From a virus, in the IMG/VR virus record IMGVR_UViG_3300046007_002016, positions 1 to 32,200 of that record: a DNA stretch of 32,200 nt; one strand, 5' to 3'. Below, one piece after another: positions 1 through 32,200 of the stretch. How positions within the stretch are numbered: the first letter of the stretch is position 1; each line of letters starts with the position of its first letter. The notes below the pieces were generated by a model. The model made no database searches. It was given only the letters and a program-made list of their open reading frames with translations, and was not told the origin of the DNA. The position numbers and the translations under genes were made by a program.

Positions 1-1554
1 GAGCGTGTTGACCGCATGGAGCTGAAGATGGAAGACCAGCTCATCGAAGGCGGCTGGACTGACGCGCTCAACGCGTTCCTCGACGACGTGGTGACATTCC
101 CCTACGGCGTGCTCAAAGGCCCGGTCAAGCGCAAGCGCAAGACCATGATGTGGCAGAACGGTGAGTTGGTGCCCTCGGAAGAGATTCGCAACGAGTGGGA
201 GCGTGTCGATCCATTCATGCTGTACTGGGCCCCATGGTCCTCGGACATCCAAGACGGCTTCATCGTCGAGCGTCACCGCATGACTCGTGAAGACCTGCAG
301 GCCTTGATTGGCGTGCCCGGGTACAACGACGACGCCATCCGCTCTGTGCTCAACTCCTTCGAGTCCGGCAACCTCAACGAGTGGCTGTGGACTGACAGCG
401 CTCAGGCGACCGCCGAGGGCAAGGACACCACCCAGACCATCTTCACGACAGACCTGATCGACGCCCTGCAGATGTGGGACAGTGTTCAAGGTAAAGACCT
501 GCTGGACTGGGGCCTGTCTGCCAAAGACATCCCTGACCCAGACCTGAGCTACCCCTGCGAAGTGTGGCTGGTGGGCTCCACCGTCATCCGCGCTGTGCTG
601 AACTACGACCCACTGGGCCGCAAGCCGTACTACGTGACCTCGTACGAAAAAGTCCCCGGCGCTGTGGCTGGCAAAGGCGTGGCCGATCTGTGCCGCGACT
701 CCCAGAACATGGTGAACGCCTCCGCACGCGCACTGGCCAACAACATGGGCATCAGCTCTGGCCCACAGGTGGGTGTGAACGTGTCGCGCCTGCCACCGGG
801 CGAGGACATCACTGAGATGCACCCTTGGAAAATCTGGCAGTTCCAGAGCTCCGAGTTCAACGACGGCTCGCAGCCACTGACGTTCTTCCAGCCCAACAGC
901 AACGCCAACGAGTTGATGGCCGTGTTCGAGAAGTTCAGCGCCCGCGCTGACGAAGACACTATGATCCCGCGCTATATGACTGGCGAGAACTCGCCCGGAG
1001 CTGGTCGTACGTCGTCTGGCTTGTCTATGCTGATCAGCAACGCCGGTAAGGGCATCAAGCAGGTGATCAGCAACATTGACCGCGCCGTGATCGTGCCGTC
1101 CATCGAGCGCCTGTACCAAGACAATCTGCGCTACAGCAAAGACCCAGACCTGATCGGCGACGTCAAGGCTGTGGCCCGGGGCGCTAGCAGCTTGGTGGTC
1201 AAGGAATCAGAGGCAATCCGCCGCAACGAGTTCTTGACTCTGGTGCTCAACAGCCCAGTGGCCCAGCAGATCGTCGGCATGGACGGCGCAGCTGAGCTCC
1301 TGCGCGAGCAGGCTCGCAACCTGAGCGGCAACGTCAACCGGATCGTCCCAGACCGTCCGACACTGACAGCCATGCAGACTCTGCAGCAGCAAAACGCACA
1401 GCTACAAGAGCAGCTGGCCATGATCATGGGTGAAATGCAGGGCGGCGCACCGGGCATGACACAGGGCCCAGCACCGAAGAACATGCTGCCTGACGGCAGC
1501 CAAGTTGGTGGTCGCGAAGGAAATATGATGTCGCCGCGCCCCAACGGTGTTTGA
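1..1554 (+). CDS. Portal protein (5'-truncated by window edge)
   Basis: Head-tail connector: a ring at one capsid vertex through which DNA is packaged and leaves. The frame is open to base 1 with no stop, so the true start lies upstream; the first in-window ATG is at 16. At least 517 residues are visible. The centre holds a portal-like segment (YMTGENSPGAGRTSSGLSML) followed by a helical region, and the C-terminus is Gln-rich (MQTLQQQNAQLQEQLAMIMG), consistent with a coiled coil ending in a flexible Gly/Pro tail. The scaffold and major capsid genes lie directly downstream, as expected for a portal. A promoter overlaps its stop codon. The family call rests on remembered motif similarity plus gene order. 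Confidence 0.85.
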   Translation, partial: ERVDRMELKMEDQLIEGGWTDALNAFLDDVVTFPYGVLKGPVKRKRKTMMWQNGELVPSEEIRNEWERVDPFMLYWAPWSSDIQDGFIVERHRMTREDLQALIGVPGYNDDAIRSVLNSFESGNLNEWLWTDSAQATAEGKDTTQTIFTTDLIDALQMWDSVQGKDLLDWGLSAKDIPDPDLSYPCEVWLVGSTVIRAVLNYDPLGRKPYYVTSYEKVPGAVAGKGVADLCRDSQNMVNASARALANNMGISSGPQVGVNVSRLPPGEDITEMHPWKIWQFQSSEFNDGSQPLTFFQPNSNANELMAVFEKFSARADEDTMIPRYMTGENSPGAGRTSSGLSMLISNAGKGIKQVISNIDRAVIVPSIERLYQDNLRYSKDPDLIGDVKAVARGASSLVVKESEAIRRNEFLTLVLNSPVAQQIVGMDGAAELLREQARNLSGNVNRIVPDRPTLTAMQTLQQQNAQLQEQLAMIMGEMQGGAPGMTQGPAPKNMLPDGSQVGGREGNMMSPRPNGV

Positions 1555-1580
1555 CTTTTTCTGAATTTGTTGTATAGAAT
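1551..1580 (+). promoter_or_regulatory. Sigma70-type promoter, possibly giving a leaderless transcript
   Basis: TTGACT at 1551-1556 overlaps the portal stop codon. A -10 region, TATAGAAT at 1573-1580, lies 16 to 18 bases downstream depending on which hexamer is used. The next ATG (1587) begins about 7 bases after the -10 and has no Shine-Dalgarno sequence, so the transcript could start at or next to the start codon. Confidence 0.6.
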
Positions 1581-1586
1581 CCACAC

Positions 1587-1829
1587 ATGAAGATTTTTGT
1601 AGGCCAAAAGCCTGATCGGCAGCACATGCAAGCGTTGATTCGCTGCAAGCTGCAAGAAAACGAAGCGCTACTGGCGCTGTTCCGAACCAAGCTGGAGGAG
1701 ACCAAGGTCTCCTTGATGCAAGCAGAAGAACCGCACCGTTTGTACCGCCTCCAAGGTCAGGCTCAAGCCTTATCAGATTTCCTCGAAGCGGTTGAAAAAT
1801 CGTCAGAGGTCTTCGACCGGATCAAGTGA
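1587..1829 (+). CDS. Small helical protein between portal and scaffold, unknown function
   Basis: 80 residues, starting MKIFVGQKPDRQHMQALIRC and rich in Glu, Gln, Leu and Lys, with a heptad-like helical middle and end. I do not recognise the family. It sits 32 bases after the portal stop behind a recognisable promoter and has no ribosome binding site, unlike nearly every other gene here. Its position suggests a morphogenesis accessory role, but nothing in the sequence proves that. Coding is supported by its fit between the portal and scaffold and by the upstream promoter. An antisense frame also exists here but has no context. Confidence 0.7.
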   Translation: MKIFVGQKPDRQHMQALIRCKLQENEALLALFRTKLEETKVSLMQAEEPHRLYRLQGQAQALSDFLEAVEKSSEVFDRIK

Positions 1830-1918
1830 TCCGAATTTTGTAAATCCGAGCAAACCATTATGTGAACGGCAGACCGCAGTAGGAGCCTGAAGCAGAGTTG
1901 GAGCCCAAGGAGAATTGA

Positions 1919-2878
1919 ATGGCATTGCCAAGACAAGTAGAAGCGCAGTTACGAGAACTGGAAGCACTGGAAAAGCAGCTAGCAGAGGGTAACAATCCTG
2001 CACCCGCAGACCCCAACCCACAGCCAGCAGAGCCTCCCCAAGACCCACAGCCTCAGCCAGCTGAGCCAAAACCTGTCGAGCCAACGCCGACACCGACCGA
2101 GCCAGTAGTCGCGGAAGAGAAATGGGAGCAGAAGTACAAAACCCTCAAGGGCATGTACGACGCCGAAGTTCCTCGCTTGCATGCAGACTTGCGTGATCTC
2201 AAAGCCCAAGTGGATAGCCTCCGCAAAGCCTCTGAGACCAAGCCAGCCGAGCCAGCTAAGCCCGCAGCTCCTACGAAGTTGGTGACTGATGCTGATGTTG
2301 AAGCATTTGGTTCTGACCTCATCGAGGTCCAACGCAAAGTTGCCCGCGAAGTGGCAGCAGAGTTTCGAGGCGAGCTAGACGCCATGAGAGCCGAGAATGA
2401 GAAGTTGCGCGAGCAGCTGACCAGCACCGGCACCCAAGTGTCTGAAGCAAGTTTTGAGCAGCGCCTGTACCGTATGGTGCCGGACTTTGAAGCAGTCAAC
2501 GCTGATCCCAAGTGGATCGCTTGGCTCAACGAAGTTGACCCGCTGCTCCGAGCCCCCCGATCTTCTGTTGCACAGCAAGCGTTCAACCGAGGCGATGCTG
2601 AAGGTGTTGCACACTACGTGTCGATGTTCAAACAGACCATTGCGCCCGTGGAGCAAAAAGCCGACAAGACCGAAGAGCTGGAACGTCAACTTCAGCCAAA
2701 TCGAGGTGCCACAAGCACACCCCCTACCTCTCAAAAAGGTAAGGTCTACACCAACGCAGACATCGAAAAGATGTTCCGCAAGGCGACTGATCTGGGTGTA
2801 AAAGGGCGCGTCGACGAGGCAAAGAAACTTGAAGCTGAAATTGATGCAGCGTTCATGGAAGGTCGCGTAACCGCGTAA
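1919..2878 (+). CDS. Capsid scaffolding protein
   Basis: 319 residues; probable internal scaffold that guides capsid assembly and then leaves the prohead. It starts at ATG 1919 behind AAGGAG. A short N-terminal helix (about 1-25) is followed by a Pro/Glu-rich low-complexity stretch (about 27-65), then long charged helices (about 67-165) with coiled-coil character, and an acidic and basic C-terminus (about 280-319) typical of a coat-binding tail. Acidic, proline-rich and helical composition directly before the major capsid gene is the classic scaffold setting. No protease domain is visible. The assignment is by composition and position, because scaffolds diverge fast. Confidence 0.8.
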   Translation: MALPRQVEAQLRELEALEKQLAEGNNPAPADPNPQPAEPPQDPQPQPAEPKPVEPTPTPTEPVVAEEKWEQKYKTLKGMYDAEVPRLHADLRDLKAQVDSLRKASETKPAEPAKPAAPTKLVTDADVEAFGSDLIEVQRKVAREVAAEFRGELDAMRAENEKLREQLTSTGTQVSEASFEQRLYRMVPDFEAVNADPKWIAWLNEVDPLLRAPRSSVAQQAFNRGDAEGVAHYVSMFKQTIAPVEQKADKTEELERQLQPNRGATSTPPTSQKGKVYTNADIEKMFRKATDLGVKGRVDEAKKLEAEIDAAFMEGRVTA

Positions 2879-2926
2879 TCTGTGAGCAATGCGCTACCCA
2901 ACCTGTTTTTAATTTAGGAGGCCATC

Positions 2927-3928
2927 ATGGCTGCTGTTTACCCCGTCCAATCGCCGTTCAACACGAACCCCTCGTACTCCGGCGCTTTTATCCCCACCCT
3001 GTGGTCTGGCAAGTTGCTGGCCAAGTTCTACCAGAACACCATGTTGTCGGAAATCGCCAACACTGACTATGAAGGTGAACTGAAGAACCAAGGCGATACC
3101 ATCCGTATCCGTCTGGCTCCTTCGATCAGCATCTCTGACTACACCGTTGGCCAGAACCTGTCGTACGAAGTTCCCACTCCTATCTTCCAAGATATGCAAG
3201 TGAACAAAGGCAAGTACTTCGGCGTGCAAGTCAACGACGTGCTGGCTTATCAGTCCGACATGAACTTGATGAACATGTTCACTGAAGACGCTGCCAAGCA
3301 GTTGAAGATCGCCATCGAAAACGAAGTGTTCTTCAACAACATGGTCACTGAAGGCCCTGCCGCTGCCAACGAAGGCGCTACTGCTGGTGCGATCTCTGCT
3401 GCCTACAACTTGGGCACAGACACCGCTCCTATCGACCAAGCCACTCCTGAGAACGTGCTGAAGGGTATCCTGCGCATGTCCACAGTGCTGGACGAGCAGA
3501 ACGTGCCTGAAGATGGTCGCTGGTTGGTTATCAGCCCCTACGACCGTCACCTGTTGATGCAATCCAACATCGCTCAAGCCTACTTCACTGGTGACGCTCA
3601 GTCGACCATCCGTAGCGGCAAGATCGGTATGTTGGACCGCTTCACTGTGTACGTGTCCAACTTGCTGCCTCGCGGCGCTGCTGGCAAGGCACTGGTTGCT
3701 GGTTTGACTGACCCTGCCACTGGCGGTGCTGTGTCTAGCGCCAAGGCCCGTCGCGTGATGGTTGCTGGTACCAAGGCAGCAATGTCCTTCGCCATGACCG
3801 TGAACAAGACTGAGCCCCTGCGCAACCAGACTGACTTCGGCGACATCGTCCGTGGTTTGGCTGTGTACGGTCGCAAGACTGTCAAGCCTGAAGCTCTGGT
3901 CGTGGCCCAAGTCGGTTCCGCCAGCTGA
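2927..3928 (+). CDS. Major capsid protein (HK97-type fold likely)
   Basis: 333 residues, the main shell subunit. It has one of the strongest ribosome binding sites in the window, AGGAGG at 2916-2921, five bases before the ATG, fitting very high expression. The N-terminus is Pro/Asn/Ser-rich, then KFYQNTMLSEIANTDYEGEL and GDTIRIRLAPSISISDYTVG, a pattern common in coat proteins of podoviruses and siphoviruses. Codon use is strongly biased to C- and G-ending codons. It follows the scaffold and is closed by a strong UUCG-loop terminator. A 333-codon antisense frame almost exactly mirrors it, which I treat as a by-product of codon bias. Confidence 0.9.
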   Translation: MAAVYPVQSPFNTNPSYSGAFIPTLWSGKLLAKFYQNTMLSEIANTDYEGELKNQGDTIRIRLAPSISISDYTVGQNLSYEVPTPIFQDMQVNKGKYFGVQVNDVLAYQSDMNLMNMFTEDAAKQLKIAIENEVFFNNMVTEGPAAANEGATAGAISAAYNLGTDTAPIDQATPENVLKGILRMSTVLDEQNVPEDGRWLVISPYDRHLLMQSNIAQAYFTGDAQSTIRSGKIGMLDRFTVYVSNLLPRGAAGKALVAGLTDPATGGAVSSAKARRVMVAGTKAAMSFAMTVNKTEPLRNQTDFGDIVRGLAVYGRKTVKPEALVVAQVGSAS

Positions 3929-3934
3929 TGAACT

Positions 3935-3960
3935 GGGCCCCTTCGGGGGCCCTTTCTATT
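3935..3960 (+). terminator. Rho-independent terminator after the major capsid gene
   Basis: A perfect 7-bp GC stem (GGGCCCC at 3935-3941 and GGGGCCC at 3946-3952) closes a TTCG tetraloop and is followed by TTTCTATT. The C(UUCG)G loop is exceptionally stable. It begins six bases after the capsid stop codon. Confidence 0.9.
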
Positions 3961-3983
3961 CCCTCATTCTTTTGGAGATTCTC

Positions 3984-4316
3984 ATGTCTACTCAATTTGC
4001 TCGCAGCATTGGCGGCTACCAAACAGCCACCGCTGGCACAACCCAAACTCAAGCCGGTGCTACTGCACTGACCGGCGCTGTGAACGTCGTTACCACTGGC
4101 AATGCCAGCGACGGCGTCAAGCTGCCTGCTGAGCGCCCTGTCGGCGACATCGTTCACATCGTGAACATTTCCGCTGCTGCTTTGAACGTGTACCCAGCTA
4201 CTGGTGGCGCGATCAACGGCGGCTCTGCCAACGCAGCCAAGGCCTTGGCCGCTAACATGTCTGGTGCTTACATCAGCTTGGGCAGTGAAAACTGGGGCGC
4301 TGTTCTCAGCGCCTAA
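3984..4316 (+). CDS. Probable capsid decoration or head-fibre-like protein
   Basis: 110 residues. I chose ATG 3984, which has GGAG at 3974-3977, over an earlier in-frame start that would overlap the capsid gene. The protein is small, rich in Ala, Gly, Thr and Asn, with no membrane segment. The second half (VHIVNISAAALNVYPATGG followed by an Asn/Gly/Ala stretch and GAYISLGSENW) resembles a short beta domain I have seen in small phage proteins next to coat genes. It is the only gene in a unit with a terminator on each side, which suggests independent high expression. Decoration is an inference from location and size. Confidence 0.6.
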   Translation: MSTQFARSIGGYQTATAGTTQTQAGATALTGAVNVVTTGNASDGVKLPAERPVGDIVHIVNISAAALNVYPATGGAINGGSANAAKALAANMSGAYISLGSENWGAVLSA

Positions 4317-4330
4317 TAGGTGGCACAATA

Positions 4331-4355
4331 AAGGGGCTCTTCGGAGCCCCTTTTT
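4331..4355 (+). terminator. Rho-independent terminator after the decoration-like gene
   Basis: The stem AAGGGGCTC / GAGCCCCTT (9 bp, 4331-4339 and 4344-4352) closes a TTCG loop and runs into a T tract ending at 4355. It begins 14 bases after the stop codon. Confidence 0.92.
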
Positions 4356-4374
4356 ACATTTAACGGAGTACTGA

Positions 4375-4689
4375 ATGAACGTCCATGACCTTCTCGACCG
4401 CCTTGGCGGTGAAATCCTGTCCAACAAAGCCCGCGCTACAGTTAACGGCAAGATCGTCATCCTTGCCCGCATGAACGGCGACGACTGGGTGTACACAGAC
4501 GAAGGCCAAGAGCTGGCCAACGCGCACTCCAATGCTGCCGTTGAAGAGGCTGCAGCCAAGCCCAAACGCGCCAAGAAGGCTACCGAACCAGTGGCCGAGG
4601 CTGAACCAGCCGCTGAACCCACCACAGAAGCCCCTACCACTGAAGCTCCCGCTGCGGTAGAATCGGGCGATGTAGCGCCTGAACTGTGA
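4375..4689 (+). CDS. Small protein with Ala/Pro/Glu-rich tail, unknown function
   Basis: 104 residues. It starts at ATG 4375 with GGAG at 4364-4367. The first half (to about residue 55) looks like a compact domain with NGKIVILARMNGDDWVYTD. The second half is a Lys-containing, then Glu/Pro/Thr-rich low-complexity tail made of near-repeats such as TTEAPTTEAPA. I do not recognise the family. Its place between the capsid and adaptor genes suggests a structural or assembly role. The tail resembles those of proteins that are exposed or flexible in virions, but that is inference. Confidence 0.7.
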   Translation: MNVHDLLDRLGGEILSNKARATVNGKIVILARMNGDDWVYTDEGQELANAHSNAAVEEAAAKPKRAKKATEPVAEAEPAAEPTTEAPTTEAPAAVESGDVAPEL

Positions 4690-4697
4690 GGTAGACC

Positions 4698-5375
4698 ATG
4701 GCCACCGTAAAAGTTGTTGACCTGATCGCTCGGGCGAAAACAATCCTGCAAGACGAGGATTCTGTACGGTGGACCCTGTATGAATTGCAGTGGTGGCTCA
4801 ACGATGGGTATCGCGAAACTTTGATTTTCCGCCCTGACTCGAACACCCTCACTGCTGAGTTCACTTGCGTGGCTGGTCCACGCCAAGTGCTCACAACCAT
4901 CTTCCCCAACGCTACGCGACTTGTGTCCGTGCTACGCAATACTGCCGTCACTTCAAACAAGTACGCGGTGCGCCTTGTAGATCGCCGCGTGCTGGACGAT
5001 CAGCGCAAGGGCTGGTACTCGGAGACACCAACTGTGAGCGTCGAAGAGTACATGTTTGACGCTCGTCAACCCAAAGAGTTTTTGGTGTACCCGCCAGCAA
5101 CCTCTGCTGCCAAGCTCGAAGTGTCGTATGCGCAAGTCCCTGCTCCGCACGCACTGTCTGATGTACAGCTAAATGACCAAAACACCGTCGAGACAATCCG
5201 AATCGACGACACCTTTGCAAACTCATTGCTTGACTATATGCTGTATCGTGCGTACACCAAGGACGCCGAGCAGCAGGGCAATGCAGCCAGAGCCGTTGCA
5301 CACTACCAAGCCTTTCAGAATTCCTTGGGTGGAGCTGCCCAAGTAACCGCTGCCTCGCAGCCGGGAGTTGCCTAA
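4698..5375 (+). CDS. Head-tail adaptor protein (DUF6682 / SU10-adaptor-like)
   Basis: 225 residues; probable ring that docks beneath the portal. The N-terminus (DLIARAKTILQDEDSVRWTL followed by YELQWWLNDGYRETL) matches the remembered signature of the phage adaptor family typified by Escherichia phage SU10: a helix, VRW, then a WLNDGxRE helix. A beta-rich middle follows (about 50-150), then a C-terminal helical part with LLDYMLYRAYTKDAE and a Gln/Ala-rich end. The start at ATG 4698 lies eight bases after the previous stop. The gene overlaps the next one by one base (TAATG), indicating translational coupling. Confidence 0.78.
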   Translation: MATVKVVDLIARAKTILQDEDSVRWTLYELQWWLNDGYRETLIFRPDSNTLTAEFTCVAGPRQVLTTIFPNATRLVSVLRNTAVTSNKYAVRLVDRRVLDDQRKGWYSETPTVSVEEYMFDARQPKEFLVYPPATSAAKLEVSYAQVPAPHALSDVQLNDQNTVETIRIDDTFANSLLDYMLYRAYTKDAEQQGNAARAVAHYQAFQNSLGGAAQVTAASQPGVA

Positions 5376-5986
5376 TGGCCAAAATATGGGATGACTTCCT
5401 ACCTCTGATTTCCCCGCACTTGCCCGGATGCCCCAACGCATCCATGCGACTGTATCTGGCTTCTGTCTCGGCTGATTTCTTCGCCCGCACATACCTGTGG
5501 CGAGAGCAAATAGACGCTATTTACGTGGCCCCCAACCAAGTTGATTACGACTTGGACACCGACACTGGACTGGTAGAGGACGTGATCTCTGTAGTCTACA
5601 ACGAAGCTCCGCTGACACGCACCGACCTGCGTTTGATCGGCACTGAAAAACTGTCTGAGGTGGGTGAGCCACGTGAGTATTGGGTTCAGGCCGACCAGAG
5701 TATCCGCATTTTCCCGACACCGGAAGAGCGCACAACCCTCAAAGTCTATGCTGTCTTGAAGCCAAACCGCAACGGCACGGGCGTAGAAGACTGGATTTAC
5801 GAGACTTGGGCTGACACCATTGTTAGTGGTGCCATTGCTCAGTTAGCCATGACCCCGGGCAAAGAATGGTCCGACATCGCGCTGGCTGGCATGCACAAGG
5901 GCTTGTACGAGCGGGCGATCACAAACGCTCGCATCCGAGATTTTCGTGGCGTACGCATGATGGTGCGTCAGCGCCCAGCGGCATAA
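5375..5986 (+). CDS. Second adaptor-like head-tail joining protein
   Basis: 203 residues starting MAKIWDDFLPLISPHLPGCP. N-terminal helices contain ADFFARTYLWREQ, then a beta-rich stretch (YDLDTDTGLVEDVISVVYNE) and IRIFPTPEERTTLKVYAVLKP. The C-terminal helices include GAIAQLAMTPGKEW. This layout is like small neck proteins that follow the adaptor in podovirus-type genomes. It starts inside the stop codon of the adaptor gene, so the two are probably made in matched amounts. Whether it is a neck, nozzle-base or tail-completion protein cannot be decided from the sequence alone. Confidence 0.68.
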   Translation: MAKIWDDFLPLISPHLPGCPNASMRLYLASVSADFFARTYLWREQIDAIYVAPNQVDYDLDTDTGLVEDVISVVYNEAPLTRTDLRLIGTEKLSEVGEPREYWVQADQSIRIFPTPEERTTLKVYAVLKPNRNGTGVEDWIYETWADTIVSGAIAQLAMTPGKEWSDIALAGMHKGLYERAITNARIRDFRGVRMMVRQRPAA

Positions 5987-5995
5987 GGAGCTACC

Positions 5996-6328
5996 ATGGC
6001 TGAGAAGATTAAGCTGGTTCAGGGTGACACCCGCCCCGCCATTGTTTGTACGATTACAGACGATGTGACCAACGCCGTCATTCCACTGACGGGCGCTACG
6101 GTGGTTCTAAAATTCCGAGCTGCTGGCACTACGACACTTACTGCAACGGTACCCGGGGCCATAACAGACGGCCCTAATGGCGTTGTTGCGTTCTACCCAG
6201 CGTCCGAGCCTACCATGCTGCAGGGTGAACCCGGGGATTACGAAGGTGAAATTGAAATCACGTTCAGTGACGGTCAGATTCAGACTGTGTACGACCTCCT
6301 GAAATTCAAGTTGCGCGAGGATTTCTGA
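5996..6328 (+). CDS. BppU-like N-terminal domain protein (baseplate/fibre anchor)
   Basis: 110 residues with a single compact beta domain. KLVQGDTRPAIVCTITDD, then LTGATVVLKFRAAGTTT and PGDYEGEIEITFSDG followed by TVYDLLKFKLREDF, match the N-terminal domain of the BppU family of phage baseplate upper proteins, which links receptor-binding proteins to the virion. Here it stands alone instead of being fused to a longer stalk. Ribosome binding site AAGGAG, then ATG 5996. It overlaps the next gene by one base (TGATG). It opens the adhesin cassette that runs to 11362. Confidence 0.75.
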   Translation: MAEKIKLVQGDTRPAIVCTITDDVTNAVIPLTGATVVLKFRAAGTTTLTATVPGAITDGPNGVVAFYPASEPTMLQGEPGDYEGEIEITFSDGQIQTVYDLLKFKLREDF

Positions 6329-7017
6329 TGGGTGCTAAGCTGTCAGGCGGTACCTCGACGGCTTCGGTGTCTGCTGTCCGAGCCCGCGCTAGCGTAACTG
6401 CTACTGGACTCAATGCAATATCTAGCGCGGCTACTCCAGCAGCTGATGTAGCTTATATCCTGCTGACGGTTGGTGCTTCCCTAGATACGTCCGGGCGATA
6501 CAAGTATTTGCCAGAAATCGTTGTGATATCTGACGCTGTACAGAAGCTCGTAGAGAAAGCCACGCAGGACAGTGTGTCTGTGACGGATGCTGTAACTTTG
6601 AGCACAACACTAGGGTTGGCGGACAGCATTAGCTTCACCGAGACTTTTTTGGCGACATTGGTCTTTATCCGTAACTTAGCTGATTCTGTGGCCGTATCGG
6701 ACCAGACAACACTTGACCCGGAAAAAAGGCTTACTGAAACTGTAGCGTTAACTGAGACCCTGCAGTACGCGTTCAACAAATACTTGGCCGATGGCGTCGC
6801 CATAGGTGATTCGTTTGAAGCCGCAGACGGCTTGCTTTATGCGTTTTCAAAATACGTAAGCAACGTAGTTTTTGTACAAGACTCAGCCGTGCTATATCCA
6901 AGCAAGGTGTTTAGCGATATGATCTCGGTACAGGATGCTGGATCACTGCGGTCGCAGGGTTACTGCGACTTTTCCTACTTTGCCGAAGACTACGTCGGCG
7001 CATCTCGAACCTTTTGA
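6328..7017 (+). CDS. Tandem-repeat virion protein (DSVSVTD-type repeats)
   Basis: 229 residues. From about residue 65 to 205 it carries seven degenerate repeats of roughly 18-24 residues with an alternating hydrophobic/Asp-Thr core, for example DSVSVTDAVTL, DSISFTETFL, DSVAVSDQTTL, ETVALTETLQ and ADGVAIGDSF. The C-terminus, FSYFAEDYVGASRTF, resembles the last residues of other phage tail repeat proteins I recall. The N-terminus is Ala/Ser/Thr-rich. The repeats suggest an elongated beta stalk, possibly a fibre shaft coupled to the BppU-like anchor before it. Enzyme motifs are absent. Base composition is more AT-rich and less codon-biased than the head genes. Confidence 0.7.
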   Translation: MGAKLSGGTSTASVSAVRARASVTATGLNAISSAATPAADVAYILLTVGASLDTSGRYKYLPEIVVISDAVQKLVEKATQDSVSVTDAVTLSTTLGLADSISFTETFLATLVFIRNLADSVAVSDQTTLDPEKRLTETVALTETLQYAFNKYLADGVAIGDSFEAADGLLYAFSKYVSNVVFVQDSAVLYPSKVFSDMISVQDAGSLRSQGYCDFSYFAEDYVGASRTF

Positions 7018-7028
7018 AGGAGCACCAC

Positions 7029-7466
7029 ATGATCGAAGATCAGATCAAACTTACCGGCCACGTCAGCATTCAGCTGTTTGACAAAGACGGCAACATCAAA
7101 GACAGCCGCGAAATCAAAAATCTAGTTGTGTCTGTCGGCAAGACGTTCATTGCAGCTCGTATGGTTGGTACGCCAACTGAAATGAGCCACATGGCTCTTG
7201 GCGCTGATAACACCGCCGCTGCTGTTGGCGACACTGCGCTTGGTTCTGAACTCGGTCGTGTAGTGTTGGCGTCGGATACGTCTTCCGGTGCGATTGTTAC
7301 CTACACAGCCTCATTCCCAGCAGGCACGGCTACTGGCGCAAACGTCGAGGCGGGTATTTTTAACGCTTCCTCTGGCGGAACCATGCTGTGCCGTACAGTG
7401 TTCGCGGTTGTGAACAAAGGCGTAGATGATGCCATGGCCATCACTTGGGCTATTACGGTCTCGTGA
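7029..7466 (+). CDS. Tail/fibre-associated structural protein
   Basis: 145 residues from ATG 7029, which has AAGGAG at 7017-7022; an in-frame TTG at 7014 would overlap the previous gene and has no better site. The N-terminus (IKLTGHVSIQLFDKDGNIKD) followed by a conserved-looking VVSVGKTFIAARM segment is a pattern of small tail proteins that decorate or connect fibres. The rest is Ala/Gly/Thr-rich beta sequence ending in AITWAITVS. No catalytic motif. It lies between the repeat protein and the first fibre. Function is inferred from company and composition. Confidence 0.6.
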   Translation: MIEDQIKLTGHVSIQLFDKDGNIKDSREIKNLVVSVGKTFIAARMVGTPTEMSHMALGADNTAAAVGDTALGSELGRVVLASDTSSGAIVTYTASFPAGTATGANVEAGIFNASSGGTMLCRTVFAVVNKGVDDAMAITWAITVS

Positions 7467-7506
7467 TTTTTGGCGTAAGCCGCCAGCGGGAATAGGAAGG
7501 TAGATC

Positions 7507-8328
7507 ATGAGCACCATCGTATTGCGCAGCGTCAAGGGTTCGCCCTTGACCAATAATGAAGTCGACACTAACTTCAGCAATCTGAACGCAGATAAGCTGG
7601 AAGTCGACACGACTGCGACGCTCACGAACAAAACCATCAACCTCACCAGCAATACACTGGTTGCTACGTCAGCACAGCTTGCCGCCGCCGTGACGGATGA
7701 AACTGGTTCGGGGGCTTTGGTTTTTGCCAACAGCCCAACATTTGTTACTCCTGCACTTGGCACACCGGCTTCTGGTGTTGTGACTAACCTGACGGGTACT
7801 GCGTCGATCAACATCAACGGCACTGTAGGTGCAACCACAGCCAGTACGGGAGCGTTTACAACCCTAACCGCTTCACAAGACTCTGCTTTCACATCGACTG
7901 GTGCAGTTCAGCTGTCTTCGGGAACTACGTCAGAGCGTCCTACGGGTGCTGCTGGCAAACTGCGATTTAACAGCACCACAGGTGAGTTTGAAGGGCACAA
8001 CGGGTCGACATGGGCTTCGGTGGGCGGCTCGGCTATCAGCAATGACACCAGCACGGCTACGAATCTTTACCCACTATTCGCTGCGGCAACGACCGGCACG
8101 GCTTCAAGCGTTTACACCAGCAACGCGCAGTACTTGTTTAAGCCCAGCACGGGTGAGTTGAGTGTGAAGGCTCCACGGGCCAGCAACGGCATCGTAGTTA
8201 ACAGCGCAACGATCAGCTCAAACTATACTATAGTGGCAGGCGACAATGCTATGAGTTCTGGACCTGTGTCTGTAAGTTCTGGTATAACGGTAACAATCTC
8301 CAGCGGCTCACGCTGGGTGGTCCTTTAA
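7507..8328 (+). CDS. Tail fibre protein with shared C-terminal module
   Basis: 273 residues. The N-terminus (MSTIVLRSVKGSPLTNNEVD, then TNFSNLNADK) is a common attachment segment of phage fibres. A Thr/Ala/Ser-rich stalk follows with TLTNKTINLTSNT and PTFVTPALGTPASGVVTNLTG, the latter typical of phage fibre shafts. Then comes KLRFNSTTGEFEGHNGSTWA and a final beta module ending SSGSRWVVL. This last part is shared with the protein at 16619-17278. Ribosome binding site AGGAAGG, ATG 7507. Probably trimeric and involved in host binding, inferred from composition. Confidence 0.78.
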   Translation: MSTIVLRSVKGSPLTNNEVDTNFSNLNADKLEVDTTATLTNKTINLTSNTLVATSAQLAAAVTDETGSGALVFANSPTFVTPALGTPASGVVTNLTGTASININGTVGATTASTGAFTTLTASQDSAFTSTGAVQLSSGTTSERPTGAAGKLRFNSTTGEFEGHNGSTWASVGGSAISNDTSTATNLYPLFAAATTGTASSVYTSNAQYLFKPSTGELSVKAPRASNGIVVNSATISSNYTIVAGDNAMSSGPVSVSSGITVTISSGSRWVVL

Positions 8329-8338
8329 GGGGTAAGAC

Positions 8339-9334
8339 ATGGCAATTGTTTTAGACGGAACAACGGGCATCACCAACGATGGTGGCTACACAGGTGACGG
8401 TGTGGTCTTTGCTGACACGACTCCTGCAAACACGCTGGTGACGACCACTGGCGGCAACGTGGGTATTGGGACGAGTTCGGCAACAAGGAAACTTGAAGTT
8501 GGGTCTCTTGGCGCGTTTCGGATGCAGACCGGCTCCGTAACGATGGATTGCACGCCGACCGCCGGAGCAACGGATACCTTTGTGTGGAACACTTCGGCCA
8601 ATAGCGGCTATATCTGGTCAATGGCTGGCACAGAACGCGCCCGTATCGCATCCGACGGCAACTTGCTGGTGGGGACTACGACCTCGATTGAAAAACTCAC
8701 GGTAAACGGTTATGCCTCTTTTCAAGGCCAATTCGCAGTTTCCGGGGCTGCTTCAACAATTAATACAAACTGCAATGGTAGTGCGTACTACGGCATTATG
8801 GTTAAGAACCTATCCGGTTCCAACTCACAGGCGATGACGTTTGTTAATTCATCAAACGGGTTTGTTGGCACCATCGTTCTTAGTTCCAGTACCACCACCT
8901 ACAACACTTCTTCTGATTACCGCCTGAAAGAAAACATTCAGCCGATGGTGGGGGCGCTGGCCCAAGTTCAACAATTGAAGCCTTGCACCTACAAGTGGAA
9001 AATAGACGGCTCTGATGGTCAGGGTTTTATTGCTCATGAACTGGCTGAAGTTTGCCCTCAAGCTGTGACTGGCGAGAAAGACGCAGTCAACGAAGACGGC
9101 TCCATCAAACCTCAAGGCATCGACACCAGCTTCTTGGTCGCCACACTGACCGCAGCCATCCAAGAGCAGCAAGCCATCATCACCGATCAGGACGTCAAAA
9201 TGGGGCAGCTTGTGGACCAGCTCACCAACGCTGAATCAACCATGAACCTGCTCACCGAGATGTTCACTGAATCACAGCAGACCATCACCGCTTTGACCGC
9301 CCGAGTTGAAGCACTGGAAGGAACACAACCATGA
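8339..9334 (+). CDS. Tail fibre with C-terminal S74 intramolecular chaperone
   Basis: 331 residues. The N-terminal part (1-185) is a Gly/Thr-rich fibre with NVGIGTSSATRKLEVG repeats typical of such shafts. At 191-200, SSDYRLKENI is the signature of the peptidase S74 (endosialidase-type) chaperone domain, with Ser192 and Lys197 as the expected self-cleavage pair. The rest of the domain has GFIAHELAEVCPQAV and GIDTSFLVATLTAAIQEQQ, then a helical coiled coil to the end. In the family this domain assembles the trimer and then cuts itself off before the Ser. Mature fibre would therefore be about 191 residues. It overlaps the next gene by four bases (ATGA). Confidence 0.9.
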   Translation: MAIVLDGTTGITNDGGYTGDGVVFADTTPANTLVTTTGGNVGIGTSSATRKLEVGSLGAFRMQTGSVTMDCTPTAGATDTFVWNTSANSGYIWSMAGTERARIASDGNLLVGTTTSIEKLTVNGYASFQGQFAVSGAASTINTNCNGSAYYGIMVKNLSGSNSQAMTFVNSSNGFVGTIVLSSSTTTYNTSSDYRLKENIQPMVGALAQVQQLKPCTYKWKIDGSDGQGFIAHELAEVCPQAVTGEKDAVNEDGSIKPQGIDTSFLVATLTAAIQEQQAIITDQDVKMGQLVDQLTNAESTMNLLTEMFTESQQTITALTARVEALEGTQP

Positions 9335-9891
9335 GCAAAGTAGCCCTCTCCGGCAACGCCAGCGGCACAGGCACGTTCACGATTGCCAGCCCCAACAGCA
9401 ACACCGACCGAACACTGACTCTGCCAGACAACACTGGTACGATCCTGACCACTGCAACACCGGGTGTGCCTGTGAACGGCCCTGCGTTTGCCTCTGTAGG
9501 CTCAACGGCGATCAGTGTTTCCACAGGTACATATACTACGTTTTCAAATTTCGGAGGCTCTTCTTTTGACACCGCTTCCGCATTTAATACAACAACAGGG
9601 CGATTTACACCACTAGTTGCGGGCTACTACCAGATTAACGCAGCTGTTAATTTTCAATTTAACGGCATAACTTCCGTAGTGATAAATGCGTTGATTTATA
9701 AGAACGGCAATCAAATAGCAATCGGTGCAACGTCTGCGTCAGTAGGGTATCCGGTTGTAACGGTGTCTCAGATCGTTTATCTGAACGGCTCAACCGACTA
9801 CGTTCAGGTATACACGTACCATTTGGCGTCAGGAACTGTAACAAACGTGTCAGCAACAATTTCTGGTTTCCTCGCACGGAGCGCAACATGA
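9331..9891 (+). CDS. Tail fibre tip with C1q-like domain
   Basis: 186 residues. The N-terminus (KVALSGNASGTGTFTIASPN then DRTLTLPDNTGTI) is a fibre-attachment type used by many phages. From about residue 55 a C1q-like jelly roll is recognisable by FNTTTGRFTPLVAGYYQINA, then ALIYKNGNQIAIG, VYLNGSTDYVQVYTYH and SGFLARSAT at the end. C1q-like domains form trimers and bind surface ligands. The start overlaps the stop of the S74 fibre, and its own stop overlaps the following small gene. The stretch 9500-9850 is noticeably AT-richer than its surroundings, consistent with a recently acquired tip. Confidence 0.78.
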   Translation: MSKVALSGNASGTGTFTIASPNSNTDRTLTLPDNTGTILTTATPGVPVNGPAFASVGSTAISVSTGTYTTFSNFGGSSFDTASAFNTTTGRFTPLVAGYYQINAAVNFQFNGITSVVINALIYKNGNQIAIGATSASVGYPVVTVSQIVYLNGSTDYVQVYTYHLASGTVTNVSATISGFLARSAT

Positions 9892-10049
9892 CCTTGTACG
9901 AAAAAATCAAAGCCCTGTACCCTGAACTCACAGACCGTGACTTCATGACTGTCATCCGCTTGCAGAACGACTCTGACGGCAAAGGCGACTACATTGCTGC
10001 GTGGGATCACCCCACACTGGCACGACCAACTGAGGAGCAGCTTGCATGA
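9888..10049 (+). CDS. XkdW-like mini-protein
   Basis: 53 residues, linked by ATGA overlaps to both neighbours. It reads MTLYEKIKALYPELTDRDFM, then RLQNDSDGKGDYIAAW and a final PTEEQLA. The layout (short helix, then a Gly/Asp turn followed by a two-stranded 'YIAAW' segment, ending in a 'PTxEQL' tail) resembles XkdW-family mini-proteins found beside phage fibre genes. Their role is unclear; an assembly helper for fibres is a reasonable guess. GGAG lies at about 9879. The overlaps at both ends make coding near certain despite the size. Confidence 0.75.
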   Translation: MTLYEKIKALYPELTDRDFMTVIRLQNDSDGKGDYIAAWDHPTLARPTEEQLA

Positions 10050-11164
10050 GCAACTTAAAAGTCAACACAATCAATGACGCATCAGGCGGCAGCAATGCTG
10101 TCCTGTACGGCGTGGCAGCACCTGCGAACTCAATGGGGTTCCGCAACCGCATCATCAACGGTGACATGCGGATCGACCAGAGGAATGCTGGGGCGAGCGT
10201 GAATTTGGCTTCGTCTCAGTACACGCTAGACAGGTTCTTTTCATACAGTTCACAGGCGTCAAAATACACCGTTCAGCAAAATGCTGGGGCCGTTACGCCT
10301 CCGGTTGGGTTTGCCAATTACCTTGGCTGCACCTCAAGTTCAGCTTATTCAATTACACCTAGCGATCAATTCCTGCTCATCCAAAAAATCGAAGGCTTAA
10401 ACTTTGGTGATTTAGCTTGGGGGACGGCTTCAGCGCAAACAGTTACTTTGTCCTTCTTGGTGCGAAGCTCACTGACGGGCACGTTTGGTGGTTCAATTCA
10501 GAATAGCGCAGCAAACCGCTGCTACCCGTTCTCGTATGTTATTTCTGCTGCCAATACATGGGAGCAGAAAACTGTAACGATTGCTGGGGACACAACTGGA
10601 ACTTGGCTTACCACCAACGGCGTTGGCGCGAATGTAAATTTCAGTTTGGGTACGGGTTCAACGTATAGCGCAACGGCTGGTTCTTGGACAGGTTCATCGT
10701 TCATTACTTCAGTCACAGGCGCAACCTCTGTAGTCGGCACAAACGGAGCCACCTTCTACATCACAGGCGTACAGCTTGAAGCTGGCAGCGTTGCTTCCCC
10801 GTTTGAGCGCAGGGACTACGGGCGTGAGTTGATGATGTGCCAGCGGTATTACCAGAAGACATACAACATTGACGCTGTACCCGGTACAGCTAATTCTTCT
10901 GGCGCTCTGCAGCGTAACCTTGATGGGAATTGCAACTACGGCACTGTGCAATGGGTTTTTAACACCAGTATGCGGTCAACCCCAACAGTCAACGTCTACA
11001 ACCCTGTAACCGGGGCAACAGGCTCTCTTCGTGCAGATGGCGCAAATGCCGCCGCCGTTGCAGCTTTTGCCGGTTCAAATGGGGTGTCTATTTACGCCAA
11101 CAACGTGGCCTTGGGTGTAAATGTATCTATTTATGCCCACGGTGTTGCTGCAATAGAACTGTAA
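10046..11164 (+). CDS. Tail fibre with carbohydrate-binding-like jelly roll
   Basis: 372 residues. After a short attachment segment (MSNLKVNTINDASGG) it has GFRNRIINGDMRIDQRNAG, a strongly conserved opening seen in many phage fibres. A jelly-roll-like domain follows, with TVTLSFLVRSSLTGTFGG and TFYITGVQLEAGSVASPFERR, then the YGRELMMCQRYYQKTYN helix and a C-terminal beta domain (about 285-372). By analogy with carbohydrate-binding modules the first domain may bind host glycans. It starts four bases before the previous stop (ATGA), with GAGGAG upstream. It is the largest of the adhesin genes and probably the main host-range determinant, which is inference. Confidence 0.78.
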   Translation: MSNLKVNTINDASGGSNAVLYGVAAPANSMGFRNRIINGDMRIDQRNAGASVNLASSQYTLDRFFSYSSQASKYTVQQNAGAVTPPVGFANYLGCTSSSAYSITPSDQFLLIQKIEGLNFGDLAWGTASAQTVTLSFLVRSSLTGTFGGSIQNSAANRCYPFSYVISAANTWEQKTVTIAGDTTGTWLTTNGVGANVNFSLGTGSTYSATAGSWTGSSFITSVTGATSVVGTNGATFYITGVQLEAGSVASPFERRDYGRELMMCQRYYQKTYNIDAVPGTANSSGALQRNLDGNCNYGTVQWVFNTSMRSTPTVNVYNPVTGATGSLRADGANAAAVAAFAGSNGVSIYANNVALGVNVSIYAHGVAAIEL

Positions 11165-11173
11165 GGATAAAGC

Positions 11174-11362
11174 ATGTACCAACAAGTTTTACAGCCAAAC
11201 GGCCAGTCAGCCACCTGCATAAAACGCATTGCTGACAACGCCTTCATCCCCTTTGACCCCGCCAACACATGCTACCAAGCATATTTAAAATGGGTCAGTG
11301 AAGGGAACTCTCCGTTGCCAGCAGACGAGCCGATCACTCAGAATGAGCAACCACCAGCTTAA
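11174..11362 (+). CDS. Small fibre-companion protein, C-terminus duplicated downstream
   Basis: 62 residues. MYQQVLQPNGQSATCIKRI, then DNAFIPFDPANTCYQAYLKW and SEGNSPLPAD form a small protein type that I recall following fibre genes in several phages, possibly an assembly helper. Ribosome binding site AAGGA just before ATG 11174. Its 3' end overlaps the homing endonuclease gene by 20 bases. The segment YLKWVSEGNSPLPAD (11282-11326) reappears as YLKWLAEGNTPLPAD at the end of that endonuclease, 12 of 15 residues identical. This suggests the insertion happened in or beside this gene. Confidence 0.72.
   Translation: MYQQVLQPNGQSATCIKRIADNAFIPFDPANTCYQAYLKWVSEGNSPLPADEPITQNEQPPA
11282..11326 (+). 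repeat. First copy of duplicated gene end
   Basis: A 45-base segment encoding YLKWVSEGNSPLPAD. Its partner is at 11964-12008, and I count 29 of 45 bases identical. The changes are mostly at third codon positions, so the duplication is old or came from a diverged relative. Confidence 0.75.
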
Positions 11363-12023
11363 TCGCTACAAAAAGTTTATTGATGCGTTGAGAAATCAGC
11401 GCATTGATGGCTATTTTGAAAAACACCACATCTTGCCAAGAAGCATGGGTGGTAGCGATGATGCGTCCAATATTATCTGTCTGACATTGCGACAACACTA
11501 CATTGCTCATTGGATGCTTTGGAAAGTGTACGGCGGCAAAATGGCGGTTGCTTTTGACTACATGAACGGCATCAAGAAGTATGGCTACCGCCTGACAGGT
11601 AGGACGATAAAGCTGCTTAGTGAAGATGTGTCAAAGCGTAGAAGTGAACGCACTGTTTCCGCTGAAACACGCGAAAAGCAACGCCAAGCAAAACTCGGTC
11701 GCAAACTAACACCCGAGCATATTGAGAAGGTTCGTCTTACGGTGCTTGGTCGTAAAATGGGTCCAGAGTTTGCCGCTAAAGTTTCTGAAGCAAAGCGGGG
11801 TCGCAGCAATGGTCGCCTTGGATGCTCAATGTCTGAGCAAACTAAGCAGCGTATTGGTGATGCCCAACGAGGTGAACTTAACCACATGACGGGCCGTAAA
11901 CACAGCTCAGAAACCAGAGAGAAAATGAGAATGGCACACATGAAACGAAACAAACCCGCCGAGTACCTGAAATGGCTGGCCGAGGGCAACACGCCACTGC
12001 CTGCGGACGCACAACCTGAGTAA
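11343..12023 (+). CDS. HNH homing endonuclease with NUMOD3 repeats and a captured C-terminus
   Basis: About 226 residues from ATG 11343; a GTG at 11298 is possible, and neither has a clear ribosome binding site. The HNH motif is plain near the N-terminus: KHHILPRSMGGSDDASNI then ICLTLRQHYIAHWML, giving the paired His, the Asn and the distal His. The middle and C-terminal part carries repeated NUMOD3-type DNA-binding motifs: SAETREKQRQAKLGRKLT, EHIEKVRLTVLGRKM and SSETREKMRMAHMK. Such proteins cut a target lacking the gene and spread by repair. The last 22 residues are not nuclease but a copy of the end of the upstream small protein. It is inserted between the adhesin and envelope blocks. Confidence 0.88.
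   Translation: MSNHQLNRYKKFIDALRNQRIDGYFEKHHILPRSMGGSDDASNIICLTLRQHYIAHWMLWKVYGGKMAVAFDYMNGIKKYGYRLTGRTIKLLSEDVSKRRSERTVSAETREKQRQAKLGRKLTPEHIEKVRLTVLGRKMGPEFAAKVSEAKRGRSNGRLGCSMSEQTKQRIGDAQRGELNHMTGRKHSSETREKMRMAHMKRNKPAEYLKWLAEGNTPLPADAQPE
11964..12008 (+). repeat. Second copy of duplicated gene end, inside the endonuclease gene
   Basis: It encodes YLKWLAEGNTPLPAD in frame with the endonuclease and is paired with 11282-11326. This is probably the displaced original 3' end of the small fibre-companion gene. Confidence 0.75.
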
Positions 12024-12026
12024 AAT
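12021..12026 (+). promoter_or_regulatory. Candidate -10 element before a leaderless start
   Basis: TAAAAT overlaps the endonuclease stop codon and ends 7 bases before ATG 12033. I find no convincing -35 at the right distance. The ATG has no Shine-Dalgarno sequence. Confidence 0.35.
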
Positions 12027-12032
12027 ACGGTC

Positions 12033-12269
12033 ATGGACAACCAACAAATTTTTAACTTCGTAGTGGCCATCGCCGCCTTTTTGGCGGTGTTTGTGTTCAA
12101 TCAAACCACACGAAAAATTCAAAAATTGGAAGATGATGCTTCAGCTATGCGAGAACGCCTCTTGCAAGACTACGTCCAAAAGGACGACTACAAAGCTGAC
12201 ATCGCTGAGATCAAGTCAATCCTGCGCCAAATCTTTGACAAACTGGACGGCAAAGCAGACAAGCCGTAA
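12033..12269 (+). CDS. Small inner-membrane protein with coiled coil
   Basis: 78 residues. One N-terminal membrane segment (about 7-22, FNFVVAIAAFLAVFVF) is followed by a charged helix (about 25-75) with heptad character. This N-in/C-out or N-out/C-in single-span layout with a long helix resembles small phage holin-like or accessory lysis proteins. It lies just downstream of the homing endonuclease and begins the envelope block. No ribosome binding site is visible, and a -10-like element precedes the ATG. I do not recognise the family with confidence. A holin or anti-holin is possible. Confidence 0.72.
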   Translation: MDNQQIFNFVVAIAAFLAVFVFNQTTRKIQKLEDDASAMRERLLQDYVQKDDYKADIAEIKSILRQIFDKLDGKADKP

Positions 12270-12275
12270 AACACC

Positions 12276-12728
12276 GTGATCGCAGAACTCGCCGCCGCCA
12301 ACGCAGCCTTCGCAGTAATCAAGGCTACCATAGCGAACGGCGGCGAGTTAGTCAATGTCGGGAAGAAAGTTGTCGAGTACTTCGACAGCAAGGCGAAGAT
12401 TCAGGAGAGAGCCACCAAGAAAGCTGGTGGTAGGCCGCTCGAAGGGCGATCCGACATCGAAGAGTTTATGGCGCTTGAGCAACTCAAGCAGCAGGAAGAA
12501 CACCTGCGTGAGTCCATGGTTTACGCTGGTCGCCCGGGTATGTGGGAAGACTGGGTGAAGTTTCAGGCCGAAGCCGCCCGCGCTCGCCGTGCTGAGAAAG
12601 AAGCTGCCAAGCGTGCGGCGGATATACGCAAGAAAGAACTCGAAGAATTAACCCAGTGGATGGCTATAGCTGTTGCTGTGATCGTGCTTGTAGTCTTGAT
12701 TGTTGTCGGCATAGCCATAATGAGGTGA
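12276..12728 (+). CDS. C-terminally anchored membrane protein (GTG start)
   Basis: 150 residues. The start is GTG 12276, six bases after the previous stop; the sequence from there (MIAELAAANAAFAVIKATIA) matches the beginning of relatives I recall from other phages, and no better start is in frame. The N-terminal region is helical and followed by a long Lys/Ala/Glu-rich charged helix (about 85-128). A strongly hydrophobic C-terminal segment (about 129-148, MAIAVAVIVLVVLIVVGIAI) would anchor it in the inner membrane. This tail-anchored layout is unusual among lysis proteins. Function is unknown. Confidence 0.72.
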   Translation: MIAELAAANAAFAVIKATIANGGELVNVGKKVVEYFDSKAKIQERATKKAGGRPLEGRSDIEEFMALEQLKQQEEHLRESMVYAGRPGMWEDWVKFQAEAARARRAEKEAAKRAADIRKKELEELTQWMAIAVAVIVLVVLIVVGIAIMR

Positions 12729-12732
12729 TGGA

Positions 12733-13182
12733 ATGAAGCGGTTATTTTTTGCTCTGCTGATCCCCGCTGCGGTGTTCGCGCAGGACACCACCATTAACTA
12801 CAAGGGCCAGCCGCCGCCAACAGCCATGGCTCCCAGCTTGTCTGCAATGGGCGCTGACATATGCGCCGTCCCTGTGTCTGGTGCGATCTCGTCAACCGTC
12901 ATCGGCATATCAGGCGGAACGGTCCTCAGCGACATCAACTGCGAGCGGATCAAGCTCGCCAAGACGCTGAACGACCTCGGCCTCAAAGTCACCGCCGTGG
13001 CTGTGCTGTGCGCTGACATCCGCGTTTGGGAAGCAATGATGGAGTCCGGCAGCCCCTGCCCTACGCTGGGCATGATTGGCGACGCTGCTCAGAATGAGTG
13101 GATTCGCCGCCACCCAGAACGGTTCAAGAAGCTCTATGGCAAAGTTCCTGCTCCAACTACTATTGCTGCTGGGGACAAGTGA
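12733..13182 (+). CDS. Sec-exported small protein, unknown function
   Basis: 149 residues. A textbook signal peptide (MKRLFFALLIPAAVFAQ, likely cut after AFA) sends it to the periplasm. The mature part has four Cys (in DICAV, INCER, LCADI and PCPTLG), probably two disulfides, and a Gly-rich stretch before a helix DINCERIKLAKTLNDLGL. The basic C-terminus contains NEWIRRHPERFKKLYGKV. I have seen similar small exported proteins near phage lysis genes, but no function is known to me. The gene overlaps the following cysteine-repeat gene by 47 bases, and its stop overlaps a Lys/Ala-rich frame (TGATG). Confidence 0.75.
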   Translation: MKRLFFALLIPAAVFAQDTTINYKGQPPPTAMAPSLSAMGADICAVPVSGAISSTVIGISGGTVLSDINCERIKLAKTLNDLGLKVTAVAVLCADIRVWEAMMESGSPCPTLGMIGDAAQNEWIRRHPERFKKLYGKVPAPTTIAAGDK

Positions 13183-14236
13183 TGTCTTGGCTCAAAGCTG
13201 CTTTTGCACGGATGCGAAAAATCCTGCGACTGGAAACTGCTACGCCAACGCAACCTGCTGGGCTTGCGCACCCGGAGCCTACAACACCAGCTGGCAACAA
13301 GCCTACTGCACAAACTACGTTCCTCCAGCCCCCACTTGCACCTACTCCGCAGCCACAGAGCAGCGACCCTGCCCTATCAACCACTCTGGAACGCAGACTT
13401 GGAAACGAGAAAATAACTGCATCGGAGGAACAGCCGTTGACAGCGGGTGGTACAAAGTCTCGGAAACCTGCGCCCCGCTCCCGCCAACCTGCCAAGCCAG
13501 CCGCGAAACGCGCCAAGAAGCCTGCGGCCAAAACCAAAGTGGCAGCAAAACGTATACCCGCCAAAGCACCTGCCCAGACCCGTACGGCCAGCCGGTCTGG
13601 GGGGCGTGGCAACTGACAAGGGACGCCTGCGTATGGAACCCACCAACTTGCCAGATAAGCATGCAGACGCAGACTCAGCCGTGTCAGGCCGGGTTCACGG
13701 GCAGCATCACCCAGTCAATGACGAGTACATGCCCAAATCCATATGGCAGTCCGGTGTGGTCAAACGCTTGGGCGACTACATCAAACACCTGCGTCAAGTC
13801 GATGAGCAATCCAACCAACGTACTGTCGCCCGTCAGCCCAATATCGCCAATCATGTCTGCCCCCGCCATGGTGAGCGCACCTGTGATTGTTCAGCCGGTT
13901 CCTGTGCAGACGATGACTGTGGAGTCGACACCAGAATCGCCGCCCCCGAGCCAGTCAGCAGCCAGCACTACACCTGCCCCATCAGCGGGCGTATCTGCCT
14001 CACCATCAGGTGCCGGGAGTGGTGCGAAAGCGGTGTCGATCGTTCAAAAACTTGAGCTAGTTGGCGCGTTACCCAAACAACCGACGATAATCGAGACAAT
14101 TTCACTCTCACAGGAGTTACCAGATGGCGTCCGACGACAACAAGAGCTATTCCTTGAACTTATCCAGCCAGATGATTCTTGGCTTGATCGTGACATTCCT
14201 GCCGATTATCGGCGGAGCGGCCTATACGGGAATTAA
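13136..14236 (+). CDS. Exported cysteine-rich repeat protein (thrombospondin-type-1-like modules)
   Basis: 366 residues from ATG 13136, chosen because a signal peptide begins there (MAKFLLQLLLLLG and cleavage near VLA-Q20). Three tandem modules follow, each with four Cys at nearly fixed spacing: Cys68-79-95-112, 119-130-146-165 and 172-183-199-219. Each holds a CP.PYG.P.W or equivalent Gly/Trp core, as in thrombospondin type 1 repeats. A Pro/Ser/Val/Thr-rich low-complexity linker (about 222-320) and a short charged C-terminus follow. The regular Cys spacing is strong evidence that this is the real frame; two other frames are also open. It overlaps the next gene by 113 bases. Export to the periplasm or outer surface is inferred. 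Confidence 0.78.
   Translation: MAKFLLQLLLLLGTSDVLAQSCFCTDAKNPATGNCYANATCWACAPGAYNTSWQQAYCTNYVPPAPTCTYSAATEQRPCPINHSGTQTWKRENNCIGGTAVDSGWYKVSETCAPLPPTCQASRETRQEACGQNQSGSKTYTRQSTCPDPYGQPVWGAWQLTRDACVWNPPTCQISMQTQTQPCQAGFTGSITQSMTSTCPNPYGSPVWSNAWATTSNTCVKSMSNPTNVLSPVSPISPIMSAPAMVSAPVIVQPVPVQTMTVESTPESPPPSQSAASTTPAPSAGVSASPSGAGSGAKAVSIVQKLELVGALPKQPTIIETISLSQELPDGVRRQQELFLELIQPDDSWLDRDIPADYRRSGLYGN
13182..13616 (+). CDS. Possible overlapping gene: Lys/Ala-rich basic protein
   Basis: 144 codons in a different frame, wholly inside the cysteine-repeat gene. It begins in a TGATG overlap with the stop of the 12733 gene and has GGGGACAAG just upstream, an arrangement used for real genes elsewhere here. 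The C-terminal third resembles a histone H1-like tail (KPAAKRAKKPAAKTKVAAK). Against it: the region is stop-poor in all three frames, and over 30 codons near 13440 I count G/C-ending codons 18/30 here versus 23/30 in the Cys frame. It may be an overprinted small gene or an artefact. Confidence 0.25.
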   Translation: MSWLKAAFARMRKILRLETATPTQPAGLAHPEPTTPAGNKPTAQTTFLQPPLAPTPQPQSSDPALSTTLERRLGNEKITASEEQPLTAGGTKSRKPAPRSRQPAKPAAKRAKKPAAKTKVAAKRIPAKAPAQTRTASRSGGRGN

Positions 14237-14627
14237 CTTCTGGGCCAAGATGAACAAGACCATCGAGGCGGTTGACAAATTCAAGCCCTACGATGACACT
14301 GAGTTTCGCGAGAAGATTCAGGCGTTTGAGATCGAGATGAAGGCTGTGAAGGAACGCCAGATCGCCACGGCTGAGCAGGCTGTTCGACTGGCGGAAAAGG
14401 CCTCTGACGCCATCACACTGGCAAAAGAGACCAGTGCAGTGACCAAGGGTATTTCTGCAGAGACAGGAGCGGCAAGTCGCGAGACCAAGGCTGCTGTCGA
14501 GAGCGTGAACCGCGAAGTCATCACAAAGCTGACCGCGCTCAAGCAAGACCTCGACAGCACAACCGCCAACCTTCGCTCGGAGATGAACGCACTGAAGCGG
14601 GCCACGACCAACAAGCTGGGGAACTGA
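14124..14627 (+). CDS. Single-span membrane protein with long periplasmic or cytoplasmic coiled coil
   Basis: 167 residues. ATG 14124 has AGGAG at 14112-14116. A hydrophobic segment at about 16-36 (MILGLIVTFLPIIGGAAYTG) is followed by a roughly 120-residue Ala/Glu/Lys/Thr helix with heptad periodicity, containing AEKASDAITLAKETSAV and ending in MNALKRATTNKLGN. This shape is reminiscent of spanin-like or tape-like membrane helpers, but a true Rz candidate lies downstream. It starts inside the end of the cysteine-repeat gene. I assign no function. It belongs to a run of envelope-targeted genes before the endolysin. Confidence 0.75.
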   Translation: MASDDNKSYSLNLSSQMILGLIVTFLPIIGGAAYTGINFWAKMNKTIEAVDKFKPYDDTEFREKIQAFEIEMKAVKERQIATAEQAVRLAEKASDAITLAKETSAVTKGISAETGAASRETKAAVESVNREVITKLTALKQDLDSTTANLRSEMNALKRATTNKLGN

Positions 14628-14628
14628 C

Positions 14629-14982
14629 ATGGAAGACCAACACTTCAAGGACTGGTGGCGAGAAAACTACACTGAATTTCCGTCGACGGAGTTCTTGGAG
14701 CAGTGCTTTTACGCTGGCTTCGACTGTGCTATGTTCTATGTATGGCGCATGGCCAAGATCATTTTCTTTGTGGCTGCGCTGTGCGCAGGAGTTTTCTTCC
14801 TGTCAGGCTGTGAGGAACGGTACCGGTATTTCTGCCAAAATCCTGACAACTTCCACAAAGAACAGTGCCAGAAACCCCGTTGCCAGTTTACGCAGCAGTG
14901 CCCTGAGTATCTGGTAGCCCCTATCTTGGAGAAGCAAATTGACCAAACTAAGCCTGCCGAATCACCAACACCTGTCCGCTGA
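14629..14982 (+). CDS. Lipoprotein, possibly with a longer cytoplasmic form from an upstream start
   Basis: 117 residues if read from ATG 14629, which has GGGGAA just upstream. An in-frame ATG at 14749 would give 77 residues beginning MAKIIFFVAALCAGVFFLSG then Cys, a typical lipoprotein signal with lipobox LSGC. After the Cys it has EERYRYFCQNPDNF and QKPRCQFTQQCPEYL, with four further Cys, a pattern I recall from small phage lipoproteins. The first 40 residues (EDQHFKDWWRENYTEFPSTE and on) look like a separate small soluble domain. Either one fused protein or two products from two starts is possible. The 3' end overlaps the next gene by 44 bases. Confidence 0.72.
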   Translation: MEDQHFKDWWRENYTEFPSTEFLEQCFYAGFDCAMFYVWRMAKIIFFVAALCAGVFFLSGCEERYRYFCQNPDNFHKEQCQKPRCQFTQQCPEYLVAPILEKQIDQTKPAESPTPVR

Positions 14983-15454
14983 GCAACTGGAAGTCCGCAT
15001 CTGGGGCTTCGTGGTCATCATGATCACGTTGATCCTGACTTTCATCGTCGTTGCATTGCTGTACTCAGTGACATTTGTGACCCAGCCGATCAAGTCAATG
15101 GCTCCCATTGATCAGGCCTATACCAAGATGCTCAACGACATCGTGTTGTTGATAGTAGGTGGTATTGGTGGCATCGTTGGCAAGCGGGCCGTTGGCTCTG
15201 CAGCCAACGCTATGTCTGGCGGCACACCGCCTTCCGCGCCTGCGGCTACGCCTACCCCACCGCCAGCTCCAACCCCGGCTCCCCAGCCTGCCCCTGCGCC
15301 TTCGGTGATGCCCAACTTCAACTGGATGGGCTACCAGAACCCAGAGCTTGATGAGTCATGGACTCCCGGCCCGCCACCAACTACACCCCCAGAGCACATG
15401 GAAGACGAGGCTGAGCGTGAAGTCTTGGCCGCTGCTCGCCAAGAGGTTAAGTAA
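14939..15454 (+). CDS. Two-span membrane protein, holin candidate (TTG start)
   Basis: 171 residues. No ATG fits, but TTG 14939 has GGAG at 14928-14931. The N-terminus from there (MTKLSLPNHQHLSAEQLEVR) resembles the beginning of relatives I recall. Two hydrophobic segments occur: about 24-48 (WGFVVIMITLILTFIVVALL and on) and about 67-82 (DIVLLIVGGIGGIVGK). The rest is a Pro/Ala-rich cytoplasmic tail (about 95-125) with a charged end. Two spans in front of Rz/Rz1 and the endolysin make a class II holin reasonable, but other phage membrane proteins share the shape. It ends in a TAATG overlap with Rz. Confidence 0.65.
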   Translation: MTKLSLPNHQHLSAEQLEVRIWGFVVIMITLILTFIVVALLYSVTFVTQPIKSMAPIDQAYTKMLNDIVLLIVGGIGGIVGKRAVGSAANAMSGGTPPSAPAATPTPPPAPTPAPQPAPAPSVMPNFNWMGYQNPELDESWTPGPPPTTPPEHMEDEAEREVLAAARQEVK

Positions 15455-15954
15455 TGTTCGGCGTACCGCTCCCGTGGGCGCTGTGCGGCGCTGCTGTCAT
15501 TGCAGTCGTCACGTACTTCACCGGCCACCATAAGGGCTGGGCTCAGCGTGATGCAGAGATGCAGGTGGAGATCGCCCGCAAGAACGAAGAGTCCCGCGCC
15601 AAAGAGCAGGAGATGGCCAAGGCTGTCACCGCCAAAGACGAAGAACTGAGAAAGGCAAACACCGATGTCGCCAAGAAACAAACTGACCTTAATCGCCTCA
15701 TTGCTGCTGGCAGGGTGCGCCTCCCCGCCTCCAGTTGTGTACAAGCCAGCCCAAGTGCCGCCCCTGCCACCGGAAATAGCCCAGAAGCGGGAGCCAAACC
15801 TGACGGACAGGCTGATCAAGCTGCTGACGCCGAGCGAGAAACCCTCCAGCTCATCGCCCAAATCGCCGCAGACGGAGACAAGGCCATCAACCAGCTCAAC
15901 GCCTGCATCGACGCCTACAACGAAGTAAGGAACACTCTCAATGGTCAACGCTGA
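15454..15954 (+). CDS. Rz: Inner-membrane spanin (Rz-like)
   Basis: 166 residues. An N-terminal membrane anchor (about 6-22, PWALCGAAVIAVVTYFT) is followed by a long charged helix (about 26-90) and a Pro/Ala-rich linker. The C-terminal helix ends in INQLNACIDAYNEVRNTLNG, typical of Rz-like proteins. With the outer-membrane partner it fuses the two membranes in the last step of lysis. The partner Rz1 lies entirely within it in another frame, as in lambda. It starts inside the stop of the holin candidate and overlaps the endolysin start by 14 bases. Confidence 0.85.
   Translation: MFGVPLPWALCGAAVIAVVTYFTGHHKGWAQRDAEMQVEIARKNEESRAKEQEMAKAVTAKDEELRKANTDVAKKQTDLNRLIAAGRVRLPASSCVQASPSAAPATGNSPEAGAKPDGQADQAADAERETLQLIAQIAADGDKAINQLNACIDAYNEVRNTLNGQR
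15665..15928 (+). CDS. Rz1: Outer-membrane spanin lipoprotein (Rz1-like), embedded in Rz
   Basis: 87 residues in the +1 frame within Rz. AGAAAGG precedes ATG 15665. The N-terminus MSPRNKLTLIASLLLAGCAS is a lipoprotein signal with lipobox LAGC. The mature part is rich in Pro (SPPPVVYKPAQVPPLPPEI) and then Ser/Thr/Pro-rich, the usual composition of Rz1. Fully nested Rz1 genes are known from lambda-type phages. Its presence implies a host with an outer membrane. Confidence 0.85.
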   Translation: MSPRNKLTLIASLLLAGCASPPPVVYKPAQVPPLPPEIAQKREPNLTDRLIKLLTPSEKPSSSSPKSPQTETRPSTSSTPASTPTTK

Positions 15955-16558
15955 ACAACTCAAGCAACTGCACATCGACTCCAAGTGGGTTGACCCGCTG
16001 AACGAAACCTTCGAGCGCTTCAGCATCTTGACACCTCGCCAGCAGGCTGCTTTCCTCGGCCAGTGTGGGCACGAGTGCGGCAACTTCCGGGTGCTGGAGG
16101 AGAACCTGAACTACCGCGCCGAGACGCTGATGAAAATATGGCCACGCCGCTTCCCCACGCTGGAGATCGCCAACCAGTACGCCAAGAACCCCAAGAAGAT
16201 CGCCAACAAGGTCTACGCTGACCGCATGGGCAACCGGGACGAGGCGTCTGGTGACGGGTACCGCTTCCGTGGCCGTGGGTGCATCCAGCTCACCGGCTCG
16301 GCCAACTACTTCCACGCAGGCAAGGCGCTGGGTGTCGATTTCATCATGGAGCCTGATCTGGTCGCTACGCCCCAGTACGCCGCGCTGACTGCCGGGTTCT
16401 TCTGGAACACGCAGAAGTTGAACGCCATTGCCGAGTCTGGCAACAATCTGGCCCTGACCAAGAAGATCAACGGCGGAACCATCGGCCTGAACGACCGCAT
16501 CCTGCACACCAACCAAGCACTTGCGCTCCTGAGCGCTGGCGGGCCAGCGTACGCGTAA
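15941..16558 (+). CDS. Endolysin, GH19 chitinase-like muramidase
   Basis: 205 residues. A single catalytic domain with LGQCGHECGNFRVLEENLNY near residues 39-58 (Glu45 the likely catalytic acid), then YADRMGNRDEASGDGYRFRG and GRGCIQLTGSANY at about 92-123. These match GH19-type phage endolysins, which cut the glycan strand of peptidoglycan. No signal peptide is present, so release depends on the holin. The start overlaps Rz by 14 bases and has AAGGAA upstream. It closes the lysis block; the next gene has its own promoter. Confidence 0.9.
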   Translation: MVNAEQLKQLHIDSKWVDPLNETFERFSILTPRQQAAFLGQCGHECGNFRVLEENLNYRAETLMKIWPRRFPTLEIANQYAKNPKKIANKVYADRMGNRDEASGDGYRFRGRGCIQLTGSANYFHAGKALGVDFIMEPDLVATPQYAALTAGFFWNTQKLNAIAESGNNLALTKKINGGTIGLNDRILHTNQALALLSAGGPAYA

Positions 16559-16562
16559 GCTA

Positions 16563-16591
16563 TTGGCACGAATCGCCCTGACCAGTACAAT
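16563..16591 (+). promoter_or_regulatory. Sigma70-type promoter for the second virion block
   Basis: TTGGCA (16563-16568), a 17-base spacer and TACAAT (16586-16591) are in the 60-base gap after the endolysin. The expected start is near 16598, giving a leader of about 20 bases that contains AAGGAG at 16607-16612. Confidence 0.7.
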
Positions 16592-16618
16592 AACGCCCAA
16601 CACCTGAAGGAGTAGGCG

Positions 16619-17278
16619 ATGCCTCAACAGTTTACGAACAACGCTCGGGCGCTGCTCACGGCTAGTATCGGAACTACCGATACCTCAATAGTAATTGAGT
16701 CAGACAAGGCTTACCTGTTCCCAGTAGCAAATACTGGTACCGGCTCTGTGCCTGCTGCTACCGATTGGTTTAAAGTTACACTCCAAAACTCAGCTGGTGA
16801 TGTTGAGATCGTGTATGTGCGGACACGCCCCTCCGGGTCTAGCGTTTTTAGCAACGTGATACGAGGCCAAGAGGGTACTACTGCGTTGGCTTTCAGCGCT
16901 GGTACTGTGGTTGGCTTGCGTATCACAGCCGCTGATATTCAGAGTGCGCAAAACACTGTCGGTAGCACAGGGGTTACAGGCTCTTTGATTACCCCGGCAG
17001 GCACCGGTGCCCAGCGCGATGCTTCACCTCTGCCCGGGTACTTCCGGTTTAACACGGACACCGACAGCTGGGAAGGCTATGACGGCACTGTGTGGAAGGC
17101 TGTTGGCGGCGGTGCCACAGGTGGCGGTGCGGATGAAGTATTTGTTGAAAACAGCCAAAGTGTCACAGTGGGCTATATCATTCCGGCAACACGCAACGCA
17201 TCTTCTGTAGGCCCGATCACAGTTGAATCTGGAATTGCGGTCACAGTTTCTGACGGTTCACGGTGGGTTGTTCTATAA
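16619..17278 (+). CDS. Tail fibre/tail protein with shared C-terminal module
   Basis: 219 residues. The N-terminal domain (TNNARALLTASIGTTDTSIV and EIVYVRTRPSGSSVFSNVIR, then GQEGTTALAFSAG) is a common phage tail domain. The C-terminal part has YFRFNTDTDSWEGYDGTVWK and then IIPATRNASSVGPITVESG, ending VTVSDGSRWVVL. This end is related to that of the fibre at 7507-8328. It is the first gene after the 16563 promoter, with AAGGAG six bases before the ATG. It may cap or decorate the tail nozzle encoded next. Its exact place in the virion is unknown. Confidence 0.7.
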   Translation: MPQQFTNNARALLTASIGTTDTSIVIESDKAYLFPVANTGTGSVPAATDWFKVTLQNSAGDVEIVYVRTRPSGSSVFSNVIRGQEGTTALAFSAGTVVGLRITAADIQSAQNTVGSTGVTGSLITPAGTGAQRDASPLPGYFRFNTDTDSWEGYDGTVWKAVGGGATGGGADEVFVENSQSVTVGYIIPATRNASSVGPITVESGIAVTVSDGSRWVVL

Positions 17279-17288
17279 GGCTACGACC

Positions 17289-19298
17289 ATGACAGCAGTA
17301 AACATCAAGGCATTTCGCGGTCAAATTCCGCGAATCAGCAATCGCCTGCTGCAGCCCAACCAAGCCGTACGAGCTCTGAACTGCAAGATCACATCTGGCC
17401 GACTAGACCCAATTGCCGGGCCAAAATTCGTAGCGGATGCTTCAGTAGAGGTTAATACGATGTACCGCTACCGGGCGTTTGTAAGCGGCGACTACGTAGA
17501 CACTTGGCTGACATGGGAAGAAATCGTTAACGTGGTGTTATCTCCAAACGCCAACGACCCAGACGGACGTTTTTACTTTTCAAGCGACTCGTTTGAGCCG
17601 CGCATGTCAACCTACACACTGGCTGTTAACTCTCTTCCATACCCAACTGCGTGGTACTCGCTTGGCACTGCCGCTCCTACAGTGGCTCCTACAGTGGCTC
17701 ACACTGGCGGAACGGGCGCTACAGAGTCTCGCTCCTACGTTTACACCTATGTCACGACATATGGTGAGGAGTCTCCTCCGTCCCCGCCATCAGCGCTATA
17801 CACGGCGGCTGTCAACGCTACATGGAACCTGACAGGGCTGCAGACTGCCCCACTTAACTCAGGCACCATTTCTGCAGCATCGACCATCAGCGCCGGTGTA
17901 GTTCGCGTTACGCTCAACAGCGTATTTGGCATCGCTCAGTACGACACCCTGACTTTTTCCGGTGTCGTCGGCATGGTTGCGCTCAATGGTTCATTCCGTG
18001 TTCAGTCAGTTGATACCGTCAACAATCGCGTCACTGTGTCGCTCTCAACAGCTCAGACATACACTTCTGGCGGCGCGTGGGCCCGCAACGCTCCGTTCAA
18101 CACGACTGGCATGGTCAAGCGCATTTACCGCACGGTAGGCACCGGCGGCGTGTTTCTGTATGTAGGTGAAGTGCCTGTAGCCACAACGACTTTCGACGAC
18201 ACGGTAGTCGCCGCTGACTTAGGCGAGGAACTGCCTACCGCAGATTCTTCGCTGCCACCCAAAAACTTGACTGGTCTTATAAGCCTACCCAACGGTTGTC
18301 TGGCTGGCATAGCAGGTAACGAGCTGTGTTTCAGTGACCCATACATGCCGTATTCATGGCCCATTCGGAACCGTTACTCGTTTTCTGGTGTGGGCGTTGC
18401 TGCCGTCGCTACGAGCAACTCGGTCATAGTATTGACGCAAACATTCCCCATCCTGTTTACAGGTTCCGATCCTGAAGCAATGTCGCCAACAACAATGGAG
18501 ACTTACGCACCGTGTGTGGCCAGTAGGGGTGTTGTCGATATTGGAGGCGAAGTTATCTACCCAAGTTTCGACGGGTTGTGGGTGGTTTCGCCCGGTGCGG
18601 TCAACCGCATAACGAAGAATTTGTACCGTGAAGAAGAATGGTCGGCCATAAACCCACAGTCTTTTATAGCTGCGTTCCACGATGGGCAGTACTACGCCAG
18701 ATACTCGCTAGCGACTGCCAGCAGAATACTGGTGGTCGACCTGAATGAGGCAGACAGCGTTGTAGAAATTGATCAAGATGTAACTACCCTATACCGTAAT
18801 GAGTATGACGGCAAGCTGTATATAGCCATTGGGTCTCAACTGTACGAGTGGGATTCTGATGCGGGCCGCTCATATACTGGCGATTGGCTTAGCGGCACTA
18901 TGCAGATGCCGTCACTGGTAAATCTTTCCGTTGCGCAAGTTCACGCTGACTTCTCGGGTTCGGCCCAGACGAACACCGTTCAGCTAGCAGAAAATACGGC
19001 CCTGATTGCACTTGGACCAGATGCGGTTGCTGGACACTTAAACGGCCATGAACTTTTAAGCTTCGAGGTCAATGGAAGCTACCTGCTCCCAGTTACTACT
19101 TCTAACCCTAAGAGAGTACAGTTTACGTTGTATGTAAATGAAGTCCCGGTGTTTACAAAGAACGTCACGTCTTCCACGCCGTTTAGGCTGCCTGCAGGAT
19201 TTCTTAGCGAGGTCTACAACATAGGCATTAGCGCTAATACTAGGACTTATTCTGTTGCGGTGGCTACCTCCGTTGCAGAACTTTCGCAGGCATCCTGA
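17289..19298 (+). CDS. Tail nozzle / tubular-protein-B-like structural protein
   Basis: 669 residues. I chose ATG 17289 (AAGG eight bases upstream) over an upstream in-frame start that would overlap the fibre gene by 56 bases. The N-terminus (IKAFRGQIPRISNRLLQPNQ, then AVRALNCKITSGRLDP) and the central GLISLPNGCLAGIAGNELCF with a following FDGLWVVSPG resemble podovirus nozzle proteins with beta-propeller-like folds. A fibronectin-like stretch (YVYTYVTTYGEESPPSPPS) sits at about 153-175. It probably forms the distal tail tube under the adaptors. It overlaps the next gene by one base (TGATG). The name rests on motif memory and order. Confidence 0.68.
   Translation: MTAVNIKAFRGQIPRISNRLLQPNQAVRALNCKITSGRLDPIAGPKFVADASVEVNTMYRYRAFVSGDYVDTWLTWEEIVNVVLSPNANDPDGRFYFSSDSFEPRMSTYTLAVNSLPYPTAWYSLGTAAPTVAPTVAHTGGTGATESRSYVYTYVTTYGEESPPSPPSALYTAAVNATWNLTGLQTAPLNSGTISAASTISAGVVRVTLNSVFGIAQYDTLTFSGVVGMVALNGSFRVQSVDTVNNRVTVSLSTAQTYTSGGAWARNAPFNTTGMVKRIYRTVGTGGVFLYVGEVPVATTTFDDTVVAADLGEELPTADSSLPPKNLTGLISLPNGCLAGIAGNELCFSDPYMPYSWPIRNRYSFSGVGVAAVATSNSVIVLTQTFPILFTGSDPEAMSPTTMETYAPCVASRGVVDIGGEVIYPSFDGLWVVSPGAVNRITKNLYREEEWSAINPQSFIAAFHDGQYYARYSLATASRILVVDLNEADSVVEIDQDVTTLYRNEYDGKLYIAIGSQLYEWDSDAGRSYTGDWLSGTMQMPSLVNLSVAQVHADFSGSAQTNTVQLAENTALIALGPDAVAGHLNGHELLSFEVNGSYLLPVTTSNPKRVQFTLYVNEVPVFTKNVTSSTPFRLPAGFLSEVYNIGISANTRTYSVAVATSVAELSQAS
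17673..17696 (+). repeat. Two tandem copies of a 12-base unit
   Basis: GCTCCTACAGTG occurs twice back to back, coding APTVAPTV in the nozzle-like protein, with a third degenerate copy after it. This is a likely slippage duplication in a linker. Confidence 0.8.
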
Positions 19299-19492
19299 TG
19301 ACCAAAGCCGCTATCCCATCTGTCATGACTGGCAAGCCCGACTTGGATCGGGCGCTGTCGTCTATCAAACAGAACTTGGACGCCATTACGGCCCAATCCA
19401 AGAACGTAAACCGATTTCAGCCGCTACCCGCCACCGCCACGTTGGCCGAAGTGATCGGACGACTCAACGCCGTAGTGGAAAGATTGCAGTAG
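19298..19492 (+). CDS. Small helical protein, unknown function
   Basis: 64 residues starting in the stop codon of the nozzle-like gene (TGATG). It reads as a short N-terminal segment, a helix DLDRALSSIKQNLDAITAQS, then RFQPLPATATLAEVIGRLNA and a short helix. I recall similar small proteins following tail genes but no function. The overlap with the gene before it indicates translational coupling. It may be a tail completion or assembly factor. Confidence 0.72.
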   Translation: MTKAAIPSVMTGKPDLDRALSSIKQNLDAITAQSKNVNRFQPLPATATLAEVIGRLNAVVERLQ

Positions 19493-19498
19493 ATCGGC

Positions 19499-19504
19499 CA
19501 TAAT
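19499..19504 (+). promoter_or_regulatory. Candidate -10 element before a leaderless start
   Basis: CATAAT ends 7 bases before ATG 19512. TGGAAA at 19476-19481 is a weak -35 with a 17-base spacer. No Shine-Dalgarno sequence precedes the ATG. Confidence 0.4.
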
Positions 19505-19511
19505 ACGCACT

Positions 19512-20390
19512 ATGGAACTTGAACTCGTAGAGCAGTCGGCAGTGGACTCCTGCTACCCTGATGGGGTGCCGGAAGGATTCCCCATTGATTTGTTCGAGCC
19601 GATCAACGGCCCAGAGCTGGTCATCCGCGAGGCCAAGCTGCGCAACAAGATCGACGCCCTGCAGGCGCTTATGCTGCAGCAGCCACAGGCTGATACGCCC
19701 GTGCGCAACGTGTTTTCTGGCGGCGTCTACGCCCGCGAGCTGTTCATCCCCAAGGGGACTTTGCTGGTGGGCAAGCTGCACATGACTGAGCACTTGAACA
19801 TCTGCATGCAGGGCGACCTCACATTCATGACGGCAGACGGACCTAAGCGTATCAAGGCTCCGGCCATGTTTTCGTCCCCCGCTGGCACGAAGAAGTTAGC
19901 GTACGCCAACGAAGATTCGATCTGGATCAATGTGCACCCTGACTTGGGCCTTGAGCCTGACCAGATCATTGATGCCATCACAGTGAACACATTCGCTGAA
20001 TACGAGAAACTTGTTGCCCACGCCAGCTTCAAAGACACCATTGCTGCGTTCGGGCTGGCTGAAGATACTGTACGTACCGTGTCCGTCGACGAGTCTACGC
20101 TGGACAGAACTCCACTAGACGGCGTTGAGGTGCGCGAGTCCGCTATCGAAGGGTCAGGCTTGTTTTCCTTGCGCGGGTTCAGCGCAGGTGAGAAAATCTG
20201 CGTCGCGCTTGTGGACGGCAAACGGTCTCTGGCTGGGAGGTATTCCAACCATTCGCCCACGCCCAACTGCAATTTTTCTGTCGTCGATGGTGCACTGTGG
20301 CTTGTGGCAGGTCGCGAGATCGAGCCTGACGAGGAACTTACCACCAATTACGGTGATACATTGACCCTTATCCAAGGGTTGGGGAGCTGA
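19512..20390 (+). CDS. Cupin-like/SET-domain fusion protein
   Basis: 292 residues, two domains. Residues about 62-145 form a cupin-like beta barrel (FSGGVYARELFIPKGTLLVG, then KLHMTEHLNICMQGDLTFMT and PAMFSSPAGTKKLAY), with His90, His94 and His142 as possible metal ligands. Residues about 205-285 are a SET-like domain: SAIEGSGLFSLRGFSAGEKI, then GRYSNHSPTPNC (Asn246-His247-Ser248 motif) and DEELTTNYGD. SET domains are usually protein-lysine methyltransferases using S-adenosylmethionine. Pre- and post-SET cysteines are missing. It has no Shine-Dalgarno site but a -10-like element. The gene sits between tail and ejection-protein genes, so its target may be a virion or host protein; this is inference. 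Confidence 0.75.
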   Translation: MELELVEQSAVDSCYPDGVPEGFPIDLFEPINGPELVIREAKLRNKIDALQALMLQQPQADTPVRNVFSGGVYARELFIPKGTLLVGKLHMTEHLNICMQGDLTFMTADGPKRIKAPAMFSSPAGTKKLAYANEDSIWINVHPDLGLEPDQIIDAITVNTFAEYEKLVAHASFKDTIAAFGLAEDTVRTVSVDESTLDRTPLDGVEVRESAIEGSGLFSLRGFSAGEKICVALVDGKRSLAGRYSNHSPTPNCNFSVVDGALWLVAGREIEPDEELTTNYGDTLTLIQGLGS

Positions 20391-20392
20391 TT

Positions 20393-21334
20393 ATGAGTGC
20401 TGTTGTTGGTGCAATTGCTGTCGGTGGCGGTCTTGCTATGGGACTTGGCGGAGCTGCGCTTGTCGGCGCTGGCGTGGCTGGCGTGGCTGGCGGCTTAATG
20501 ATGCAAGAGGGGCGCGAAAACGCCGCTGAAGCTCAGGCTGCACAAGAACGCGCCGCTGCTGGTTTGGCCTCGTCGTCTGACTACGCTGCTAAGTTGTCGT
20601 ACAACTTGGGCCAAGACCAACTGGCTTTCGAGAAACAGCAGTACGCTGAGATGAAGCCGTTGGCGGAACGTGTTTCTGCATCACAGGTTGCGGCGCAAGA
20701 CGAGCAAATGCGGCAAGGGCGCGACTACTACAACTACCAGACTAATACGTTCCGCCCGCTTGAGCAGGGTCTGGTTTCACAAGTCCAACAGTTTGACACT
20801 GAGGCTTACCGTGAGCAGCTGGCCTCGCAGGCTGCGGCAGACGTTTCGCGTGCATTCGGTGTGGCGCAGGGCATGACCACTCGTGATCAAGCTCGTCGTG
20901 GTGTTGGCCCCGGCTCAGGCAACGCCTTGGCCATGAACAACCAGAACGCTTTGGCGCTGGCTTCTGCCCGCGCAGGCGCGGCTACAGGTGCACGCAATCA
21001 GGCTGAGCAGCTCGGCTACGCCCGCAAGCTGGATGTCACAGGTCTTGGCCGTGGTCTGGCTGGAGCGTCTACTGCAGCGTACGGTGCAGCAACAACCGCT
21101 GGCACCGCTGGCTTGAACTCTGCCATGGCACCGGGTGCTCAGTACTCCGCAGGCGCAAACCGCGCAGCTGGCGTTATGACCACTGGCGCAGGACAACAAA
21201 TTTCTGGGTACAGCTCACTGTACGGCGGCGCGACAAGCCTTGCCTCCGCTGCAATGCAGGAACAAGCAGGCATGACTGGCTCTCTGCTCGGCATGGCCGG
21301 AACTTTGGGCGCTGGCTACCTCGGCAGAAAATAA
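20393..21334 (+). CDS. Internal virion / ejection protein 1
   Basis: 313 residues. The N-terminus (about 1-37) is a Gly/Ala/Val-rich hydrophobic segment able to insert in a membrane. The rest is Ala/Gln-rich helix (about 40-170), then a Gly/Ala/Thr-rich, low-complexity half. It is the first of three consecutive genes of rising size, the order found for T7 gp14-gp15-gp16, which leave the capsid and form a channel for DNA across the envelope. The similarity is in order, size trend and composition, not in clear sequence. GGGGAG precedes the start, two bases after the SET gene. Confidence 0.65.
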   Translation: MSAVVGAIAVGGGLAMGLGGAALVGAGVAGVAGGLMMQEGRENAAEAQAAQERAAAGLASSSDYAAKLSYNLGQDQLAFEKQQYAEMKPLAERVSASQVAAQDEQMRQGRDYYNYQTNTFRPLEQGLVSQVQQFDTEAYREQLASQAAADVSRAFGVAQGMTTRDQARRGVGPGSGNALAMNNQNALALASARAGAATGARNQAEQLGYARKLDVTGLGRGLAGASTAAYGAATTAGTAGLNSAMAPGAQYSAGANRAAGVMTTGAGQQISGYSSLYGGATSLASAAMQEQAGMTGSLLGMAGTLGAGYLGRK

Positions 21335-21345
21335 GGAGTACTGAT

Positions 21346-23088
21346 ATGGCAAGCGCATTCGCACAGGGCATGGAGTCTGGAACACGACTCGCCAAAAGCT
21401 GGTTGGACACGTACAACCAAACCGAAGAGAAAACACGCAAGCGTCGCGCTGCTGAGGAAATCGCTGCAGCTGGTACCACCAGCCTTGCAGAACTCCCAGA
21501 GCAGCCACGTGTGTACACCCCCGAAGCTCCTGCCGCCCCTGCCGCTCCCGCGCTCGGTACTGGCGCATACGGCACAGAAGAAGACTACACGAGCATCCAG
21601 CCTCAAGGCTTGGTGCGTCCTCAGCCTGCCGCCCCTGCGGCGACACCACCGGGCACTGGGTTTGCTCGCGGGTACACAGCTGATCAGACTCAGGCCGTGC
21701 GTTCTGCGTACGCTACAGGCGGCGCTCCTGCTGCTGAGCGAGCAGCTACTGCTCAAGGCGTCCCCACACAAGGGCTCACGCGCCCAATCCCCATGTCGCA
21801 GCAGCTTGCCCGTCAGGCTGACATCTACGCACGCAACGGGTTGACAGATCAGGCCGAGCAGTACCGCCTGAAAGCATACGACGTCAGTCGCCAAGAGGAA
21901 CAGGATGCACGTACTCGGGAAGCCGACGCTCGCACCAAAGCCGATTACGAGCAGAAGCAAAACACCAACAACGCTGCCCAGTGGATGGCCACTCAGATCA
22001 GCTCTGGCCGTACTGCAGACATGACTCTGATCGCTGAAGCGCAGACAAAGTTCAAGGGCAACTACGACACGCTCTTGTCCACCACTGCCAACGTGCTGGG
22101 TATTACCGACAAGATCGCAAAGCAGAAGACAGACCAACTGGTGAACCAGATCAACGAGGCTGTGCTGGGCGGTGAAGCATCGTTCAACAAGCTGTTGGGG
22201 TCGTTTGCTGACCCGAACAAAGAGGACGACATCACCCCCAAGCTGATGCAAGTCAAGGGCGGCGTGCAGGTCATGTACGGCAACAAGCCAATGAGCCCCG
22301 TGTTCGCTGGCGCTGACGGTATTTCTCCTCTGCAACAAGCTGGTGCGTTCTACATCAACACCGCACAGGGCAAGCCATATGAGACCGCTATCCAGATGCA
22401 GAACCTTGCAAAGGGTGCGGCTGCAATCAAAGAGTCCGAGGCAGGTACCAAACTCAAGAATGCGCAAGCCGCTAACGTAGGCTTAGAGAAACAAAGCCCG
22501 CTTGAGAAAAACCTCGCAACACTGAAGCGCCTGAACATTCCAGTAACCGACGCCCAGATAAAAACGATGGTACTAGGAGTTCAGAAAGACCCAGCTCTTG
22601 AGGCTGAACTTGCTGCAATCATCAAGATCGCTGGCTCTGACACGGCTAACCCCGAAGTTCTCAAAGCGTTGCCGGGGGAAATTCAGGCAGCATTGGCTCG
22701 GAGTAAAGGCCGTGAAACAGCAGCGGCAGTGGTAGCTGGTCTCACCCAAGCACAGGAAGCTGGTAAAGGTGCAGAAGCCATTGCGGAATTGCGCAAAAGA
22801 AATATGCCCGAGCCTGCGATTCAGGCTGCTGCTATGCAAGCTGGCGTTGCGTATACAGCCCCTGCTCCCGCTGCTGCTCCGGCCTCCGCTGCCCCCGCTG
22901 CTGCTCCGGCCTCCGCTGCCCCTGCTGCCCCTGCTGGGGTAGGCTTGGGACGTAGTGTTCAGGCAGCTGTTAGCGGTGATTCTCCTGCTCAGCTTGATAC
23001 AATTCGCATCAAAATTGCTAACCGGATTCCGCTCTCTGGTGTAGAGCAAATAATTGCCCAGCGAAACAACATCACAGCAGCGCGTTAA
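21346..23088 (+). CDS. Internal virion / ejection protein 2
   Basis: 580 residues. The N-terminus (FAQGMESGTRLAKSWLDTYN) is helical, followed by a Pro/Ala/Thr-rich section (about 48-145). A long helical region (about 145-480) contains QLARQADIYARNGLTDQAEQ. Near the C-terminus lies an Ala/Pro low-complexity linker (about 504-533) with a 9-residue tandem repeat, then a final helical segment ending NRIPLSGVEQIIAQ. It is mostly helical with no membrane span, fitting the middle member of an ejection trio. AAGGAG precedes ATG 21346. Function is inferred from order. Confidence 0.65.
   Translation: MASAFAQGMESGTRLAKSWLDTYNQTEEKTRKRRAAEEIAAAGTTSLAELPEQPRVYTPEAPAAPAAPALGTGAYGTEEDYTSIQPQGLVRPQPAAPAATPPGTGFARGYTADQTQAVRSAYATGGAPAAERAATAQGVPTQGLTRPIPMSQQLARQADIYARNGLTDQAEQYRLKAYDVSRQEEQDARTREADARTKADYEQKQNTNNAAQWMATQISSGRTADMTLIAEAQTKFKGNYDTLLSTTANVLGITDKIAKQKTDQLVNQINEAVLGGEASFNKLLGSFADPNKEDDITPKLMQVKGGVQVMYGNKPMSPVFAGADGISPLQQAGAFYINTAQGKPYETAIQMQNLAKGAAAIKESEAGTKLKNAQAANVGLEKQSPLEKNLATLKRLNIPVTDAQIKTMVLGVQKDPALEAELAAIIKIAGSDTANPEVLKALPGEIQAALARSKGRETAAAVVAGLTQAQEAGKGAEAIAELRKRNMPEPAIQAAAMQAGVAYTAPAPAAAPASAAPAAAPASAAPAAPAGVGLGRSVQAAVSGDSPAQLDTIRIKIANRIPLSGVEQIIAQRNNITAAR
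22867..22920 (+). repeat. Perfect tandem duplication of a 27-base unit
   Basis: The 27-base unit at 22867-22893 is repeated exactly at 22894-22920 and codes for PAAAPASAA twice. A degenerate Ala/Pro codon tract continues for about 20 bases. Confidence 0.93.
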
Positions 23089-23128
23089 CCGCTAAACTAG
23101 GGGTAGTAGCGCAGCTCAAGGAATTTTC

Positions 23129-26100
23129 ATGGAATACTTCAAAGGTATCGGCTCACTGTCCTCAGTTGATTTTGGTGGAGCCTTTGGTGAAACCCAAGAA
23201 AAACCAACTCAGGAGCGCCCAAACGCCCCCGGACTTATGTCCGATGTGCGCCGAGCCACAGGACAGTTTGTCGCTGGTGCCGGTTCTACGCTGCGTGACC
23301 TTGGCGCTGAGGACGTGGGCGGTGCAGTCGAGCAGTACGGTGCTGATGTTGTGCGTCGTAACCCCAGCGAGATTCAGTCGTTTGACGATGTTCTGTCTCG
23401 CCCCTTCACAACTGCACGTGAGGCCGTTGGTGAGGTAGCCCCGCAGGTAGGCTTGGCCTTGGGTGGGCAACTAGGTGGACGATTGGTTGGCGGTGTTCTT
23501 GGTTTGCCGTTTGGCCCAGCAGGTGTTGCAGTCGGACAACAGGTCGGCGGTTTTGTTGGCGGTCTACTCCCTACTGCTGTACAGACATACGGCGGCATTC
23601 GCACGGGACAGCGTGAACAAGGCATTGACGAGCGTGGTCGGGCAGTGGCAGTTACCATCCCTGCTGCCCTGTTAGAGCGCTTTGGCGGCGCAGAGCGTGT
23701 AGCCCTGCGTGTGGCTGGCGAAGGCACTGAGTTCCTCGCCCGTGCAGCTGGAACAGGCTTTGCGAAGAATGCTGGCAAACAATTCGTCCGTGGTGGTTTG
23801 GAAGAAGCTATTACTGAGTTACCACAGACTGGCTTGGAGCGCTACGGTGTTACTGGCCAAACAGCTGACCTTACAAGCCCAGAGGCTATGAATGAGTACG
23901 GCGTCGCAGGTGCCAAAGCCTTCTTGGGCGGCGGCTCTATCCGCGCTGGATTGTCCACACTTGCCGGTACGCGCCCAGCAGAGCCCACAGTCACCATCCA
24001 ACCAGATGGCACAATCACTTCGGACCAGCCCGCTACAGGCGCAGAAGGCGAAACCGACCTGACTCGTGGCAGCAATGTCTTGATGACTCCAGAGCAAGCA
24101 GCGCAGCGTCTGCAGCAGATTCAGGATCGTCGTCCTGCGGCATTGAGTGACGAAGCGTTTGAAGCGCCCCCCGCTCAACGCGGTTTGTTTGATACTCGTG
24201 GCGGCGAAGCTCCGCCAGCCCCCGTTGCCGGTGAGCAGATTGACCTGTTTGGCGGCGGTGGCGTGGCCCCCGCGCCTTTTGTCGACGAGCGACAAGGCGA
24301 TCTGTTCGCCCCACAGGAACCTACGTTTCAGACTCGCATCACAGCAGAGCTTCTGGATGGCCTCGGCATGCCTCGGCAGTCGCCAATGTACCGCCAGCTG
24401 CTCGGCAAAGACATGGCTGATCCTGAGCAGCAGCCACAAATCGCTGCGTTGTTTGATCGCGTGCGGACAGACGGCACAATCTCTGAACGTACAAAGGCTG
24501 GCGTCGAAGGTCTTGCAATGCAGGCGTTCGGTGGCATGGCCCAGCAGCAAGAGATGTTCGGCCCACGCGGCGGTGCGTACCCACAGGGTCGCCCAAGCAC
24601 ACAACAGAATGCCCCCGGCCCCATCGAGAACCTGTTGCCTACAGCCCCCTTGGGCGCTGCTGCGGCTGCTCCAGTCGAAGCCCCCGTAGTTGAGACCCCT
24701 GCACCAGTTGCGCCTGCTGCGCAAGCTCCGGCCCAACCTGTGGCGTTGCCTACTGTGCCTGCTGGCGTTACCCTGACAGCGGATGAAAACCGCTTGGTCA
24801 AGCAAGCCAACGCCATCTTTGGCCTTGCTGAGACTGACGCAGAACGCGCAAGCGTAGCTGCCATGGTCCAGCGCACAATCGAACGCGCAGCACAGCGCAG
24901 TGGCACCCCCGTTACTCCTGTCGGCGCACCAACTGCAGTTGCCGCCGCTTTGCCTGCTGCACAACCTGCAGCAGGCGTTTCTTCCACCCCTGTAACTACC
25001 GGAGCACCCAGTGGCACTCAAGCCCCTAAAACCGTCGAAGCAAAAACGCAAGGACAAAAAGCAACCACCTCCACCCCAGCTGTAAGCAAACCAGCAACAT
25101 ATGTGGCTGCTGGCTCAGGTGACGCAAGTCTTGAGCTCAAGCAAGGTGATAAGCGTTTTGTGCTTACGAACGTCGGCGGCAAGCCCCAACTTGTCGTGCG
25201 AGACCCAAATAGCGCGAGTGGCCCATCGGTCTTCTACGCAGAAGGCAAGCAGTTCGACAGCAGAGGCAACGTGTTTTCCGCCGCCGAGTTAGCGGCTATG
25301 TACCCTGAGCTCCCAAAGCCTGTTATTGCTGCCATGCAGAGTTGGTTAGCATCTGGCGGGACAGACACACAAACCCTTGGTGCTAAGGTAGCCGACGCAT
25401 GGAACGCTGCGACTGGCACTAAGGCATCCACTTCCGCCGTCAGAATTGCCAGCACCCAAACAGCTGAGCAACAAGCTGCAGACGAACTTGGCCTGACCCA
25501 AGCCCTGCAGGTAGCGAACCGCGTAAAGACTACTGGCAACCCTCTGCAAGCCAGCGTTCAAGGCGCAGGAAAAGTAGCTGTACCGGGCAAGGCTTCATTA
25601 AGCGTCAACTCTTTGCGCGACATCCGCGATGCTTTGTTGAACCCATCTGCAACTGTGGAAGGCATTGGTGCCAAAGAGCAGGCCATCGCTGACGCAGTCC
25701 GCGCATTTGCCAAGGCCTACTACAAGCTCAGCAACGCTGGCGGCAACATGCTGCGCGGTATCCCGTCTGAGCGCGGTACCCGTGCTGAAAACGGCGAGAT
25801 GGTCTACAAACCCACAAAATTCTCCAAGCAAACCCCTGCTGAGCAACGTGGGCAGATCAAGGCCAAGACTGGTATTCGTGTTGAAAACACGATGAAGCTC
25901 TTAGAGGAAACACGCGCTGCACTGGCTGCGCTCGGCACTGCAGTCAACGGGAACGCTAAAGACGTCGAAGCTATCGTCAAGCTGACCAAAGACATGGTGC
26001 AACAAAAGCTGCACACACAAGTCAATGACACTGGCATCAACGAAGACTTTGGCCAAGACACAGAACAAGACAGCGTCGATGCCGCTTTCGGCAAACTCGA

Positions 26101-29100
26101 CACCATGTTGTCTCAAGGTTGGAACGCGGCAAAAGCCAACATGTTTCAAGGCCGTTCTGACGCCATGTTCGTTCGCCAGACAGCGATCCGCGAGTCTAAA
26201 GAAGCTACCGCCGCTGGTGAAAGCCAGACTCCACTGGAGAAAGCCGCCAAAGGCTACGCCGTGTTCGGCAAAGGTGAATCGTCTGATGGCATTTTGGGGG
26301 TGATGAATTACATCCAGACGCACGGCACACCGTTTGAGCGCACCATTGCTAAGGCTGTGTTCGAGTCCATGGCATACCAAGAGGCACCTAAGCTGGTGTT
26401 CATCACCGAAGGTAATCCACGGTTCGACCCCAAGAAGAACACGATCTACATCCAACGAGATGCGTCCGCTGCCGTAACTCTGCACGAAGCCCTGCACTCT
26501 GCGTTGCAGTGGTATGTGTATGGTAATCCAGACGCTCCAGCAGTTCGAGCGCTGAAGGCTTCGCTCAAGCAAGTCGTCAACTTTAAAGGCCCCCTTGGTG
26601 CAGATGCCAAGCGCGTGCAAGACCTACTCAAAGCTCTGATGAAGGACAAGAAAGAGCTTGACGCTGTCCTCGAACTGGTGTCCTATGGGAATACCCTTAA
26701 CGACTTCCGACGCGCACTGGAAGCAATGGACAGCACCGAAGCTCCGAAGTCATTCTTTGACGCAGCCAACAACGTGTGGCAGTCTATCCTGACAGCCGTG
26801 CAGAAGATGCTCGGCGTCAAGCCTTCCGTGGCTGCTGACGTTATCGCAAACACGTTCAAGCTGCTTGAGGCTGCTGGCCAAAAAGGGCAGAAGAAGGGTA
26901 AAGCCACAGGTAGTGTGCTCGAAGCCGCTATCCAAGCTACTGACCCAACGACTGCGCCTACGATCGACGCTGCTGCACAGCAGGTTGGCTTTGCTGACGC
27001 CACCGCGTTTGCCAATGGCCCCGGTAAGTTCAAGACACCTACACAGCTTGTGTTCGAGATTGTTGGCCTTGGCCGCGTAAATGGTAAAGACCTGCCGCTC
27101 ACAGCAAGCATTGCAAAGAACGGTGCGAAGCTGGCGAACTACATCCGTAAGGAAGTGCCGACGCTTGAGCGCGTCATCATGCAGTTCAACTCAAACTTCA
27201 GCAATTCGCCTGCTACCGTGGCAGCGATCGACAACTACAAGTTTTTGGCCCAGACTGGCCACTTGCAGATGGAGAAGATTGCAACCACCATCGCTGCCCG
27301 CCCTGAGCTGCGTGAGCCCTTCTTGGACTACATGGATGGCAATACCAAAGCGTTTGCTGGTATTCAGAACGCTTCCGGGTTCAAGGCTATCGCCGACAAC
27401 CTCAAAGGCTTGATGAAGCAGTACATCAGCACCCTGCCTGCAAACTCCAAGGAGCGCCGCGCTTTCGAGAGCATGCCGTTCACGCAGTACATCATCAGCC
27501 CCACCAGCATCAGTCAGGTCGCAGGCTCTACGCTCAGCGCTGGCAAGATCGCCAGCATGATCGGCACGAAGAAGCAGACACACCAGTCGCTTGATGAGTT
27601 CAAGCAGTTCCTCGACATGACAGACGGCATTGTCGATCAAGATCAGCCGCTGTACCAGATATTTGAAGACAAACTTGGCAAGAAGGGTTTGCCTGCTGGG
27701 TTTATTTCTAAGGCTCAGTACGACAAGACTGGCGTGACACCTTCTGGTACAGCGGTTGACGCCAAGCGCGTTTGGAAGTTTTCCAAGTACGACACCGACA
27801 AGGGCAACTTCGAGTTCTCGTCCAGCATCACTACCCGTGACGCGCTCAAAAACCTGAAGAGCGAAGACCTCGCACTGGCTTTGGTAAACACCACGGCTGC
27901 ACTGTCTCACGCGCATGCTGCTACAACGTACTTCGGCAACCTTGCTTCGATTGGCCGTGAGAGCGGCAAGCCCACGGCTGAAGCTGTTGCGTTCGACAGT
28001 GTTGACGAGATCAACGAAGTGTTCGGCGATCGTAACCTCGAACTCAACAACGTGCTGCAAGTTTCCGACGAGGCTTCTAAATCGCAGTCGCTGCGCTGGC
28101 AAACACAGCGCACTGGCACATGGGTGCAGTTGCCACAAGGTACAACCTACGGCGCTCTTGCTGGGAAGATCATCCCCGGCCCCGTGTGGAACGCCATGAT
28201 CGACATGCACGATCGTTCGCCAGCGGTTAACTTCAAGTCGTTCAACGAACTTATGGCCTTCTTCAAGCAGTCTAAGACTGTCCTGAACCCCGGCACACAC
28301 GTCACCAACGTGCTGTCGAACGTCGCACTGCTGATTCTGCACGGCATCCGCCTCGGCACGCTCAAACGCGCTGCAGGCATGTACGCCAAGTTCGAGCGCA
28401 ACCCAGACTCTATGAACGACGCCGATCGCGCACTGATGCAGGCGTTCTTTAACTCCGGTGCTGTGCTTGGTCAGTTCACAAACTCTGAGCTCAAGGGCAG
28501 CGTCTACGACCGCCTGTCCGAGTCCATCACCCCCACCAGCGATCAGTCGTACATCAAGCGCATGACCTCGATGGCAGCGTTTGAACAGACCAAAGCCAAG
28601 TTGGCAGGTTGGAAGGACAACGCTGTAGAGATATACGCAGCAGAAGATAACGTGTTCCGCTTCGCTGCGTTCTTGGAGACAGCTGGCAATGTGCAGTTGC
28701 GCGACGGTTCCAAACAACTCGACGCCAAACAGCTTGAAGAAGTTGGTCTGGCCGCACGCAAGATGTTCTTGGACTATGACATCGACGCACGTGCAATCCG
28801 CGCAGCCCGTCAAACATTCCTGCCGTTCGTATCGTGGTCATACGCCATCATGCCGGTGCTTGGTCGCATCGCAGTTACCAAGCCTTGGGCCATTGTCAAC
28901 ATGATGGCATCGGTCATGCTGATGCAGGCTGCGCTGGGCGGAGAAGAAGACGATGAGCTGCGCAAAAAAGGCCCGGACTACCTGCGTGAGCGTTCGCTGT
29001 TCGGCCTCGGTCCATACATGCACATGCGGATTCCGTTTGTTGGCGATGACCAGAACCCGACATACCTCAACGTCGGCAAGTACATCCCGTTCTTGTCGTT

Positions 29101-29629
29101 GTTCCAGCCTGCGCCGGGTGAGTCTCCGTTTGCAGGGCAGTCGTGGTTGCCCGGTTTCGCTACGCCCGGTGGCCCACTTGTCACGCTGATCTCTGCCATG
29201 AACGGCTACGACCCATTCACAGGCAAGCCAATGCACGCCCCCACAGACACAGAGTGGGACAAACTTGTCACGACAGCCAAGTTCTCCTATGACACAATGG
29301 CACCGCCAGTTGTGACAACCAAGTTCTGGGATCAAATAGGCGATCTGAAGGATGGTGCCAAAGGCCCCACAGGCATCGAGAAAAGCTCTATGTTCTTGGC
29401 CCGTACGCTGGGTGGCATTGGGCTGTATCAGTTCAACGTCGACGAAGCTGCGTTCTACAAGAGCAAAGAGCTCAAAGAGATCAAGAAGGACTACAAGGCT
29501 GCAATGACCAAGGCCAAGCGCGAGGAGTACCGCAAGGGCTACCCCGACTACGAGGCACTGGACAGAGAGCTCGACGACCTGCGAGATCGTATGCAAGAAG
29601 CATTGGCGAAAGCCAGAGGAGAAGAGTAA
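23129..29629 (+). CDS. Giant internal virion / ejection protein with a HEALH zincin motif
   Basis: 2166 residues, about a fifth of the window. N-terminal part: Gly-rich hydrophobic tract (about 106-155) resembling a glycine zipper, followed by Pro/Ala/Gln-rich low-complexity linkers (about 290-640). A zincin-like domain is centred on HEALH at residues 1119-1123 (Glu1120 catalytic), after FITEGNPRFDPKKNTIYIQR, with Glu1182 in ELVSYGN a possible third zinc ligand. Then come long mixed helical regions. The C-terminal part has segments such as FLPFVSWSYAIMPVLGRIAV and a Lys/Glu-rich coiled coil ending the protein. It is the third and largest of the trio, and may cut peptidoglycan or proteins on entry. 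AAGGAA lies before ATG 23129. Confidence 0.75.
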   Translation: MEYFKGIGSLSSVDFGGAFGETQEKPTQERPNAPGLMSDVRRATGQFVAGAGSTLRDLGAEDVGGAVEQYGADVVRRNPSEIQSFDDVLSRPFTTAREAVGEVAPQVGLALGGQLGGRLVGGVLGLPFGPAGVAVGQQVGGFVGGLLPTAVQTYGGIRTGQREQGIDERGRAVAVTIPAALLERFGGAERVALRVAGEGTEFLARAAGTGFAKNAGKQFVRGGLEEAITELPQTGLERYGVTGQTADLTSPEAMNEYGVAGAKAFLGGGSIRAGLSTLAGTRPAEPTVTIQPDGTITSDQPATGAEGETDLTRGSNVLMTPEQAAQRLQQIQDRRPAALSDEAFEAPPAQRGLFDTRGGEAPPAPVAGEQIDLFGGGGVAPAPFVDERQGDLFAPQEPTFQTRITAELLDGLGMPRQSPMYRQLLGKDMADPEQQPQIAALFDRVRTDGTISERTKAGVEGLAMQAFGGMAQQQEMFGPRGGAYPQGRPSTQQNAPGPIENLLPTAPLGAAAAAPVEAPVVETPAPVAPAAQAPAQPVALPTVPAGVTLTADENRLVKQANAIFGLAETDAERASVAAMVQRTIERAAQRSGTPVTPVGAPTAVAAALPAAQPAAGVSSTPVTTGAPSGTQAPKTVEAKTQGQKATTSTPAVSKPATYVAAGSGDASLELKQGDKRFVLTNVGGKPQLVVRDPNSASGPSVFYAEGKQFDSRGNVFSAAELAAMYPELPKPVIAAMQSWLASGGTDTQTLGAKVADAWNAATGTKASTSAVRIASTQTAEQQAADELGLTQALQVANRVKTTGNPLQASVQGAGKVAVPGKASLSVNSLRDIRDALLNPSATVEGIGAKEQAIADAVRAFAKAYYKLSNAGGNMLRGIPSERGTRAENGEMVYKPTKFSKQTPAEQRGQIKAKTGIRVENTMKLLEETRAALAALGTAVNGNAKDVEAIVKLTKDMVQQKLHTQVNDTGINEDFGQDTEQDSVDAAFGKLDTMLSQGWNAAKANMFQGRSDAMFVRQTAIRESKEATAAGESQTPLEKAAKGYAVFGKGESSDGILGVMNYIQTHGTPFERTIAKAVFESMAYQEAPKLVFITEGNPRFDPKKNTIYIQRDASAAVTLHEALHSALQWYVYGNPDAPAVRALKASLKQVVNFKGPLGADAKRVQDLLKALMKDKKELDAVLELVSYGNTLNDFRRALEAMDSTEAPKSFFDAANNVWQSILTAVQKMLGVKPSVAADVIANTFKLLEAAGQKGQKKGKATGSVLEAAIQATDPTTAPTIDAAAQQVGFADATAFANGPGKFKTPTQLVFEIVGLGRVNGKDLPLTASIAKNGAKLANYIRKEVPTLERVIMQFNSNFSNSPATVAAIDNYKFLAQTGHLQMEKIATTIAARPELREPFLDYMDGNTKAFAGIQNASGFKAIADNLKGLMKQYISTLPANSKERRAFESMPFTQYIISPTSISQVAGSTLSAGKIASMIGTKKQTHQSLDEFKQFLDMTDGIVDQDQPLYQIFEDKLGKKGLPAGFISKAQYDKTGVTPSGTAVDAKRVWKFSKYDTDKGNFEFSSSITTRDALKNLKSEDLALALVNTTAALSHAHAATTYFGNLASIGRESGKPTAEAVAFDSVDEINEVFGDRNLELNNVLQVSDEASKSQSLRWQTQRTGTWVQLPQGTTYGALAGKIIPGPVWNAMIDMHDRSPAVNFKSFNELMAFFKQSKTVLNPGTHVTNVLSNVALLILHGIRLGTLKRAAGMYAKFERNPDSMNDADRALMQAFFNSGAVLGQFTNSELKGSVYDRLSESITPTSDQSYIKRMTSMAAFEQTKAKLAGWKDNAVEIYAAEDNVFRFAAFLETAGNVQLRDGSKQLDAKQLEEVGLAARKMFLDYDIDARAIRAARQTFLPFVSWSYAIMPVLGRIAVTKPWAIVNMMASVMLMQAALGGEEDDELRKKGPDYLRERSLFGLGPYMHMRIPFVGDDQNPTYLNVGKYIPFLSLFQPAPGESPFAGQSWLPGFATPGGPLVTLISAMNGYDPFTGKPMHAPTDTEWDKLVTTAKFSYDTMAPPVVTTKFWDQIGDLKDGAKGPTGIEKSSMFLARTLGGIGLYQFNVDEAAFYKSKELKEIKKDYKAAMTKAKREEYRKGYPDYEALDRELDDLRDRMQEALAKARGEE

Positions 29630-29883
29630 TGGCAAAGACACCAGCATGGACACGCAAGGAAGGCAAAGACCCCAAGGGGGGTCTTAACGCCAAGGGGCGT
29701 GCCTCCTACAACAAAGCCAACCCCGGCAAGCCGGGGCTCAAGGCCCCTCAACCTGAAGGTGGCCCACGACGTGACTCATTCTGCGCCCGCATGGAGGGCA
29801 TGAAGGAGAAGCTGACCAGTGAAAAAACTGCCAAAGACCCTAACAGTCGAATCAACAAAAGCCTGCGGGCTTGGAAATGCTAA
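29629..29883 (+). CDS. Small basic phage protein (DUF6321-like)
   Basis: 84 residues, very rich in Lys, Pro, Gly and Arg. MAKTPAWTRKEGKDPKGGLN, then PQPEGGPRRDSFCARMEGMK and DPNSRINKSLRAWKC match, from memory, the DUF6321 family of small phage proteins. Its function is unknown; the charge suggests nucleic-acid or virion binding. It begins in the stop codon of the giant gene (TAATG), with GAGGAG upstream, so it is probably translated with it. Confidence 0.8.
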   Translation: MAKTPAWTRKEGKDPKGGLNAKGRASYNKANPGKPGLKAPQPEGGPRRDSFCARMEGMKEKLTSEKTAKDPNSRINKSLRAWKC

Positions 29884-29895
29884 CTGGAGAACCCC

Positions 29896-30036
29896 ATGAT
29901 GTACGGCAAAAAGATGATGATGGCCCCGGCCAAACCCGCAGGCAAAAAAGCTGCTCCATTCAAACCTTGCAAGAGCTGCCCAAGCCCAGCCAAGTGCGCT
30001 AAGGCTGGCGTCTGCGCCGCCAAAGCCAAGAAGTAA
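29896..30036 (+). CDS. Lys/Cys-rich mini-protein
   Basis: 46 residues (start ATG 29896, or the adjacent ATG 29899), with GGAGA at about 29886. The first half is MMYGKKMMMAPAKPAGKKAA; the second has four Cys (25, 28, 34, 40) in CKSCPSPAKCAKAGVC, which could bind a metal, and the end is basic. It is the last plus-strand gene before the converging minus-strand operon. Small Lys/Cys-rich proteins with this look occur beside DUF6321 genes in other phages as I recall, with no known function. Confidence 0.7.
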   Translation: MMYGKKMMMAPAKPAGKKAAPFKPCKSCPSPAKCAKAGVCAAKAKK

Positions 30037-30288
30037 TTACTTCATCCGGGCCGACTTGGTCCGGGCAAAGGAGCGGTTTTCGGACTTGGGCACTGCACGC
30101 AGGTTGCCTGATCCGTTGCCGCCGCCTTTGGCAATAGGCGTCTTGTGATCGACGTCTTTGCCGTCACCCTTGGACACCACACCCTTCTTCTCCATCTCGG
30201 AACGGGCAGCGTTGCGTTTCGCACGGTTGGCGATTTGCTCTGGCTTGCCTTGGTAGTTGGCATATTCCTGTTTGTAGTTGCGTGGCAT
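30037..30288 (-). CDS. Small HNH-type endonuclease-like protein
   Basis: 83 residues on the minus strand, start ATG at 30288 with GAGGAA upstream. The N-terminal half is basic helix (MPRNYKQEYANYQGKPEQIA, then NRAKRNAARSEMEKKG). The core GKDVDHKTPIAKGGGNGSGN followed by LRAVPKSENRSF is the HNH layout: DH pair, Gly-rich turn, Asn and a final Asn. In phages such small HNH proteins can nick DNA in packaging or recombination, or be mobile. It is the last gene of the minus-strand operon, and its stop codon abuts that of the plus-strand gene at 30036. Confidence 0.78.
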   Translation of the reverse strand: MPRNYKQEYANYQGKPEQIANRAKRNAARSEMEKKGVVSKGDGKDVDHKTPIAKGGGNGSGNLRAVPKSENRSFARTKSARMK

Positions 30289-30297
30289 GGTTGTTCC

Positions 30298-30723
30298 TCA
30301 GTAAAGGTTGTTCAGCACTGGAGGGCGGTAGTTCGGCCCCTTCGCTATTTTCCCATGTTCGTTGAACACAGGGTTGCCGTTCTCGTCGTACTTTGACCAG
30401 TTGCTGCGGTTCACGGCATCGACCCCATCGGTCATCTTCATGCCAGCGCAGTGGCCAACACCGACAGACGTGACGATCTGATCGGCCAGCGAGTCCAGCA
30501 TCTCTTTGCGGTCATGAATGACCACGTTCTCCTGTCCGCTCTTGAGTCGGTCAGCCAACAGCTTGAGCTCGTAGCGCAGGTTATTCCACCCGCCGTTGAA
30601 CTGCACGCAGTCCAGCATCTCCACGAACTCCTCCACGTGGCATCCCATCTGAATGTCCAGTTCCCGGGCAGTGGGGTCAGGACGACCCCTACGGTGCCAC
30701 AACTCGATCGAATCAATACTCAT
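30298..30723 (-). CDS. MazG-like / phosphoribosyl-ATP pyrophosphohydrolase-like nucleotide hydrolase
   Basis: 141 residues, ATG at 30723. The start is fixed by AGGGGA just upstream and the ATGA overlap with the gene before it. MSIDSIELWHRRGRPDPTAR, then QMGCHVEEFVEMLDCV gives the EExxE-like helix of all-alpha NTP pyrophosphohydrolases. The C-terminal part, GVGHCAGMKMTDGVDAVNRS and NWSKYDENGNPVF then GKIAKGPNYRPP, is the usual ending of phage members. Relatives hydrolyse nucleoside triphosphates or alarmone-like molecules. Here it may adjust nucleotide pools during replication. Confidence 0.82.
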   Translation of the reverse strand: MSIDSIELWHRRGRPDPTARELDIQMGCHVEEFVEMLDCVQFNGGWNNLRYELKLLADRLKSGQENVVIHDRKEMLDSLADQIVTSVGVGHCAGMKMTDGVDAVNRSNWSKYDENGNPVFNEHGKIAKGPNYRPPVLNNLY

Positions 30724-30908
30724 GCGTTTCCCCTGTTTGAAATCCATGCCCAGTAGTGAGCGTCGTGCCTGTACCCGTGACATGCGTGCAATGCCTGTCC
30801 ATATTCGTTATGACCCGGAGTCCCCGCGTTTGCAGCGAGGGCTTTGATTCTGGCAATGCTAACTTCGTAGGGCTCGTCTAGTTCCCAAGGAGTGCCATAC
30901 ACGTTCAT
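30720..30908 (-). CDS. Small protein in replication operon, unknown function
   Basis: 62 residues. ATG at 30908 overlaps the stop of the ATPase gene (ATGA), with GGGAG upstream, and its own stop overlaps the MazG-like start the same way. It reads MNVYGTPWELDEPYEVSIAR then IKALAANAGTPGHNEYGQAL and HACHGYRHDAHYWAW. Several His and Cys are present, but I see no known motif. The double overlap makes coding near certain and ties its expression to both neighbours. Confidence 0.8.
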   Translation of the reverse strand: MNVYGTPWELDEPYEVSIARIKALAANAGTPGHNEYGQALHACHGYRHDAHYWAWISNRGNA

Positions 30909-32200
30909 GCTGCAGCTCCCAAAACAGCCAGTGCAATCTTACTCTGTGCGCGGGCTGTGGTGCCCGTCAGGCTGTCCACGAACCGTGGGTGGTTCAGGTT
31001 CACGATCATGCACTGCATCTGGCCCGGGGCGTGCTTGGGGCAGCCCTTGAACATCGTGACGCGGTCACGGCGGCGCAGCAATGCGTTCTCGTTCTCCAAC
31101 TCCCGCTCGATGCGGTCCAAGCCATCACGCTTGATCTTGAGCCATGAGCGCAGCTTCTCAGCGTTGATCGCCACTTGGCTACCCGGCATGATGGGGTTCT
31201 TGTCGTCGTAGACGATCTTGACCCGCGCCACGGCGCGTTCTGGTGCTGGCAGTGTGACCTGCTCAACACCTGATCCATACTTCTCTTTGCACTCGACCAG
31301 CTGGTCGTTGTGCTCTGCAAGGAACTGGCCCACGATGTCGAACACATCGGTCTTGTGATCAATGGTGAACTGGCGTGTCTTCTTGATGTGCGAGATCAGG
31401 TGGTCAATGGTGCCCTGCACATCGAACGGGAACAGGCCCAAGGCTTGGCCAATCCGTCCCATACCCCATGCAGCAATGATGGCCGTACGATAGAAGCGCT
31501 CCTGCGGCTCGAACACAAAGTTGAACGTCTTCATGAACGATGCCTCGGCCCACTTCCACACAGCCTCTGGACCGCCCTTATCGATCACCACCTGCACCAG
31601 CTCTGGGAAAGCCCAGCCGTTGTTCTTGGCCATGATGTCGAAGAACTCATAGCCATCGCTCTTGCCGTCTTCACGGGTCTCGATGAACGTGCGGTCATGT
31701 TGTGGCAACTCCAAGCATCGGGCTTTGAGCGGCTCGTTGCCAGCCTGTGCACCCTCGAACTTCTGCCACAGCGAGATGTTGGTTGTCATCAGTGTGGGGC
31801 CATCCCACGACGCAGGGTCTCGCAAATCGCGATCTTTGGTCATGGACACCTTCTCGCGGCCCATGCTCAGCTGATACGTCATGTCAGCGATGTCTTTGTC
31901 GTCAGCTGCAGTCATCTCGTCGATGCAGCATGGCAAGCTGTTGAGCACACCGCGCTGCTTGTACAGGGCGTTGGCCGTGTCCTTCTGGCTCAGGAACAGT
32001 TGCTTGGGCGTGCCGATGAGGCTATTGGCGGCAATCAGTGACAGTGTCTTGCCCGTAGTCGTCTCTGTTGAGTAGATGGACACCACGACGGTGCCGTTAC
32101 CAGCCACAGGCCCGAGGATGCCAGTCAATGCCAGCAGCACAGCGGAGCGTATCGTCTCTGAACCCGGACGGTTGAGCATGTCCATGCCGCGAATCCACTC
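30905..32200 (-). CDS. DUF927-like P-loop ATPase/helicase (5' end outside window)
   Basis: At least 431 residues. The frame is open to the window edge, so the N-terminal part is missing; the first in-window ATG is at 32185. Numbered from it, YSTETTTGKT (38-47) is a Walker A-like loop, LPCCIDE (84-90) a Walker B with Asp89-Glu90, and TLMTTN (131-136) a sensor-type strand. LNRPGSETIRSAVLLALTGI before the loop is typical of DUF927 proteins, which relate to primase-helicases. The C-terminal half has long helices and a Lys/Arg-rich region with a CPKHAPGQMQC pair of Cys. A replicative helicase or helicase-primase part is likely. Confidence 0.75.
   Translation of the reverse strand, partial: EWIRGMDMLNRPGSETIRSAVLLALTGILGPVAGNGTVVVSIYSTETTTGKTLSLIAANSLIGTPKQLFLSQKDTANALYKQRGVLNSLPCCIDEMTAADDKDIADMTYQLSMGREKVSMTKDRDLRDPASWDGPTLMTTNISLWQKFEGAQAGNEPLKARCLELPQHDRTFIETREDGKSDGYEFFDIMAKNNGWAFPELVQVVIDKGGPEAVWKWAEASFMKTFNFVFEPQERFYRTAIIAAWGMGRIGQALGLFPFDVQGTIDHLISHIKKTRQFTIDHKTDVFDIVGQFLAEHNDQLVECKEKYGSGVEQVTLPAPERAVARVKIVYDDKNPIMPGSQVAINAEKLRSWLKIKRDGLDRIERELENENALLRRRDRVTMFKGCPKHAPGQMQCMIVNLNHPRFVDSLTGTTARAQSKIALAVLGAAA

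Follow-up and report, generated by a model that had tools for sequence, protein, structure and literature searches.

Gene X, which encodes a protein with cysteine modules, is genuine and its product in all likelihood Sec-exported. Its DNA appears to be read twice over nearly its whole length, with A, B, C and D as a tandem row of genes beneath it. X (13136–14236, + strand) is carried on a 32.2 kb virus contig with portal-, capsid-, tail- and ejection-like genes, as judged by inspection; this whole stretch of 32,200 nucleotides is referred to below as the window. We consider it probable, with rather less assurance, that X is an exported modular gene of bacterial origin on which two conserved proteins, B and C, have been overprinted in tandem, and that these two represent new families. 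What the original prediction had overlooked is that the two remaining forward frames of the X stretch are open as well, apparently through selection.

X Encodes an Exported Protein With a Conserved Cysteine Module

The open reading frame of X begins with ATG and comprises 366 codons (366 aa), as had been predicted. The protein consists of a signal peptide (residues 1–19; 13136–13192, +), a Cys-rich N-domain with cysteines at residues 22, 24, 35, 41, 44 and 58, all before module 1, three four-cysteine (C4) modules and a disordered tail. The signal peptide, MAKFLLQLLLLLGTSDVLA, would be cleaved before Q at an AxA-like site according to inspection and hydropathy, and such N-termini were seen in the window and in homologues. 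Module 1 (Cys 68-79-95-112; 13337–13471, +), module 2 (Cys 119-130-146-165; 13490–13630, +) and module 3 (Cys 172-183-199-219; 13649–13792, +), which the AlphaFold2 model and residue shuffles support, have exactly the cysteine positions first proposed. A threefold 11/16/(15–22) spacing was never obtained in 200,000 residue shuffles of X, and a single copy arose in 326 of them. The modules are followed by a Pro/Ser/Ala/Thr-rich linker (13793–14110, +), which is predicted to be disordered and whose DNA also codes for the conserved part of C.

Searching IMG/VR with the first eight homologues as query gave at least 223 relatives of X, so that the earlier description of such phage proteins as unusual was too strong. 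Eighty of the 223 were fetched and, together with a search by neighboring genes, yielded 145 X sequences, of which 78 were non-redundant. Nearly all of these 78 have a comparable hydrophobic N-terminus, in agreement with the Sec-type signal peptide assigned to X. By the regular expression used, each relative has one to five modules; these align with four conserved Cys columns, and the 11/16 spacing is exact in 130 of 149 family modules. None of the losses that would have spoken against the original prediction was seen in relatives, which have an unbroken frame, a signal peptide and the same pattern of cysteines. Beyond the last module the sequence (T)NPTNxxSPVSP is strongly conserved; next comes a Pro/Ser/Thr/Ala-rich stretch, which varies, and then a C-terminal segment whose DNA is shared with gene D.

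AlphaFold2, run on a 64-sequence alignment from which one public phage record (L009) was left out, predicted compact beta modules with pLDDT mostly 90–97, an N-domain mostly at 79–89 and a tail at about 37–70. No convincing match to X or its relatives was found in Pfam, PHROGs or NCBIfam, and none in PDB by sequence for X, its modules or C. In a Foldseek search of PDB no match had an E below 0.001, and those listed were unrelated beta proteins. The best VIA match, to staphylococcal SasG/Aap repeats, had a Z of 4.2, which is too low to use, and BFVD returned one protein, H6BJ76, with E = 6e-7 but a TM of 0.18.

The Modules Align With Bacterial C4 Repeats

The modules had been likened to thrombospondin type 1 (TSP1) repeats. 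They resemble TSP1 (PF00090, PF19030) in being small, Cys-rich, tandem extracellular modules with a conserved Trp, in their first spacing (C-x10-C) and in being extended and three-stranded, and just 1 of the 33 modules tried against Pfam gave a marginal TSP1 hit (PF19030, E = 0.061). However, TSP1 has six cysteines (three disulfides) and the modules of the window and of the family have four, X itself had no Pfam TSP1 hit above the curated cut-off, and the module profile found no match among PDB sequences at E ≤ 10. The fold matches listed by Foldseek and VIA include no TSP1 chain, which does not prove that the fold differs. That X is a true TSP1 repeat protein taken up by phages is highly improbable.

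The nearest relatives of the modules are C4 repeats of secreted bacterial proteins from Gallionellales, Betaproteobacteria (metalloprotease-like) and Rhodoferax (L162–L166). These were found by a motif scan of genome contigs; tblastn of the same kind of contigs with the X alignment gave no cellular relative, and plasmids gave no match. The bacterial repeats stand in tandem in exported-looking proteins and share with X the consensus ETQTLxCPxGxxGSITQxRxxxC...W..G.W.TTSNTC, and in the alignment the phage modules have the spacing as well as the consensus of this bacterial extracellular module. A bacterial two-module query also recovered the X homologue of MW202481 by tblastn (E = 2e-5). The bacterial proteins differ from X in having other domains and in lacking comparable double coding in their frames. 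Given four cysteines, no significant TSP1 match and bacterial repeats that align, the description as a small disulfide-rich extracellular module stands and that as a TSP1 repeat fails. One bacterial metalloprotease-like protein (L166:869-3169) has four copies of the C4 module and may be the kind of protein from which the phages obtained theirs.

The homologue in MW202481.1 (35869–36975; UOF77515.1), with 35% identity to X over 80%, is annotated as 'transport protein tonB', a name without support in our analysis and probably the result of automatic naming from the Pro-rich tail. No B is annotated there, though a 112-aa B frame is open.

Stop Codons Are Depleted in Both Other Forward Frames of X

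When close relatives of X were read in the three forward frames, both other frames were found to be open too. We compared this with a null made by permuting synonymous codons within each X, so that neither the protein nor the codon usage changed. At p < 0.05, 91% of the 78 members exceeded this null in their longest +2 run and 37% in their longest +1 run. Across 64 members, 6 stops were seen in the +1 frame at codons 30–100 of X against 103.5 expected, and 23 in the +2 frame, between 30 codons before and 60 codons after the last-module Cys, against 248.9 expected. Twenty-one more divergent members gave 3 against 34.4 in the same B zone and 16 against 93.4 in the C zone, and a set of six members had no stops in either zone (8.4 expected in +1 and 25.8 in +2). 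No synonymous shuffle came near the observed counts; Poisson values for these counts are indicative only, as the members share ancestry. Plotted by position, +1 stops vanish at about codons 30–100 from the X start and +2 stops at about −30 to +70 codons around the last-module Cys. The edges of both zones are sharp, and elsewhere in X stops are about as frequent as expected or in excess.

As controls, genes A and D of the same phages, outside the overlap, gave observed/expected stop ratios of 0.90–1.10. None of the other window genes tested had an unusual +2 run, and a scaffold-like ORF of the window had a borderline +1 run (p = 0.047). Five bacterial module proteins had 74 stops in the +2 frame against 131 expected over whole genes, and 9 against 15.8 in the modules only. 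In view of this mild shortage, codon-junction bias could contribute to the effect in X, but would not produce a 10-fold depletion. At the sequence level, double coding of the X DNA as B and C is well supported.

Proposed Tandem Arrangement of Four Genes Overlapped by X

X overlaps the end of gene A, all of B (+1 frame) and C (+2 frame), and the start of gene D. Gene A (12733–13182, +) is phrog_20531-like and has a signal peptide of its own; the X start lies within its 3′ end. Gene D (14124–14627, +) has, by inspection, a hydrophobic N-terminal stretch, likely transmembrane, and a likely coiled coil. It starts inside X, and its AGGAG (14112–14116) is encoded by the X residues QELPD. In the arrangement that we propose, A, B, C and D would follow one another in tandem with X laid across them, starting in A and ending in D. 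The TGATG shared by the A stop and the B start, with a Shine-Dalgarno site, would couple B to A, C would start a few codons from the B stop, with its own Shine-Dalgarno site in several clades, and the start signals of both would be written within X codons.

The stop of B and the start of C lie within a few codons of each other in most members. In the clade of the window C starts at +6 codons relative to the B stop, with an AGGA-type site, and this spacing is kept in two- and three-module members alike, B being about 50 codons shorter in those with two. An A+T-rich clade has AAGGA and a C start at +1, and in another clade C starts at −3; the C start varies between clades and is uncertain in some. 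We infer that B and C would be translated. Neither is present in the libraries searched, since gene finders discard long overlaps.

Gene B

Candidate gene B (13182–13616, +) would encode a protein of 144 aa with a pI of 11.8, and was recognized by stop depletion, conservation of its start and Shine-Dalgarno site, and the controls. In the window its ATG overlaps the stop of gene A, and a Shine-Dalgarno-like GGGGA (13171–13175, +) lies within the X signal-peptide codons. The B ATG overlaps the stop of a preceding ORF (TGATG or TAATG), usually one of 150–190 codons, in about half or more of the 78 members, and some of the remaining members have the B ATG just 3′ of that stop. B starts often stand behind AAGGAG, GAGG or GGGGA-type sites. 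In the window by itself the B frame is weak (P = 0.185), and the case lies in the family. Amino-acid conservation of B shows a small N-terminal excess and is elsewhere at the background of shared ancestry, and its composition tracks genome G+C, which suggests either weak constraint on the B sequence or rapid evolution. The case for B as a gene is its open frame together with its putative start signals. Window B gave no significant match in Pfam or PHROGs. By inspection, many B relatives begin with an amphipathic stretch such as MRWLKAVIARLLG, and B may be a basic membrane-associated protein.

Gene C

Candidate gene C (13633–14055, +) would encode 140 aa with nine cysteines, including the motif HVCPRHGERTCDCSAGSCADD plus CPISGRICLTIRCREWCE; a Shine-Dalgarno-like AAGGGA (13618–13623, +) lies ahead of it within X module 2. 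The conserved motif, HxCxxxPxRTCNCxxxxCADD, takes the form H-x-C-x(7)-C-x-C-x(2-5)-C in the family, followed by A-D-D in many members, and a second four-Cys motif like CPITGQLCSSSVCREWC is present in many. The C Cys pattern was found in 49 of the 78 members, compared with 0.24 per shuffled set. As the motif lies over the low-complexity linker of X, X cannot dictate it. Within the linker the three codon positions diverge almost equally (0.28/0.31/0.42), against about 0.19/0.11/0.55 in normal neighbors, with 52% identity in C and 55% in X over the linker. In a BLOSUM test of the linker, the +2 frame exceeded the null by 0.64 and the +1 frame at the same place by 0.25. Searches with the C sequence itself found relatives always inside X, and the C family had no significant match in Pfam or PHROGs. 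AlphaFold2 gave C a moderate mean pLDDT of 65 with one good helix.

Members without the C motif include L007, L106, L107, L039 and L009, and in L009 and L039 a +2 stop falls right after the last module; such members may represent X before C arose, or after its loss. We infer that C may be a small metal-binding or disulfide protein, and it is a guess that its cysteines, if cytosolic, could hold metal. In one clade (L073, L041, L034) C ends in an acidic stretch, DGFSDNLDYTG or similar, followed by GWPCVVVGAICET; the acidic stretch resembles a calcium-binding loop.

If X were the sole gene, the open +1 and +2 frames would be by-products of its amino acids, repeats and codon bias, and the weakness of single-sequence tests for B in GC-rich members and the mild +2 depletion in bacterial module proteins would fit this. 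But a null with the same amino acids and codon usage still expects about 17-fold (+1) and 11-fold (+2) more stops, the depletion ends at the borders of B and C, neighboring genes are normal in the same phages, and the C motif in the linker cannot derive from X, all of which make a single gene very improbable. A −1 ribosomal frameshift near the last module would instead account for C without its own initiation: a −1 shift from X leads into the +2 frame, and slippage there would give a longer exported X with C as its Cys-rich tail, so that the C cysteines would reach an oxidising compartment. This is improbable as well, if slightly less so, as there is no conserved slippery heptamer, third positions are free at the junction, the depletion begins 30–60 codons upstream of the module end, and ATG and Shine-Dalgarno sites adjoin the B stop in several clades. 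We prefer separate initiation of B and C within X.

Gene Neighborhood and Possible Function of X

X was correctly placed in a lysis/envelope gene cluster, before Rz/Rz1. An Rz-like gene (15454–15954, +) and a nested Rz1-like lipoprotein gene (15665–15928, +) match PHROG spanins, and an endolysin-like ORF lies at 15941, near X. The signal peptide, the Cys modules and these neighbors argue for an envelope role in late infection, which we regard as somewhat favored. Fibre-like genes precede X and tail/ejection-like genes follow it, as might be expected for a virion or tail component. That reading is improbable, as a Sec signal peptide would send X out of the assembly compartment and its near neighbors are spanin-like and envelope genes. 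In a late envelope protein, the most probable site of action for the modules is the periplasm or the cell surface, and their likeliest activity would be the binding of a ligand there. A block of superinfection is doubtful, and this, surface change and assistance in lysis are all guesses.

Two further ORFs of this region were noted. That at 11298–12023 (+), between the fibre-like genes and the lysis region, has by inspection an HNH-like motif (EKHHILPRSMGG) and NUMOD-like repeats and looks like a homing endonuclease. Read from an inner ATG (14749–14982, +), the ORF at 14629–14982 would open like a lipoprotein (MAKIIFFVAALCAGVFFLSGC) and continue into a Cys-rich stretch; the upstream start may be misassigned, or two products may be made.

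Comparison With Known Overlapping Genes

The best-known cases of overprinting are in small RNA and ssDNA viruses. If B and C are translated, X adds a case in a dsDNA phage, in which one family tolerates two superimposed proteins across dozens of lineages, with enough relatives for the trade-off to be measured directly, and B and C become two candidate envelope or lysis proteins without known relatives. If overprinting is true, the ribosome-binding sites for the two nested genes and for the gene after them are likewise contained in X codons. Residues conserved in X, for example QELPD toward its end, may in some cases be kept for the start signal of a neighbor and not for X, which is a warning for reading conservation here. 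The literature searched, with partial coverage, contained no report of the X overlap, of phage proteins like X, or of a tailed-phage gene largely occupied by two conserved genes nested one after the other.

Overprinting, in which a second protein is made from an alternative frame of one DNA, is well known in viruses (PMC8227390). In contrast to the best-known cases, the X locus belongs to a dsDNA tailed phage, involves two families not previously known and has about 1.1 kb double-coded. A parallel is Rz/Rz1, where a gene of the lysis region likewise contains, in a different frame, the gene of a secreted protein; Rz/Rz1 has one nested gene, whereas X would contain two in succession and is double-coded at both of its ends.

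Follow-up and report, generated by a model that had tools for sequence, protein, structure and literature searches.

The window analysed here, the whole of a 32,200-base virus record from IMG/VR that derives from an uncultured short-tailed phage, carries at 19512–20390 an open reading frame (ORF) of 292 amino acids opening with an ATG at 19512. Its product joins a cupin barrel to a SET domain through a helical linker, and both its own neighbours and the gene order of its relatives support a setting within a virion gene block (Table 1). A preliminary description of this DNA had proposed such a cupin-like and SET-like fusion in that setting, and had placed the motifs NHSPTPN and EELTTNYGD in the SET-like part; we located them at residues 246–252 and 274–282 respectively, and the three histidines to which it drew attention in the first domain (H90, H94 and H142) are present.

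Table 1. Features of the cupin–SET locus and its immediate neighbours (window coordinates).
Feature	Position	Strand	Evidence
Upstream neighbour, phrog_511 'internal virion protein', TTG start uncertain	17223..19298	+	PHROGs
64-aa ORF without significant family	19298..19492	+	ORF list, Pfam, PHROGs
Cupin–linker–SET gene (292 aa)	19512..20390	+	ORF translation, Pfam, PHROGs, AlphaFold model, VIA-align
Cupin barrel, residues 60–145, metal ligand positions not conserved	19689..19946	+	HP0902 Z 9.1; residue counts
Helical linker, residues 149–191	19956..20084	+	AlphaFold model
SET domain, residues 203–283, without SET-I	20118..20360	+	Pfam, VIA-align, profile alignment, family counts
NHSPTPN motif, residues 246–252 (N246 and H247 are cofactor-contact positions)	20247..20267	+	Translation, family counts
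Y280 codon, SET catalytic tyrosine position	20349..20351	+	Profile alignment, family counts
Downstream neighbour, phrog_8003 'virion structural protein'	20393..21334	+	PHROGs

Domain architecture

The Pfam SET profile (PF00856) matched with an E value of 5.2e-10 and 40.1 bits, against a curated cut-off of 22.4, over profile positions 46–105 of 105, while PHROG 34170 covered cupin and SET together (E 1.1e-46; residues 41–285 on profile positions 14–280 of 296). Two further families, PHROG 12032 ('short tail fiber protein', E 2.8e-37) and PHROG 24280 ('tail fiber adhesin', E 8.4e-32), matched the cupin part only. An AlphaFold model computed from 40 aligned fused proteins of diverse sequence reached a mean pLDDT of 89.2 and comprises a helix (residues 34–54), a beta barrel (64–143), further helices (149–191) and the SET region (205–289). 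When its parts were compared with known structures by VIA-align, the SET part aligned with EZH2 in PRC2 (Z 11.3, 95 residues aligned, 2.6 Å), MLL1 (Z 10.7, 78 aligned, 37% identity) and vSET (Z 10.2 over 75 residues), and the cupin part with HP0902 (86 aligned, 2.5 Å). The protein of the cultured phage PH1 (IMG/VR copy L020), which is 35% identical, was modelled as well; it has a pLDDT of 93.0 and the same two folds, with Z scores of up to 10.7 (SET) and 9.5 (cupin). The fusion is thus borne out by profiles, by two models and by structure comparison, and a prediction lacking the SET fold, which had been named in advance as grounds for abandoning the idea, was not what we obtained. Two cupin queries retrieved no solved structure related by sequence at E values up to 10; NCBIfam gave no match for three fused proteins, and PADLOC none among the four window proteins tried.

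Start signals and gene packing

Pairing of the 19512 start with the anti-Shine–Dalgarno sequence is at best −1.7 kcal/mol, against −4.8 to −10.2 for 16 of the 18 other scored starts, in agreement with the ribosome binding site previously noted as absent. The two genes directly upstream are also weak in this respect (−2.4 and −2.6), so that 17223, 19298 and 19512 are the starts of three consecutive genes with very weak Shine–Dalgarno sequences; the TTG at 17223 may be misplaced. A weak −10 element had been described as well, and such a site does exist (19476–19504, 9 of 12), but promoter-like sites are no more frequent than expected by chance, with three found between 16500 and 21500 against 2.8 in shuffled sequences. 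A private promoter for the cupin–SET gene was rejected for want of any excess over shuffles, and expression at a time different from that of its neighbours is likewise unsupported, the gene being packed into a late block: the ATG of the next gene (20393) lies two bases past its stop codon, with GGGGAG in and next to its last codons. Among 209 cupin ORFs looked at, all 67 that end in CQ contain ATGTCA in their last codons, and in L100 (loci collected from databases bear L numbers here) the next gene is annotated as starting there, a point checked only in such examples. The 14 CQ-ending examples inspected, all of them cupin-only, have a purine run resembling a Shine–Dalgarno sequence before ATGTCA. 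The ATGTCA in the codons of all 67 led us to reject the C-terminal 'KGxxCQ' as a feature of the protein.

Gene neighbourhood

The upstream neighbour belongs to the same profile group as the protein at the gp10 position in PH1 and is unmatched by the gp10 profiles of phages P26218 and BA3. The downstream neighbour is of ejection type by position and by weak profile links, and is unmatched by the ejection profiles of PH1, P26218 and BA3; the BA3 member of that group is annotated 'DNA ejection'. The two ejection profile groups share nine ORFs, and the window's downstream neighbour is therefore a distant ejection member at best. The links of the window's two neighbours with the gp10 and ejection families found in its relatives are only weak.

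Across the family the arrangement is consistent. Among the matches listed, an ejection-type gene lies directly 3' in 123 of the 136 fused and 54 of the 63 cupin-only loci with room (at least 600 bases downstream, the split locus L119 being counted as cupin-only), so that the fusion beside ejection genes, which the preliminary description had proposed seeking in phage databases, was indeed found. These comprise 118 fused and 52 cupin-only loci with a PH1/P26218/BA3-type profile, together with five fused (the window and four close copies) and two cupin-only loci (L255 and L256) that match the window's own neighbour alone; in the remaining 13 and nine of the listed loci the downstream gene matches neither group. 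Upstream, a gp10-type protein occurs within 3 kb in 69 of 76 fused and 44 of 51 cupin-only loci with room among the matches listed. It is of P26218/BA3 type in 60 fused and 44 cupin-only loci and of window/PH1 type in nine and none respectively; the former type is annotated as gp10-like or head closure and shares one ORF with the latter group.

The cupin of PHROG 12032 and 24280 (PHA00672) is homologous to that of the window and has no SET, its fibre name being an annotation only. In BA3, VvAW1 and 234P9 it is likewise encoded between a gp10-type and an ejection gene, and in VPMS1 it precedes a DNA injection gene; both homology (PHROG 12032, E 2.8e-37) and gene slot thus identify the window cupin with this podovirus protein. 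In Sphaerotilus phage vB_SnaP-R1 and Variovorax phage VAC_51 the gene after the cupin belongs to the T7 gp14 family, and the cupin gene lies between tail tubular protein B and the gp14-family gene in the former and between a tail protein and the gp14-family gene in the latter. This recalls the slot of T7 gp13 between gp12 and gp14, an order present in phiPsa17, the likeness being by position only. The cupin gene is placed differently in Alteromonas phage R8W, where it stands between the RNA polymerase and, one small ORF further on, the connector.

Elsewhere in the window, an ORF of 2166 amino acids (23129–29629) has no convincing match (best PHROG E 0.019, best Pfam E 0.068); at a similar place BA3 has a giant ORF with LPD38 and methyltransferase domains. 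An ORF resembling a homing endonuclease (11298–12023; phrog_655, 1.2e-39) lies between a tail-fibre gene and the lysis genes, and a DUF927 match (9.6e-12) is found on the minus strand near the window's end (30905–32185).

Distribution of the fusion and of its SET-less relatives

We collected at least 143 distinct fused ORFs, mostly from IMG/VR and including some near copies, as well as the cultured phages PH1 and P26218. In a phage collection the whole protein matched 58 records, eight of them through the SET (PH1 twice, P26218 twice, two Manatee Spring records of 38,548 bases, ct1fd225 and zth2-2) and the rest through the cupin with little or nothing beyond; a SET-only query of 50,697 phage records returned the same eight. 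An ORF resembling a GNAT acetyltransferase (Pfam 4.2e-6) occurs in zth2-2 about 280 bases past the cupin–SET gene (L010, 7039–7527). In BFVD, A0A6J5PTS6, named 'SET domain containing protein', is a 35% identical match over 125 columns.

Scanning of IMG/VR gave at least 534 relatives among 599 candidate stretches listed, and a SET-only profile scan at least 576 among 600; 80 loci were kept per scan. Of those kept from the first scan 78 are fused and two (L055 and L056) are not, while in the SET-only scan 78 of the 79 new loci among the matches listed encode SET and cupin as a single ORF, and the two are likewise joined in 171 of the 172 SET ORFs collected up to that point. The sole SET without a cupin in its own ORF among these matches is L119, where the two lie in separate frames, a split that by eye looks like frame errors. 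The SET pattern is specific to the fusion's own subfamily, and these figures apply within its reach, with phage SETs of other families lying beyond it. A cupin-pattern scan yielded 20 fused and 60 cupin-only loci; of the latter, four are truncated at contig ends, and in two of these (L249 and L257) the reading frame continues into linker or SET sequence, giving a true split of at least 22 fused and at most 58 cupin-only. Among genome contigs there were six relatives in 28 stretches, four of them fused. The earlier view that SET proteins are rare in phage structural regions does not hold for this fusion, which is common in environmental viral contigs. Its members were already in public databases; what we add is their analysis.

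Conservation of the SET domain

Among the matches listed, N246 is kept in 144 of 144 distinct SET ORFs (different in sequence, near copies staying in the set), H247 in 143, Y280 in 143 (the exception being a gap, in L248), G216 in 144 and G214 in 141, counts that are partly circular because the scan patterns select those stretches, one of the two patterns of the first IMG/VR scan requiring T-x-[DN]-Y and the SET-only scan R-T-x-x-G-R-x-x-N-H. Fair subsets of the matches listed gave the same picture: asparagine and histidine are present in 62 of 62 ORFs from the first scan and the tyrosine in 57 of 57 from the SET-only scan, while 11 new ORFs from the cupin-pattern scan, which involves no selection on SET, have the first two in 11 of 11 and the tyrosine in 10, with a gap in the other. 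Across proteins only about 30% identical, no more than one departure or gap occurs at any of the positions N246, H247, Y280, G216 and E275. The single substitution at 247, by glutamine, occurs in L098, on a metagenome-assembled contig labelled Anaerolineae, and may mark an inactive copy. In a profile alignment the GxG, NHS and tyrosine of the window SET line up with the corresponding motifs of MLL1, positions which we take to contact S-adenosylmethionine (AdoMet) or to catalyse in known SET enzymes.

Median dN/dS was 0.088 for the SET and 0.078 for the cupin, with a highest SET value of 0.35, over 110 usable of 133 close pairs that are not independent of one another. The nearest variants of the window gene differ from it by 32 bases and six changed residues (L005) and by 20 bases and three residues (L006).

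As a SET domain the region thus has a profile score above the cut-off, the fold, and the GxG, NHxxxPN and catalytic tyrosine motifs; what it lacks is the SET-I insert, which is usual in known enzymes and which we did not count as strictly defining the class. This segment helps to form the substrate groove in known SET enzymes. Profile alignment shows some 7 residues at this place, compared with some 42 in MLL1, and the spacing of the region is identical in 137 of the 140 SETs (of 144) that could be measured by pattern. It is the most unusual feature of the fusion and the main ground for doubting activity: without it a lysine channel is not assured, and the groove would have to come from the linker or from a partner. 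If the SET were catalytically dead and had been taken over for a structural or binding role on a tail protein, this would account for the uniform loss of SET-I and for the annotation of cupin relatives as tail fibres. Relics rarely keep all of the five positions named above at about 30% identity, however, and we regard loss of the ancestral activity, raised in the preliminary description, as unlikely in view of N246, H247, Y280 and the purifying selection; an absence of cofactor-contacting residues from all relatives, which would have favoured it, is the reverse of what the 144 ORFs contain. Because the cofactor and catalytic positions are kept and dN/dS is low, the SET is probably active, and fold and residues together make it a predicted AdoMet-dependent protein-lysine methyltransferase, as first supposed.

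The cupin domain

The preliminary description had suggested metal binding by H90, H94 and H142, which the family does not bear out. In 40 diverse fused proteins histidine occurs at position 88 in 24, at 90 in 17, at 94 in 36 and at 142 in 17, and position 128, where the canonical histidine of the second motif would fall, has histidine in one and lysine or arginine in 39; from the cupin motifs (HxH...E/H and the second-motif histidine) we take 88, 90, 94 and 128 to be the canonical ligand positions. The domain therefore has the RmlC-like barrel of a metal-dependent cupin enzyme without its conserved ligand set. Better kept are R75 and G101 (40 of 40 each), W138 (38), E134 (37) and D135 (36), a pattern that fits a structural role. 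The metal site has been lost, neither H90 nor H142 being conserved, and the cupin is probably a scaffold. An active metallo-cupin working alongside the methyltransferase, as a demethylase of JmjC type or as another oxygenase, has the fold and the attraction of two opposed activities to commend it, but with positions 88, 90 and 128 variable or lysine/arginine in these 40 members it is highly improbable, and we discarded both a metal-binding cupin and a demethylase on this evidence.

A second, weakly cupin-like short ORF (23–25 bits) lies about 3 kb upstream of the cupin–SET gene in L004 (1283–1651) and L006 (605–973), which are near-identical carriers; no such ORF was found in the window or in L002, L003 and L005.

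Gain, loss and exchange of the SET module

On a tree of cupins the presence of SET requires at least nine changes, against a mean of 28.0 when labels are shuffled, with none of 500 shuffles as low; four of the nine are forced by starred branches. The tree was made by a quick method from 101 representatives of 199 distinct sequences over 126 columns, leaving out four cut ORFs and L119, and its long branches make the details unsure. One case is the pair L025 (with SET) and L224 (without), in which cupin DNA is 89% identical up to one point, past which the SET module and a short tail differ until about 80% identity resumes in the ejection gene. Their ejection proteins are 78.8% identical, with three private lysines each; lysine differences as a sign of the substrate gave no signal in this one pair. 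Such similarity in spite of gain or loss of the SET tells against the view that the ejection protein must be a substrate.

Nine pairs of fused proteins have cupins 76–88% identical and SETs only 43–50% identical (L027 with L019 and L021, for example), which suggests exchange of one SET for another. Cupin and SET identities nonetheless correlate (r 0.81; none of 500 permutations as high), so that the two domains are as a rule inherited together and only exceptionally exchanged. A late enzyme whose targets are host proteins inside the cell, with its place in the late operon a matter of timing alone and the cupin as a dimerisation part, would agree with the conserved active site and the tight packing into the late block. 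We think it quite unlikely, as the cupin alone is kept at the same place in phages without SET, and the site was therefore not chosen for the SET.

Discussion

Our preferred reading, tentative and given a probability of roughly 0.42, is that the cupin–SET protein is a lysine methyltransferase of the late block, docked by its cupin to the tail or ejection apparatus and methylating virion proteins. Lysine methylation reported for virion proteins of other phages (PMC13288928) speaks for it; against it stand the missing SET-I, the patchy presence of the SET, the weak family ties of the window's two neighbours, the different place of the cupin gene in R8W and the glutamine of L098. The barrel is a conserved podovirus protein, usually encoded directly before the first DNA-ejection gene, and its metal-less form is most likely a docking or assembly part of that apparatus. 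Joined onto it, the SET module would serve as an accessory enzyme, an AdoMet-dependent protein-lysine methyltransferase that is unusually small and lacks SET-I. We infer that the cupin would hold the SET near its substrates, most likely lysines of the ejection, tail or head proteins made next to it, and that methylation would take place in the cell during assembly, where AdoMet is available. The SET is unlikely to methylate envelope proteins from the cell exterior, where AdoMet would not be expected. It can be absent while the ejection protein stays alike, so that methylation may be either an optional refinement or directed at the host.

The main rival to assembly-time methylation is delivery with the ejection proteins. 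A candidate ejected effector of this kind would travel in the particle, enter the cell and methylate host proteins early in infection, by analogy with Alt of T4, which acts early on host proteins with ADP-ribose. The position of the gene directly before the first ejection-type gene, of the T7 gp14 family in vB_SnaP-R1 and VAC_51, is in keeping with this, and an accessory, swappable SET is easier to reconcile with a factor aimed at the host than with an indispensable step of assembly. The giant ORF of BA3 follows the ejection genes and carries LPD38 and methyltransferase domains, a polyvalent-protein pattern, but the window's own 2166-aa ORF has neither, and on balance we consider such delivery doubtful. 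The broader proposition that podoviruses carry a swappable SET lysine methyltransferase on a tail or ejection cupin, associated with the virion, possibly ejected, and minimal in lacking SET-I, seems to us possible at somewhat less than even odds.

Among known proteins, PHROG 34170 is the same cupin and SET protein (PH1 protein, E 2.9e-155); it is annotated 'unknown function', and we found no paper on the family in the literature searched. The best profile (E 1.8e-12) and structure (Z 10.7–11.3) matches to the window SET are those of the MLL/KMT2 and EZH2 enzymes, although the SET-I of MLL1 is absent from it. A small viral SET enzyme is known in vSET (PBCV-1 A612L), a histone H3K27 methyltransferase that is structurally about as close (Z 10.2) and shares the GxG, NHS and tyrosine motifs; it differs in belonging to a virus of a eukaryote, in its chain of 105 residues against 81 in the window SET, and in having no cupin.

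Methyl-lysine on phage proteins, both in cells and in free virions, was newly described in 2026 for Cellulophaga phages that, according to the authors, are not known to encode methyltransferases, although Table 2 of the same source lists phage DNA methylases (PMC13288928). No description of a cupin–SET phage protein was found among the titles and opening lines of abstracts that searches of an incomplete literature collection listed. In its carrier, its place in the genome and its minimal form, the protein is an unusual setting for a SET methyltransferase, and the widespread family is a candidate for phages bringing their own protein methyltransferase, within the structural block. If this is true, it would define a minimal form of the SET domain without SET-I, and since some members are in culture (PH1 and P26218) and nature provides pairs that differ in having the SET, who methylates and why become directly testable.
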